Assembly (NCBI GenBank): GCA_025602905.1 | Contig: JAHLKI010000006.1 | Location: forward strand, 744,001 to 808,000 | Length of the DNA stretch: 64,000 nt | Reading direction: 5' to 3' | From: Phlyctochytrium arcticum | Lineage: Eukaryota; Chytridiomycota; Chytridiomycetes; Chytridiales; Chytridiaceae | Shown: positions 1 through 64,000 of the stretch, piece by piece | Position numbering within the stretch: position 1 is the stretch's first letter | How the letters are laid out: every line of letters begins with the position of its first letter | The notes under the pieces: generated by a model | What the model was told of the DNA's origin: nothing | What the model saw: the letters and a program-made list of their open reading frames with translations, nothing else | Database searches by the model: none | Made by a program: the position numbers and the translations under genes

Positions 1-35
1 TGAACCGCCTCTAAAGCAAATCTACCCTATTTTAG

Positions 36-266
36 GCAAAAGAAGAAGAATCCAAGGGCCGTCGATCGTTCCGGACAATCTCTGAGGTGCTCCGTCCTGA
101 ATTTGAAAAGCACTTGGAGCAGCAAGAGAAGGATATTCAAGTTGTCATTGACCAGTATGTCAACGAGCAAATACAGCACTCGACGAGACAGCTGGAGGTC
201 TTTAAGGCTGCCTTGAATGATATTTCATTGCTGGATGAACGTATGCGGTATCCCGAGAACCTCTAA
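36..266 (+). CDS. 3' terminal exon of an unidentified gene (partial)
   Basis: An intron acceptor (pyrimidine-rich stretch ending TTTTAG at 35) is followed by a 76-codon open frame ending in TAA at 264-266. The peptide starts AKEEESKGRRSF and ends DERMRYPENL. It is charged, looks largely helical, and is rich in Glu, Gln and Asp. The 5' part lies beyond the left edge, so no start codon is visible. The next gene converges on it from the minus strand, leaving 113 bp between the stops. I do not recognise the family. The exon call rests on the acceptor, the clean frame and the stop; no domain supports it. Confidence 0.55.
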   Translation, partial: AKEEESKGRRSFRTISEVLRPEFEKHLEQQEKDIQVVIDQYVNEQIQHSTRQLEVFKAALNDISLLDERMRYPENL

Positions 267-379
267 ATTTAATCCCTTCTTTGTATATACTTTTGATTTA
301 TTGAATAATGGTTCATGCGAAGTGAAAAGATGATGATGTCTACTCTACTTTACATGTACTTCTATCTGGCTAATGTGAC

Positions 380-1484
380 TTAACCTAGCTTGCAGACATC
401 TTCGGATACGATTTCGCCAATTTCAAACTCGGCATCTACATCAACAATCACCCCAGCCTTCTTGAGAACGCGTACGCACTCGTTGATGACCTTGGTGCTG
501 ACTTCACGCGTGTCTTTGGGATACTGAACACCCGCGAACCAGGTATCAACATCAGCGGGGGGTAGATGGAACTTTTCAGCTACGTATTTAGTCGAAATGC
601 CATCCGTCTTGTGGGAGTAGAATTCATGCGCAAACCGCGTAGTAACATCGAGGAAGTGTTGGAGAGCCGTTGGTTCTTTCAGAACCTTTTCCGTTGCTGC
701 GAAAAGGAAAGCAGGCCATGGAGGGGTAATGTTGGACAAGTGGTGGAGTTTTCCAGAATCGTAGTATGGCTGGAAATTGGGATCAGTTACGACGGATGAG
801 TTGTCCGATAATGCGTAGACATACCTTGGTCATGATGCGCTCCCACAGAAAGACATCGATTTTCCCTGATGTAACGCCTTCCACCAGGCCAGTAATGTTC
901 TTCAACTCGACAAATGTGAAAGGGTCATCCCCTCCCAAAGTTCCCAAAGCAATGCCGTCTTCAGCAAACCATCCCATCTTATCGGCCAACACATATGGAA
1001 TGAGATGGCTCCCGCTTCCATACCGCGAGATGCCGATCCGCTTACCCCGGAGGGCAGGCCACGCCTCCTCCCCAGCCTCGCGAGGCAAGTTTCCGGCCGT
1101 TGCAGGATTGGACGCTATTGACCACGTAAGGGGCGATTGGACGTAGGTACCAATGATGCGCCAAGAGGGGCGGTTGTTTACAATATTGGAGATTAAGCCT
1201 TCAGTCAGCGCGATAGCAACATCGATTTCCCCGTCGTTGAGCTTGTTTGTCATCTGCAGATATGGACGCATGTCAGATACACTACTTTATGCCGTTTCAA
1301 ATGGGTAGCAGGTACTAACCTCACCGGTTCCGCCGGGACAACTGACAATCTCCACCTCCAAACCCTTTTCCTGGTAGGCATCGGCGGCCAGGGCCTGATA
1401 CAGTGGGGCCGAAAAGTGTTCTGGAACACATCCTACTCGGATCTTTTCCACGAGCACTTGCTCTTGCTGTTGCTTCTGGCTCAT
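380..1484 (-). CDS. Ca3427-like periplasmic-binding-fold (NMT1/THI5-like) protein
   Basis: Three exons join in frame: 1484-1320, 1253-825 and 769-380. Donors read GTTAGT and GTATGT, acceptors CTGCAG and TTCCAG, giving 327 aa. The protein has the type-2 periplasmic-binding fold of the yeast Ca3427/SsuA/THI5 group. An N-terminal strand reads IRVGCVPEHFSAPLYQAL. CPGGTGEMTNKL and IDVAIALTEGLI follow, then the hinge segment RGKRIGISRYGSGSHL and the SGKIDVFLWERIMTK segment. No signal peptide is visible, so a cytosolic role is likely, unlike bacterial relatives that feed ABC importers. Fungal members are related to thiamine-pyrimidine and sulfonate-binding proteins, but the ligand of this one is unknown. 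The start is the first ATG of an open frame with a Gln-rich head. Family assignment is fairly secure, function is not. Confidence 0.85.
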
Positions 1485-1633
1485 ACTTCCTGGTACTCAA
1501 ATGCAATATCCCAGCTGATGCTGCTGCTATGATCTTTCGTACTAATCTCGTCGCCCGTCCCAATTGATCAAAACCCCCTACCTGGTAATGACAGTGTGGC
1601 GCGGGCTCAGCACGGTGTCGAAACCCGAACGCT

Positions 1634-4175
1634 TTGGCCCAAACAATTCCAACAACAAGCCCACCACGTTGCGAAAGTTGCCATAAGATCCGAGGCGCAC
1701 TCAGCGTAATGCGGCGTGGCCACCCTGCATCGAACGATGAACATCCTCAAGATCTCTCGGGCTACTTGGAAGAGCATGCACGCTTAAACCATCCCCGACA
1801 AGCTAATCCCTCAAGAAACTCTGTAATGGGGGAAACTCAACAGGGCGCAATCAAAGCAGACTCCAACTTGCCCAATAACCCACCGATCCGCCGCCTGCAT
1901 GGCTCCCATTCTGATACATCGGCTGCCAGTCCCTTTCTTTCGGTACATACTCCTTCTATAGACACAGCCAGTAGTCCTTGGACGGCACTAAACCTAGCTG
2001 CTTCGCGCTCCAAGTCAGTTACAATGGACGGAGGAATAGCGGGCTCCTGCCCTGAACCCTCTAGCCCGCTCAGTAATCACCAGGCGCGGTTACTGGATGA
2101 GGAGGGGAATCCTTTTACCAATAGCGCCAAATCCCGAATGATCCCTTCCTCATACAATCAGGCATTTACCGCGTATCGTGATGGCGGACGTGTCGTGTCA
2201 GGACATACAGGGGGGGTGCCGTCGTCCTTGGGAAGCGGCATGAATGCTTCCAACTCGCGATATCGGCGCGGAATGTACAGCCGAATGGACCACTTTGATG
2301 CGGACGAAGATGATGAGGATGACGACGACAGTCAGTTTTTCTCCTCCATGATTCGCATGCGACGTGCCAGTCTGAGTCGTAACGGGGGAACGATGGGAAA
2401 TCCGGGTGGGGAAAACATTGGGGCGACACGTACTGGTACGGATGATTTAATGACATCTGGACGACGAACGCCGCAACCTTTGCGGCATAACCGGTCTACG
2501 TTATCCATTCAAGTTGGATCAGTGGACGATGGAAATAGATTATCCCGCAGCCAAAGCCTGACGGGGCGAAACGAGAGAGGCGATATGGACACGAGTAGTC
2601 CAAAGAGCACGGAAAGTTTCCGGAACGCGCGACGCGAGTCAAATGCAATGATGATGGATGCTGATGTGGGTGCAAGATCCCACGACTCTATGGCGGTGGA
2701 CGGATTTGCTGCCCCGTCTAGGAGGAAGAGTGTGTCTGGTGCGTCAACAAAATCATTGAATCGCATCGCGGCTCTGTTAAAGGTATGTCAACATTTCTTA
2801 ATTGTTCTGATCAGTGCGAGCCTGACGAATTAATGTGCCGTTAGGAGGAAGCCAAGCCATTCGACAAAGAAATTGCTCATGAAAAAGCCGTCAATCAAAG
2901 TCTTCCTCACCTTTCCGGCAGCCTGAGCCTAGGATCTTTTGACTCTATGCTCAACGACGATGAAATGGAAGAACTGGACGAAATCGTAGGGGAAGACACT
3001 GAATACGATAGATTACAAGGAATGTCCCCTTCTCGAAGAGCGTCAATTTCTGCTCGCCAACAAGTTGGAAACCGAGGGATGCCGTCAGGCTCATCACGCC
3101 CTTCGACTGCTCCTAGCAGCCTACCTAATGTTCCAACCACTCCTCGGACCGATCGCTCCATGGTCCTGCCAATGCCCGACACTGACCGGCTGCAAAGTCG
3201 GGAATCGACACCGGAGACGTTTGCGGCTGCTGGACAGCCGGTTACGCCTGGCGGGTCGGGCGCAGCTGTAGTACCTGTAGCTGTGCGTGCGGTCGCCATT
3301 CCCAATTCTGCATTGAAGGACCCAGCGACCTATGTCTCCCATTCATCACGACTTAATCCCGAAAACAGCGTAAGTGGGGGATCGCATACTTGGTTGTCAA
3401 GTACATGACTAACAGCCTGGATAGTTCCTGTCTAAACAATATGAAATGATGCTGTCATCTCCATCTTTATCACCTGTTCACACTATACACGGCAGCGCAT
3501 CTCCATCAGGCTCTGAACGGAAAGGCAAACGAAAACGTGAGTTTATATGGAAATCCGTTTGCTGGCAACTTTGCAAATACTGACCTTTCAACTCGCCTAG
3601 TATCAGTCTCTGGGGACACAGATCGTTTCGAGCCCTACATGAAAAAAGTGCACCGGATGCCCTCATCACCCACTATCCACTCACCTACCTTCAACATGTC
3701 CCACAATTTCCCAATGTCCCTGGGATCGTCCGGTTCAAATTCATCTTCCCATCAGCCGTACCGGATGGCGACACCGCCGCCACCCATTTCACTCCCCTAC
3801 CCTCTCGTCTTTCAACGTCAACGGAGCCCTAGTGTATCAAGTCAATCCAGCGGAACAGGCAGCATGTGGGGCGTTGAGCGCACCACTGCCGCCGCGGGAT
3901 CGTTACCCGCAGTCATGTCTCACAACCGATCTTCAACACCCTCATTCAATTCCAATCAAAATACCACATCGGCGTCGGCGTCGGCCATGATGGTCTCGAA
4001 TACCCCACCCCCATCGTCGAGTCTAGGAACGCCGCCTACGCAATCACATCATCTTTCGCATTTGGCGGCTGTCCAGGGTCTCGCTGTCCCGCCGCCCAGC
4101 CCCAGATCACTGGGTCAAATGTTGAATTTGACGGGAACGCAAGAGGGATTTACCAAAATGAGCATCACCGAGTAG
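1634..4175 (+). CDS. Large Ser/Pro-rich, mostly disordered protein
   Basis: Four exons (1634-2782, 2845-3369, 3425-3536, 3601-4175) with GTATGT, GTAAGT and GTGAGT donors splice into one 786-aa frame. The product is dominated by Ser, Pro, Asn and Arg. Many SP sites and basic-Ser motifs (RRASLS, RRKSVS, RRASIS) could be kinase targets. Near residue 230 is an acidic block (DADEDDEDDDD). The most protein-like segment spans exons 1-2: SLNRIAALLK, EEAKPFDKEIAHEKAVN, then a short acidic helix. The N-terminus contains CESCHKIRG, too little to claim a zinc finger. ATGs near 1709 or 1826 are alternative starts, and a missed 5' exon is possible. I do not recognise the family. The consistent splice phases make the gene itself convincing. 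Confidence 0.7.
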
Positions 4176-4189
4176 TATTCTACATCATC

Positions 4190-4478
4190 CAATTCTACAT
4201 TTGTATATAATCGTTGGACTATCACAGCCATTGGCCAGCAGTCTACAGTAAATTTTCTACGATCTATCAAAAAGAAAGTCTGGAAATGGAAGAGCATTCG
4301 TGGCAGCCTCGGCCAACTCGAACGCAATCACATTCTCCCGTGAAACTTGACAGACATGTTCCCCTCTCCAACTTAATCCGCACATCTCGATTAATCTTGT
4401 CAAACCCGCCCAAATCCCACTCTTCATGCTCATGCTCGGCCATAAACTCTTTTAAAGGTTGTTTAAGGGTTCCCCGAG
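4190..4478 (-). pseudogene. Decayed partial duplicate of the 3' end of the YecM-like gene
   Basis: This stretch is a degenerate direct copy of about 4500-4795, which holds the 3' UTR and last ~65 codons of the YecM-like gene next door. Shared landmarks in the same order are TACATTTGTATATA, GGCCAGCAGTCTACAGTAAATT, GCCAACTCGAA.GCAATCACATTCTCC, CGCACATCTCGATTAAT/GAT and CATAAACTCTT.CAAAGGTTG. Small deletions destroy the reading frame in the left copy, for example where the Leu-Ser codons after ATTCTCC are missing. It is a tandem partial duplication that has lost coding capacity. It sits between the convergent stops of the Ser-rich gene and the parent gene and may now serve only as 3' UTR. Confidence 0.8.
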
Positions 4479-4581
4479 TACTGTTTTTCCTTATCCAATC
4501 CTACATTTGTATATAGAGTAATCATTGGTCTATCTGGGCCAGCAGTCTACAGTAAATTCTCTACAATCTATAGATCTAGTC

Positions 4582-5151
4582 TTACGATGCGGCAGCCTTT
4601 TTGGCCTCCTCTGCCAACTCGAATGCAATCACATTCTCCAAGCTGTCCTCATGAAACTTGACGGATATAGGTCCCCGCTCAAACTCGATGCGCACATCTC
4701 GATTGATCTCCTTCCGAAATCCACCCAAATCCCAAGTGATTCCTTTGCTCTCATGCCCAGCCATAAACTCTTCCAAAGGTTGCTTGACGACAACCTCCAC
4801 ATGCTCAAATCCCTTGGCAATCGGCTGCCCAACTTTGGGCATGGGCAACTCTACGACATCCACGACCACCGGTTCCTTAGTGACGGGATCGGAGACCCGG
4901 ACGGCATACTCTGGCCGTAACTTGAATGTAGCAATCAGCCGGCCGTTTATGGGTGCTTCGACCAGGCAGTGACCGAGTTCGAGAAGATGGGAGCGGTGAG
5001 CGATGTATTGGTCTTCTGTTTCGACGCGGTAGCAGATATGGTCAATGGGCGACGAGGGCAGGCCGGTCTTGTGGAGATTGCTCAGGATCCGGTTGAGGAA
5101 GGGTGGGGCCTCAGTCTCGAGGAGGGTATGGAAGGCGTTGGTGGAAGACAT
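4582..5151 (-). CDS. YecM-like VOC-superfamily metalloprotein
   Basis: A single-exon 189-aa protein. It contains PIDHICYRVETEDQY, then HLLELGHCLVEAPINGR, the FKLRPEYAVR strand, VVVDVVELPMPKVGQ and GFEHVEVVV. These match the order of the bacterial YecM family (PF06185-type), a glyoxalase/bleomycin-resistance (VOC) fold with metal-binding His and Glu. The His of DHICYRV, the Glu of VELPMPK and the His of FEHVEVV are plausible ligands. The start at 5151 (MSSTNAFHTL) is preferred over an upstream in-frame ATG at 5223, because the family begins about there. Eukaryotic members are rare and mostly fungal, so ancient transfer from bacteria is possible. The reaction is unknown. A decayed copy of the 3' end lies just downstream. 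Confidence 0.8.
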   Translation of the reverse strand: MSSTNAFHTLLETEAPPFLNRILSNLHKTGLPSSPIDHICYRVETEDQYIAHRSHLLELGHCLVEAPINGRLIATFKLRPEYAVRVSDPVTKEPVVVDVVELPMPKVGQPIAKGFEHVEVVVKQPLEEFMAGHESKGITWDLGGFRKEINRDVRIEFERGPISVKFHEDSLENVIAFELAEEAKKAAAS

Positions 5152-5392
5152 GTTTGCGGAGGTTCTGCTTTCCAGGGAGTCTTTCCGTGGCCAGTAGAAT
5201 CTCACACCCCTCCACCTTCCCACAACTCGACGAACTCGCCAAAGATGACAAACCCATCACGTGATATAATCTCTCCTAAATGGGGTAAAGTATGGAGACA
5301 TTGGAGAAGACGTTGGCGAAGAGTCTAGAGGGAGCAAGTTGAAGGCAACAAGAGTGCAACAGACAGACGCCAAGTTGAAAGGCAGGATAGAC

Positions 5393-7219
5393 ATGGCCGC
5401 CCAGAAAGACCCCTCACCACCAGCAGCAACTACCACTCCCAAAGCCGAGGCCGACCCCGAAGACGAAAACTGGGGCCTCCATGACGACGAAGACGACGAC
5501 AATAATCGCCACCCTCCTGTTCACAAACCCGGCGAGCAGCCTATAACTTCGCCGTACAATCCGCCTGTTCTTCCAGACTGGGGGACGACGTATGGGGATT
5601 GGAATTTGGAGGGTGATGAGGCGGGCGGCGACGAAGACCCACAGGACGAGACTTCGTACGAAGACTTGCTGGATCAGGAGGAGGCTGCCAATGCTACTAC
5701 CACTGCTGCTGCTGCTGCAACCAAGGGGGAGATAGAGACTGCTACTTCTGCTGCGGCTACTGGATCAAGTACGGAGCCAGTCACTTCGACACCGCAACTA
5801 CCACAAGTACCTCCGTCAAAGGTTCAGTCATATCAGCCACAACAACAGCCACAGCATCCACAGCAACAGATGCAACAGGGGGGATGGCGAGGAGGTGCAC
5901 GGGGTGGATCTAGGGAGGGTAGACCATACCAAAGAGGCAGAGGAGGCAACATGCAAAGGGGCTACCACCCGAGAATGATGGAACAGCAGCAAGGCATGTA
6001 CATGCCCAATGGTGGCATGATGCCCACCGGGTTTCCACCCCACATGCCTGCTGCAGCATCCCGAGGAAGAGGCGGCCGCAAGATTTATGTCAACCCGGCA
6101 AAATTGGATCGTCTACCTCCAGACCTGGCTCAGGCCGCTCGGCTCATTCTTCTCCAACAGCAATCTCAGGCTTCGGGCGGTGGTGATGCGGCTGCTGCGG
6201 GGGGCTATGACCCCGACTCACCCGGCTTGAATGGCGATTACCGGGGGATTCCACCAATGGGAATGCCACATATGGGGCCGATGGGAATGCCAATGGGTAT
6301 GCCCATGATGCCGGGTTTTGGTGGTGGTTCTTCAATAAGGGGACGGGGTGGCCGCGGCGGAGGACGCTACCCACCCAACTCTTATGGCTCTCATGGCATG
6401 GTACGTACATGGTGCACACATTTTTCTTGAGCCCGAACAAATTGAGGCTGAGGCGGAAAAAATGGATGAGCGAGATTTGGTGGAGCGGGCAATTTTCCAG
6501 AGGGAAATTGACGGATTCCCACAAGGCCCGCCGCACGAGCGAAGCCAGCGCAGGGGTAGGATGGAAAATCGACTCAAAGGGTGGGGGAGTTGATACCGTT
6601 CCGCCAAACCAGTATGTGGGAGGATCTTAGAACTATTCGATTGTTTCCTCACACTTAACAAAAAGTATAAGAAAAGACAGAAAACTAAACCCTTTCAATA
6701 GAACTCCTCGCCCTTTCCCAACCCCCTCGCCCTGCAACCCCGAAACTCCCAACCCTTTAAACGCCCCGTCGACTCTTTAATCGACCATACCCAAGACTAC
6801 ACCGACTCGCTGCACAAAAAACCTCGATCGGAGCCTCCTCCAGCAGTATCCGGTGGTAGTGATATGACTGCACCAGCACCACCAGGATGCACGGCTATTA
6901 TCTCGAATTTGGGGAGTAGGACGACCCGAGCGACCTTGGGAGGATTGAATGCGCCTAATCAAAGGGTATATATACATGACATTTCTTTCTCGTTTCTGAT
7001 ACTTTGTGTATTCATCTCGACTTCTGTACAGTACATTAAAATGAACCCCGACACCACGGCCGAAATCGGGTTTACGGATCCCGAATCGGCGAAAATATTT
7101 CGGAGGTTATATAACAAGTAAGTCCATTCCTTTGATTCCACACTACTCTTTTTTGCTCATCATTTTTGTTTTATAGGACGGAAATAGATGGGAGTCGGGT
7201 ATCCATTGTTTTGCAATAG
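5393..7219 (+). CDS. RGG-rich RNA-binding protein with C-terminal RRM-like domain
   Basis: Exon 1 (5393-6400) encodes an acidic N-terminus with WGxx/Trp-Asp repeats, a Gln-rich stretch, RGG boxes (GGWRGGARGG, RGRGG, IRGRGGRGGG) and a Met/Gly/Pro-rich region. A coherent 3' part uses exons 6702-6965, 7032-7117 and 7177-7219. It encodes a basic NLS-like LHKKPRSEPPP and an RRM-like fold: CTAIISNLGSRTT, then TTAEIGFTDPESAKIFRRLYN and DGSRVSIVLQ. Exon 1 joins exon 6702 directly in phase 0 (GTACGT donor, TTTCAATAG acceptor), giving 466 aa. The interval 6431-6592 is also open (EAEAEKMDERDLVERAIFQ) and may be an extra or alternative exon. I could not join it to 6702 without a stop, so the middle is unsettled. 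Likely role: nuclear RNA binding or processing. Confidence 0.65.
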
Positions 7220-7593
7220 TTATTAGAGTGGGGCTGTATCTTTTTTTAATGTGAATGTGGGACTTTTTGAAAGATCGGTTTTGGAGTATAGACGCTTGTT
7301 CGTTTCCTGGGGTCTGTATACATTGGGTGCATATCGCTGTTTTCGGGTATACGCCCCCAAGAACTTTCGCGTCCGAGGAAATGTGAAACGTGTAAACTAT
7401 AACGTAATCACCGTTTTTCCCACGCCCCCTTTTCCCGTCTCTCTCCGCACACCTCCTACAAAGCCCGTCCCCCTCCCCACTCACCCCAAACACACTAACT
7501 GCAGCACTGGAAAAAGGTAATGCCCCGATATTTCCTATCTTGCGTTTAAAAACTCATTTGCTTATAGATACAGTGGGAAGGGAGAGTTGTAGA

Positions 7594-7655
7594 TATCCGG
7601 TCAACTTCCTAGCGCGGGTTGAACCAGCCCGCGCTTTGTGAGAGTTGCCCGGATA
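7594..7655. repeat. 62-bp hairpin repeat, copy 1
   Basis: The arms TATCCGGTCAACT and AGCGCGGG are mirrored by CCCGCGCT and AGTTGCCCGGATA with one mismatch, so the DNA or an RNA from it can fold into a two-segment hairpin. A second copy lies at 8331-8389. Sequence upstream of both copies is also alike (a GTGGGA.GG stretch), so the repeated unit is longer than the hairpin. It could be a small fold-back element or the end of a larger decayed element. Confidence 0.7.
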
Positions 7656-7700
7656 ACCAGAGCACAAGGCATCAACATTATCAACCGTCAATAAGCGTGA

Positions 7701-7994
7701 TTACGGCTGGCTGCAAGCCGCCGAAGCGGAAAGAGAACGCCAAGCGACAGCATCGGGAACGATGAGCTAGAAGCAGAGGGACGCACTGGCAACGCGGGAA
7801 GGCAAAATAATGGCAAAAGCAAGCGCAGCCGCGCTGCCGCAGCAGCAGCTGCCCGGAAGGAGAAAGAAGCAGAAGAAAAAGAAGCGCAAGAAAGGCGGCG
7901 AAGGAACTCAAGGCTGCCCAAGAAACAACAAGCTAGAAGGGAGCAAATATGCCAAGAACCAAAAGCGCGCTGGACTCCAGAGGACGTAGAGTAA
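7701..7994 (+). pseudogene. Remnant of a Lys/Glu/Ala-rich ORF between hairpin repeats
   Basis: An open frame without ATG encodes a basic, coiled-coil-like tail (SKRSRAAAAAAARKEKEAEE, then ERRRRNSRLPKKQQARREQ) and stops at 7992-7994. Basic Ala/Lys/Glu tails of this kind are common at the C-termini of pogo/Tigger-type fungal transposases. Nothing else of such a protein is visible, and the neighbouring frames are interrupted. Its place between the two hairpin repeats suggests the remains of a transposon. This is inference from composition only. Confidence 0.25.
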
Positions 7995-8330
7995 TGCAGC
8001 GATAAGTGGTGGGGTGGAAAAGTGTAAGGTTTGTACAAGGCAGGCCTCAAGTGTTTCAAATGCAAAAGAGAGACGGTGAGCGTTGTTGCAACGATTCTCT
8101 AATTGCATTCTCGCTCACAGACAGATGCTTTTGCCCTTACAGAACGACCTTACCATGGCCATCGGGAGAGGAGCCTGCCCGACCCACTTGGCCGAGGACC
8201 CATAACGCTGTATATAACAGACACGCTGTAGAGTATAGGTAAAACATTCCCAATTGATTCATATGAGAAACGATTATTGACACCGTCCATTCTAGGAATT
8301 CATGAGTGGGAGGAAGGACGGTACGGAGAG

Positions 8331-8389
8331 TCCGGTCAACTTTCTAGCGCGGGTGGAAGTAAGCTCGCGCCATGTGAGAGTTGACCGGA
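8331..8389. repeat. 59-bp hairpin repeat, copy 2
   Basis: The arm TCCGGTCAACT is perfectly mirrored by AGTTGACCGGA, and an inner AGCGCG-type stem pairs with CTCGCGC. The copy at 7594-7655 has a different base at one arm position and a different inner loop. The stem has thus been kept while the loop diverged, as expected of a fold-back element or structured RNA. The 340 bp downstream of this copy hold no gene I can support. Confidence 0.7.
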
Positions 8390-8959
8390 TAAGTTCAAGT
8401 CTCATGAGCATTATCCGGCCGACGAACAATCCTGCGCGCTCATCACCGCTCTCCGGGCTCGATACCTCAAGTCAAGACTTCAAAGCCCACGCTCATCATC
8501 GCTCTCCGTGGAGAGACGGAGCAGATTTGGCCAAAAACCGGCCCCAAATCAACCCCCCAACATCCCTCTTTCTCCTCTCTCTATCGCAAGTCAACTGATG
8601 AATTCCACGCAAGGATGAAGAGGAACAAGCAACAAAAGTTCACACGCCTACCGTCGGTTCGTTTTGCACAAGCATACGTCGCTATCCCGTCCACCGAGTG
8701 TCCGCTAGACTTTATTTGTTAGATACATTGTATACTCAAAAAATAAAGTTGATTGTACAACCGTATTCGCTTAATGTGTGATCAGTTATCTGGGTTTGTA
8801 ACAGTGTGTAATACGTGTTATAAGAAAAAAGTGTATGTGTGTGTGGGAGGGGTATCTCTACATTTCCAAAACAAAAAAGAACAGAAGCATTGAACATAAA
8901 TGCTAACACAAATAAAAATACAATCAAGAAAAAGAAATACAATATACAAAAAAAAACAA

Positions 8960-10297
8960 TCACGACGAAATCGTGGTGGTCGTAGTAGTCGGCGTCTCAC
9001 CACCAATAGGAGCAGGCGCCCAAAAATCCACCGGAAACTCCTGTCCAATGAACGACGTATTCAAATGGGTTCCTCCTAGATTATAAAACGTCTCACGGTC
9101 TTGCTCGTACGAGTCTTCGGGGTACTCCCATTGACAAAGTGGAGGTGTACAATAATCTATCGCGTCCCAATCCTCTTCTTCTTCCTCACATTCGTCGTCG
9201 GCGTCGTCGTATTCAGAGTCGGAGGAGTCGGAGGGGTGGAACGAGTGGAGTCCGAGATCGGCGAATGCGTCGTCTAGGAGTTGGTCGACTTCGTTTTCGG
9301 AGAGGTTTGGGTTGGGTGTTTGAGAGGGATGGAGGAGAGAGTCGGTGCTGGTGGTGGGGTTGTCGAGACAGCAGTCTGGGGCGTGTTCCGGGGAACTGTT
9401 GTTGTTTTCGGGGGATTGGGTGGTTGTTATGGGGTGGTGATTATCTCCAGAGGGTGAACTATCCGAGCGTGAGGATGCATGGGTGACGTGCGATAGTCGG
9501 GAGGGTGGATGTTGGGAGGATGAATACGACATGACTGGGCGGTCGCCGTTGAACTCGGTACGTCGACGGCGAGAAGAAGAAGATTGACGCTGGTGGAATT
9601 GGGCTAGGGCGCCCGACATGCGTCGCCGAGGTCGTCCGTGGGATCCGTGCCTTCGGGGTGGTTTGTTTCCTCCCTGACTCGTCATGGACTGCTGAGCGGC
9701 AGTCATGTATGCCTTCCACCATCGGAGATTTTGTTGCATCGCCTTTTTACTAATCGGTTGTCGTTGTTGTTGTCGGGAACTGTTGTTGTTGTTGAGGGCA
9801 GACTGGTACCACATCATTTGTTGTTGGAGACTTGGCATATAACTGTTGATGGGGTACAGCATTCTCGGCATCGGACGTGGTTGTGGTTGTTGCAGGGGTG
9901 GTCCTCCGGGGACAGATGGTTGCTGCTGTGACCCGCCATGAACTTGTTGCTGCTGCTGATTACTACTCGGACGCCGGTGTCGGGGTTGACGCGACTCACT
10001 ACTATTTCCAGAATTGTAGAGGTGACCACTAGATCGAGCACTACTGCGTCGTGGTGGTTGCGGAGCATTAATACCCAATGCCTGTTGACCCAAAGGTAAA
10101 GATTGATGCCGCTGATACTGTTGCGCACTCCGACTGCGTCGATGTGTCGTACTTTTCGTGCTGCTGCGGTTCTTGTAGGGAAAAGGGGTGGAAGGTAAAC
10201 TCGTCTGGTGCTCTGAATCGGTGGTAGACATCATGACTATGGGGGATGGAGCAGCGGAATAGGGGGGTTGTGGTATGGGCGGTGGTAGCACCGACAT
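8960..10297 (-). CDS. Gln/Ser/Arg-rich protein of unknown function
   Basis: A single-exon 445-aa frame starts MSVLPPPIPQPPYS and ends in TTTTTTISS. It has Ser/Arg clusters (RRSRSAQQYQRHQS), poly-Gln, a central segment KKAMQQNLRWWKAYMTAAQQ that could be a helix, and a basic RRHGSHGRPRRRMS block. An acidic C-terminal third (SEYDDADDECEEEEEDWD) is followed by an aromatic segment WEYPEDSYEQDRETFYNLGG. The mixture of Q-rich, basic and acidic parts fits a nuclear regulator, but no known domain is visible. The long uninterrupted frame and ordered composition make it a likely gene. Its upstream region (10300-10740) contains a CCAAT sequence but no other clear signal. Confidence 0.6.
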   Translation of the reverse strand: MSVLPPPIPQPPYSAAPSPIVMMSTTDSEHQTSLPSTPFPYKNRSSTKSTTHRRSRSAQQYQRHQSLPLGQQALGINAPQPPRRSSARSSGHLYNSGNSSESRQPRHRRPSSNQQQQQVHGGSQQQPSVPGGPPLQQPQPRPMPRMLYPINSYMPSLQQQMMWYQSALNNNNSSRQQQRQPISKKAMQQNLRWWKAYMTAAQQSMTSQGGNKPPRRHGSHGRPRRRMSGALAQFHQRQSSSSRRRRTEFNGDRPVMSYSSSQHPPSRLSHVTHASSRSDSSPSGDNHHPITTTQSPENNNSSPEHAPDCCLDNPTTSTDSLLHPSQTPNPNLSENEVDQLLDDAFADLGLHSFHPSDSSDSEYDDADDECEEEEEDWDAIDYCTPPLCQWEYPEDSYEQDRETFYNLGGTHLNTSFIGQEFPVDFWAPAPIGGETPTTTTTTISS

Positions 10298-10726
10298 GAT
10301 GGAAAAACACGCGAGTCGGTTGAGGAAGTCGTCTTGGCGACTGTTACGAGGGGGAAATCTCTTGGTGTTGAAGGTTTGCGACTGTGTAGGTGTTGTTGGA
10401 GAGCTTGTTTGTCGGGTGGTTTCGCTGTTATGGGTTGTTGCAGTGTATGGGGGGTGAATGGCTCAGAGGCTTCCACGGTAAATTCTCCGACCCCAGCCAA
10501 AATGGGATCAACTTTTCCTGGAATCCGTGTCGTCTTTTTCCTATACGCTTCACCTCCACACAATATCCAGAGTCCGTTCAAGCCCTCAAATCCTAATAGC
10601 CGTCGTGGTTACTGGAATTAGCTGTCAGTCGAGAATGCTTTTCTTGGAAAAAACGCGGAGGGACAAAAACCGCAAGGCTTTATTTATGACGGACGCTTCA
10701 ACCCCAGCCGAGTGGCTTGGCCGCAG

Positions 10727-10731
10727 CCAAT
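10727..10731 (+). promoter_or_regulatory. CCAAT box in an otherwise gene-free stretch
   Basis: CCAAT occurs within GCAGCCAATCAGCGG, a good match to the extended CCAAT box bound by HAP/NF-Y complexes. It lies about 430 bp upstream of the minus-strand gene start at 10297. The interval 10298-11512 otherwise holds only short, non-conserved frames and AT-rich sequence. Confidence 0.3.
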
Positions 10732-11512
10732 CAGCGGCCCTGAGTATAACGTAAGCGGGGGTCTGCTGACGTGGGCAACGTGAGAATCCTGAGAAACGGT
10801 GAACCCCCTCCTTGGCAGCGTTAACTCTGACTTTGTTTTGGTTTATAAGGGGTCGTTCAATTTACGGCGGCGGAGCAAAACATATATTCTGGAAACATCC
10901 TTTAGGAATATTAAATTTCTGTGTGTGCGTAAAACTCTGCGAAAGTCTTGTCCCGCTGTCCTCAACAATTACCCCACATTTGAGGAACAATTTGTCGTTG
11001 ACGGAGCACAATGAAAAGAGACGTTGGGAAAAGATTTCAGTCTGGGAAAATATGTTTTTTGGGTCCTATCAAAAACTCTTGTTGTGAATCCAATCGGTAT
11101 TCACATCCCATCTAAACCAACAATGTGAAAATAAGAGAAGTCTCTGTGTGCCACGACGCGAACATCTATTCGTATTTGAAAGTTCACTCATTTCACGCAT
11201 TTGGACAAAATGTCAGACTTTTACCGCCATGCGCGTGGGGCTTGCCAACATTTTGACAGGCATGAAAGCCCTAGGATGCTGGCATTTGACAGTTTGGCAT
11301 GGAACCAAATTTTTGCTTCTGCCGTACCGTTCAAAGGTTGCTCTGACACCAAGGTATCCCGATTCCTCTAATTTGACCGCGAGCTATCAACTGATCCGTT
11401 GCATTTATCGTCCGCATAGGCCCACCAACCACTCTCAAATCTTACTTTGCCCATCTCGGTAGTGAGCATTTCACCAATTTCACTACACTCTTTTCGGTCA
11501 ATACTCTCCAAC

Positions 11513-11788
11513 ATGGTCGCCCCCGAACGGGACATTGCCGTTCCCGATGTTGCCCCGGCCACCCATTCAAGCCAACAAGAAGGACCTCGCCCACCTCGTC
11601 GGGTGGTCGGTACCGGACGCTCAGGAGTCCTCTGTCCAGAGGGCCTGGACATGAACATTTTGATTCAAAACGATACCCGGCTTATTCTCTGCCAGATGGA
11701 CAATATTAACAGAAACTTGAATCGGTGTTTTAGCATAATCAGTGCCCTGAATGAGCGGATTAGCGCGCTGGACACTAGGATTGGGTGA
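11513..11788 (+). CDS. Small hypothetical protein with a coiled-coil tail
   Basis: ATG at 11513 opens 91 codons. An Ala/Pro-rich head is followed by Arg/Pro-rich sequence. The tail MDNINRNLNRCFSIISALNE has a hydrophobic heptad pattern and could form a coiled coil. AATAAA at 11906-11911 could serve as a poly-A signal. I see no homologue. A coiled-coil head of similar design begins the MULE transposase at 36943, so this could be a remnant of a mobile gene, but the sequences are not obviously related. Confidence 0.3.
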   Translation: MVAPERDIAVPDVAPATHSSQQEGPRPPRRVVGTGRSGVLCPEGLDMNILIQNDTRLILCQMDNINRNLNRCFSIISALNERISALDTRIG

Positions 11789-12164
11789 TGCTCCAGAGAG
11801 ACGAGGACGTCAACGCAACACGTTTCATCCAAGGCTGTACCATGCCACCAAGAAGCGATAGTAGTTTTATTATTGATGTGTACAACTGCACCTCACGTTT
11901 TCGGTAATAAAATACACTTTGTCTTTATCAAACGATCGCAATGGAGAATTTCCCACGCGTAAATCGACGGCACTCATTTTGCATTCCCGCTACATGTGTT
12001 CTATTTCGCACAAGCCTTTGGAGTCCAACTTTGTGTTCTCACCAATTCATTGTTTGCCCTGCACGGGCTCTGGTCATATTGTTGAATTTCGGCACGCAAA
12101 ACTTCCCCCCAAGTCGCACAGATTACCTCGAAAGCGAAACAAAAAGCAAAAAAACAAAAACGTT

Positions 12165-12236
12165 GGGCTCTTCCGGGAATCGAACCCGGGACCACCCGCA
12201 CCCGAAGCGGGTATTATACCACTAAACCAAAGAACC
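12165..12236 (-). tRNA. tRNA-Pro, anticodon CGG
   Basis: Read on the minus strand it begins GGTTCTT and ends AAGAGCC plus discriminator C, forming a seven-pair acceptor stem with one G-T pair. The A box is GGTTTAGTGGTATAA-like. The anticodon stem CCCGC/GCGGG encloses loop TTCGGGT, so the anticodon is CGG (Pro). The B box GGTTCGATTCC lies in T-stem CCGGG/CCCGG. There is no intron. An oligo-T stretch just downstream on the minus strand is the Pol III terminator. Confidence 0.93.
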
Positions 12237-12510
12237 GTCCGATAACTGAGATTGGGCTTTAAAGAGATTAACACTTACGTCGCCATATCAAGGCGACTCG
12301 CGCTTGCAAACATTTTTTGACGCTTTATCTGACACTTTGCGTGAAACGGATCTTCCTCTTGCATACGTGGTGCATCTAGATCTAGACATAAACAGAGTGT
12401 GTGCGTGTGACTATTCATAGTGATCTCTGGTGATCTGAGACCGTGGCGTGATCTGAAACCGTTCATGACAGAACCCAGATTTGTTCTTCCAAACCAAAGT
12501 TTGCTGTCTT

Positions 12511-12860
12511 TCTCCCTTGACATAAGAAGGTTGCCCAAACAAGGTATTCCGACGAATCCCCTGGCACATCTCGATCTATCAACTGATTCATCACCCATAC
12601 AGTTGCTATACTCTGTCAGTGTTTAGATCATTCATCTCGGCCACCACCGCGATTCCATAGAAGATCATTGTGCTCGCTACCATCGAAGTTGCTCTCTCCT
12701 TGACATAAACAAGGTATTCCGAAGAGTCCCCTGGTTCATTGCGTTCTATCAACTGATTCATCACCCATACAGTTGCTACTCTGTCATTGGCCCACGGACC
12801 ACCATCGAATCTTGAACCGTCCATCTCGGCGACCACCACGGTTCGACAGAAGAGCACTCT
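12511..12860. repeat. Two degenerate tandem units with minus-strand coding character
   Basis: Unit A (about 12511-12670) and unit B (about 12693-12860) share CTTGACATAA, AAGGTATTCCGA, CAACTGATTCATCACCCATACAGTTGCTA and CATCTCGGC.ACCACC in the same order. On the minus strand unit B reads openly as DRVATVWVMNQLIERNEPGD followed by SSEYLVYVKERAT. Unit A gives nearly the same peptide (MNQLIDRDVPGDSSEYLVW) once a 2-bp difference is allowed for. This suggests a repeat-containing coding sequence, now frameshifted, transcribed leftward. The family is unknown. Confidence 0.55.
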
Positions 12861-12924
12861 TCCCGGTACAGTTTTGTCTCTCTCAGAACCCAGAGTCCAG
12901 AGTAATAATACATCCTTGTACAGA

Positions 12925-14132
12925 TATGTCGCAGTTTTCTGAAACATTGCCAGTTATTGATGAGGAGGAAGATGAGCACACATCAGTAATTAGTCGTATC
13001 CGTGAACGATCCGGATCTCTCGCCCAAATTGCAACTGGGCTGATCCAGTGTGCGCGGGAGACTGCCTCGCCAGTCATTCAAAGTGCCAGTACGGTACTGA
13101 GCTCTGCCAGTTCGTCGTTCAGTACATGTCTGATCTGGTCGGATTGACTGGACAGACTTTCATGCCCACCGTCTAGAAACTCGAGAATCGGACTGTAAAG
13201 CGCAACTCCCCGTCAAACGGGATGCCATTGCACGTACGATCCTACAACTCCTTCCCGAATAACATGTTTGGCAATCTGTCTGGGATGTCTTGTCGCAAGG
13301 GAGCTGGCGTCTCCACCCGAACACTTGGGCCTATACCTCTGCCACTACCTACAATATGAGAACACCGTCTCTCGCCGTGGAAATGTCCCGTGGGGTACGT
13401 CGCAGTTCGACACAGCCAGCACTTTGAGACTTTCTTATATCTCGGTCGTTTTAGGCGAGCGACCTTGTCCTAGAAACCAGGGCGCTGCTTCAGCAAAACT
13501 TGGGAGAACACGAATTCGACAACGACCTATGGGAGTACTGGTCAAAACAAACTTATGGTGTTTCGGCCGATACGCCCATCAGCAGCCCTCCAACGAAGAC
13601 TAAATCGCCCTCCGGTTTACTCAAACTCTACGAACAACGCATCGACATCAATGTCCTGCACCGCGACAACCACCGCAAAAACAGAAAGTTTAAAGGGACC
13701 GTCATGGCCGTTCATGACATTGTTCATCTGAAATTGTATAAGTTAAAGGCGCCAGCTTGACGAGTGCGTTGAGCATCTCAAAACCATTTCGTCGGGCTTC
13801 ACCAAGACTGATTCTCCAAAGGCCAACAACCTTTCGCTGGCTCGCCTCTACTTCCACCGACCAGTTGTGCAGGATCGGTCTGGCCTGTAACTCCTTCTCC
13901 GAGACATTCACATTTCTCTCGCGCGCCGAGTGCTTGCCGCACGCTCGCATGAAGAAAAGATTCGACGGCTGATCGCAGAACTACCAGTCGTTTGGCATCA
14001 TTGTGAGCAACATGAGATACACTGTTGTCTCGCTAGTCTATCTATCAGACGGGTTCTACGTCGCCAAGCAGCTGGCGAGTTTCGATACCCCGGTTATCAA
14101 TCAGCAACATATTCCCGAATCGTTTCAGATGT
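12925..14132 (+). pseudogene. Decayed or heavily spliced gene of unknown family
   Basis: ATG at 12925 opens MSQFSETLPVIDEEEDEHTS and a Ser/Ala-rich segment. Protein-like pieces then follow in alternating frames. One is QYMSDLVGLTGQTFMPTV near 13110-13165. Another, ASDLVLETRALLQQNLGEHE, runs from 13455 to 13760 and is preceded by a good acceptor (CGTTTTAG) and a GTACGT donor upstream. A third, SFGIIVSNMRYTVVSLVYLS to QQHIPESFQM, ends near 14132. I could not join them into one frame. Either several small introns are missed or the gene is broken by frameshifts; stops inside apparent exons favour decay. Confidence 0.35.
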
Positions 14133-14319
14133 AGGACAGTGAATGCGCGGGATCATTCAGATAGATTCGTATAGTTGTGTAACCTGAGTTTTTAGGGGAT
14201 CACTCCGGGGCACTTATGATAGCCTGTCGGAGATTCAGAGTTTACTCGAGTAGAACGTTAGGTCGATAGTATAGATCCTTCTATACCCAAAGTCTTAAAT
14301 ACTTTCTTTTACCATCTCT

Positions 14320-14500
14320 ATACTTGTAACTTTTGCAAACTCTCCATTGCACGCCTACCGTTTGCATCTGACAGGCTGCTAGCTGTCGTGTCGTTTCTTT
14401 CCATCTCCACATATAACTTTTGAGCTTCCATTTGCACTCTGGCGTGCATTACCTACCGTTTGAATCTGAGAGGCTGCCATTACATTTCTTTCTTTCCAGC
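14320..14500. repeat. Imperfect ~95-bp tandem duplication
   Basis: The segment from about 14320 to 14400 and that from about 14405 to 14500 share ATAACTTTTG, CTACCGTTTG.ATCTGA.AGGCTGC and TTTCTTTCCA in the same order. No coding frame runs through both copies. The surrounding 14150-15390 shows only short frames and A-rich runs, and I see no gene in it. Confidence 0.5.
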
Positions 14501-15799
14501 TCGGTCTTATCATATATTTTGGACTGCCTTACGTTCCAGTGGACGCCTGGTGGGCACTACAGTAGCTATCGATTCACTTTTTTTCAATCGCGTTGCTGGA
14601 GTGCACCATCTATTGCACCACTTACATCTACGAGGCTACCATCTATCTCTGTCTGTCTCACCAATGCCGACGACTTGCTACTTTCCGCTGCTACATATGA
14701 TAGCTTTTGCCATACCATTTCTACAGAAAAAAAAAGTGTTATCCGCTACGGGAGAAAGAAATTCGGCGAAATGCAGAACAGAAAAGACCCTGCGCAGCAC
14801 CCGTCGCGTCGCGAATGGGTCTTTGAAACTAACAATTGATGGAGAATCAACCAAGAACCAACGAGCAAAACATAAACAAACAAGAGAGCGAGAGAAACAA
14901 GCATAAGCGAGCAATAAAACGAGCGAAATGGTCATGGACTGCCAGACAACGACTGACGCACTGGATACTTTGAAATTAGCTAACGCCCATCTATCTACCA
15001 AGGGTCTAAGCATCTCACTAATAAAACACAACTACACTACAAACAACAACACAACCCTAAGGCATGGTGCGGTATGGCAGATGTCAGTTGCCACTAGTTC
15101 GTCCGGGTAGTTGTTAGTACTGGGTAGGAAGAAAGGCAAAGGAATTCTCAGTCAGTACTTGTATGTCTTGATGCAATTATTATTATACGCACTTCTGGCC
15201 TGTCCAGCGGTTGTCCGTGGCTCAGGAAAGCTTACAGATAGGAAGAATCTATATATATGTGTGGGAGCAGGGAGCATGCGCGTTCTACTTTATACAAATT
15301 GGGATAAAGGACCCTTTCACACGACTCTCCTACACCGTTCAGCGGTGCATCAAGTACAGGTTGCGCTGACCGTCTTGCCTTTTTCCAGATCGTTAAACAT
15401 TTGGAGTGCATGGGCCAAGCTGAAGGTTAGGCAGGAGGTAACGGCCACCTGGTCCCACAAGGCAAGCGGTGCACGGTCGTCCTGCAGACATTTTTGGGCC
15501 TCCGCGAGGTAGGCCTTCGTTGCTGTCAAACGTGGACAGGATTTCTTGCCTGGCTAGCAGAGTTGTAGTTGCGAAATGGCACGCGCAGACAAGCGCATTG
15601 CCCTTTTGCCAAACAACAACAGCACGGCCCCCCACCCAGAAAGAGAGGGACAGAAAAAATTCCCCCGCAGATATCAGTTGGGACGTTTGGTCGCTGATGT
15701 TGGTGGGGTGGTTGGTTGGCTGCCGCTTCTGCTGTTGGTCACGCAGGTACTTAAATACGGATTTTCTAATACGCGACACTGTCAGAAACGATCGTGACA

Positions 15800-17109
15800 C
15801 AGTTCCGTGGTGCAAAATACAGCCTACCTCCATCCGGGTTGCCAGTACATTTGGCGGTGGGTCAGGTCCGTGGGCGACGATTCCCATAACCCCTTGGAGA
15901 CCTGTGCGAAAACAACCGCCAATTGCGCAGCGCAAATGTTTGTTTGTTGGGCCAGCGCACTTTTGGCTTTGTGGTCCAACTGGTGGATATGGCTTTCGAG
16001 GATCGTTGTTGTTGGGTTGGTTGGGGGTGAGATTCGTGAGAACATCCGCGCGCTCATTTGTTCTCAGGGTTAGGGCCTCGGCAAAGAGTTCTTGAACCGC
16101 GCCATCTGACCATTTGCTCCTCTCTGCGTCCAGCCCGAGTGACCGGATAATGATGCCCTGCGGTTCAGAACCAACTCTGAAAATGCTCCTCAATAGACGC
16201 GGTATACACAGTGTCGGGAAACATGATGCTGTAGTAGGACTTGTGCTGATTATTGCTCGAGCATTGAAAGTGTTGATGACATTCGTTTCAAGACTTGGAA
16301 ATAGAATCTCTTCATCTTGAGACGGCTCATAAAGCCCGTAGAAGCCTCCTCGCTGGACATTGATAAGGGACTCGTACCCAAATAGGCTTATCAGAATCCT
16401 TTTCGGTCCATTCGTCGGCCGAGTTTTCCTCGCACCGCGTACGGCCCCTAACAAACTCTGCCACCGTCCACTCAGTCTCCCTCTCAATGAGGGTACCATC
16501 GGCGTCCATTTGGTCAAGACATAAGACAATCTTGCTGGACAAGGTAGAGCTGCGCAAATGTTCTTGTAGTCGACCGGCTGGGTGCACGTTCCAATGTACC
16601 GAAGGTACACTTCCTGCTGGTCGGTGGAGGTGGACGCAACTTTATTGACAATCCGGTCGAGCTTGGCCATGAAATTTGGATGATGGAAACGGGAGTTGAA
16701 CATTTCCATCATTTGCTGAACATCGGCAACATGTAGCCGACGACATCTGACATAAAAGCCTTTGGCGCCGGTGCCTAAAATTTCTTTGTCATTATGGTAG
16801 ATGTGGCGGACTGCCTTGAACGTATCCCTCCGGAGGCGTCCACCTTCTGGCCGTGGGAGTCGCTGGAGAACTGCCGTCAGATTGAACCACTGTTGAATCA
16901 TCTAGTAGCCATTGTCTCTTGTCGCGGTCTTTCAGCGCTTCCTCCAGCTCCTCTCTCTTTTGTTCCAGAGTGTCGTTAAGGCTATTAATGACTCCATCAC
17001 CGTTTTGCTCCTGAAGCTTGTGCTTCAGGGCTGTAATTTCGTCTTGGCGTGTTTCCGCCAGCGTCTGGGCAGCATCGCGCTCGGCTTGTGCTTGATAGGA
17101 AGAGGCCAT
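15800..17109 (-). pseudogene. Frameshifted gene with coiled-coil N-terminus (possible GIY-YIG-like core)
   Basis: The minus strand starts MASSYQAQAERDAAQTLAET at 17109 and runs into a Glu/Lys-rich coiled coil (NDTLEQKREELEEALKDRDK). Protein-like sequence then jumps to another frame (FKAVRHIYHND, then NPFMAKLDRIVN-type helices and VYLRYIGTCTQP). It returns to the first frame at about 16585 (AGRLQEHLRSSTLSSKIVLC to ENSADEWTEKDS) and shifts again near 16390 (GFYGLYEPSQDEEILFPSLE). At least two frameshifts are needed, so the uninterrupted 502-codon frame at 15393-16901 is a chimera of frames. RYIG...RLQEH recalls the YIG and R..EH motifs of GIY-YIG nucleases, but the match is short. A transposon sits about 20 bp upstream of the start. 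Confidence 0.5.
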
Positions 17110-17138
17110 CCGCGCTGTGTCCGAGGTGGCTGCTGTGG

Positions 17139-19386
17139 CTCAGCGCAACCCAAGATTTTGGCGCCAAAAATCTACATAAGCAATGTCCGACAGCCCGAAC
17201 CATTTCCGCGAGAATGAAGGGATACCTGAAAGTGACCCAATTTCACCCAAACTTTATATAAAATAACGAAACCGAGTAAACGAGAATGAAGGAAACATAT
17301 CTAAGAAGCTAGGGAAAACGTGGCCGCTACCTCAGACTATATAAAGGATAGAGTTTGACCCGAAAAACCAACAGTCTAAGCGCATCTAAGAATTTGATGG
17401 GGTACGTGAAATGCGTAAGCATGGTGAGATACACGAGCTACTGAGTTGATGTTGAAACTGATGATTCTAAATAGTGTTTGAAAGAAGGTTGTTAATCGCT
17501 CATAGCCGGGAAAAGGACGCAACTCGCGAGACACTGAGCGGTACCTCTGGCTTAATTACCTTCATCATCACCCACAAGTTCCTTGTCAATGTTGTTTGAA
17601 AAATGCTTCAGGGACTTGGTTGCAATCCACTGGTACATTGCTGTACATTGGCAGTTGAAGATCACGCAACCGCAAGCGGTCAGATCTTGCTTCAGCGAGT
17701 CTGATTTTAAGAAATCTCGCACTGTGACTTTTTTGGTCTTACTGGGAGATGGCCCATTCGTAATGTCAGCGACCGGCATTGGAACACTTTGAAACCCTTC
17801 AACATCGATGTGGTTGCCGAGATTTACGAAGGGTTGACGGCGCAGCGGCAAAGGCAGAAGTGACTCCCGGATGGTAGCTAAGACTACCACGGGGATCTCT
17901 TCTGCGCTGGCTGGAGGGAGGTTTACCGTAGTGTTCTCTTTGTTGGTTGTAGCTGACCCGGAAGAGAGTACAGGGTTGGTGACGGGTGGGGCTGGAGCTG
18001 GATGTAGTAAACCTTGTAGTATGGGCTCGTTATACCAACAAGTTACTGTTGTGTTTGTTTATGAATGTGTGTGTGTAGAATTCGACGTTGAGAGTTCTCC
18101 TCCCTCCGTCCGGTGTCCTTTCTCCTTTATTATGCTCTCTCGGAGCGGTAGCACACTCATTGGCCTAGCCGGAATGGGTGTGGCTACTACTGAGAGCAGC
18201 GGGGATTCATGCGGTTCGCCGGAGGCTTAGCTACGCGATCCTCACGTGCTATGGACGGAGCCTACCGCACTCATCACTATGACAACGAGGACATTAACTG
18301 CTTACACAATACAGTTCACACTAATTCCATTACACACTGTCCCTCATAGCATATGGCAAAGATCAAGTGCCGCTTCATTCGATCGTTGTAGAGAACAGAA
18401 TACCGGCTTTCGTCATGTCCGACCATGAGTGACTTGAGCTCATATAGGCGGGGATACTGAGCGACAAATTCATCCATCTCGACGAACGGATGAGCAATGA
18501 AGTTGCGCATTTCTTGGTGAAAATCAGCAAGAGTCGCAGGAGATGGTCCTGATGTTTCAGAAATATCAACATCATCGCCTTCAGGTTCCGGAAGCTCGAA
18601 GTCCGTCATCAAGATGACACTGCCATTCGCAACCGCATCGACAACGTTGTCGTCACTGACTTGAGCGTTCACTGCTGCATCCACCACATTGTCGGTACTG
18701 ATGCTGGCTTCCTGAATGGCCGCAACCTCATTGGGTTGAGCAGGGATGATGGGCCTGACGGCGGGCTGTCGAATGATCCCTGCTTTGTACCAGCGGGTTC
18801 GACACGCATTGCAAGCATACGGATCAGCAGCTCCTGGTCCAACCTGGGGCCTCAAACGTGCCGCCCGAAGGCTGTCAAGTTCAGCCCAAATGAACTTGTG
18901 AAATCGGGTTGAGCTCTTGGTCCCGCAGCCGATGCATCAAGGGTTATAGCCATATTTGTTACCCCTCTTACCGGGTACCTGATCGTACCAGCTAAGTCCG
19001 TCTGAGACCTGGCGCTATAATGGTTGTAATAAGAAGAAGTAAAAGAATGAGTGAACTGACTCCTACAGCCGGATAAAGGCTTGTTTTCGAGATCATGAAG
19101 ATGCCCATCTCACCTTTCTTTTGGGCGGCATCCTGTCACTTGCGCGTCGTAATTCTAAAGATCCTGTGAGAGAGGTTCAGATAAAGTCACACAGCCTCCT
19201 TCTAATACCGGCTGAGGTGAGGTTTGAAAGTTTACTGGAGGTGTATAGTTGAAAAGATCGCGTGGAAATGGACAGATGGTGAACAAATGTTTTGCAATAA
19301 CGTACAGCAAAACGGCGAGGTCGGATCTGCTTACTTAATGCCACAATGACTGTGCCTCCCTATAGTAAAAGTCGGGTTGCGCTGAG
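17139..19386 (-). mobile_element. Internally deleted TIR DNA transposon (copy 2)
   Basis: The element starts CTCAGCGCAACCC on the + strand at 17139 and ends with its inverse complement GGGTTGCGCTGAG at 19386, a 13-bp perfect TIR. It is flanked by a perfect 8-bp duplication, TGCTGTGG, at 17131-17138 and 19387-19394. It matches the full-length element at 32872-36320 along both ends, including 5' leader, first exon, 3' coding end and about 400 bp of 3' sequence, but lacks roughly 600 codons of the middle. It is oriented leftward and could move only if a complete relative supplied transposase. It is inserted just upstream of the frameshifted gene at 15800-17109. Confidence 0.92.
17552..19131 (-). 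pseudogene. Deleted copy of the TIR-transposon protein gene
   Basis: Exon 1 is ATGCCGCCCAAAAGAAAG (MPPKRK, 19131-19114) followed by GTGAG, as in the full-length copy. Exon 2 starts RQVSDGLSWYDQVPGKRGNK and is broken by an in-frame TGA at 18939-18937, where the full-length copy has Gly. It continues with CIGCGTKSSTRFHKF and DPYACNACRTRWYKAG (two Cys pairs) and a 150-residue region similar to the other copy, ending ICYEGQCVMELV. The frame then jumps to the C-terminal 110 residues (ATIRESLLPLPLRRQPF to MYQWIATKSLKHFSNNID). The missing block corresponds to residues of roughly 210-780 in the intact protein, where any catalytic core must lie. Confidence 0.88.
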
Positions 19387-19830
19387 TGCTGTGGTGAGCG
19401 CTTCGTGAAATGATCTCAGTTGCAGGGAGATGTTGGGCGAAGAATCGAATTATTATCCTTTGAATTCGAACCGAAGTACCTCGAACCACCCCCACAGCCT
19501 ACCAATTCTTTCGAGGGTTTCGAATATATGCGATAATATGTGCCGGACTCTAGCAATGATTATGACCTCCAAATTCCCCAACAGTTATCTCATAACCGCT
19601 CCAGAAAAGATATCAGTGCTGGGGTTGCTGGGGTTGGGGGGCGTACTCGAGTATGGCGGGGAATATATGAATTGAATAGGGTGTGAGCTGCTGTGCGTCG
19701 GTCAGTCAGGGCCTGTCACTTTGCTGCTGATGACTTTTGCTTTGCCCGCTTTTCCCGAGCTTTTCCCCAGTTCCTTTGCCCACTGCATAAACTTTATCAC
19801 CATTAGTGCTATTAGTAGGGCGCGATGGCG

Positions 19831-19885
19831 CTGCGATTGACCTGCGATTGACCTGCGATTGACCTGCGATTGACCTGCGATTGAC
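19831..19885 (+). repeat. Five tandem copies of an 11-bp unit
   Basis: CTGCGATTGAC is repeated five times without change and is followed by a partial CTGC. It lies about 340 bp upstream of the glyoxal oxidase start, in the promoter region. It could be a variable minisatellite or a cluster of factor-binding sites; the sequence does not decide between them. Confidence 0.9.
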
Positions 19886-20113
19886 CTGCAACGGATCCCG
19901 ATCCCTGCCGCGTGAATGACCAGTCGTGAGTCACGCCGTGCGGCCAACTTGTTTACGCGCGCGTTTGTTCTTTTTTGCCTGTTCTTTTGTCGGCCGCTGT
20001 GTTCTTTTCCGGGCGCAGTCGGTGCAGTGGCCGCCATCATGACGTTTTTTGTGCTTGTGCTTCTTTTTGCGGGTCTGCGTGGAGGCGTTGGGTGTTCTTG
20101 GGCTGGGGGCAGC

Positions 20114-20121
20114 ATTATAAA
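20114..20121 (+). promoter_or_regulatory. TATA box of the glyoxal oxidase gene
   Basis: ATTATAAAAGG sits about 105 bp upstream of the ATG at 20224. A CT-rich leader (TCCCCCTCCGCTCCGCTTTCTCGCC) follows, as is usual for highly expressed fungal genes. No second candidate lies nearby. Confidence 0.6.
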
Positions 20122-20223
20122 AGGCTGCTGCTTTCCGTCCCCCTCCGCTCCGCTTTCTCGCCTCTTACTCTGCACACTCACCTCCCCACCACTTATAACA
20201 ACCAACGACACACAACCCGAGTT

Positions 20224-22317
20224 ATGGCCACTCTCAAGACCCTGGCTTTACTCGCCGCCGCTGCAGCGACGACGGTTTCAGCCGATACCACTAATGGCGC
20301 CTGGAAAGTCGTCAACCCCAACGCTGGCGTTGTTCCAAGTAAGTACTTGAGCACAGAGATTCAGGCGAGCGGGGGTGCTTAGAGTTGGAGGGACTGGGAT
20401 GACGTGCCAAGGGTTGTTGCCTGGGGGGTGTACGGACTGACACCTGTCAAAAAGACCAAAAACTAACCTGAATTTTAAATAGTCCACGTAGCATACATGC
20501 CAGGAGACAAGATGTACATGTCGGAGCGAGTCCACATTTTACCATTGACAACCAACGGAGTCTCACCCGAAGACATTGCCACAAGAGCCGCCACCCCCTA
20601 CTACAACCACAACCCCAACCTCGCCAACTCTACATTCTTGACCGACGCCGCCGAATTTGATTTCAACGCAAACACCTTTACCATGATTGACCACATTCCC
20701 CCCACCGAAGACCAAGGCAAGAACCAGGGCTATGCCTTTTGCTCGGGACACGCACAACTCGCCGACGGTACCTACATTATCGTAGGCGGTGACCAGTTCT
20801 GGTACTCTCCCTTCAAGAATGCCAACTGGACATCAGACGGTCGTCGCGATATTCGTATTTATGCCGGACCCACCAACTACAAAAAAGTAGGCACCATCTT
20901 CAACGACCGCAACATCCAGCCCAACGGCAACCAGGAACTCTGGGGACGTTGGTACCCTTCCGTCGTTTCCCTCCCCGACGAAAAGAATGTCTTGATTCTC
21001 GGTGGTCAGCGTGCTTTCTACAACCCCGACAATACCACCTGGGATTACCCCACCTACGAAATTTTCAACCTCGACTCTAAAACTTCCTCTGCCCCCGTCG
21101 AGTTGAACTTGTTGAAAAAGGCCTTCCCCGTCAACATGTACCCCGTCGCCTACGTGCTTCCCAAATCCGGCGACGTCTGGTACTTTGCCAACAATGACTC
21201 GGCCATCATCAACGTTGCCACCAACAAGGAAACCCCTTCCGTTCCCATCCCCGCCACCCCCGAGCTCCTCGGTCGCTCATTCCCCTTTGCCGGCACAAAC
21301 TTTGTCCCCATGACGTCGTACCGCACCCAGTACGAAATGACTTCGTGGCTCTGTGGCGGTGTCAACCCGCTTGATGCCAAAGGTGCCGCCATCCCCCGTG
21401 AAGGCAACTCGCAAAACTGGTACGCCAACTGCCCCAACTGTGGCCCATCTCCCATCTGCCATCACTTGCCCCTCGAAAAGCCCGATGCCCAATGGACCCG
21501 TGAAGACATGCCTCTCGGCCGATCCCAGCCCGCTGCCGTCAACCTTCCCGATGGAACCGTCGTCATTGTCTCTGGATCCGGTAAAGGTCACCAGGGCGGA
21601 GTCTTTGGTCAGTCTGTCGCGTCCGAGGGTGTCAAGCAGGCCGTCATCTTTGACCCCTCCAAGAAGGTCGGCGATGCTGCCCGCTGGAAGAAGGTAGCCA
21701 CCGCCACCATTGAACGTCACTACCACAACACGGCTCTCCTCCGCGAAGACGGTACCGTCGTCACAGGCGGTGGTGACGCCCAAAACTTTGGCAACCCCGC
21801 CGGCCGCCCCGACGAAATGGGTCTTGAAGTCTACTCCCCACCTTACCTCTTTATCCCCAACCGCCCCGAAATCGCCGCCGCCCCCACCCAAATCAAGCAC
21901 GCCCAGAAATTCGTCATCACCCTCAAATCCGACGTTGGCGCTTCCATCAAACAAGTCTCCATCATCCGCTACGCTTCCATGACCCACACCATGAACTTGG
22001 ACCAACGTCACATTGAACTCGAAATCCTCAAATACGGCAAAAACAAGTTGTACGTCCAGGCCCCACCCAACGCCAACGTAGCCCAATCCGGAAACTGGAT
22101 GCTCTGGGCCGTCGATGACCGTGGCGCACCCGTCGTCAAGGCCTGGGCCGTCTCGTTACGCTCCACCAACCCGGGAACCGATGAAGCATGGTCGGAAGCC
22201 GACACGATTGCTACACCCGCCTTTGCCGGTTCGTCCAGTGATGCCACTACTTCTGTAATCGCCTCATCTCTGGCTGCCGTCTTTGCTGCTGCCGGTGCTG
22301 CTGCTGCTCTCCTCTAA
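20224..22317 (+). CDS. Glyoxal-oxidase-type copper radical oxidase (AA5), probably GPI-anchored
   Basis: Exons 20224-20338 and 20483-22317 (GTAAGT donor, AAATAG acceptor) encode 649 aa. Residues 1-20 form a secretion signal (MATLKTLALLAAAAATTVSA). The copper-radical signature is complete: Cys125 in YAFCSGHAQL and Tyr196 in GRWYPSV would form the thioether cofactor. Tyr452-His453 in RHYHNTALL and His540 in ASMTHTMNL complete the copper site. Kelch-like and C-terminal DUF1929-type sequence follow. The C-terminus is Ser-rich then hydrophobic (SSLAAVFAAAGAAAALL), typical of a GPI attachment signal, so the enzyme probably sits at the cell surface. Known relatives oxidise small aldehydes to acids and make H2O2. 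Codon choice is strongly C-ending, suggesting high expression. Confidence 0.93.
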
Positions 22318-22679
22318 TCTCTCCCTATATCCCATTTTACCTACACACTTTCTCCGTTTTTTTTACATATACTCACACAACACCACACGTTTTATTTCCA
22401 TTACTTCTTTTTTTTGCGACCTAACATAGACTTTTTTTTTGTTTTAATATTTAAACACTTATCCACAGACTTCCTTCACATCTGGCTTTTCTCAACCAAT
22501 GCCACAAATCTTCTCTCCCGAGTTCCAAATATACATGTTGCTCAGTAAAGTCGTATACTCGGCTCATGTATCAGCTTTTGGAAATGCAATAAAGTATGAA
22601 AAAGAAACATATAAATTTCCAAAAGACCATGACCACAAAAAAAAAGAAAATCTTGTTACGGAACTTCTACACTGACTAT

Positions 22680-23861
22680 CTAATATAACCCTTCTACCAA
22701 CCCCCTCACATTCTCTACTGTCCTCTTTTCCTCTTTGCTCAATCCATCCTTCTTCAGTAACCCGCCCGTTGCCCGATCCACAATCGTGTCAATCTGGTCT
22801 TTTGACACACCCTTTTCGATCAGCGTCGTCTTTAACCCTAGGTCGGTGACCAGGGTCAGGATGGCCGTACCCACTTGGTCAGCGTCGCAAGATACATCCC
22901 CGGTTGAAGCGGCGCCTGGGATATAGGACAAAATGTGAGCAATCTGGGTTGCCGTCTCGATACTTTCTCGGGCTTTGAGGTGAACGACATGGCCCAAGGT
23001 TAAGCAGCTGGTGATACCGTGGGGAATCCCATAGGGGGATCCAAGCGCATACCCCAATTTATGCGAAAGACCCAACCCCCCCGTTCCCACATTCAAGCCC
23101 AGGAACCCCAACGATGCAAACGCGGCCAGGAACAATCTGGTCAGAATCGTTTCATCTGTGGGTGTATTTTTGTATTGGGGGAGTAACGTAAAGAATTCTT
23201 TGATGGCGCCTAGAGCCAGCATTTGGCAGGGCATATAGGTCGCTGTTGGGTGGTATTGGAGTTCGACGGCGTGGTCGAGGGCCCTAATCGCGGTTGAGAG
23301 GAAGAGGGTGGGTGGGGTATGTACCGCAAATGCCGGGTCGTAAAAAACAAAAGAGGGAATGGATTGAGGCTGGAACGACCCGGTTTTGACGCCTTCAGCC
23401 GTGGTATACCCAAAACTGGCCGTGCATTCGGCGGCTGAGAGGGTAGTCGGGATGGCAATATGGCGGAGAAAGGTATGGGTGCGTTGATGGAGACGGTACG
23501 AAATAGCTTTGGCCGAGTCGATGGGGGACCCCCCACCCACCGATATAATCGTATCAATCGCCGGATCGTTGCATACCACATCGGTCGCTTCATCGAGTTG
23601 GGCGACCGGAGCATGTTGCTTAATGTGCGAAAATGTGCCGGCGTGACGGTGTCCCAGGAGTGTTTCGATGGCTTTGATGAGGGGGGTTTTGGTCGCGAGG
23701 GATTGGCCTGTGACGATGAATACTCGGGAGGTGGTGGGGTTGGGGAGTGCGTCGAGGAGATGGGTTTGGACGACCGAGGGGCCGTAGTAGAGGGCTTGCA
23801 GGGCGTTTGGGCGGTACAGGCCTGCCATCGTCGTTATGGATCCTCCTGGGATTGCACTCAT
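22680..23861 (-). CDS. Iron-containing alcohol dehydrogenase / maleylacetate-reductase-like
   Basis: A single-exon 393-aa protein of the group III Fe-ADH fold. It has the NAD(P) glycine motif GGGSPIDSAKA at 109-119 and IPTTLSAAECT at 137-147. The metal-site residues are Asp196 in IRALDHAVE, His267 in LGLSHKLGYALG and His281 in YGIPHGITS. GTGGLGLSH resembles the maleylacetate reductase subgroup, which reduces maleylacetate to 3-oxoadipate in aromatic ring degradation. Related clades reduce other carbonyls, so the substrate is open. It converges on the glyoxal oxidase gene with 362 bp between stops. Its start region is divergent from the F-box gene, sharing about 700 bp of upstream DNA. Confidence 0.88.
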   Translation of the reverse strand: MSAIPGGSITTMAGLYRPNALQALYYGPSVVQTHLLDALPNPTTSRVFIVTGQSLATKTPLIKAIETLLGHRHAGTFSHIKQHAPVAQLDEATDVVCNDPAIDTIISVGGGSPIDSAKAISYRLHQRTHTFLRHIAIPTTLSAAECTASFGYTTAEGVKTGSFQPQSIPSFVFYDPAFAVHTPPTLFLSTAIRALDHAVELQYHPTATYMPCQMLALGAIKEFFTLLPQYKNTPTDETILTRLFLAAFASLGFLGLNVGTGGLGLSHKLGYALGSPYGIPHGITSCLTLGHVVHLKARESIETATQIAHILSYIPGAASTGDVSCDADQVGTAILTLVTDLGLKTTLIEKGVSKDQIDTIVDRATGGLLKKDGLSKEEKRTVENVRGLVEGLY

Positions 23862-24565
23862 CTTTTTCCCTGTTCTCTTTGATTCTCTTGTCGTTGCGGG
23901 GTTCCTTTTCTATAATAGTCCTTTGCTTTTATGATGGCCAGATTGTCGAACAAGATTGTTGTGACGTTTTCCCAAAATCCTCCCAAATCGCAAGTGGCTA
24001 TGCTAGTTGATGCAACCTGCATCTGGCGCGTCTGCCGCAGAAGGCTCGAAATTTCGCGCGGTTGCGAAGCTAGGGCTGGCGGCTGGCTGGTGACACTTTG
24101 GCGGTGAATTTATGCTGGCTGCTGCTGCTGCGTTGGCGACACATGAAACTTTTTCCTGGTTGGGATTTGCCGCTAGCTGCTGCTTTGAAGAAAGACTTTA
24201 CCCAAGGACGAACCGGGAAGACTGAGTTGGCAATTGACTATAGACGGGGCTGCATCCGGAAGGCATAGAGATACGAGAGGTTTGTTGCGTGCGGGGTTAC
24301 CTTTAAAGCAATGCAAGGAGCTTGCGGCTGATCTCTCTCTCTTCTCCCAACAGACATATCCTCCCCTCAGCGTTTGTAAACTGGCAAGGACATACCGAAA
24401 CAAGGATTACTACAATATCGTAAGTGCCGTTGAAGGAGCATCGAAGAAAGACCCCTCACATTCTCTCCATTTCAGAACGTACTTGTACGCAGAGCCGACT
24501 TTTGTTTGACTTTCCCTACAACCGCTTGCCAAAAGAAACTTGGAAAACTGTCGAAATTAAGAGTT

Positions 24566-26947
24566 ATGGCTGGTCGGCCCAGAAATGGCAGTATCGTGCG
24601 AGGCCTCGAGGTTGGAAATGATACACTGGGGGAGCGAGAACCCGTTCCCACGCTCCTGATGACCTCCAAGAGTCTGTTACAACATGATGCCATTCCAGCC
24701 CCCAATTCCTCTCAACACCCGGATCATCAGGACTTGCTGCTACAGGAACAGTTGCTGCCTACACCGCCAGCCTCAGCAGGAGCTACCCCTTCCTCGATGC
24801 GTCGCAGGCGGAAAGAGCCGCCGTCTTCGTCCCTGCTTATGATGACCATGAATGTCTGGTCGGCCACATCCAACGCAAACGCCAATTCAGCCATGAACTA
24901 TGCTTCCTCAGCGTCTTCGTTACCTCCCACGCCTACCGCCGCACCCCAGTCCGGAAATCTAATGATGATGGATCCCTGGGACTCCCTCTCTGACACGTGT
25001 GACGATGACGATATGGACCGAATGAGTTTGGATGAGATGACAACCGCTTCTTCCGGGTCAAGCGATCCACTCCAGCAACAACAAAACTCGTATCCTTCCT
25101 CGCTCCAGTTTCACCACCATCACAGCAACTCACATCTCACTAGTAGTCATGGTGGCAGACCTCAGCCGCCTCAACATTCGCTTCAATCCGTGCTGAATTT
25201 GGATAGTCCGCATACAGCTCGAGACTTTTCGGCGTGTACGGATCCGGCAGATGCCAGAGTGTGCAATGTCTCTCACATGTTTTTGAGCTCAAACAACGCA
25301 GAAGTCGTTGGAAATGGATCCGGGTCGGGTGGGTCGGCAACAACCAATGATTCGATGAGTAGTTCGAGGATGGGATCTCTCACTGCCGCACCGGGAACCA
25401 CCAAACGATCGTCTTGGGTCACCCGATCTCCTGCCGCCGCGCAGCAAGTCCCACAGGACAAACACATGGAGATTGTGTCGGATGATATGGAAGCTATCGA
25501 ACTGACTTGTCCTGATGCCACTATTTCTTTAGTACGAACATCAAGCGGCCGCTCCGTCCGCAGCCGTCCCAGCTCTGTAACAAAAGGCAAAAAGAGCCAT
25601 CCCCGGATCCCGTCCCATCTCCCTCCAGAACTCCTCCTCCAAATCTTTTCTCATTTCGATCCCTCGCCAAGTCGAGACCCCACTGCGTTTTTGGCCCCGA
25701 CGACCACGACGGCCGCCTTACAGAGCTGTGCGCTCGTTTGCCGGTGGTGGAACCGGGTCGCTACTCGGGTCTTGTGGCGCCGACCCCAAGTCTACGACGC
25801 CCAAAAGTTTGAAAAACTAGTCAATGTCGTGGCAAACTCGACAGGCTCACAACATCCCCCCACCACATTCGCTTACGCATCCTTGACCCACCACCTCTCA
25901 CTCTCCCAAACCCTCTCCGAAACCCATCGTCACACCCCACGTCTGTCATCCCTTCTAACTCGCTTCCTCTCCCTCCCTACGTTACATTTATCCACCCTGG
26001 ATTTGGCATTCTGCAAAGGTGTCTCGAATTTCGCTCTGCAACGCTGCGCCCATTCCCTTCGTCATCTTACCTCCCTCAACCTAGCCGGCGGCGGCCGCTC
26101 CGAAATCTGCATCATCAAAGTCGCCCGAGAATGCCGTGGGTTAAAACGACTCGGTTTAGCGTGGAACGACCAAGTCGGGGATTTCTGCGTAAGGGAAGTC
26201 GGACGGTGGTGTCGGGAACTCGAATGGCTGGATTTGAGTGGGTGTTGGCGGGTTGGCGATGGAGGGGTTCAAGGCCTGGTCCGCGGATTGGCGTCTTCGT
26301 CCACGATTCCTTACTCGACATCTGGCATCAAATTATGTTCCTCATCTTTGCAAACCCAACAATCATCATCCAGCAACACCACCACCACCAAGATGGAAAT
26401 CACACCCCCACTTGTTCCATCCAATGCTCCCCCACTCCCCAACTCCCGCTTGACGTCTCACAGTACCTCACCACCCACCCCACCAGCAACTCCACCCTCC
26501 ATGACCCCCTCCTACTCCTCCTCCTCCTCCTCTTCATCCTCCTCATCACCCCACCACACCCCAAAATTAGCCTACCTCTCCCTCTCCTACTGCACAAACA
26601 TCACCGACCCGGCCCTCCAAGACCTCATCGCAAAACTTACGCCCTCCCTTCAAGTCCTCAACGTCCTATCCTGCGGTGACCCCGGCGGTCACATCCGGCA
26701 ACAGATTGAAGACGCCCAACATGCCGGACACTCTGTTGCTGTCTCGGGGGGAACTCTAGTCCCCATCTCCTCCCTTTTGCAACAACAACAACCACCCCAG
26801 ACATCTTCATCATCCGTGGTGGACCAGGATTTCATGCGCGTGGAAGACCACCACCACCACCACCGGCAACAACAAGACAAATCGTCGCGAAATCTCATCT
26901 TTAATGTCCCGGATTTCATACCCTTTTGGGACGGGATCCGAACCTGA
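24566..26947 (+). CDS. F-box / leucine-rich-repeat protein
   Basis: A single-exon protein of 793 aa from ATG 24566 (MAGRPRNGSIV). The first half is disordered and rich in Ser, Gln and Asn, with an acidic patch SDTCDDDDMDRMSLDEM. An F-box follows at roughly 345-400: HPRIPSHLPPELLLQIFSHF, then ALQSCALVCRWWNRVATRVLW. Amn1-type leucine-rich repeats come next: LSTLDLAFCKGVSNFALQRC, LTSLNLAGGGRSE, LKRLGLAWNDQVGDF and LEWLDLSGCWRVGD. A last repeat (YLSLSYCTNITDPALQDL) follows a long Ser/Pro/Thr insert. By family it should be the substrate receptor of an SCF ubiquitin ligase. The target cannot be inferred, and the insert within the repeat array is unusual. Confidence 0.88.
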   Translation: MAGRPRNGSIVRGLEVGNDTLGEREPVPTLLMTSKSLLQHDAIPAPNSSQHPDHQDLLLQEQLLPTPPASAGATPSSMRRRRKEPPSSSLLMMTMNVWSATSNANANSAMNYASSASSLPPTPTAAPQSGNLMMMDPWDSLSDTCDDDDMDRMSLDEMTTASSGSSDPLQQQQNSYPSSLQFHHHHSNSHLTSSHGGRPQPPQHSLQSVLNLDSPHTARDFSACTDPADARVCNVSHMFLSSNNAEVVGNGSGSGGSATTNDSMSSSRMGSLTAAPGTTKRSSWVTRSPAAAQQVPQDKHMEIVSDDMEAIELTCPDATISLVRTSSGRSVRSRPSSVTKGKKSHPRIPSHLPPELLLQIFSHFDPSPSRDPTAFLAPTTTTAALQSCALVCRWWNRVATRVLWRRPQVYDAQKFEKLVNVVANSTGSQHPPTTFAYASLTHHLSLSQTLSETHRHTPRLSSLLTRFLSLPTLHLSTLDLAFCKGVSNFALQRCAHSLRHLTSLNLAGGGRSEICIIKVARECRGLKRLGLAWNDQVGDFCVREVGRWCRELEWLDLSGCWRVGDGGVQGLVRGLASSSTIPYSTSGIKLCSSSLQTQQSSSSNTTTTKMEITPPLVPSNAPPLPNSRLTSHSTSPPTPPATPPSMTPSYSSSSSSSSSSSPHHTPKLAYLSLSYCTNITDPALQDLIAKLTPSLQVLNVLSCGDPGGHIRQQIEDAQHAGHSVAVSGGTLVPISSLLQQQQPPQTSSSSVVDQDFMRVEDHHHHHRQQQDKSSRNLIFNVPDFIPFWDGIRT

Positions 26948-27613
26948 GAAAAAAAAAAGAGAACCAAAAAAACAGAAAATCCTACATACACCCACACACA
27001 CAACGAAAAAAAACACACAACATACTCACTGGTTTTTTTTTTGCCATTTATCAATTTGCTAGTATTTATCCCATTTTTGTTTTTCTCCATGTTTTGCGTC
27101 CATTTTTTTTTATATTCTTGGGCTCAAAATCAATATATTCCCCCCCTTCCTCCTGTGATTTGGTTGATGCATACCTCCGTCCTTCTGGAAGTTCTGGTCT
27201 TCTGAGAATCGGATGTTGAGGTTATTTCCCCAATGGGAACGCTGCTTCAAGTCTGGACTTCTTCTCTTTTAGAGTTTTTGTGTTGAGGTTTGCCTTTGAT
27301 GTCGTACTCGCCAGGGCAGGGGAGGTGCTCCTCCGTCCATGTTGGGGCGGAACCTATATACTGTTTCGTCGGGGCCCGCGATGAGTCTCGGGCAGGACTC
27401 ATATATACGATAGATTATCGAACGGGAAGTCTGAGTGCACTTTGAAGATTGTCAAAAACTGTCAACCAGGAGAAGTTGTTCTTTGTTTACTTCCAGGGGT
27501 GGGATTTGACTGACAGCTTTATTTCTGGAAAGGGCCCCCCCTCCTGAACACTTTTCTCCGCCTTCACCCTTTCCTTGCATCCTATTATAAACACGATCGA
27601 CACAATAATAAAG

Positions 27614-28431
27614 ATGGGATCCCGAAAACTCACTGTCGCCATCACCATCACCGTAATCCTTCTCGTCGCGTCGGCATCATTCGCCGTCTGGCTCTTTCTC
27701 CGACGGCGGTCAAATCATCAACGCGATAAAACCTTTGCTCATGTCCCATCATCTTCTTCTTGTTCTTCTTCAAACTCATCTGTGTTTGGGCGGCATGATA
27801 CGGCCCGATTATCGGACATTAGCCTACAAGAACTCGAATCAGGAAAGAGTGTCGCGTCTCCTCCGCCTCGATCTGCCGTCAAATCAGAGTTTCAGTATAC
27901 GAGGCCTACACCTATAACCCATGAGCCCAGTCATCATCAACCAGAAGATGGATTCTCAGATATGATATCCAGGTTCCCACCGACCCGTCCATCCCCTGCA
28001 ACAACTACCGGCCCCCAACCCATCCGTAAATCTTTTGCCTCGACATCCTACTCTCGCCCCAGCACATCCTCCAAACAAAACCTCAAACGGACCCCGTCGC
28101 TCGCTTCCAAATACTCGTCCCGGACCCATTCCCATTCCGTCCTCTCCCTCACGTTAGCCGATCCGCTACCGTGCCCCAACCTCCCCTTCTACTCGGCGAA
28201 ATGTGTGACGCAGTATGAGCCCTGTGAGACGGATGAAGTGGGACTGGAGCCTGGGGATATCATCAAAGTCATGAAGGTGTTTGAAGATGGTAATGTTGCT
28301 ATAGGTGAACTACGGGTGAAACATCCTTTGGCTGAACTTCTTTTTTTATGCTAGGTTGGGGATGGGGGATTAATACGAGATCCAACAAACGAGGCGTGTT
28401 TCCTGTTGTTTGTCTGGGTAATGACAACTAA
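27614..28431 (+). CDS. Single-pass membrane protein with C-terminal SH3 domain
   Basis: Exons 27614-28289 and 28355-28431 give 250 aa. The N-terminus is one membrane segment (VAITITVILLVASASFAVWL) followed by LRRR, so the bulk is probably cytosolic. A Ser/Pro/His-rich linker leads to an SH3 domain: KCVTQYEPCETDEVGLEPGD, then IIKVMKVFEDG, and after splicing WGWGINTRSNKRGVFPVVCL. The intron (GTAATG donor, TATGCTAG acceptor) lies exactly before the conserved Trp pair, and only the spliced form completes the domain. The layout resembles fungal Fus1-like membrane SH3 proteins used in polarised growth or mating fusion. That parallel is architectural only. Confidence 0.85.
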
Positions 28432-28764
28432 AGAAGTCATTGTCTGCCGCTGGTCGGTTCCTTTTTTTTGTATGTGCAGCTATGTGTAAATTTTGTATAT
28501 ACTATCATCATCCGTTGTATTTGGCAAAGGAACCGATGAATGCGAAACAACAAAAAGTGATGTATTTTTTTCCGTGAAAACAAACGAACAAAAAGAAAAT
28601 CATTGTACAGTATAAGACGAACCAAACTCAAAACCAAAGGACAGAACAAAAAACTATATATGGATATGCAGGGGAAATCAACAACGACATTATGAAACTA
28701 AGGGCGACCGGCGGCGACGACGACGGAGCAAAAAGTCCCCAAAATAAAAAGGTGCTAATCCTGA

Positions 28765-29835
28765 CTAGGTGGAGTGGACACGTTCCTGGATGACATGGGC
28801 GTAAGATTCATTGCGGGTCGTCAAGATCACGGTAGGGGAGCCCGGGGTGCGCTCGGCTGATTCGGGCGAGCTGGTGGCCATGCCGCGGAGCTCATCGAAA
28901 TTCTTGATGGCGGAATTGGCGCAGGCCTTTTCGGCGGCTGCAATGCGGGTGAGGGTTCCGCCGACAGCGTTGCGGTACACGCCGGCAATTCCTCCGGGAA
29001 CCGAAGCGACCAAGTCGTAGGTGGATTTGGCGGCATTGGTCGCCGTGTCGGATACGAGGGTCACGCCTCCACCCAATGGTCCTGGGAGCACGTTGACGGC
29101 TGTGGTGACAGGGTGGGCAACTGTGGTGGCAAGGGCTCCATAGGTGGTCTCCAAAGTGTCGGAGAGGCGGGGGGTCAAAACCATGCGCGAGGCTGATGTT
29201 GTTCGACGCGCATAAGAATCGAACGCGTGAACGGCATTGCTAGAGACCTCGTAGGTCTTGTTCGCGACGGTTGACGTGACGGAGGATGCGGCGCCAGTGG
29301 TCAGACTGGCCGTCTTGGTAACGACCGAGTCTACTGCCTGGACATACAGGCGTACTCCGTAGGATGTGACTTGGCCTGACAAGGCTGCCGTAGTCTTGAC
29401 GGCCAACAGGTTGGCCTTTGCCAGAGCAACCGCTGCTCCAATTGGGTAGGCCGCCAGATAGGCTCCAGTGGCCAACATTTGCTCGGTCCAGGTTTTGGCC
29501 TTGTCGCTGGCCTCTGCGAGCTTCTCGCTCGACGCGTGGACCGCTGATCGAGCAGTTTCCGCCGCCAAGGTCAGCTTGGGCTCTACCCGCTGCTTGACTG
29601 GCTCAACTAAGCCGTTGACGCTGTCAATCACGTTGGCGACGATAGGTTTAACGGCGTCAATCTGTTCAGAGACCTTCTTGGCTGCCTTTTTCTTGGAGGA
29701 TGCCGCAGCATCTTGCGTCTTGGTGGCAGTTTCTCGGGCAAAAGCCATTGGGGAGGACGGGATGCTGTTGGTGCCGCTCAAAAGACCGTCGGCCTGGTGT
29801 CGGTGAATCAGGGGAGATGCTACGCTGGCAGACAT
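28765..29835 (-). CDS. Ala/Val/Thr-rich amphipathic protein, perilipin/LEA-like
   Basis: A single-exon 356-aa protein. It lacks sharp domains but has long amphipathic stretches (AAETARSAVHASSEKLAEAS, YGVRLYVQAVDSVVTKTASL, TTYGALATTVAHPVTTAVNV). Thr, Ala and Val recur with helical spacing. A mildly hydrophobic segment lies near 125-150 (GAYLAAYPIGAAVALAKANL). Early KKKAAKKVSEQID and VKPIVANVIDSVNGLVEPVK repeats also occur. This composition fits fungal perilipin-type (CAP20/MPL1) lipid-droplet coat proteins or LEA-like proteins, without a decisive motif. A TATA box lies 60 bp upstream of the start, suggesting strong regulated expression. Confidence 0.7.
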   Translation of the reverse strand: MSASVASPLIHRHQADGLLSGTNSIPSSPMAFARETATKTQDAAASSKKKAAKKVSEQIDAVKPIVANVIDSVNGLVEPVKQRVEPKLTLAAETARSAVHASSEKLAEASDKAKTWTEQMLATGAYLAAYPIGAAVALAKANLLAVKTTAALSGQVTSYGVRLYVQAVDSVVTKTASLTTGAASSVTSTVANKTYEVSSNAVHAFDSYARRTTSASRMVLTPRLSDTLETTYGALATTVAHPVTTAVNVLPGPLGGGVTLVSDTATNAAKSTYDLVASVPGGIAGVYRNAVGGTLTRIAAAEKACANSAIKNFDELRGMATSSPESAERTPGSPTVILTTRNESYAHVIQERVHST

Positions 29836-29895
29836 TTTCGGATGATTGGAAGTTGAAGAATACGTGCAGGGAAAAGCGTAAGAAAGATGGAGCTC

Positions 29896-29903
29896 TATAT
29901 ATA
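29896..29903 (-). promoter_or_regulatory. TATA box of the amphipathic protein gene
   Basis: TATATATA occurs within a CCATTATATATAGAGC context on the minus strand, about 60 bp upstream of the ATG at 29835. The stretch from here to 31317 holds only short non-conserved frames; I see no gene in it apart from the tRNA that follows. Confidence 0.5.
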
Positions 29904-31317
29904 ATGGAAGAAGGACTGACAGTTAGAAATTTTGCTTCATATATAGCCGTTCGTCATGGTCCGCAAGCCCCTGAAGCCCGCACTCAGTCATCAAAAAATC
30001 AAGTCAAGACTCTTTTGCCAACACCTGTCAGTCCAATTGCCCACCACCGCGTTTCCACCCATGTCTTTCAGCAAGAGATGGGATACTTACATGATATGAT
30101 GTGCGGCGAAAGAGCTAGAGTCGTAAGCGTGCTTGAACGAGTTGGAAACGAGAGAGAGAAACTAAAGACGGGAGAGGGAAAAATGGGTGAGATATGGTTC
30201 TTTTAAAGGCCTGAGGTGATCCCTCTTCTTTAGTGTTTGAGGGACCCCAAAGAAAGAAGACACTCTCGATCAAATTCTGCGCGCTCTTGTTTATACCCGT
30301 CCATACTTTTCCTCCCCCATCGCATCAACTCCAGAAAACACTATACGAACCTGCTTCTGAACGCTGAATGCAAGTCGACAGCCAAAATAAAAAACTGCTC
30401 GAGAAAAGACTATAGCATAAAGAAGGGGCTTGCATGCCATTGCCCGGCCTATATAGGATTCCGGCAGCTGCTGATTGGCCAATGACATGTGCGGCTCGCC
30501 CCTGGCTGTTTGGCGCGTCAAAATAACTTTGAGCCAAAACGCGTCGTGCCATCTTCTTCTTTCAGATCTTCTCGAAGCTCCCATTCGTTTGTCTACATCT
30601 GTCCAAACACATTCGAGATGCGGATTGGCGTATTTTCAGTTGATGGAGATATAGTCAAAGTAGAATAAGACAAGGCATCTGGGAGCAGGTTTGCATATCA
30701 TAATTATAGAGACCACGGAATAGTGTTTATTGGGAGCACGGAACCTCGTCAAACGTCTATGTACGATACTCGTAGCAGGTCCCACCGGACCCCACCAGAC
30801 GCCAAAGGTCCGGGGGTCCAAAATGCATGCCTGCGTGAAACAGATGAACAGCTACCCACATTAGACAACTGCCAACGTTCCCGCCCACGACCGTGGACCC
30901 GTCCCTGCAATATGCTGATGATCTGGGTCCATCTGAGCATCTCTACTCGAGTACGAGTACAGTAAATACCGGTCGTACCCGGCATCCGGAGTATCATAGC
31001 TCGACATCTTGGTAATCATATGGGGTCTTATTGTATACTTGGCCCGGATTGCATGAACATCGCTGGCGTAAGACCGTAAAGTTTGAATCTTGTACATCTT
31101 CCGGGATCCCAAGTGGAAATCTCGCTGGTCAGAGGTGATTTCCAGTTGGACGTTCAAGATGGATTATGCAGTGCTGCCCACCCTGGCGTCGCCTTCAAAA
31201 TTCATCTTTGGGCCTGCATAATGCCAGATGCCAGACCCGGCCCTTGCCCTGGTGTTGGACGGAATGATATGAAATGCTACCAATATGAGCACAACGACGA
31301 AACACGAAAACACACAA

Positions 31318-31390
31318 GGCCCTGTGGGAAAGTGGATAATCCGCTCCCCTCCGGAGGGAGAGGTCCCAGGTTCGAACCCTGGCTGGGTCG
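31318..31390 (+). tRNA. tRNA-Arg, anticodon CCG
   Basis: The 73-nt gene begins GGCCCTG and ends CTGGGTC plus discriminator G; the acceptor stem pairs with one G-T and one T-T mismatch. The anticodon stem CTCCC/GGGAG encloses CTCCGGA, giving anticodon CCG (Arg). T-stem CCAGG/CCTGG flanks TTCGAAC. A run of eight T follows at 31394 as Pol III terminator. There is no intron. The mobile-element island begins about 525 bp further on. Confidence 0.9.
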
Positions 31391-31916
31391 TTCTTTTTTT
31401 CCCCTTTTATTTCTAGTCCTTACAACCCTCAGGAATACGTTGGGCAACTTTTCAAGCCGATCCTGTGTGTTTTCGCACCGTGAGAGGCGTTTTGGTGCAC
31501 TGCGACAATCGAGAAATTCAAAATTCCAAGCGCGTTGTAAAGCTGGTGGCACAGTCGCAGGAATCGGCAGGATGTGCTGCGCCGACTTGGAATCTGCCAG
31601 GGAATTTCGTTCCACCCTATATGGAACACCCGAAGCTATTGGGACGGCTGTCCTTTGCTGGGGGTGCGTTTGCACGGACCAAGCAGTGCAGGGACAAAGA
31701 CGTCGAAGAGATGAATAGGACGTCTCATACATGGCACAGCCAGAACTGTCCAAAGAAGCACTTTTTTCTTTTTTCCTGTTCTCAGCTTTTTACACGACAG
31801 ATGGTAACAGATGCACTGTTCCCAATGAGAACCAACGAATGTGCCAATCTGGTGGATACAGCATCCTTTTATTTCTTCAAGTTTTGAAAATTCTGCTTCC
31901 CCAACATGTACAACGT
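31391..31916 (+). other. Gene-free stretch between tRNA-Arg and the island
   Basis: Several overlapping short frames on both strands carry no recognisable motif. No exon pair could be assembled. The last five bases, AACGT at 31912-31916, form the left copy of the direct repeat that flanks the island. Confidence 0.5.
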
Positions 31917-31980
31917 TGACACAGTGCATAACCGCGTACTATGCGCTTCAGCGCATAGTACGCGGTTATGCACTGTGTCA
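31917..31980. repeat. 64-bp palindrome, left copy
   Basis: Two 30-bp arms are exact inverse complements, starting TGACACAGTGCATAACC and ending GGTTATGCACTGTGTCA. The centre is TTCA, so all but two bases can pair. The arms are identical to those of the copy at 48610-48674, whose centre is TGAAG. The centre here reads as the inverse complement of the other with one base lost, so the two copies lie in opposite orientation. It directly abuts the helicase sequence resuming at 31981. Confidence 0.95.
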
Positions 31981-32517
31981 GAGTGCTTGAGCGCTGACTA
32001 CGTTGATCAAGAGGACGCCTCTACTTATCCTGTAGAGTTCCTCAATACTCTGCAGCTTTCGGGACTTCCTCCCCACAAGCTTGAGCTCAAACCTGGCCAG
32101 TTTGTCATGCTCCTCAGGAACCTCAACCCTTCGCGTGGTTTGTCAAACGGAACTCGCTTGCGACTACTTGAGGTGGTATCGCAACGGCTTCTACGCTGCC
32201 AAATCATTGAAGGGCCCTTCACTGGCAATGTGGTTCTTATCCCGCGAATCACACATCGGTGCAGTGATTCACGGATGCCGTCTACTTTGTATCGGCGACA
32301 GTTCCCGGTCACTGGCGCATTTGCCATGACCATCAACAAGTCCCAGGGACAGTCTTTCAACCATGTTGGCGTATATTTGGGCACTCAGGTCTTCACCCAT
32401 GGTCAGCTGTATGTGGGTCTTTCGCGAGGTCGTCACCCAGACCAAATTAAAGTTGTGACTGGATCGGAAAATGCGGGCGATGGAGTTCAGAATGTGGTCT
32501 TTTCCGAAATCATCTGA
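31981..32517 (+). pseudogene. C-terminal half of a Helitron PIF1-type helicase
   Basis: The frame resumes at ECLSADYVDQEDASTYPVEF and carries late helicase motifs: LELKPGQFVMLLRNLNPSRG (motif V region), ITHRCSDSRMPSTLYRRQFP, the conserved FAMTINKSQGQSFNHVGVYL, and HGQLYVGLSRGRHPDQIKVV. It stops at 32517. In intact Helitron helicases this piece follows the INRRVVER region, which here lies at 48604, over 16 kb away on the same strand. Upstream the frame runs straight into the palindrome, so there is no start and the fragment cannot be functional alone. Confidence 0.93.
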
Positions 32518-32832
32518 ATTCTTCCTTAAATGTTGGCGATTCTTACTTGAAGTTACCATGTTGGCAATTCTCAGCACATGAAGCTGTATAGTTCCAAAAA
32601 TTAATATCCTGCATGTTTGGGGTTCATGCATTCAACGTCCCCCTGTTACTATACAACACAATGTGTGGGTATGGCTAAGATGATAATAACTTCCATCTTA
32701 AAGCTGAGGGAAATGCAATGACCAAATCAAAGAGATCTACTCGCAAAATAACATAAAGGATGAAAATTGTGATGCATATATGTGGAACATGTATTATGTG
32801 CGTTCGCCATCGTTCTCACGCATAAAGTCGAT

Positions 32833-32865
32833 GCGCGCTGCGAAGCGAGGCGCGCCAACCGCTAG
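32833..32865 (+). other. Candidate Helitron 3' terminus (hairpin plus CTAG)
   Basis: GCGCGC at 32833-32838 pairs with GCGCGC at 32850-32855 around an 11-base loop. Six bases later comes CTAG. Helitrons typically end in a GC-rich hairpin about 10 nt before CTRR. The position, 316-348 bp after the helicase stop, fits. The next base is C rather than the usual T, which weakens the call. The TIR transposon's duplicated target AGCATCAG overlaps this CTAG. Confidence 0.4.
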
Positions 32866-32871
32866 CATCAG

Positions 32872-35800
32872 CTCAGCGCACCCCGGCCTTTAATTAGCAA
32901 ACGGCACAGTCATCATACTATTAGGTAATCCGATCCGACATGCGTGCTCCACCATACGTTTTTCAAAAACATTCGTCCACCATCTGTCCATTTCCCTGCA
33001 AACTTTACGACTAGACACACTCACTAAAACCTCGAAACGAAGCTCAAACGGTATGGGAAGCGTATACTGTGACTTTATCTAGGACTCTACTCACAGCAGC
33101 CTAGAATTCAGACGCGCAATCCACAGTATGCCTCCGAAGCGGAAGGTGATTTGGGCATCTTCATGATCTTGCAAACAAACCTTTATTTCAATATAGTAAT
33201 CGGCTCTCCTTCTTTGTTGACTTTCATTTGTTGTCATCATTATAGCGTCAGGTCGAAGGCGGTCTTGACTGGTTCACTCAGGTCCCGGGAAAAAAGCTTG
33301 GAAAATACTATTACAAACCTGGTTGCATCAGCTGTGGGACCAAAAACTCTGGTCGATTTCACAAACTTCATTGGTCAGAGCTGGATAGACTACAGATGAC
33401 CGGCCTGAGCTTCCAGTTCGGCTTTGGATTCCATTCCCCATATGCTTGCGATGCTTGCCGCAGCCGATGGTACAAGGCCGGCTATTTGGAACCCACTATA
33501 GTCCAGAATCCAGAACAGGACAATGCTGAGCATGTCAATGAAGATGGTGATGGCCATATTGTTATATTGACCGACTTTGACGAGCCCGAGGATGTAGATG
33601 CTGTTGTCGCCACTACATTGCAGGTACCAGATCTCAGTCCTGCCACGATTATCGAGTATCAACAGGCTCTGCGGGATCTGGTCGCTCGCCCTTTTGAAGG
33701 AAACCCTTTCATTGACATGGATGGGTTCATAGCTCAGTATCCACGTGCTTATGAGCTCAAGGCTCTCATCGTCGGTACTTCTGAACAACATTCCGTATTG
33801 TACCAAGATCGCAAAAAAAGATCTATCATCTTTTCCATTTGTTACGACGGGCAGGCCTTGGATCGAAAGTGCGACTACATCAAAAGATATGTTGGCCATC
33901 AGTTTATTACCGCAACACACACGGATCAGAGATTTCTGTCGAGGATGAATCTGTGCTACCATCCGTCCAAGTCGATCACCCGCATCAATGACATTATTGT
34001 GACAGCGCAAGAAAATGTCATTCAAGACATTATGGAAAATGACCCACTCTTGGTTGTCACCATTGATGATTTTCACTGGTGCCAGATTCGGGCTGTGCCA
34101 GACACCTCAAACGCACCCGGAAAGTTTACGAGCGCGAGGACCACCGCGAATTATGCGGTAAAGTTACATAGGACATTGCCACCTCTCCCGCCTGCGATCG
34201 GCGACATTACAGCATCTGTGTTGCAGGACGCTTCGTGGATTCCTTTGGTCATTGACGCTCCCGCAACACAGACATACGCTGAAGTCCGTAAAGGAGAAAT
34301 TTTGTCCAAGAAACTTTACGCGTATAGTATGGCAACCAAGGCCGGATCTCAAAAGGATCTTCATATTATTGGCAGTGACGATAACCCCATGAAGTGCGCC
34401 CTGGATCTGCAGCCGGTCATGGACAACCTCCAGACATTCTTGTCAAAAGTGGGTTATCCTGACAGCACTGGCTCCTTCAACAAGTCCGTCATCCTGGCCG
34501 GCGATTTCTACGTCTGGATGTATGCTACCAAATTGCTAAAATCGCCCAGGTATAGCGCTCTCCAGTCTCACATCTTGCCGGTCCCGGATCTCATGCATGT
34601 AGCCCTTAACTCACAAGAGGCGGTCCTAGTCCATGCTTGGACTATCATTCATCCCCTCTGGGTCGCTGGATATCCGGAGGTGGAAAACACCTCGCCGATC
34701 AACATGCGACCCAAGCGACGGACGGCCATGCTGGCCCTCGCCATGACCGCTTGGCAAGAGTGTCGCCAAGAAATCCTAAAAAGCTATAACTTGCGTGCAG
34801 CCGGTAACTCCCAAGCAACACCGGTACGAAAGGCAATGTTAGACTCGATTATATCGGTGTTTGAAGAACTCATTCCTCTTTCGGTCGACTGCCCATATTT
34901 GCTATCGAGTGGGGACATTGACCAAATCAAGATGTGCCTCAACCGGCTGTTTCCATTGTTTGCTCTTCTGGGGAAGAAAAACTATGTTAATATCATTCTT
35001 TTCCAGCTCGGTCTCTTAGAAAAACTTCCTTCTCATCTTCCAAAAGATGTTGCTATGGCTTTGCTCTTTTCCACCTTCTCAAGTGAAGATTTAGAAGTCT
35101 TTCACTCTGTCCTCCGGGCTGCAATTCGCTTTCAAGATACCAATGAGCAAGTATCCAGGAAAGCCCTGTTGATTACTGCCATGAGGGGTGAGTCTGCCTT
35201 AAGGCAGCTTGCTGCTATGACGGAACGGGAGTTAGAGCTACGTGGTCGACCAGTCTCTCCGATTGACGACGAGGCGGCTACCTCTCGTACGGCCCAATCC
35301 CCTCTAGAAAAGGCAGCGGAAGATGTTGTACCGAGGATGGTTGCTTATCTTCGGGACCTTTTCTCTACTCTCTTCTTATTTTCATTTGATATTATTGGGC
35401 AAACGGCAAAGATGCCTTATGCATCCGCGCTGCCGCATTATAGCCTTGTCATCAAGCCGCTCTCACCATTACAACCCACGCCCCTTTCGTCATTCCCATC
35501 GTCACCTTCATCATCCAGCAACAAGGAGAACCCCGGTGTTGTTGCCCCATCCAGCGACAAGGAGACTCCCGGGGTGGTCGTAGCGACCATTCGGGAATCA
35601 CTTGTGCCATTGCCACTGCGGCGGCAACCGTTCATTAACCTAGGGAATCACATCGATATTCAAAACTGCCAAAGTGTTCCGATGCCACTTTCGAAAATCC
35701 CTCTTGCCGACAGTACAAATGGGAACGGAAAATCCCCCAGCAAGGCCAAAAAAGTCCGAGACTTCCTGAAAGTAGACTCCTTGAAAGAAGATCTTGCTCC

Positions 35801-36320
35801 CTGTGGTTGCATCGTCGCCAATTGCCAATGTAAAGCAATGTACCAATGGATTGCCAACAAGTCCCTTACTCACTTCTCGGCCAACATCGACAAAAATCCG
35901 GTGCGCGATCTTGAAGGTAAGTAAAAGCAACCGTCGTTTCGCGAGCAATATCCTTTATTTCAATGAACGGACGACCTTATCTTTGTTCTTTAACATTACC
36001 AGAGTCATTTTTTTCAACCTCAGTCTGATTGCTCTTTTGGCTGCCGTGTTCTCACCATTTATGTACCCCCGCCAATTTCCTTGAAAATCTTAAGCTGCCT
36101 GTTTTTGGGGCCAAATTCCGTCTGTTATATAGTTCCAAGATAGCGTATACCCCGTATATAGATCTCTAGATATCTTTCTTTCATCACATACTCTCGGTAG
36201 TGTTATTTCATATAAGGTTTTTGGTACTCACTGGTACCAACTCATTGTTCAGGAAATCTTTCGGACTTTCGGACATTTGCTTATGTAAATTTTGGCGGGA
36301 AAATCCCGGGGTGCGCTGAG
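32872..36320 (+). mobile_element. Full-length TIR DNA transposon, superfamily unassigned (copy 1)
   Basis: The element starts CTCAGCGCACCCCGG and ends with the exact inverse complement, a 15-bp TIR. It is flanked by a perfect 8-bp duplication, AGCATCAG, at 32864-32871 and 36321-36328. It is 3,449 bp long, with one two-exon gene covering most of it. The end sequences match the deleted copy at 17139-19386. Eight-bp duplications are made by hAT, P, Zisupton/KDZ and some other superfamilies. The terminal CTCAGCGC does not match the hAT consensus CAGRG placed at the very end. The intact gene and perfect TSD suggest a fairly recent insertion. Confidence 0.93.
33128..35924 (+). CDS. Putative transposase of the CTCAGCGC-TIR element
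   Basis: Exon 1 (33128-33145) encodes only MPPKRK, and exon 2 (33246-35924) the rest, for 898 aa. The same exon 1 and donor (GTGA) recur in the second copy, which supports the unusual model. Two Cys pairs, YKPGCISCGT and PYACDACRSRWYKAG, flank a His-rich segment (GRFHKLHWSEL) and could bind zinc. The central region has acidic motifs that could form an RNase-H-type core: Asp280-281 in LLVVTIDDFHWCQIRAVPD, Asp426 in SVILAGDFYVWMYATKLL, and Glu in FSSEDLEVFHSVLRAA. The C-terminus ends with a Cys-rich APCGCIVANCQCKAMYQWIA. It may belong with the DUF6589 or KDZ-like transposon proteins. I could not confirm this by eye. Confidence 0.8.
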
Positions 36321-36669
36321 AGCATCAGTGTATATTTATTTTAAGGTAGTAGGTTCCTGAGTGTTGGACCAAGGAAAGGATTCGGAACTGGGTGAGGGTA
36401 GGGAAAGAAGGACTTCTAATTAAATTTTCCAAAAAAACCCATCGGATATACAGACGATCGTACTTCCGATGACTGTTTATACCCTGCAAAGGTTCACTCA
36501 CACCTTCTTATAAGCTGTTATTACCGGTAGAGTCTGGTTCCAATGATCTGGCTACTCGTCCTTCATGAACCCGCGAGAGAAGGACTAGAATCGCACGTCC
36601 TTCGAATACAATACTTGCTTGTTTTATACCCCAATTTGCACGCAATGACCATCCGCATATCGGTCCCAT

Positions 36670-36724
36670 TTTTCTGGCTCACATGACCAAAGGTTGGATT
36701 TGGCCGGATTTGCCGGGGGATTTG
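36670..36724 (-). repeat. MULE-TIR-like fragment facing outward, left of the MULE
   Basis: TTCTGGCTCACATGACCAAAGG followed by GGATTTGGCCGG is, on the minus strand, a close match to the inner part of the neighbouring MULE TIR (GCCAAATCCAACCTTTGG and CATGTGACC). It points away from the MULE. The right flank of the MULE (GATTTGGCTGAGACTCAGGCT) is also TIR-like. The MULE therefore appears inserted into an older relative's terminal repeat. Confidence 0.6.
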
Positions 36725-36733
36725 GGGGATTTG

Positions 36734-39700
36734 GGCGGCAACTATATCCAACCTCAGTCTCAGCCAAATCCAACCTTTGGCATGTGACCTGTTTAATTTG
36801 GCCGAATAAGGTCAACTTTTTAGCACAGCCACTGATCTCCGCTCATGTCCGACTATGATATGATAGACATGCATGTAGCATTCCAAACCCCAGCCTAGTA
36901 CATTACCATCTCTCCAAACGTTCACTACAAATACGGTCAGCAATGCTACCACTGTTTCAGGAGGCACTGCAACAAATGCAGAGCATGCTTCAGGAAACAC
37001 TGCAAACAGGCATACAGGCGTTGGAAGGAAGACTACTTAGCAGCATAGACGACCGTCTGGGATCAATCGAAAATAGATTGCAGGCCGGATTCGAGGAGCT
37101 CAGGGCCACTTCTGGCCTTCGGCCTCCTGTTCCAGGCGACGAAGTTGAGGGTGACAATGTGATCCGTGCTCTGGATCTGAACAAATCTGTCAGTCCTGAA
37201 CCAAGTCTTGAAGACCAAGATCGTGTTGTCCTTCAAGCCCAAGCAGACGATACTGACAATGCCACTGAGATCATGGTAGTCGGACAGGAGAGCATACCTA
37301 AAATCGCTGTTGCGGACGATGCGGGCGCGGATAGTAAGTATAAATATACAGAAGGCAATGATCAACCATCTTACAATCACCTCTTTAATTTGCAGGTTGG
37401 ACGCCGCCGTTGCCTCCTAGCGGGCCGTTCGCAACGTACCATGATGCTGAAAGAGCGACAAATCTTTTTGCTTTAGAAAACGGGTTCGCTCTTGGTGTTT
37501 CCAAGACCGTGAAACATCCAGTCTTGGGCGAGCGCACCGAGGTATGGCGCATATGTGCGTGTGGGGGGGAGTATAAGCCCAAGGATGAAGGCATTCCCTT
37601 GAGACCCAGGAAATGCAAGAAAGCGAATTGCTCCTATCGAATGATCTTGTCCTGCCAGGTCACTCAGTGTTCCAACGAAGATGGCACTGTTCAATACCAA
37701 CTCGGTAACTGGACCAGCAGAGTCCCGCCGAAGAATACTACGCATGAAGGACACCCGGCGCTGAACAGAGTAGCTCTGGCGGCGTTTTCTCAGGCACGAA
37801 AGGCAACCCAAACCCCTCAGATCATGGGTGAGGCTCTAGGCTCATTGCTCAGCGGGTCAAAGTTGCGGCACGTCGTGGATGATCTTACCCGACGTTATCC
37901 GGACCTTCTCATTTCCCCTAAAGACATCCAGAATGCTCGAGACAAGGCTATGGAACAACGTCTTGATGGCGAGCTGCCGGTACCTGCTTTATTGAAAGAG
38001 ATGGAGAAGGACGCTGCAGCTAGGGGAATCGTCACGCAAGTAGTCGTGGACAACGAGGATGTGCTAACGCATTTGTTCTTCCAACCTCAAGTGAGTGAAT
38101 TTCTGTGCCTTATTTTAGTGGCGTGTCGAATCTTCACCTAACTTCCCTCCCTTGTTCACAGAGGGAACTCAGCGACATGATGCGGCGGTTTGGAGATGTC
38201 CTAATAATGGATTGCACATATCGTACCAACCGACATAAAATGCCTCTCCTCCACGTGGTTGGTGTTACCGACACGCAGACTTCTTTTTCCGCTGGTTTTA
38301 TGTTGATGATAGCAGAAACGCAGCAAGATTATGAGCTCGCCGTCCAGAAATTGAACGAGCAATTGGACCGACCGCCCGTAGTCGTTGTTATCGACGCGGA
38401 TCCAGCCTTTATGAATGCTGTCAAGGCCATTTGGCCCACTACTAAAATCATCTTGTGTCGCTGGCACATTTGGCAAAATATTGTTACCAATTGCATGAAG
38501 AATTTTAAGGATGCAGATGGGAAACATGATGCGAACGCCTGGGCCAGCTTTAAAAAGTACGTGGTTCCACTTATTGCAGGCGTCATAATTTACTCACCTT
38601 GTTTCCCACGATCGTAATTGCAGAGCTTGGAATAAACTTGAAAGCGCGACAACTGAATCTACTTTCAATGACCAATGGGACTGTGTGAAAGAGATGGTCG
38701 ACGAGGATACGTTTGAATACTTGAAAAAGAATAAATGGTCTCGTCGGCAGTACTGGGCATCGTACATTGTCGACAACTACCAACATTGTGACCTAACGGT
38801 GACCTCCCGGGCCGAAGGAATGCACTGGGCAACTGTAAAGCAGGACGCCACCGCCAATCAAAATATTATGTCTCTTTACGACGTCATCAAAAGAAATACT
38901 GCTCGGACGGTTCGCGAATACCTACGGGGGGCGAATACTGCACAGACACATCCTCCACGGCTCGTGCGCAGCGACGACTTTTTTAAATCAGTGGCAGGAA
39001 AAATCCAGGTACATATTATCACCACTGTTGTAAATGAAAAACGCAAGGCGAAGCGAATCCTGGCAGCCAGGGAAGATCCAGATCGCGTCCTGGAAGAAAC
39101 GACAGTCCTGAATCCCTGTACAACTTTTCACCGTACGGTTCTCGGCATACCGTGTGCGCACGAGATAATTCCCATGATCTCAGGCGACAACCCACGGGCG
39201 CTGAAGCTAGCGGATTTTCGTGAAAGATGGCATCTGCAAGACACACATACAAAAGCCGCTGAAGATGCGCTGCGCATCTCAGATATTCAGCAACCTCCAG
39301 TCCCTAATGCCTCGACTTTCGGAGTCGAAAAACGCGACCACCAGCGCACCAATAAGCGAAGAAAAATTCGTTCTGAAAATGTGGAGGCCGAGATTCGCCG
39401 GGCAGATCGGAACTGTGGCAACTGCGGGGAGGCAGGTCATGTACGGACAAATTGCACCAAACCCCAGGCTTCTGCAAGTGTGTCGCAAACCGTCGGCCAT
39501 GCTTCACCTCCACTAACAGGCGCAGTCACTCTTGAGGAAGGTGGAAATGTTGATCCTGATGTTAATCCGAATATCCTGCCCAACATCATACCTGAAGGGC
39601 TCGCTGTTCTCCCTGCCAGTCGGCGGCTGGTCGCGATCCCAAGAAGGGAACCTCCTGAATGTAGCACTTGCCGCCGCTTAGGTGAAGGAGAGAGAGCAAA

Positions 39701-40231
39701 GGGTCACGCTGCTTCTCACATAGCTTGTCCCAACCGCGGAAAGTAATCAGGTACATACTACTGATGTTGTAGAGGTGGAATATTAAAGCCTAACTTGATT
39801 CAACATAGCTTTTTTCCTTTACCGTTCGCACTATCTAATTATTTAGTATTCCTACATGTCAGATTCCAATATTTTCCCCCACTTAAAGAACATAAATAGC
39901 CCCATCCAGATTTCAAAGTTGCGCATTAGATTCATTATTCCTTACCATGATAATGCGAGCCTGTCTACTATCATGTGTGTGAATCAAACAAATGCTGGTG
40001 GTGAAAAATATGAAAACACAAACACAGTAGTAAAACTCTTGGAAGAGAATGTTTGTTCAATACAAGCCTGATACAAGCTGTGGAAGCTTGAGGATAGAAT
40101 GCAAGAGCCTTCGAGTGCTGCGCGGATATTTGAGCCAATATGGTGAGAATTTAACCTTATTCGGCCAAATTACGCAGGTCACATGCCAAAGGTTGGATTT
40201 GGCTGAGACTGAGGTTGATATAGTTGCCGCC
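36734..40231 (+). mobile_element. MULE (Mutator-like element) with 9-bp target duplication
   Basis: The left end at 36734 begins GGCGGCAACTATAT and the right end at 40231 is its inverse complement. About 85 bp of TIR match with few differences, including CAACCTCAGTCTCAGCCAAA and GGCCGAATAAGGT. GGGGATTTG flanks both sides (36725-36733 and 40232-40240), the 9-bp duplication typical of MULEs. The 3,498-bp element carries one four-exon transposase gene and little else, and appears complete. Confidence 0.93.
36943..39746 (+). CDS. MULE transposase with zinc knuckle
   Basis: Exons 36943-37333, 37396-38090, 38162-38556 and 38624-39746 splice cleanly into 867 aa. A coiled-coil N-terminus (FQEALQQMQSMLQETLQTGI) precedes a FAR1/WRKY-GCM1-like Cys-His region (CKKANCSYRMILS and THEGHPALN). 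The MULE domain has candidate catalytic residues Asp379 (VLIMDCTYRTNRHKMPLL), Asp440/442 (VVVVIDADPAFMNAVKAIWP), and Glu558 (TSRAEGMHWATVK). The family marker CRWHIWQN follows the second Asp. A SWIM-like LGIPCAHEI and a CCHC knuckle CGNCGEAGHVRTNC follow. A second Cys cluster ends the protein. No stops or frameshifts are seen, so it may be active. Confidence 0.93.
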
Positions 40232-40240
40232 GGGGATTTG

Positions 40241-41207
40241 GCTGAGACTCAGGCTGAATAACAATGAGTCAGAAGGCGCAGGGTTCTAATTGCTTACGTT
40301 TCCGTTCACTCGCGCTGGTATTTCGGGGCAAACCCTCAGCGCTATATTTTCTACATTGTCTTGACCAAATGAAAGGCTTTGAGTCTATACTATAAAGTCC
40401 CAATCTAAGAGAGGACAGAGTAATTTTTCGTACACCTATGCCGAAACCTGAATGCGGATTAGGTGGCTGAGAGGTGGATGTAAAGAAACCCCTTTATGTC
40501 CTAGAGGGTCATTTGTCTTTCTTCTACTTCCGCCCCACTGCTCCCATGGCCCACGGGAGAGGTAGGATTTGCACCTATATGGGAGTAGTCTACGATTTCC
40601 CCTGTAATAATTGGAAGATGCACGATATTTACTCCATGAAGGCCGCTGGCTCCACACACCTGGGGATACTGTCGATGAGGACCATCCTCTAGATATTCTT
40701 TGTTTTAACAGACAAAATCCAGAACCTACTCAACTTGTAGTTTTTTTATAGAATGGGCAATTCTGATTCCCAGTACCCGCCCGAGACAATGAATACTGCA
40801 GATGACCAACCCCCAGCGGTGTGGAAAGCGCATATTCGGCGATCAAAAAGCCAAATTATCGAACTCGAAAAAAAAAAGTTGCGACAAGGTAAACAAAAGT
40901 GTCTTGGTGCAACATGTATTCCACGGTTTCATTATAGTCCAAGGAAGAAACTGCACTGTGTTCCAAAAAAAGAATGATAAAGAGCGGGAGCAACCTGCCA
41001 TACAGGAAAGATCTGCGACTTTTACATGCATAGGAAGGATGGCGACCGCGGAAAGCCCACTTTTCCATCCGTCTGGTACTGAAAAGAGCTTAAATCAAAA
41101 GATGCACAAACAATTCACTTCTTTCACTTTATAAGTGAACTGATTGGTCAAAATTCCTGTTACTGACTCCGAGAGAAATTTCACTGACTCCGAGAGAAAT
41201 TTTAATA
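40241..41207 (+). other. Spacer between MULE and receptor gene, with a 20-bp direct repeat
   Basis: Only short unconvincing frames are present, for example 40753-40977 (75 codons, basic, no known motif). Two exact 20-bp copies of ACTGACTCCGAGAGAAATTT lie at 41162-41181 and 41183-41202, immediately before the receptor gene's ATG at 41208. They could be a leader duplication. Confidence 0.5.
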
Positions 41208-43650
41208 ATGTCAACTTCATCTTCTGCGCGAAAGGGTACCACGCAAGTGGAAGATGAGAAGAACCCCATCGGCTCCCCCAATTGGCGGCGTTCGACAGTG
41301 GTCGAAGAGGAGAAGATATCAGACTTAGCAAAAAGTTCGACACATCAGGAGAAAAAGTCGTGGTTTCCGGCTATCCGTCTTCTCATTCTCGCTCCGCTTC
41401 TGGTACTTATCGCCTTGGCGGGAGTCATTGTCCCGGTGGGTATTCGTGCCTAAGAACGGACTTATGCAACTGTTGCAGTTTGCTAACATCGCACATCTCA
41501 TCTTATCAGAACTCGATCATCTTGTCGGGAGCCAGTGGAGAGTCGGTCGGCTATCTTGGGAACAAATACGTGAATGTTGTGCTGACTGATGTGAGTTCAA
41601 GTTGTTGAGAAATTAGGAAGATGGTACTTAGCCCTCTTCGGCTGAATGAATTTCACAGATAAAGGTCAAAGTGGAGAAATCCATTATTCAGACCTTTCCA
41701 ATTGTCTCGTACGTCGCAAGATGGGACAAAGTTCGCACAGCGATGACTACCAGTAAGTTGATAAGCCAACGGTTTTTATATACGGCTCTGCAGCTTGCTG
41801 ACTCTGAATTCCATGAATGTAGACTTTGAAAATCTTGAAAATGAAAGTGATATTATTCCTCAACTAGTTGCCATAAAAGAAGAATACGGTTTGGACACAA
41901 TCGGCTGCTACCAATGCCGCTGGAAACCGGGCTTTGAGTAAGTGACTGCTAGCAAATGTGGTCTCCCCGTACAAACCAAAGCCTTCTCTCGCATCAGGTC
42001 CTCGCCGACTGCCAATGCAACCAGTACCCGCTGTAGTTCGGTCAGAATTCGCAAGATATGTACATTGTCTTTAGTCACATATTAACGGCATATCATGCAG
42101 ATGTACCTTCAGCTTTCCCCTCAGACAAATACCGGTACTGTGCTTTCTATAGGAAGAGAGAGCGGTACGTCAACCTTGACACTGCAATGACACGAGCAGT
42201 TTGCTAATGAATTTGTTTTCCTATACAGTGGATACACTTGTCCAATTTTATACGCTGAATTCCACAAGTGAGCGCATGCGTGTTGGGCTAAACGATTATC
42301 TGAAGCATGACACCCTAAATACTCTAGCATGGATGCCGGATAGTGCTACACCTTTCCTGACCCAAACCGGTAACAGCTACTACAATTACGCCGCCAGATC
42401 AGCATTAGGCTTAGTAACTCCCAAAACCTTGCCTTACTTCACTTGTATGTTGACTGCTCGTTTTGCTGAGAGCAATGTGGTATCTATATTCATTGACTTC
42501 CTGATCTGTAGTGTACAACAATACGGGAACCAAAGTGCAAGTAGCATTCGTGTCGAAATCAGCGTTTGTCCCCAATGAACCCAAGAATAAATACGCTTGC
42601 AGCGCTGGATATCGGATTGATAATAGTTGGAACGCAATACTTCTCGCCGCCAGGCCTACAGACACAGCAGGTAAGGACCAAGTCGATAGAAATTAAATTA
42701 CTTGTCGCGTTCTTACTTTGATGCAGTCGTCGCCTTGTTCGAGCCAACAAAGCTAGCCATCGCCGCCTCCAGCGATATGGTTTTGAATGGCACTGGGATC
42801 ACAATTGTGAACGGCACGGCAACATATGACGTGGCGGAGCCGAAGGAGTTGACATTGGCTCTGCAAGCTTCCATAATCCGTAAATTTGGAACCTTTGCGA
42901 ACATCTCTAAAAGCACAGAGTTTTTCTACTCCGATTCAATTCTCGGCAACGTAGACTGGGTACTAAGAACTGCGTATTTTAGGTGTTTCATCTAGCTGGA
43001 CTTTGACTGATCATCCTTGTGGTAGATCATTAGCTTTACGGTTGCAAGTATCTCTTCCTATCCTGCGGAGAAAGTGCTTCTGGTTGCGGCCATTCCTAGA
43101 TATGAGGTAGCTAAGACGTTTGCTTGCTAATATCAGGGCTCCAGCTAATTGTCGAACCACCTCCTTTTGAAATAGATTTATGGTACTATTGATGCCGCAC
43201 GTCTGCGCAGTATCCGCACGTCAATTGGCATTTCGGTGGCAATGGCTGTTCTCATCAGTCTTGTTTACATTGCTGTGGTTCTGCCCCTTATGAACCTTGC
43301 TAAGGCCATGAAAACATTGACAAAGCTTGATTTTGGAACACTCGAGGAAAGCAATATGTTGAATGAACGTAGCTGGATTTGGGAGGTAAGATACTGATTT
43401 GTTCTCCACAGTCATTGTCCACTGAAGTCGCTTTCATGTTTTTTCCAGTTGCGTAATGTTCAAATAACTTTTGCCACTATGGTCAAAGCATTGTAAGTTC
43501 AGTAACTAACGGATTTGCTTCAATCAAACGACTTTTCAATGACGTACTGCACTTTCTTCCAGCGCTGGCGCTATCAAGAAAAACAAAGTCTTCGTTCAAC
43601 GGACGATGATGAGCAGTGGTGCTCAATCAAGGGACAGCGGTGAGGTGTAA
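41208..43650 (+). CDS. Two-pass Cache-type receptor, output domain missing
   Basis: Thirteen exons join in frame (551 aa): 41208-41435, 41510-41590, 41659-41752, 41823-41937, 41998-42040, 42101-42164, 42229-42444, 42512-42670, 42727-42959, 43026-43106, 43176-43385, 43449-43492, 43563-43650. A charged cytosolic head precedes TM1 (LLILAPLLVLIALAGVIVP). About 370 extracellular residues with N-glycosylation sites follow, then TM2 (ISVAMAVLISLVYIAVVLPL). A HAMP-like linker (LAKAMKTLTKLDFGTLEESN and ITFATMVKAFAGAIKKNK) follows TM2. The layout matches dCache sensors that in zoosporic fungi are joined to class III nucleotide cyclases or kinases. Here translation ends 28 codons after that linker. The final GAGGTGTAAG looks like an intron donor, so downstream exons may have been lost. 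Confidence 0.75.
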
Positions 43651-43889
43651 GCTGTTCCAATTAAATCCACATAAAACGTGTTACTGTTTTGGTCCTTTCA
43701 ATAATGAACGGTTGATTACATTAATGAATTGATGATATCTGAGGGTCCGCAAGAGTTGACCTTCATGCACATCTTTGGAATTGGTTTACCGATTCCGCAC
43801 CAAAAGTTGCATGAGACAATAATGGTTCTTCCTGAGTATATTTGGGAAGCTCAAACAGGATGCTGTCGAAGAGTGCTTATCGAGAGTCT

Positions 43890-44325
43890 CGACTTAGGGT
43901 AATCGACCTCAACTATGACAAGTTTTGACCAGTGCTTTTGATGATCAACCACATGGGAGGTCTCGCGTAGGAAAACCAAAGCCTTGCAAATCTGAAGAGG
44001 TATCGACCAGTGTTCTTGACTATGGTAATCAACCTTTATCCACAAGTGTGCACCAGTGCTTGTTTTGAGGCTCAGTCATTGATGAGATAGTAGGTTAATC
44101 GAAGCCTTTCGGACTCGGGGAGATATCGGCCAAAACGCTTGATTAAGATAATCGACCTCAACTATCACAAGTTTCGTCTAGTGCTTTTGAGGATCAACCA
44201 GATGGAAGTCTCAAGTAGGACATCAAAACCTTGTTGGATCCTGAGGATTTCCATCAACGCTTTTTGAGGCTCAACTGGATGAAAATGCTCGCGTAGAATA
44301 ATCAAAGTCTTGCTGGATCGTGCGC
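43890..44325. repeat. About four degenerate ~120-bp tandem units
   Basis: Recurring pieces are TAATCGACCTCAACTAT.ACAAGTTT, AGTGCTTTTGA.GATCAACCA.ATGG, CTC.CGTAG.A.AATCAAA and CCTTG..GATC. Units start near 43900, 44010, 44130 and 44250 and have diverged strongly. No frame is conserved, so this is decayed non-coding tandem repeat. Confidence 0.55.
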
Positions 44326-44547
44326 CTGCAGGTATGGGAGAGGTGTGTTGAAACCTTCCATGGAATCAGAGAGGGGATGCGCTGGAGAGACGCCTTGAGA
44401 TACGGCTGGCTCGGCAGCGATGAAGCCACGCGTCAGGGAGTAACTCATTAACGCGTCCTTCCGTTTGACGACGACGAGTTTAGTTTTCTCATGGCCGTCC
44501 GCCCTATCTTTTGGTGATGCAATCTATGCTCTGCTGCATCTACAAGA

Positions 44548-45133
44548 TTATTGACCAAGATATGCATATTTGTCCATCACACGCTCAAAATTGATCTTGG
44601 ACTCGACACTCTCATCATCCAGGGCGAAGAAATTGCGGAGTTCAGGGGGTTTAGGTCGAGGCAGACAGAGAATGCCCCCGTCAAACTGGATTTCTGACAT
44701 CTGGTGTTGTGGTCTGAGACTGCGAGGCAGAGGAATTGGAGGAGATCGAATATGCAGAACATGGGGCCGACACCCAACCTGCCATTCTTTTCTAAGTAAT
44801 TCGCATCCAGATAACTTTTCTCCAACAAACGTTCTGAATGAAATGTAATCAGTGAAGAGTTGGTCGGGAATGTGAAACATTGATGTCTGCCCTAACCTGG
44901 GTTGGTAATGACATGTTGAGAGCTATTCTGCTCAAGGCAAAGTACGATGGCAAATCGCCTCTGGCCTTAATAGAGTTCAAGACTGAAAGAAAGCAGGTTT
45001 GCTTCTGCAAATACGTCCCGCTCTCAATAATGGCATCTGCTTTTGAACAATTGCAATAGAGTTTGAAGGAAACCAAGCCGGTGTGTGAATAACCTGTCGT
45101 CCAACTGATCTTCGGGAAAAAGATACCAACCAT
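44548..45133 (-). pseudogene. Fragment of an unidentified gene
   Basis: Two minus-strand pieces look coding: IESGTYLQKQTCFLSVLNSI to LSRIALNMSLPTQ (45133-44897), and ELLRKEWQVGCRPHVLHIRS to FERVMDKYAYLGQ with a stop at 44548. An intron with GTTAGG donor and TTTCATTCAG acceptor could join them, though the phase does not close cleanly. No start fits and no family is recognised. It ends where the inverted repeat at 45138 begins, so it may be a captured gene piece inside a decayed element. Confidence 0.3.
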
Positions 45134-45137
45134 GTGT

Positions 45138-46122
45138 GTTAAACCACAAGCAAACCTTATTGAAAACGTTCTTCAAACTCTCCCACGCCCCCAAAAGGAA
45201 CACACTTGCATTTTATGTACCGCCAACTACACCTCTTATGCATGACTGATGATGGCTCTACTTATGCACAACATCTACAAAGCAATGGTACAACATGAAC
45301 AGAACATTGTGCTGTTATTTCATGCACAACTGGGTCATCTGGAGAATGTTGCTTCTAGGAATCAACTTTGACATCCAAAACTTTTGGGCGTGCAACTTTC
45401 TTACTTTTTTAGGGAATTTTGAGCTTCAAAATTGTCAAGAAGCCAAATGTGACCCAGCTTGCAAAAGGAACATGGGGTGTCATATTAACATTTGAGGGCC
45501 AGAGATGGCAAGAAGACTAACTTGGAAAAAATGCCCAGTCAGCAGCTGTAAGCTAGATAACACAAAAGATGATTACTGCTGTGGCTAATGAAAACTTAAA
45601 TGATTGTCATGATCAAGCTGAGATTGCCCGCTTCTAGGTTGCCCAAATACTGAAATCCGCGGTTGTAACATATTTGCTGATGCATTCAATGTGCGTGGTT
45701 TGATTACTCAGTCCCAAATTCAAGATCCAAAAGCAGTACTCAATCAAGCAATTTGCCATGCTGCCAATAGCCGTGTATCTGCACGAAGGCCCTATTTTTC
45801 AAACTATGACAACCAGCCAAGTCAAAACTGGTTTTTGTGTGGGCATTAGCTGCAATCAAAAGATTTGGACTCTACTATCTGTCAGTAGCTGAACTACATC
45901 ATCCTTGGCTCGGAATTGATTCTGTAGTTCCGGGGGTAGGTGATGAGTGACGATGTGTAGAGCCAGATTTTTCTGAACGGCCAAGCTTTTTGCCCACAAG
46001 TAGAGCCATCATCAGTCCTGCATAAGGGTGTAGATGGTGGTGTGTAAAATGCGAGCGTGTCCCTTTGGGAGTGTGGGAGAGTTTGGAGGACTTTTTCAAT
46101 AAGTTCGGCTTGTGGTTTAACC
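45138..46122. repeat. 985-bp segment bounded by ~125-bp inverted repeats
   Basis: The left arm (45138-45264) begins GTTAAACCACAAGCAAACCT. The right arm (45998-46122) read on the minus strand begins GTTAAACCACAAGCCGAACT. They stay about 80% alike through CTTATTGAAAA, CAAACTCTCCCAC and GACTGATGATGGCTCTACTT. The right arm keeps an open minus-strand frame (VKPQAELIEKVLQTLPHSQR), so the arms may be two inverted copies of a gene fragment. The interior shows no gene. Confidence 0.6.
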
Positions 46123-46171
46123 ACGCCACAATTCTTGAGGCAAGCCAGAAGTTCCAGAAATTTAGAATTGA

Positions 46172-48609
46172 ATGCGGGAAAGGGCCAAAGCTAAACATCA
46201 TTCATTATTCACCTTTCGTAGGTACGGTACTGGTCTGCCGACAGAGCGAAAGTACTTTTACCGAACAGTTCCAAAAAACCCTCGGCAACAACCAGCTCGT
46301 CGACTTCCTCTGGCAATTCCGGTGGATCTACCAACAAGAAATCTTCCTCTACACAGTCACCAGAAGGCACAGGACCGTCCCGACATTGTTGTTCGCGTCT
46401 TTCACATGAAGTTCCAAAACATGTTGGACGACATTGTGAAAAAGAGTGTCTTTGGCAAGGTGCAGGCTTATTGTTACACCGTTGAGTTCCAAAAGCGTGG
46501 CCTTCCTCACACACACCTTTTGGTTTGGTTGGAATCAAAGCCGACCGAGGAGCAGTATGACAGCATGGTATGTGCAGAGATCCCAGATCCCGAAACTCAG
46601 CCCCGACTGTACGCATCCGTTAAGTCACACATGGTGCACGGTCCATGCGGACGCGACAATCCGCAAAATGTCTGCATGGCCGACGGTGCATGCACCAAAA
46701 AGTTCCCAAAGGCTCTCGCTGAAAGTACGACTGTCTCTGACAATGGCTTGATTACGTACCGGCGACGAGGTGGTGGTCCTCGAATCCAAAAACGTGTGCG
46801 AGGTACAGTCGTGGAGCTTGGCAATGAGTGGATCGTTCCATACAACCCGTACTTAACCGGGAAGTATGACTGCCATATCAACGTTGAAATCTGCAACTCG
46901 GTGAGCTCAGTAAAGTACTTACACAAGTACATTTACAAAGGACAGGACCGAGCTGTCCTCGAGGCGGGTGAAGATATTGACGAAATCAGTCAATATCTAG
47001 AAGGGCGATACATTTCCGCCCAGGAAGCCTGCTGGCGCTTGCTCAGCTTTGAAACGTACAGTATTAGCCACAATATCGTTCGGCTTCCAGTGCATCTGCC
47101 TGGTCAGCAGTATGTCACGTTTGATGCGGCTGCCCCTGAAGCTGCCGTAGAGAACAATGAGCGCACTATGCTCACCGAATTCTTCCGTACAAACCAAGAG
47201 CTCCAGCAGCAAGCGGGTGAAAGTCTTAGTTATTGTGAGTTCCCCGAGCACTATCGGTGGAATCAAGGTCCAAAAACTTGGACACGTCGGAAGAGGGCAT
47301 GGAAGGTCGTGGCTCGCATGACCATGGCTCCTCCTGGGAGCGACCGTTTTCACTTGCGTATGCTGTTGAGTCATGTACGGGGGCCGACCTCTTATGAGGA
47401 TCTTCGAACGCACGACGGCGTTTTGTATGAAACGTTCAAAGAGGCAGCGATTGCACGAGGGCTCCTTGAGGATGACACTGAGTATGATACGTGTCTGGAG
47501 GAAGCAACTGTGTCCTCCATGCCATGACAGATCCGCAAGCTGTTTGCCACTATGGTGGCCTTCAGTGAACCAGCAGACGTTGCAAGGCTGTTTCATAAGC
47601 ATTATGAAGCAATGGCCGAGGATCAGAGGGACATGTCGGAAGGTCAACGGCAATTCCGCGTCATTGCAGACTTGGACCGGCTTTTGGAGCCGTTCAATAT
47701 GCGCATGTCGACTTGGATTAACCTAGAAGAGTTCTACTCCGAAGGGTTCGATCCGAACGACGATGGGGCTCAAGAAGATTTAAACCAAAACGACCAAGAC
47801 ACCGATATCGCTCAGCTCATTGACACTTTGAATGTCGATCAGAGATCGGTATTCGAGAGGGTGGCGGACTCTGTCCGTCAAGGTGCAACCTCTCAGGAGC
47901 GAGTCTTCTTCTTGGATGGGCCCGGCGGGACCGGCAAGACATACGTCTACAATACGCTGTTGCGCGCAATGCGTTCAGAGGGCTTCCGGTGTTTGGCAAT
48001 GGCCAGCAGTGGTATTGCTGCGTGTCTTCTTCATGACGGAAGAACGGCACATTCAACTCTCGCTATTCCGTTGGAGCTTAACGAGACAAGTACATGTCAC
48101 TTCGGCCCTCGATCTGCAATTGCCAACACCCTTCGGGAGGTTGACTTGATCATCTGGGACGAGGCACCCATGGCTTCTCGATATGCGATTGAAGCGGTTG
48201 ACCGTACTATTCGGGATGCACTTGATGTCAACAAGCCATTTGGTGGCAAAGTGATGCTCTTTGGAGGTGACTTCAGGCAAATTTTGCCAGTTGTTCTACA
48301 AGGTGGTCGGTCGGCAACAGTTGGGCGCTGTTTTAAAAAGTCACCCCTTTGGCGTCACGTTACAACGATGAATTTGACCATCAATATGCGTCTGCAGTCA
48401 CGGCCAGACTTCCAGCAGTTTCTACTTGATGTTGGTGAGGGCAGAAACGGTGCGCGTGTGAACATTGAGGAATCCATGGTTGCTACAGGGAACAACCTGG
48501 ATGGTTTGATCGATGACATCTTTGCGGACGGCGCTGACTTTGAAGATCGTGTGATCCTCGCTGTCAAGAATGACGACGCTCAGATGATCAATCGTAGGGT
48601 GGTAGAACG
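46172..48609 (+). pseudogene. N-terminal and core half of a Helitron Rep/PIF1 helicase
   Basis: The conserved region begins near 46361 (DRPDIVVRVFHMKFQNMLDD). The Rep HUH motif is in YTVEFQKRGLPHTHLLVWLE. Helitron-typical sequence follows (HMVHGPCG, CTKKFPK, YIYKGQDRA, FETYSISHNIVRLPVHLPGQ). The PIF1 domain has Walker A GPGGTGKTYVYN, motif II IIWDEAPMA, and GGDFRQILPVV. A TGA at 47525-47527 interrupts the frame once, exactly in frame with both sides. The N-terminus before the Rep domain is scrambled. The frame ends INRRVVER at 48609, directly against the right palindrome; the remainder of the protein is at 31981-32517. Confidence 0.93.
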
Positions 48610-48674
48610 TGACACAGTGCATAACCGCGTACTATGCGCTGAAGGCGCATAGTACGCGGTTATGCACTGTGTCA
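48610..48674. repeat. 65-bp palindrome, right copy
   Basis: Arms of 30 bp are identical to those at 31917-31980, with centre TGAAG. Left of it lies the truncated helicase (GTAGAACG), right of it AACGTT and non-Helitron sequence. AACG also occurs on both sides of this copy alone, so a solo insertion with a 4-bp duplication is an alternative to the large-island reading. Confidence 0.95.
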
Positions 48675-48680
48675 AACGTT

Positions 48681-49198
48681 ATGAAGATGACAGACCGCTC
48701 TGTCCATCTGCTCAGGGAGTCGCATGCTTCATCAGGACCTTTCTATGCTGTTTATCCAGTCCATTTGAACTCTGACCGCTTATACTACCGTTCCAAGCCC
48801 TTACAATGAATGCATGACTGGCCCAGACGACACAATGCTGCTTGCTGTCCACCACAGCAGATCGCGGGCGCTCTCCAGCATGCATACGATTAAACCAGTG
48901 GCTGTTACACCAAAGAGACGGAGATTCAAAGCAGACTTTCATCTCGTCTCGGGAACTTTGGGAAGGAGTCGAAGTTCAAAGCTGAGTTCAAAGCATTGAA
49001 ATTTGAAACACTTGAGTTGAAGGCATTATTATTGCACAGCCACTTTGACGTAAGCGCTCTCCGACGATGGACGACGACCAGACGACGACGAAAGTTGCAG
49101 GCAGATATAAATTTCTCAAGCGGCAAACATGTTTGCCAGCCCGATTGATCCTCTGTCGAATCCAAAAGGTGAGAAAATGGCAATACCCGAAACCAGTA
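48681..49198 (+). other. Gene-free stretch between island and ZMYND12-like gene
   Basis: No recognisable coding sequence or repeat is seen. A GACGAC-rich patch at 49062-49090 lies about 110 bp before the ZMYND12-like start; an in-frame ATG at 49067 could lengthen that protein by 44 residues. Confidence 0.4.
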
Positions 49199-50835
49199 AT
49201 GTGTTCCTCACCGAGTTCTGCACCAGGAGTGAAATTGAATTGTGAACTATGCGGAAAGCCAGCATACTTGCGGTGCGAGGGATGCCGAGTAACTTTTTAC
49301 TGGTAGGTAATGCGTGTAATGAAAAAATTTCTACAGCTTGGAGTTGGATTAGACGTTGACCAAAAATTTAGTGGGAAAGAACACTTGGTAACCGACTGGA
49401 ATGGAATTCACGAGAAGATATGTGAAATGCTCATTCCATTGCGGTGAGATAGCAAGTCAATATCGCATCAGGTACCTTTATACTGATGCCATTGAAGGAC
49501 GCCAGTTATGGTTCTTGGATCGGAAGAGGAGCGCTCACATCGTCAAGCCGTCACCACCGCTCGCCATCAGCATCTCCTTCATCTGACGCAAACTGAAGCC
49601 CACAAGAAACTTTTTGAATCCGCATATCATCTGGCAATCCCAGCCGCCCTTCAATCCCTCCGATTCAGTATGGCTCTTCACGGCCCCGACGCCATTGAGC
49701 TTGTCCCCGCTTATTTGCTTTTGGGTGAAGCGTCGATCGGGTTAGGCCAGACTAAACAAGCTCGGGATTACCTTTCATTGGCAAAATGGGCGGTCATGAA
49801 GCGGGGAGAGGGCGAGGGAGAGGCGGATTTTGGTATTCGGGGGCAGATGCACCGCAACTTTGGATTGCTGTACCGCAAGGAAGGTAAAATCGACCGGGCT
49901 GTTGAACAAATCGCTTTGGATGTAAGTTACATTTGCATATTGGAAAGCTGACGAGAGCTAATGGCATTGGGTATGACACACAGATATACTATTCATCACT
50001 CAAGGCTGGGGATCCAGAACATGTCAGCGGTATATTTTGAAACACGACTATACATCTTTACGGAAGGTTAATACTTTACCTAGTGACGGGAGGATACTTT
50101 CATCTTGCCGAATTGTTCCAAACCCTGTCACGAATTGAAGACGCGTCAAATCTCTATGATTGCACCCTCAACATTTGGAAAACCACACTGAAACTACCCT
50201 CTCGCCCGGCAGCCACGCCAGGCGCCGGTGGATTGAATAGTCGAGCAGTAACACGGGCAGGAGATGCTTCGAACTCAATACCGCGCGGGTCTACTGCAAC
50301 TATAAGTGCTCCCACGCCACCAAGTCCTTCTGCTCCAGTGTATCAGCCCCCACTAGATGAGGCTCAATTGGCAGAAGCTGCCCATATTCTCAAAACCATC
50401 CATGCCTATCGACAAACATACTTCTCCGCCCCTGCCTCGGGAACAGCCCTGGCCGAGAGCGCCTACGTTCTTGCCCTACTACATAAGCGGATGGGAAACA
50501 TTGACCTTGCAAAGGAGATGGGTGGCAAAGGCCTAGAAGGTATCTTTTACGTGCCTTGACGATCCCGTACCATTTGCTAATATCATTTTATAGTGTATGA
50601 GGCATCATTGGGTCGAGAACATTCTTTGACGATCGAGACCCGAGCATTCTTGAAATCCCTCCACGATAACTCTTCCGCGACTCCTGCAGCCCTTAATACA
50701 AGTGCACCCGCGGCAGGAATATCGCTAGGCTCAACCCCAATGTCGCCCAAAGATTCCGTTAATGGCTATATGGAACGCTTGAGTGGAAGCGGAATGCGCA
50801 CGAGCCGGAAAGGAAGCGGTGTTGCGGAGCAGTAA
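49199..50835 (+). CDS. ZMYND12: ZMYND12-like MYND zinc finger / TPR protein
   Basis: Six exons (49199-49302, 49372-49443, 49498-49921, 49984-50029, 50084-50539, 50594-50835) give 447 aa with all phases closing. A MYND finger is formed only after splicing: CELCGKPAYLRCEGCRVTFY, then CGKEHLVTDWNGIHEKIC. The junction IPLRTPVMVLGSEEERSHRQ and TEAHKKLFESAYHLAIPAAL then LVPAYLLLGEASIGLGQTKQ match the vertebrate ZMYND12 layout of MYND followed by TPR-like helices. ZMYND12 is an axonemal protein of motile cilia that works with TTC29. A low-complexity insert (residues about 245-300) interrupts the helices. Presence suggests a flagellated life stage. Start choice between 49199 and 49067 is uncertain. 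Confidence 0.85.
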
Positions 50836-50992
50836 AAGGAGACAAGGCGGCCAAAGAGCCATTGTATTTAGGTACATTAATGTGACAAGACAAAATAGGA
50901 AGGGGGGATTGGTGGTGAAATGTGCACAGGTTGCTTGCTTGAATGATTTCCAGTGCTATATACATACAAAAGAAACAGGACATAGATCATTT

Positions 50993-53752
50993 TTAGCGTG
51001 CTTTCTTGCCATTTCCGGCTGTAGTACCATACACCTTTCGCAGCATACCGACCCGCGTTTTGGACTTGTCTGGTGGTTTTGTCTCGCGCGGTAAAGCAGG
51101 CTGTGATGGGGTTGTCGTCCGTATTTTCGTTACTTGCGGAAGTTTGAGCGGGGATGGAGAAATAGTGGGTGAGGAAGTGTGCCCCGAGGTTGTCGGTGTT
51201 GGAGGCAGGGGTGGTGCATTGGTAGAGTGCCTGAGGTAATTTCTAGAGTTTAGCCAAAAAGGAAATTATAAACGAGATGTTGGCACATACCGAACACTTT
51301 TCCGAGCACCGTTTCCTACAACGCGCCTTTCAACTTCTTTGACCCAGCCGCCGCCTACCCATTTGCCTTCTCCACCTGGAACTTCCCTGTACATATCTAC
51401 CAAGCGATTCGGCACATCAACCCCTTCGGTCATGAGAATTTTCCGCTGAAGCGCCGTTATCGCATTCAAATGTGACAGTTGTGCACGTGTTGATTTGAGA
51501 GTATGTGTTAGAGTGGACGTATGATGGTTCTGTAGGGTTTGAAGGTGATACAAGTCAAGATCTATGGTCGAAGCAGATGAGTTAATGACAGTCCCACTAT
51601 TCGTTAGGCGGCTAGCAATGCATACTTTCGATTGTCAAAAAGTGCGCTTTGATCATGAGCTCCAAGCATTGTTTGCTTGACCGATCCAATGAACGCGGTA
51701 TACTCTATGAATGGAGTCACATTTTAGTGAGAAATGTGATTGAACCCTGTCATAACTTGGCGATACATACTTGTTCCATGCTCCGTATTTCCTCTGCTAC
51801 GCTTTCCATTTTGGCTACGAGGCGTTCTCTCTCCTCATCTTGATCTCCTTCTTCTAGCTCCTCACCGGCTCTTTCACGTTCCCATCGCGCCAACTTCTCT
51901 CGTGCCTCCCGATGCTCGGTGAACAGCCCCGTCGAAACGGTCGTGATATCAATAAACATGGACTGCCCGCTTTCGCTTTCGGGGGGTGTCGCGACAGAAG
52001 TCCGTGCTGGAGACGCTAAACGACTGGACTGAAGAGGTGGGAGACGAACAGCCGTGAAATCAGTCGATGGACGGCGGAGAGCAGCGGCTGTACGCGGGGA
52101 AAGAAGTGAGGAAGTGCTCCCCAGAGCGGGCAAAAGAGGGCTCGCAGGTCCACCGGACAATCGGACGGTGGATGTACCCGTTGTTGAGGTATTAATGGTA
52201 GGTGTTCCGACATTTCTGGCGTTGAGATTGGTCTGAGAAAGAGAATTAATGGATTCTGCCCGATGGAGTTTGTTGCGCAGCACACCAATTTCCGACTGGA
52301 GATGAGAAATTGTGGCACTATACGGATCAGCCTTATGCTGTATTTGCTGCTGCACAACCTTTGTCTTGATGGCCCCTGCTCGCGTTGCATACTTTAGAGT
52401 ATTGACAGTCTCATCAAAGTTCCAGCTTCCAGGACTGATATTGGCAATCATGACTGTTCGGCAATTTCCTCCAAGGGAATCCTTGAGAAGGCGCGTGAGC
52501 TTGGAGTCGCGATAATTGACATATTTTTGTTTGCGTTTGGGTGATGTATCAGAAAGGGCCGTGATACAGTTTCCGAGCGCGAGGAGGGACCGATTGATAT
52601 TGGCACCTTCGATCATGCGCATTCCGCGATTCTGTAGCATTTCAAAGCATTTAGTTGGACGAATATGGCAGAAATAAGATGGAGCAATGATACCCACCCA
52701 CCTTGGTCTCTGCTGCGCGTTCTGACCCTGCCAAATCAATCAAACTGAGCTTGCCCATTCTCTCTACCACTGCCCCTTTTGCGTTTCGTGTGCGGCACCC
52801 GACCCACACTTGCAGGACCGCATGACTGCGGCTACTGACTTCATTTGCTCCTGTACTTTCTTGCGTTCGATGCCGATTCCCTTTGCGTAGGAATCCGAGT
52901 ACCTCATCCGGGGACCGTGCTGCGACCGTCGTAATCCCCGCTACGACCACTCCTCGCGTCGTGTCTTCGCGTAAATCCAAGTAATCGGCTTTACCAGAAA
53001 GCAGGTCGCGTATGTTCTCATTATAAATTTCCAGGTAGGATAGAGAAACGGTGTACGTGGCATTCGGATCCTCCACCACACCTCCATCTTCTTCACCTTC
53101 CTCGTCCTCATCCTCATCTAGGTCTTCGTCATCACCACTGTCATAGGAGGAAGCGGTCCTCGGTCGTCGTGCCTTGGCTCTACCCTTCGTCCGCCCCCCA
53201 AAGGTGCGCTTCTCCACATGTCTAAAGAGTTCTTCTAGCGTCAAAGCCATGATTCCAGGATCCGACTCGGTGCCCAACATGGTATACGTTTTGCCGGCTC
53301 CAGTAGCACCATAGGCGAATACCGTCGCATTGTAGCCATTGACCACCCAGTCAATAAGATATTTGACGGTCTGATCAAAGACGACCGATTGCGAGGCATC
53401 TTGACCAAACACGCGGTCGAAGGTGTAGATACGCTCTTTCGGGCGGTTTTGACGCAGGACATCGTCGAATTGCTCGGGATTGGGCTCCGTCATCAGTACT
53501 TCCTACAAGTTCAAGTTATAAGCTTTCGTCAATTCATGCACAGATAACATGTCCATCCAAAATTACCTGGTCATCCAGGGCTCTGGCAGTAATTTGCAAG
53601 TTCTCTTTTGCCAATTCCTTCACCGTTAGCGGGCGGATGCGGACTGAGACCTAAATGCACGTCAGAATAGCTATGATAAACTTGCAGTTGCCAGCAAGAT
53701 GAAAAGTTACCATAAGTTTGGCCATCCCCGCATCACGGTCGAGGTCCTCCAT
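50993..53752 (-). CDS. Kinesin-8 (KIF18/KIF19-like) motor protein
   Basis: Seven exons (53752-53711, 53650-53567, 53502-52702, 52631-51771, 51704-51626, 51561-51291, 51230-50993) give 791 aa. The motor begins [20 protein letters not shown] and has P-loop GATGAGKT at 107-114, switch I NEVSSRSH, and switch [32 protein letters not shown] and [20 protein letters not shown] are typical of kinesin-8. An acidic insert (about 145-195, [16 protein letters not shown]) sits in a motor surface loop. A neck and coiled coil follow, then a basic Pro/Thr-rich tail. Kinesin-8s shorten microtubule plus ends, and KIF19 acts in cilia. It is tail-to-tail with the ZMYND12-like gene, 157 bp apart. Confidence 0.92.
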
Positions 53753-55473
53753 GATGTGTCAAGTCTCCGCCTTCACTGCCCTTCAGAATTTTTGCAGATA
53801 TTTTGTGCTTTATCGTTACAATCCTGCTTCCCCCGCCCTTTGCCGTCCCTCCCACCCCGGCCTCGTATGAATTTGTTTATCCCCTAAACCTCTCCAGACC
53901 AATGTAATGTGCGGGGACGCGGCTGGGACGGTTTATGGGCCTTGGGTAGTCCCCATTTTGAAGAACTATAAACACCGAATGTAACGACGACAGCCCTTCC
54001 TGCCAGTTAATGGGTTAAAATTGGATCTGGGAAAGGAAAACTCTGTAGATGAATTTTGGAAATCTATGGCCAAGGGACTCGTTGAGGCTTGGGTAGGTTG
54101 CTGACGCATCCTAGTAGGCCCGAACAAACATGACCGTATGGCTGGAACACCAGAAACGAATGTGTATGAACTTCTTTTTTAGCATATCGTCAAGTATCTT
54201 CTTCACTGGCACAGAGTTTCAAACGACTGGATTATATACATAGTTCGTATTTTATTCATCACGAGACTACCGCGATACTTTATTGACGCTTAGACTGTAC
54301 CAGCATTAGCATTGACTGCATATTCGTTTTTTCACTATTGGATGCAGGATCTATTTGAAATTGTGAGCCGGATCATCAGCGATTCAGGTCACACTGACTA
54401 TTCTTTTCTTGCTTTCAGCTCGTTGCAGTAGCGTTGCAGTAGCGTTGCACCCCCACCCACTATTAGCAAACAATAGGAAGGCCATGTGAATACTCATATT
54501 TTAGCTGCCAACAGCGACGCTTGCTGATGAACGCATGTGACAGTTGCAAACAAAAAAAAACCGGGACTTCACCGAGGTGGATGTAGTGGCGATCATTCCA
54601 ATCAACTTCCTTCTTTTGTAGGCTTTTAATACCTGGGATCAACTCGGCCTCGAGGCATTCCATGCCTTCAGAAGATTCGAGATCTCATATTGTGCACAAG
54701 GACAAAGCTTTGAATGAGAAATAATGCCAAGTAATGCCTTGACCCGGCTGTGTAGCTATCTGGATTCTGGGAGATAGGGTCAACATAGGGTAGCTGTAGT
54801 ATCAGTGTTGCCAACAGATCAAGTCAATTGCTGAGTAAGAGAGTCTCTGATCGAGTTTCTCGAGGACTTTGTTTGCCTACTCATCCAAACTGACTGGTCG
54901 GCGAGTTCCCATATTGCCGGCGACGACGATCCAAAGTCGGCACTCCGCAGGCTGCTAAATTCGCACAAACGGCCACTGAACTGACGCGAAACGCGTGTCC
55001 ACGTGACCTATCATGTACGTAAGCACAATTCTGCGTCTGGCGTCTGAGCCGGTTGTCCACTGTCAGACTATATAACCTTGGGCGTTCGTTGCCAGAAAGC
55101 AGCGGAAGTTGAGATAAGCGGTAAATAAAAATGCAACGAGGATCAAAACGTTCGGCGTCGTCGTCGTCGTCGTAGCGCATAAAGTCCAGCGGGCAAAAAC
55201 TGAATTCGCTCAGTTTCAACTTTTGCTCCCAGGTTCGCTCTCTTTTCCACTGGGTTTCCTTGCCGAGGTCACGAACGCTTTGCTTTAGTCGGAGATTTCT
55301 CGGCCACCCCAAAAGAACCGGTGTTCCTTTTGGACAGTGGCTGCGAGAAAAGACCACGTTTATATACCTGAGCTTTGCACTCCGGGGTGCAACTTTCAAT
55401 CCACACTCTGGTTTTATATTAGTCCGCCGGAAAATAAATAAACGCTACTCGGTTCGGACCCTCAACTGGACCC
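53753..55473. other. Long intergenic stretch, no gene recognised
   Basis: Only short frames occur; the longest (172 codons on the minus strand, 54881-55399) has no recognisable motif and unconvincing composition. A short direct repeat, GTTGCAGTAGC twice then GTTGCA, lies at 54422-54450. A TCGTCG microsatellite lies near 55155. Confidence 0.5.
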
Positions 55474-56112
55474 TTGAGGTCGACAGATCCATCAACGCGA
55501 GAGAATCTAAAAACAGCCATCCAGTCGGCTGTTTTAGGGCGAAGGGGCAAAGGGTCTTATATTGCGGCTGGGTTTGGATCATCTGTAGACGGAGAACAAG
55601 CATATGAGAGAATCGTGATTTTTTCCCAACGAGTCTTTCAAAGTCGATCTGTACAAGAGAGTTTCAGCAAATTTGTGTGTGGATGTGGGGCTCCTGGACG
55701 TAGATTGTTGACGGAAAGCGGCGAATTATCTTGAAGGGCTGGAATTTTACCTCAAGCTGTATTGCGCATTTCAAATTTGACGACTGTTGCCGAAGCTTTT
55801 GAAAGTGGAAGAAGGAGAAAGTCGGATATACAAGATCTCGTTTCTGAGTCCCGATTAGAATTCACGACGATTTGTGGTCGACCGAGTCTTGACTGTTCCA
55901 TTGGGGAGATTTACGTTCGTCCAATTGGTTGCTTGCTCGGAGATTTGCCGTCATTTTCAACTAGGTAGGTGTGTCGTTGACCGTTTACACGCTTTGAGTG
56001 CCCTTCTAATGTGTCTATTCCAGACAAGTCTTGTATAGCTGTTCCTCTTGGGATCGCATGCAGTCTGGCATACAAAAGGAGGCATTAGAGATAATACTAC
56101 CGGCTGCGCCGA
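55474..56112 (+). pseudogene. Possible decayed two-exon gene
   Basis: One frame stays open from 55474 to 55967 except for a single TGA at 55732-55734. Readable parts include ENLKTAIQSAVLGRRGKGSY, GFGSSVDGEQAYERIVIF and VAEAFESGRRRKSDIQDLVS. A good intron (GTAGGT donor, CTAAT branch, TTCCAG acceptor at 56023) joins it in phase to QVLYSCSSWDRMQSGIQKEA, stopping at about 56112. The splice fit suggests a real former gene; the stop suggests decay. I recognise no family. Confidence 0.3.
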
Positions 56113-56305
56113 TTGCAAAGAAGTGATTGAACCTCCATTGCCGCATACTCCATCATCAACGGTGCATGTTCACCGTAAACCATCCCAAAATCACCCAGAA
56201 CCCCTCAACATCCATCAAACTACACACCCCCTCCCAACTCACAGTCGTTTAGAGCAAAACCATACCCGGCCCTTCCGCTAGAGTCCAACCACCGTATACC
56301 CCACC

Positions 56306-59300
56306 ATGGACGAGGTTATCGACGTTGTCCAGGCCTTGCACGAATATAAAAGCACAGTCGGAACGTGCTTGTCATTTCGGAAGGGTGATATCCTGTATGT
56401 GCATATCAAGGATAAAACGGGCTGGTGGGATGGGACTCTAGGAACCAGGCGAGGTATGTGTTCTGGACGATCCATGCCCTTTAATCGAATATGTTGACTA
56501 AAATATTCCTTTTTTTTTTGTAAGGCTGGTTCCCTTCCAACTATGTCGCATCTATCCCCGACGACCAACATATTGGCAAATCCCTTCCATCCTTAGTTGA
56601 AACGACTACCCCCCAATCCGCAACCTCATTCGCTAGTCAGCCCTCCACCATCTCCTCCCCATCATCCAACACCTCAGCAAGCTACACAACGTCTCATCAT
56701 CGACAAACGTCGAGTAGGCAGCAGCTCGAACAGACTCTATCCCAATTGATGGAAGAAGCGAAAGAGCTGGAAAATGAGGATGACTCGGGGATTGCGCTTG
56801 ACGTGAATCTTGGACCTACCAGTGCCGCCGCCACGACGCCCGGCGGAGGTATTCTGGTCAGTCTGAACGACACACAAAGTCCGGTTCAGGATGACCCCAA
56901 TGCGGCTGCTCGGCTTTCCGAAGGGGAAGCCGCCGGCATCTCATCCCGCTTGCTGGATGTCCCAAAGGCAGAACGCGTTACGATGCCCCTAAAAGGGTGG
57001 TCGGATACAGAAGGAGAGCTACCACCGTACTGGGGACGGAAAACAACACCGCAAGGGGATGTATATTACTACAACACGCAGACAAATCAGACAACCTACA
57101 GTTTGGAGGAGGTCCGAAAAGCAGTAAGTTCATTCATCTATTTTTTCCCTGAATAAGACCAAAATCTGACAACCGATTGTATAGGCGAAAACCACCAAGC
57201 GATCAACCCTCCTTTTGATGGATCAGAAAGAGTACCAGTCCAATTCCAACAAAGATTACATTACCGAAGCACCACCCCGTTTTGACTCTATAGATTCTCT
57301 TATTGACGGATCTTCGGCCAACCCTGATTTCCATCGTCCACTACGCTCCCGCGCCGAATCCGCCGCATCCTCTAATATCTCAAATTGGATTCCTGGCCCA
57401 CAATCACTCCTGCCCAACAATGCCAAACCCAGCTGGGAAGTGCTCATCAACAATATTCTGCGGGCTATTTCCGAACTGAATCATGCTGCAAAAGGAGATA
57501 GTAAGGCAAAGTATGTTGCCTTAACAAATCAAGTTGTGAGGGCCATACGAGATATGTTGTCGAGTTCGGGGACAAGTTCAAAGGAAACTCCCGCCATGCA
57601 AAGTAACAAGCAGCTCAGAGGACACTACCATCACATCATGTCTTCATTATCCAAACTCGTTCTGGCGGCCAAGGTCGCATCAGGACTGTGGCCTCCACCT
57701 GATGCAGTCAACAAAATGCGGTATCAGGCCGGCCAAGTTTTGCTTGCAATACGGCATTTCGTCTCGATTGCCCAGGATATTCCATTGGAGCTGAAGCCGA
57801 TTGTCCAATCTCCGACCTCTGATCTTGCATTCCCGATTGACGAGTTTGACATAAAAGGAGCAGAACTATCCGACATTGAATTTGCCGCCCGACTCGATTC
57901 CCATTCTGATGCCATTATCACGTCAATAGCCAAACTGGTCAATCTCATCACGCAGGATCGTCGGATATCTGGGGTGTTGATTGACCAGACGCGGGTGACT
58001 GTGACGGAAATAGGGCAGCTCCTCTCTCTGATTGAAGAAATCCCATTATCCAGTATGGAAGCCAATCAGGATATGCGCGCACGGGAGCTGTTGCTTGAGT
58101 TTCAGATGAAGAAGGATGTGCTGTATTCTGTAGTGAATGATCTTGTGACGGCTGCGCGGACCACAATGGATGAGTTTGCGCCGCCCAATGCGCTCGGCAC
58201 ATTGCTTGAAACAACCACATCCGTTTTGCAAGCGGTGGAAGACGTGCTCATGATTACCAAGCTGGTGATTGATCAGAAGGATTTGATGGAACAGCGGACA
58301 TTGCAAGAGGAAGCTGAAAGTTACGATGACGAGCGCCGACGGGACTCTGAGCTCAGCATTTTGCAACGCCGCGCCATGTCCCTCACTTTCTTACATGGGG
58401 AGTCGGGGGTACCTCATGCCGCAGGCGCACCAGGTGGACCAGGTAGTCTTACGCCCGATGGACACATGACGGGTCGGGACCGGACAGTCAGTTCACCAGT
58501 TATGCTCCGGTCGAATTCTTCCACCACCGTTGGCAGTATGGTCAAAACGCCGGCATCTACCCAGTCAGGGCCAGCATTGCGTAGACCCAGCCACGATGCC
58601 GGCACCGGTACACTGGGTGGTTCAGGCCTTGCACTGGACGCCCAAGGCAACCGAATTCCGCGCTCATCTTCCTCCGCATCCCTTCCACCGCACATGGCCG
58701 ACCCATCATCACAACAACACCGGCACGATCATGTGCGATCCCGAGCAGAAAGTATGGCGGAAACCACAACCTCATCGACGCCACGCACTTCCCACATGTC
58801 TCATTCACTGGGATCGGTGTATCAGCAACAGCAGCAGCAAAACAAGCTTACCAAGTTCTTTGGAGAAGATTCACCCACAATGAAGCGGGCAAACTCTGGG
58901 GTAAGCCTTACACATAACATCATGTTTGCTGGAGAATAGTCTGTTAAACCTGACACATTTTAGACAACCAAAATATCAAATAAGCCACAAGTGTTCCTGG
59001 CTTACGATTATGGGCCCGATGATATATCATTTAATGCCGAGGGGCAAGTTAATGGAGGAACATTCCCAGCATTGGTAGAACGGCTCACATTGCATGATCA
59101 GCCCGTTGGTAAGTACTGGTGCCAAATGTCCCTCAATCTCAAATCGTTCTCGCGCTAATGACATGTCCTTTTTTTGTAAATTTTTAACAGATCCAGTATT
59201 CTTTACTGCCTTCATGATGCTATTTCACCAGTTTGGTACAGCACCCGAGTTCTTTGATCTTCTCACCAAGCGGTTCACCATGTCTCCACCCCCCAACCTC

Positions 59301-60534
59301 TCCCAAGAAGAACTCAAAATCTGGCACGAGAAAAAGCAAACCCCTGCCCGGCTGCGCGTCTACAACGCTTTCCGGTCTTGGCTCGAAAACTACTGGATCG
59401 ATGAACTGGATGATCCCTGTCTGGACCGGATCCACGATTTCGCAACGGGAGATATGATGGAGGCTACGAGTACGTTGTCATTACGATTGATGGAGTTGGT
59501 TCAGAAGAAGGTGAATGGGAATTTGGGGGGGACGGGGACACCAAAACCTGCGCGGCGAAATGTGGGGAGTGTTATTTCCACCAATACAACCGTCGCACCG
59601 GGAAACTCGGACGCAGCCCCACCAGCTCCCATCCTCCCACGATCGTTAAAACGAATCACCTTGATGGATCTGGATCCGTTGGAATTGGCCCGGCAGTTGA
59701 CCGTCATGGAATCGAAAGTGTTTGGCGCGATTCAGCCGACAGAGTTGGTAGGGCAGCTGTGGACCAAGAAGAGTGATACGAGTATGGCTATACATGTTCG
59801 GCAAATGACACGGAGCGCGAACGAACTTACGAGCTGGGTGGCGGGAGCCATCTTGGCCGAGCAGGATATTAAACGGCGCGCAGCTGTCCTGAAACATTTC
59901 ATCAAAGTTGGGGAGGTATGTTCTTCGTCATTTATATGACGGTGTGATCCATGTAAGGAGCTTAAACATTTCTTTTCTTTTCCTTTAGCGATGCCATTCA
60001 CTCAACAATTTCAATACATTAATGGCCATTCTGTCCGCGTTGAATTCGTCAACAATTATTCGCCTGAAGAAGACCTGGGAATTGCTGTCATCCAAAACAA
60101 AAGCGTCCTTTGATGCTCTCCGTAAAGCCACCGATCACTCCCGCAACTACTCTGATTACCGTGCAACCCTCAAGCGATTGAGTGGACCCTGCCTCCCTTT
60201 CCTCGGTGTATACCTGACTGATTTAACGTTTACCGAAGATGGGAACCCATCGACGCGTCCCTCACCCTCGGGCCCACTGATCAATTTTGACAAGTACATC
60301 AAAATCACGCGCATCATCCAAGAAGTTCAACGATTCCAGTTCCCGTATGCGCTGTCGGAGGTGGCAGAAATACGTGACTGGATTGTCAAGGAATTTGAGG
60401 TAGCCTCCAACAAGAGCGCGAACGAATTGTATAATGTCAGTCTGATCCTGGAACCGCGAGACAATGAGACGGACGATGCGCAAAAGGAAATGGAGGCCAA
60501 GATCAAGATGTTGGAAAAGGCCGGATTCCTATAA
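56306..60534 (+). CDS. Cdc25-type Ras guanine-nucleotide exchange factor (SH3-WW-RasGEF)
   Basis: Six exons (56306-56453, 56525-57123, 57185-58900, 58964-59108, 59191-59915, 59989-60534) give 1292 aa. An SH3 domain at 1-62 (VVQALHEYKSTVGTCLSFRK, TGWWDGTLGTRRGWFPSNYV) is completed by the first splice. A WW-like motif lies near 208-246 (ELPPYWGRKTTPQGDVYYYN). A long helical region follows. RasGEF-N begins near 842 (FPALVERLTLHDQPVDPVFF). The CDC25 catalytic domain runs about 1030-1280: LDPLELARQLTVMESKVFGA, RCHSLNNFNTLMAILSALNS, and PCLPFLGVYLTDLTFTEDGN. By family it activates Ras upstream of cAMP or MAPK signalling. All catalytic-domain blocks look intact. Confidence 0.93.
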
Positions 60535-60854
60535 TTCAATTCTCTTGAGCTTTCAAATTTGCTTGTCCCCCCCTGCTACAGACTCCTCCAAGCACGTTGT
60601 ACCCCACCTTTGCCCTCTCCTCATCTGCATACCCCTCTCCGATCTGGCTCGGAACGACACATCATAATTGTAATTGCAAATTTTTTTATTCTCTACATTT
60701 TCCGCAAAATATTTTTTTGGTCGTTCAAAAGTGAAAAACTTTTTGCGAGGGAAATATTCAATATGAAAATGGCCAAAACGAAAACTCTTTGATTTATGAA
60801 GGACAGGATACATGAAAATGACGGATTATATGTACAGAAGATGATGTATTTCCC

Positions 60855-61235
60855 TTATGTGGATTTGGGATGATAGTTGTCTCCCCGTCCAGCGGCGTCC
60901 ATACGCTTCTCCTCGCCATCCCGAATCATCCCCCCGCATCCACTAATTCTGCCTACATACTCCTCAACTTTGCCCTCGACTCCCAATGTGGAGCCCTTCT
61001 GCTGGTTGGTAGCATGGCGTTGATCCGAAGTTGAGTCGGCGGCTCGAAGTTCGGCAATCGCTTGGGCCTTGTCGCTCGCACCGGCGGAGTTTAGGGCCGC
61101 GGAGGAGGTGAGTGAGCCCAGCGTGGACTCTGCGGCACCCTTGACATACTGCAAATGGCCGTGGATGAGGGACGGTGCGCCGGTGGTGGTGGTGCTTGTG
61201 GTGGTAGGAGCAGATGTGTTGGTGTTGGCTGCCAT
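60855..61235 (-). CDS. HMP1/CsbD-like small stress protein
   Basis: A single-exon 126-aa protein. A Thr-rich head leads to LIHGHLQYVKGAAESTLGSL, an Ala-rich helix, then TSDQRHATNQQKGSTLGVEG and KVEEYVGRISGCGGMIRDGE. The two G-x(n)-KG..E..G-type repeats are those of CsbD-like proteins, including the fungal HMP1 group said to recognise cruciform or mismatched DNA. Bacterial CsbD proteins are general-stress proteins. A TATA box 110 bp upstream suggests strong inducible transcription. Binding ability is not testable from sequence, though the window does contain long palindromes. Confidence 0.65.
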   Translation of the reverse strand: MAANTNTSAPTTTSTTTTGAPSLIHGHLQYVKGAAESTLGSLTSSAALNSAGASDKAQAIAELRAADSTSDQRHATNQQKGSTLGVEGKVEEYVGRISGCGGMIRDGEEKRMDAAGRGDNYHPKST

Positions 61236-61342
61236 GGCTGTAGTATTTGTTCAGTTATGGAGTTGCTAAAGGTGGTTCAATGTTTCTTGATTTCTGATGT
61301 GTGATATCGTGGGATGTAAATCCGGGAGAGGTGTGAGGCTGC

Positions 61343-61349
61343 TTTTATA
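61343..61349 (-). promoter_or_regulatory. TATA box of the HMP1/CsbD-like gene
   Basis: TATAAAA on the minus strand, about 110 bp upstream of the ATG at 61235, within GAGTATAAAAGCAGCC. Confidence 0.6.
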
Positions 61350-61784
61350 CTCTTTTGCTAGTCCTGAAACGAGAAGTGACATAATAAATGGACTGCGCAT
61401 ATTTCTTGATGTCATTTGTGGCTATGAACTTGCTAATTGCAATTTGCAGATCGTAAAATCTTGAAACTTTGAAAATTTGGAAACTGAAGTTTTCAACGGA
61501 GGACCAACTAAAGCGACTAGCAACTATGTGGAGTAGGATGCAGTTAGTTTTTAGTGGCTGCGGGGAATCCTAGGCATCAAGGAGTATATAACGCGGATGA
61601 CCTAGTTGAGCACTTCACGAACAACCGTAATCCCGGACCTCTATTCGGAAGGGACTTCAAGGCAAATCAATATTGGAAAGTCAGAGGTAAGAGAGAATAA
61701 CTACTATTATCATTGTCTATTTGCCAAAATATGTAAATTATGTACGATCTATGTATAAAGTTTTTACAGTCGAAAACAAAATGA

Positions 61785-62369
61785 CTAAACGCTCTTGCCA
61801 AACAGGTAGTTTGATTCGTAAGGAACCCGAGTTTCCCGTCCGTGCGATTTCCAGTTGCAACGCTCTGCAGGGGGTGCCACTCCTCCCTTGGTGTTGGTGC
61901 GAGCCACAAATCCGACTTCCTTCATCTTGCCGTGGTCAGATCCGCCGGCACGAATAGTTTGCAACCAGGGAATGGCCTTGTCGGCGCCGAGGGGTGAAAC
62001 GATGGGGATGACAGCCTTGGTTGCAATAAAAGATCCGTCTTCAGCCAGCTTCCATTGAGGGACGGCATCAACAAAGAAGTGAGTGCCGACGTGCTTGCCA
62101 GTCTTGGTGTCCCAGAGAGGTGCGTCCGCGCCAGTCAGCAGCCATTTGCCTTGGTTGGCATCACAAACGTAGTTTTGGGTTCCGCGGGCGAAAAAGTCAA
62201 AGAGGGGAGCTGCGGGAGGGGTTGCCGTCTTGGGAAGGGGAGTGTTTTTGGCATCATGGTTGGCGCTTTGAAGGTTGTGTACGAATGAAGGAGAAGGAGC
62301 CGCGACCGAGAGAAGTGGGGTGGAGAGGAGCAAGGTGGTGGCGAGAATGGTGGTGAATGAAGGAGACAT
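61785..62369 (-). CDS. Secreted DUF3455-family protein
   Basis: A single-exon 194-aa protein. The N-terminus MSPSFTTILATTLLLSTPLL with SVAA is a signal peptide, which favours the ATG at 62369 over the in-frame ATG at 62435. DUF3455 markers are present in order: ARGTQNYVCDANQGKWLLTG, ADAPLWDTKTGKHVGTHFFV, AIPWLQTIRAGG and ARTNTKGGVAPPAERCNWKS ending VPYESNYLF. Two Cys could pair. The family is common in filamentous fungi and bacteria, is secreted, and has no established activity. The upstream region contains TTTATAACAC as a possible TATA element about 75 bp before the start. Confidence 0.85.
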   Translation of the reverse strand: MSPSFTTILATTLLLSTPLLSVAAPSPSFVHNLQSANHDAKNTPLPKTATPPAAPLFDFFARGTQNYVCDANQGKWLLTGADAPLWDTKTGKHVGTHFFVDAVPQWKLAEDGSFIATKAVIPIVSPLGADKAIPWLQTIRAGGSDHGKMKEVGFVARTNTKGGVAPPAERCNWKSHGRETRVPYESNYLFGKSV

Positions 62370-63302
62370 GTTTAGATTGTTGTGTTGTGATGTGGGTTGA
62401 TGTAGAGAAGAAGCTGAGGGGTTGGATGAAGGCAAAGATGTGTTATAAAGATCTGGTTGCGTGATACTTGAGGGTTGCTGGTTGGATGATGTTCTGCTGC
62501 TTCCGTCGCCGGCCGTCCGCCTTTTATACGATTTTTCAACCTCCTTATTATTTCCCCTTGACCTTTAGCTTTGGTGCTCTACCACGATCTCAGTTTGACT
62601 TTTGCTCTTGTGTACTTTTTCTCCAGCCTCCGTCAGGCTCCGCCAGCTGCGCGCACCCAGCCAAGCCAGCCCGGCATTCTGGTTCACAGCCTCTTCGACT
62701 CTCAACCACCTTGTTTCCACAATTTTCCAGGCTGGCAATTATTGACACCCAGCCATACTGACAGGTTGGATCAAGTGAGCCGTGACCGTCTAACGGCAAT
62801 GACACTGCCTTCCTCATACACAGGAAACTCTGTTGAATTATCAGCCTGACCAGCCATTCACGGATGCGTTGGCGTGAAATGCTGGAGATGCCAAACTCCA
62901 AAAGTCACTCCATACCAGTCAGTGGCAAAAGCGGAAGAGAGTCTGACCAGTTTCAAGGTTATATATCTGGTATGTACAAAATCATTTGAGCGTGAAGTGT
63001 GAATATGTCATATGTCATGATGGAGATCTGTGAGAAAACGGATTATGCCCGATGAATGCGACAGAGTCTCTGGGATATGCCATGAAGCCCAGGCGTTCTC
63101 ATATCAAAACGATAGACCTGTCAAGGAATATCTTTTTTATTGTGGGTATCAGAAACAATTGATTTTTTTTTTGGGAGGGAAGATTGGCAAAAACATCATC
63201 ATGAGAAACAGAAAAATGCTCCCCCTTCCGCAACATTACAAGAAATACACATAATTTACAAAAGGCCCCCACCCCCCCTTTTCCAAAAACGCACCAGGTG
63301 CT
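62370..63302. other. Intergenic region, no gene recognised
   Basis: Promoter of the DUF3455 gene on the left side and 3' flank of the right-edge gene on the other. Short frames in it have no motif; a T-run and a C-run lie at 63163-63175 and 63266-63280. Confidence 0.5.
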
Positions 63303-64000
63303 CTATGCCCTCCGCTTGCCACCGATGCCTGGCAGATGGACGTTGTCATGTCCTCTTGGCCCTCCCGCATTTGTTGTCGTAGATGAGGCCTTGTCTGGCA
63401 AAATCGGAAGCGAGAACGAATCCGGGCCGTGTCGGGCATCCTAGTAGTAAAATCACGTTTTAGATTGATATGTTCAATGGGCAATAGAATCTTTAGTTTT
63501 ACCTTTTGTGCGTGTTTTGCTTGGCTCCATCCAGCATTGTTTCTCTCAGACTTGTGAATGGTCAAACTGGGTAACGTCGGAACCGCGTTACTGGTACTGG
63601 CGTTTGTCGTTATGGTAGTATTAGCAATGATGGAATGGGAATGCTGACTGTGGGTTACGCTGGGATGTTGATTTGGGTGGTTGTTGGGAATGGAAGGAAG
63701 CTGGAGCAAAAAAAAGAACAGTTACTACCTGTGGATCCTCACCAATAGTATGATTGAAGTCTCTGACCTTGTGTCCTGCAGCCATATTCTTACCCACCAG
63801 TCCACCTCCCCAACTTCCCCCTGCCGCCCCAACTCCAACCATAACTCCACCAGTGGCATTACCCGAACCCCCAGCGGCGAGTGCACCAGGTATCGCAGGC
63901 ATACCACCACCGCCATTCGCACCTCGTCGTCCCGCGCTCGGTCCCCCTCCTCGCTTCTTGCCTGCACTGCCCCCTCCGACACGAATGCGTCGGGCTCGCG
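63303..64000 (-). CDS. 3' part of a Gly-rich, low-complexity protein gene (partial)
   Basis: The gene enters from beyond the right edge in frame (RRIRVGGGSAGKKRGGGPSA, then GGVMVGVGAAGGSWGGGLVG). An intron of 68 bp (GTCAGA donor) or 29 bp (GTAGTA donor) ends at TTTGCTCCAG (63701); both keep phase, and the 68-bp form is more likely by length. Exon 63700-63503 (IPNNHPNQHPSVTHSQHSHS to NNAGWSQAKHAQK) splices via GTAAAA/ACTACTAG to the last exon 63440-63303 (DARHGPDSFSLPILPDKASS to HLPGIGGKRRA). The product is rich in Gly, Ser, Asn and His with basic patches. The family is not recognisable from this part. Confidence 0.6.

Follow-up and report, generated by a model that had tools for sequence, protein, structure and literature searches.

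A 16.8-kb island (31917-48674) in the 64,000-nt stretch of Phlyctochytrium arcticum DNA that we analysed (the window; contig JAHLKI010000006.1, assembly GCA_025602905.1) is a non-autonomous insertion. It has the termini of large integrase elements, which may be relatives of polinton-like viruses (PLVs), and its content is circularly permuted. Relative to its source, the C-half of a Helitron helicase gene lies at the left end and the N-half at the right, with 19 bp missing between them. Integrase-type insertion of the island is well supported. We lean toward the view that a palindrome-ended element lay within a Helitron, itself part of a circle or tandem array, and that an integrase used its ends from the wrong side, inserting palindrome-C...N-palindrome at AACGT.

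Structure of the island

The features of the island are collected in Table 1.

Table 1. Features of the island and its borders (window coordinates).
Feature	Position	Strand	Basis
Target-site duplication, left copy, 5 bp AACGT	31912..31916		Sequence; joined-flank search
Left terminal palindrome, 64 nt, arms 30, loop TTCA, TG...CA ends	31917..31980		Sequence, family members
Helitron 3' part, helicase C-half (Pif1 2B, UvrD C) to CTAG 3' end	31981..32865	+	96-99% to Helitron copies
Separate transposon, 8-bp duplication AGCATCAG, at Helitron end	32872..36320	+	ORF weakly like DUF6589, E 0.11, below cut-off
MULE element with terminal inverted repeats, ends approximate	36735..40230	+	Domain match, repeats
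Nearly all single-copy DNA; one 73% match over 44716-45012	40231..45137		Genome comparison
MITE-like unit, 62-nt inverted repeats, 85% complementary	45138..46121		Repeats
184-bp fragment, 99% identical to C40:181058-181242, candidate circle junction	46173..46356	+	Sequence comparison
Helitron middle part, Rep (end of Helitron_like_N) and PIF1 helicase N/core half	46357..48609	+	Domain matches, copy comparison
Right terminal palindrome, 65 nt, arms 30, loop TGAAG	48610..48674		Sequence
Target-site duplication, right copy, 5 bp AACGT	48675..48679		Sequence; joined-flank search

All four 30-nt arms of the two terminal palindromes are identical. A 29-mer from the arm, searched with up to three mismatches, matches four times in the window, a number reached by 0 of 100 window shuffles, and the arm has no occurrence outside the window at the same tolerance in a genome search. 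Both palindromes have TGACA ends and carry the core GTGCATA...TATGCAC and the TG...CA ends of the family described below. Both outer flanks are single-copy and share their terminal 5 bp; when joined, they overlap by 6 bp (AACGTT). These coordinates and identical arms bear out what a sequence-only reading had described, namely two palindrome caps abutting helicase halves on the plus strand, with AACGT on both outer flanks. The same reading had proposed a search for an empty site with a single AACGT, and the joined-flank search found neither such a site nor a second locus for the flanks in the genome.

Between the Helitron halves, the 184-bp fragment is fused to the Helitron through a 2-bp microhomology (TC). 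Four ORFs from the mostly single-copy segment gave no Pfam matches. The interior single-copy DNA has no duplicate elsewhere in the genome, which fits a move rather than a copy.

The split Helitron

Compared with related copies, both Helitron halves have the same closest long match, a copy on C20 (99.1-99.4% and 99.2%). Among 15 related loci, six are oriented so that the N/C junction shows. Five of them (L006, L010, L014, L015 and L020) have the N and C sequences separated by the identical 19 bp, TCTGCCTGGTGACTTCCGC, and the sixth (L011) has the same spacer with one base changed. Match coordinates give equal spacing in further copies, with the exception of C25:228552/228575, where the C-half match begins 45 bases later. 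The breakpoints, earlier placed within a few codons of each other, are therefore exactly 19 bp apart in intact copies.

Homology starts only at 46357, so the initial 1.46 kb of the family sequence is missing and the Helitron is not whole; no complete Helitron circle is implied. When we asked whether the element is complete, the CTAG end at 32865 was present, the 5' part was absent and the gene order was permuted. The claim that one Helitron gene is split between the two ends therefore holds for the single family and the closely matching breakpoints, but not for an entire element.

We rejected the idea that the palindrome is part of the Helitron, since it is absent from all six copies in which the junction shows and its arm (up to three mismatches) is confined to the window. 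It is instead the terminal repeat of another, integrase-encoding family. For this reason we prefer integrase-type transposition between two palindromic ends to a Helitron circle that opened at a palindrome of its own. The earlier proposal of a circle opened at a palindrome within the helicase gene retains its permuted map and insertion-like repeat; the palindrome, however, is foreign to the Helitron, and the circle itself is a conjecture drawn from the map.

The two sides of the helicase break share no 5-bp duplication (GAACG on the N side versus GAGTG on the C side, with 19 bp lost), so either the first insertion was not clean or a deletion came after it. AACGT also occurs at the inner edge of the right palindrome (GAACG followed by a T of ambiguous assignment), there as part of the native Helitron sequence. 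A Helitron on C46 with a 6.9-kb interruption was rejected as a second case, as it keeps the native 19-bp stretch with one base changed. Its insert sits further on, at ATCAG in the C-half, has the same sequence near its two ends and contains an integrase hit; it looks like an LTR element unrelated to the island.

A family of paired palindromes

The earlier reading had also called for a search for other palindrome-capped segments. The palindrome pattern has 80 matches genome-wide, compared to one for a reversed-pattern control. Family palindromes are 47-69 bp long in the copies read and are often paired, 4.6-39 kb apart. From the 50 of 80 places listed, one of which (C4:1142488) is by eye no palindrome, we chose 13 pairs by hand as neighbours no more than 40 kb apart. 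This selection leaves out C5:1128751/1134695 (5.9 kb apart, unlike stems) and shorter pairs such as C25:139557/141242 (1.7 kb, no integrase hit between).

Exact 5-bp target-site duplications flank five of the seven pairs read: AACGT in the window, ACAGA on C7, GACAT on C15 and TGCCG on both C1 and C3. The C3 pair shares its outer flanks with the C1 pair, and because these flanks are identical the count becomes four exact duplications in six independent pairs (approximately 1.4e-11, calculated by hand with a chance of 1 in 1024 each). At C4:900748/925826 the duplication matches in four of five bases. C6:103490/127695 has no duplication, and its outer flanks form an inverted repeat.

Inner stems are the same or similar in 11 of the 13 pairs. 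The two pairs with unlike stems are C2:1321706/1340488 and C2:456730/480830, and the latter holds two integrase hits and so may be two elements. In most pairs the two ends have a common inner stem, and this stem varies from island to island. Such a pattern suggests that a single palindrome gave rise to both ends of a pair, by way of either a hairpin-ended intermediate or a circle with one palindrome. The C1 and C3 islands have, of the pairs read, the inner stems most like those of the window. Since their inner sequences differ between the two ends, the palindrome is the entire terminal repeat, as in the window island. Beyond this genome, exact palindrome patterns found no match in viral_contigs or genome_contigs, where some of the patterns used on the former and all of those used on the latter begin with TGTCA and would miss the TGACA ends of the window.

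Integrase matches within the pairs

A retroviral-type integrase (rve) match lies inside nine of the 13 pairs, in one case scoring under the curated cut-off, with 150 of 222 candidates scored. Random placement on the same contigs gave a mean of 2.0 pairs with rve and reached nine in 0 of 20,000 trials; this control ignores transposon clustering, counts hits that include LTR-type integrases and uses rough guesses for the lengths of C13 and C18. Among the candidates scored, the rve-free pairs are the window island, C4:348975-373837, C13:607560-626662 and the 4.6-kb C7 pair. The scanned ORFs of the window island have no rve match, so it is at most a non-autonomous member of the family.

We read an integrase ORF from the C1 island. 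Scanning this single ORF against Pfam at E 0.001 gave no match to the H2C2 zinc finger, a feature of Ginger2/TDD transposases. It has three protein relatives, and exact peptide words found none in viral_contigs. We also considered other owners for the palindromes. The DUF6589-like element was rejected, as all of its matches listed besides the window copy fall outside the 13 pairs (82 rows, with 40 of 120 candidates scored). The islands were likewise rejected as true Polintons: the 14 genome hits to protein-primed PolB (PF03175) all lie outside the 13 pairs.

Proposed mechanism and alternatives

The circle or array is our inference, and so is the inside-out step. A palindrome-ended element would have entered the helicase gene of a Helitron copy truncated at its 5' end, this copy lying either in a tandem array or on an extrachromosomal circle. 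An integrase acting in trans would then pair the two outward-facing ends, which it could do because each palindromic end reads alike from either side. Everything but the original element (palindrome-C-half...N-half-palindrome) would move in this "inside-out," or reversed-ends, transposition, and the target would be the single-copy AACGT site on contig C6. Several observations count against this reading: no circle, tandem array or donor site was found, the helicase break shows no 5-bp duplication, the island has no scored rve hit, the C6:103490/127695 pair lacks a duplication, and the AACGT at the inner edge of the right palindrome is unaccounted for. As a general principle, which we hold more doubtfully, direction-blind palindromic ends might let an integrase take the outside of an element for its inside and so move host DNA in trans, in this case a Helitron-bearing circular segment.

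The map expected from a circle also results from a tandem array or from two Helitron copies. Two copies in the same orientation, each with a palindrome-family element near the same helicase site, could have let the intervening segment move as a macrotransposon, as known for maize Ac (PMC9910405, excerpt). A circle would be unnecessary, and GAACG and GAGTG, as possible halves of two duplications, would explain the 19-bp gap. We nevertheless find this unlikely. It requires either an inherited insertion or two insertions approximately 19 bp apart in adjacent copies; one and the same Helitron copy is the closest match of both halves; and since the arm is missing from the rest of the genome, no other Helitron copy has it. 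Alternatively, a lone palindrome already present at the chromosomal AACGT site could have undergone homologous recombination with another lone palindrome carried by a circle (N-palindrome-C). This would also produce the map, with the outer AACGT copies left by an older insertion. Such an event seems improbable to us, as it demands a crossover inside a palindrome of about 64 bp and a solo palindrome at both places, and the genome holds no further arm within three mismatches.

Hairpins could also have misled the assembler into joining unrelated pieces, but these palindromes are just 64-65 bp long and, on a 1.28-Mb contig, are at least some 488 kb away from either end. Other loci show the same family with duplications, and the single-copy flanks both end in the same 5 bp, making an artefact very improbable. 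Finally, partial Helitron copies are common in the genome, and two unrelated truncated copies might end at palindromes by chance. We give this almost no credence in view of the complementary breakpoints within 19 bp, the matching palindromes and the outer duplication.

If the inside-out reading is true, palindromic ends offer an integrase element, perhaps of viral descent, a simple route to mobilise arbitrary host DNA without first enclosing it. Matched end palindromes around a permuted interior would then be a readable signature of circle-to-chromosome transfers in fungal genomes, and the island-specific inner stems provide a direct test of how both ends get copied.

Comparison with known systems

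Like Polintons/Mavericks and PLVs, the palindrome family combines a retroviral-type integrase, terminal inverted repeats and a 5-bp duplication, and most pairs span 16-39 kb. The chytrid Spizellomyces punctatus and oomycetes are reported to contain PLVs, some of which have terminal inverted repeats and three of which are flanked by 5-7-bp duplications (PMC7805220, excerpt). Unlike these elements, the pairs lack PF03175 (0 of 13) and the window island has no scored integrase match. The ends of our family are near-perfect palindromes, of which the excerpt of PMC7805220 makes no mention for PLVs.

Ginger2/TDD elements also have an integrase-type transposase, and many of our palindromes start with TGTCA, fitting their TGTNR terminus (PMC2836005, excerpt). 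According to the same excerpt, TDD-4/5 produce 5-bp duplications, and four Ginger2 elements are shorter than 4 kb, compared to the larger palindrome pairs. The TGACA ends of the window fall outside TGTNR, unlike the TGTCA of several sister islands.

In Tn10 inside-out transposition, the inner ends are used and the rest of a circular molecule moves. The inner ends are at work as in our proposed step; the Tn10 process is bacterial and needs two IS10 copies. Reintegrated extrachromosomal circular DNA gives circular permutation at its new site, as in the cattle KIT translocations. To our knowledge, no transposon ends are involved there, unlike the family-specific ends and 5-bp duplication seen here. 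The ends of maize Ac/Ds are directional, whereas those of the island are palindromic and the enzyme is integrase-type. As in the inside-out reading, Ac/Ds can use separate or wrongly oriented termini so that the host DNA between them moves, and it leaves a duplication of 8 bp, unlike the palindrome family (PMC9910405, excerpt).

Palindromes and Helitron halves

The sequence-only reading had placed a palindrome at each end of the island (window 31917-48674); both are present there (31917-31980 and 48610-48674), with identical 30-nt arms. The left loop is TTCA and the right TGAAG. AACGT occurs on three of the four outer and inner sides, where two sides suffice for a duplication. Also borne out are the two parts of a helicase gene, both on the + strand: directly inside the left palindrome, a 3' part (C-half) carrying a Pif1 2B domain and a UvrD C-terminal domain and, ending at the right one, an N/core half with Helitron_like_N and PIF1 domains. 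Full-length Helitron copies start with TC...TACTACTAAAA and end with CTAG; the C-half extends to the CTAG end at 32865, and the N side begins at 46357, 1.46 kb into the Helitron.

Whole-genome searches, window included, gave 22 DNA matches for 31981-32700 and 34 for 46000-48609, a few of the latter falling on the 357 non-Helitron bases in that query. The junction is visible at 6 of the 15 relative loci listed. Between the end of the window N-half and the start of the C-half, these loci carry 19 bp (TCTGCCTGGTGACTTCCGC), identical at five and with one base changed at the sixth. The closest long match to both halves, out of 8 oriented loci and a further 13 that partly overlap, is a copy on contig C20 (N side, 99.4% over 486 nt and 99.1% over 1699 nt; C side, 99.2% over 829 nt), so a single parent copy is favored, not proved, by sequence similarity. 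A C1 copy is closer on one shorter stretch of 633 nt (99.7%). Window positions 18003-18335 are 93% identical to a short insertion within the C1 Helitron copy.

Content between the halves

From left to right, the Helitron 3' part is followed by a transposon whose ORF only weakly resembles DUF6589, and then by a MULE; next come about 5 kb of DNA that is almost entirely single-copy, a MITE-like unit and a 184-bp piece. The transposon next to the Helitron 3' part has an 8-bp duplication (AGCATCAG) and carries CTCAGCGCACCCCGG as its terminal inverted repeat. Three further copies match it at 99-100% over 3.4 kb, and there are many that are more diverged. The C40 source of the 184-bp piece looks like a coding stretch.

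Coordinates of island components and other loci
Feature	Location	Size	Remarks
Transposon with ORF weakly like DUF6589	window 32872-36320	3.45 kb	inserted at Helitron end
184-bp fragment	window 46173-46356	184 bp	99% identical to C40:181058-181242; joined to Helitron with 2 shared bases
Palindrome-ended island	C4:900748-925873
Palindrome-ended island	C15:210298-237072
rve/DNA polymerase B locus	C25:407504-412094
rve/DNA polymerase B locus	C54:9347-13937
rve/DNA polymerase B locus	C6:702769-707257
rve/DNA polymerase B locus	C26:396506-401019
rve/DNA polymerase B locus	C7:987073-991555

A family of palindrome-ended islands

Searched genome-wide with up to 3 mismatches, the window arm occurs only in the window; a shorter seed with 2 mismatches found 64-bp palindromes on C4 and C5. 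The core pattern occurs at 80 places, against 1 for the reversed-pattern control. Inspected by eye, 49 of the 50 places listed are palindromic, and from these 50 we selected 13 pairs, spaced 4.6-39 kb apart. Inner stems are the same or similar between mates in 11 of the 13 and vary from island to island.

Junctions were read in seven pairs, the window counted. Exact 5-bp duplications flank the window (AACGT), C7 (ACAGA), C15 (GACAT), C1 and C3 (both TGCCG) pairs, the last two scored once for their common outer flanks. At C4:900748/925826 the duplication differs by one base (TGGTG/TTGTG); C6:103490/127695 has no 5-bp duplication at its junctions, and its outer flanks form an inverted repeat. 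The C1 and C3 islands (C1:1308264-1324032, C3:1361095-1387125) differ in size and have identical outer flanks and target-site duplication, reflecting a target used twice or else duplication of the locus.

An inverted repeat extends inward past the palindrome in the C7, C6, C15 and C4 pairs and not in C1 or C3, the two that have the most window-like inner stems of the pairs read. End-palindrome loops are mutually inverted in the window and C7 and direct in C1 and C3, a difference for which hairpin-mediated flipping of the palindromes would account. At locus L023 (palindrome core at 2852; C1:451271), the right flank would encode residues resembling, by eye, the window MULE protein; probably a 3.1-kb element sits within a MULE there and this palindrome forms one of its ends.

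Insertion and the permuted interior

The outer ends of the island, with TG...CA, a 5-bp duplication and a family palindrome, make integrase-type insertion very probable. Its permuted interior requires one of three sources, circular DNA, a tandem array or a pair of Helitron copies, and none of the three was observed. If there was a circle, the fusion of the 184-bp piece to the Helitron is the candidate closing point; that join in the circular map is otherwise unaccounted for. The simplest link between integrase-type ends and a permuted interior would be palindromic ends that do not distinguish inside from outside: an element within the helicase gene could then mobilize the surrounding DNA in place of itself. 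The 19 bp lost at the helicase break, with no matching 5-mers on its two sides, show that the first insertion into the gene was imperfect or was trimmed afterwards. In the portions available of the open-license literature (including PMC12730594, PMC2836005, PMC9910405 and PMC7805220), we found neither a description of chytrid integrase elements with palindromic ends nor one of such elements moving inside out.

Integrase matches and possible relatives

At least one match to the retroviral-type integrase domain (rve) lies inside 9 of the 13 pairs, among 150 scored matches of 222 candidates that include LTR-type integrases; one of the nine rests on C3:1377979, below the curated cut-off. Random placement on the same contigs, a control that leaves out transposon clustering, gave a mean of 2.0 pairs and never 9 in 20000 trials. 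None of the 150 scored matches (222 candidates) falls in the window, C4:348975-373837, C7 or C13 pairs. An ORF lying in the C1 island has matches to both rve and retroviral integrases; its best relative, 36% identical, carries PF00665 and PF00385 (a chromodomain). A chytrid-like host is indicated by one window protein, whose named relatives belong to the chytrids Rhizophlyctis, Boothiomyces, Borealophlyctis, Kappamyces and Phlyctochytrium.

Polinton-like viruses with terminal inverted repeats, 5-7-bp duplications and an integrase of the rve or tyrosine type have been reported from a chytrid and from oomycetes (PMC7805220), so the islands may be related to them. DNA polymerase B has 14 matches in the genome, none inside the 13 pairs. 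Elsewhere, outside these pairs, rve and DNA polymerase B matches lie about 4 kb apart in an arrangement like that of true Polintons (Table).
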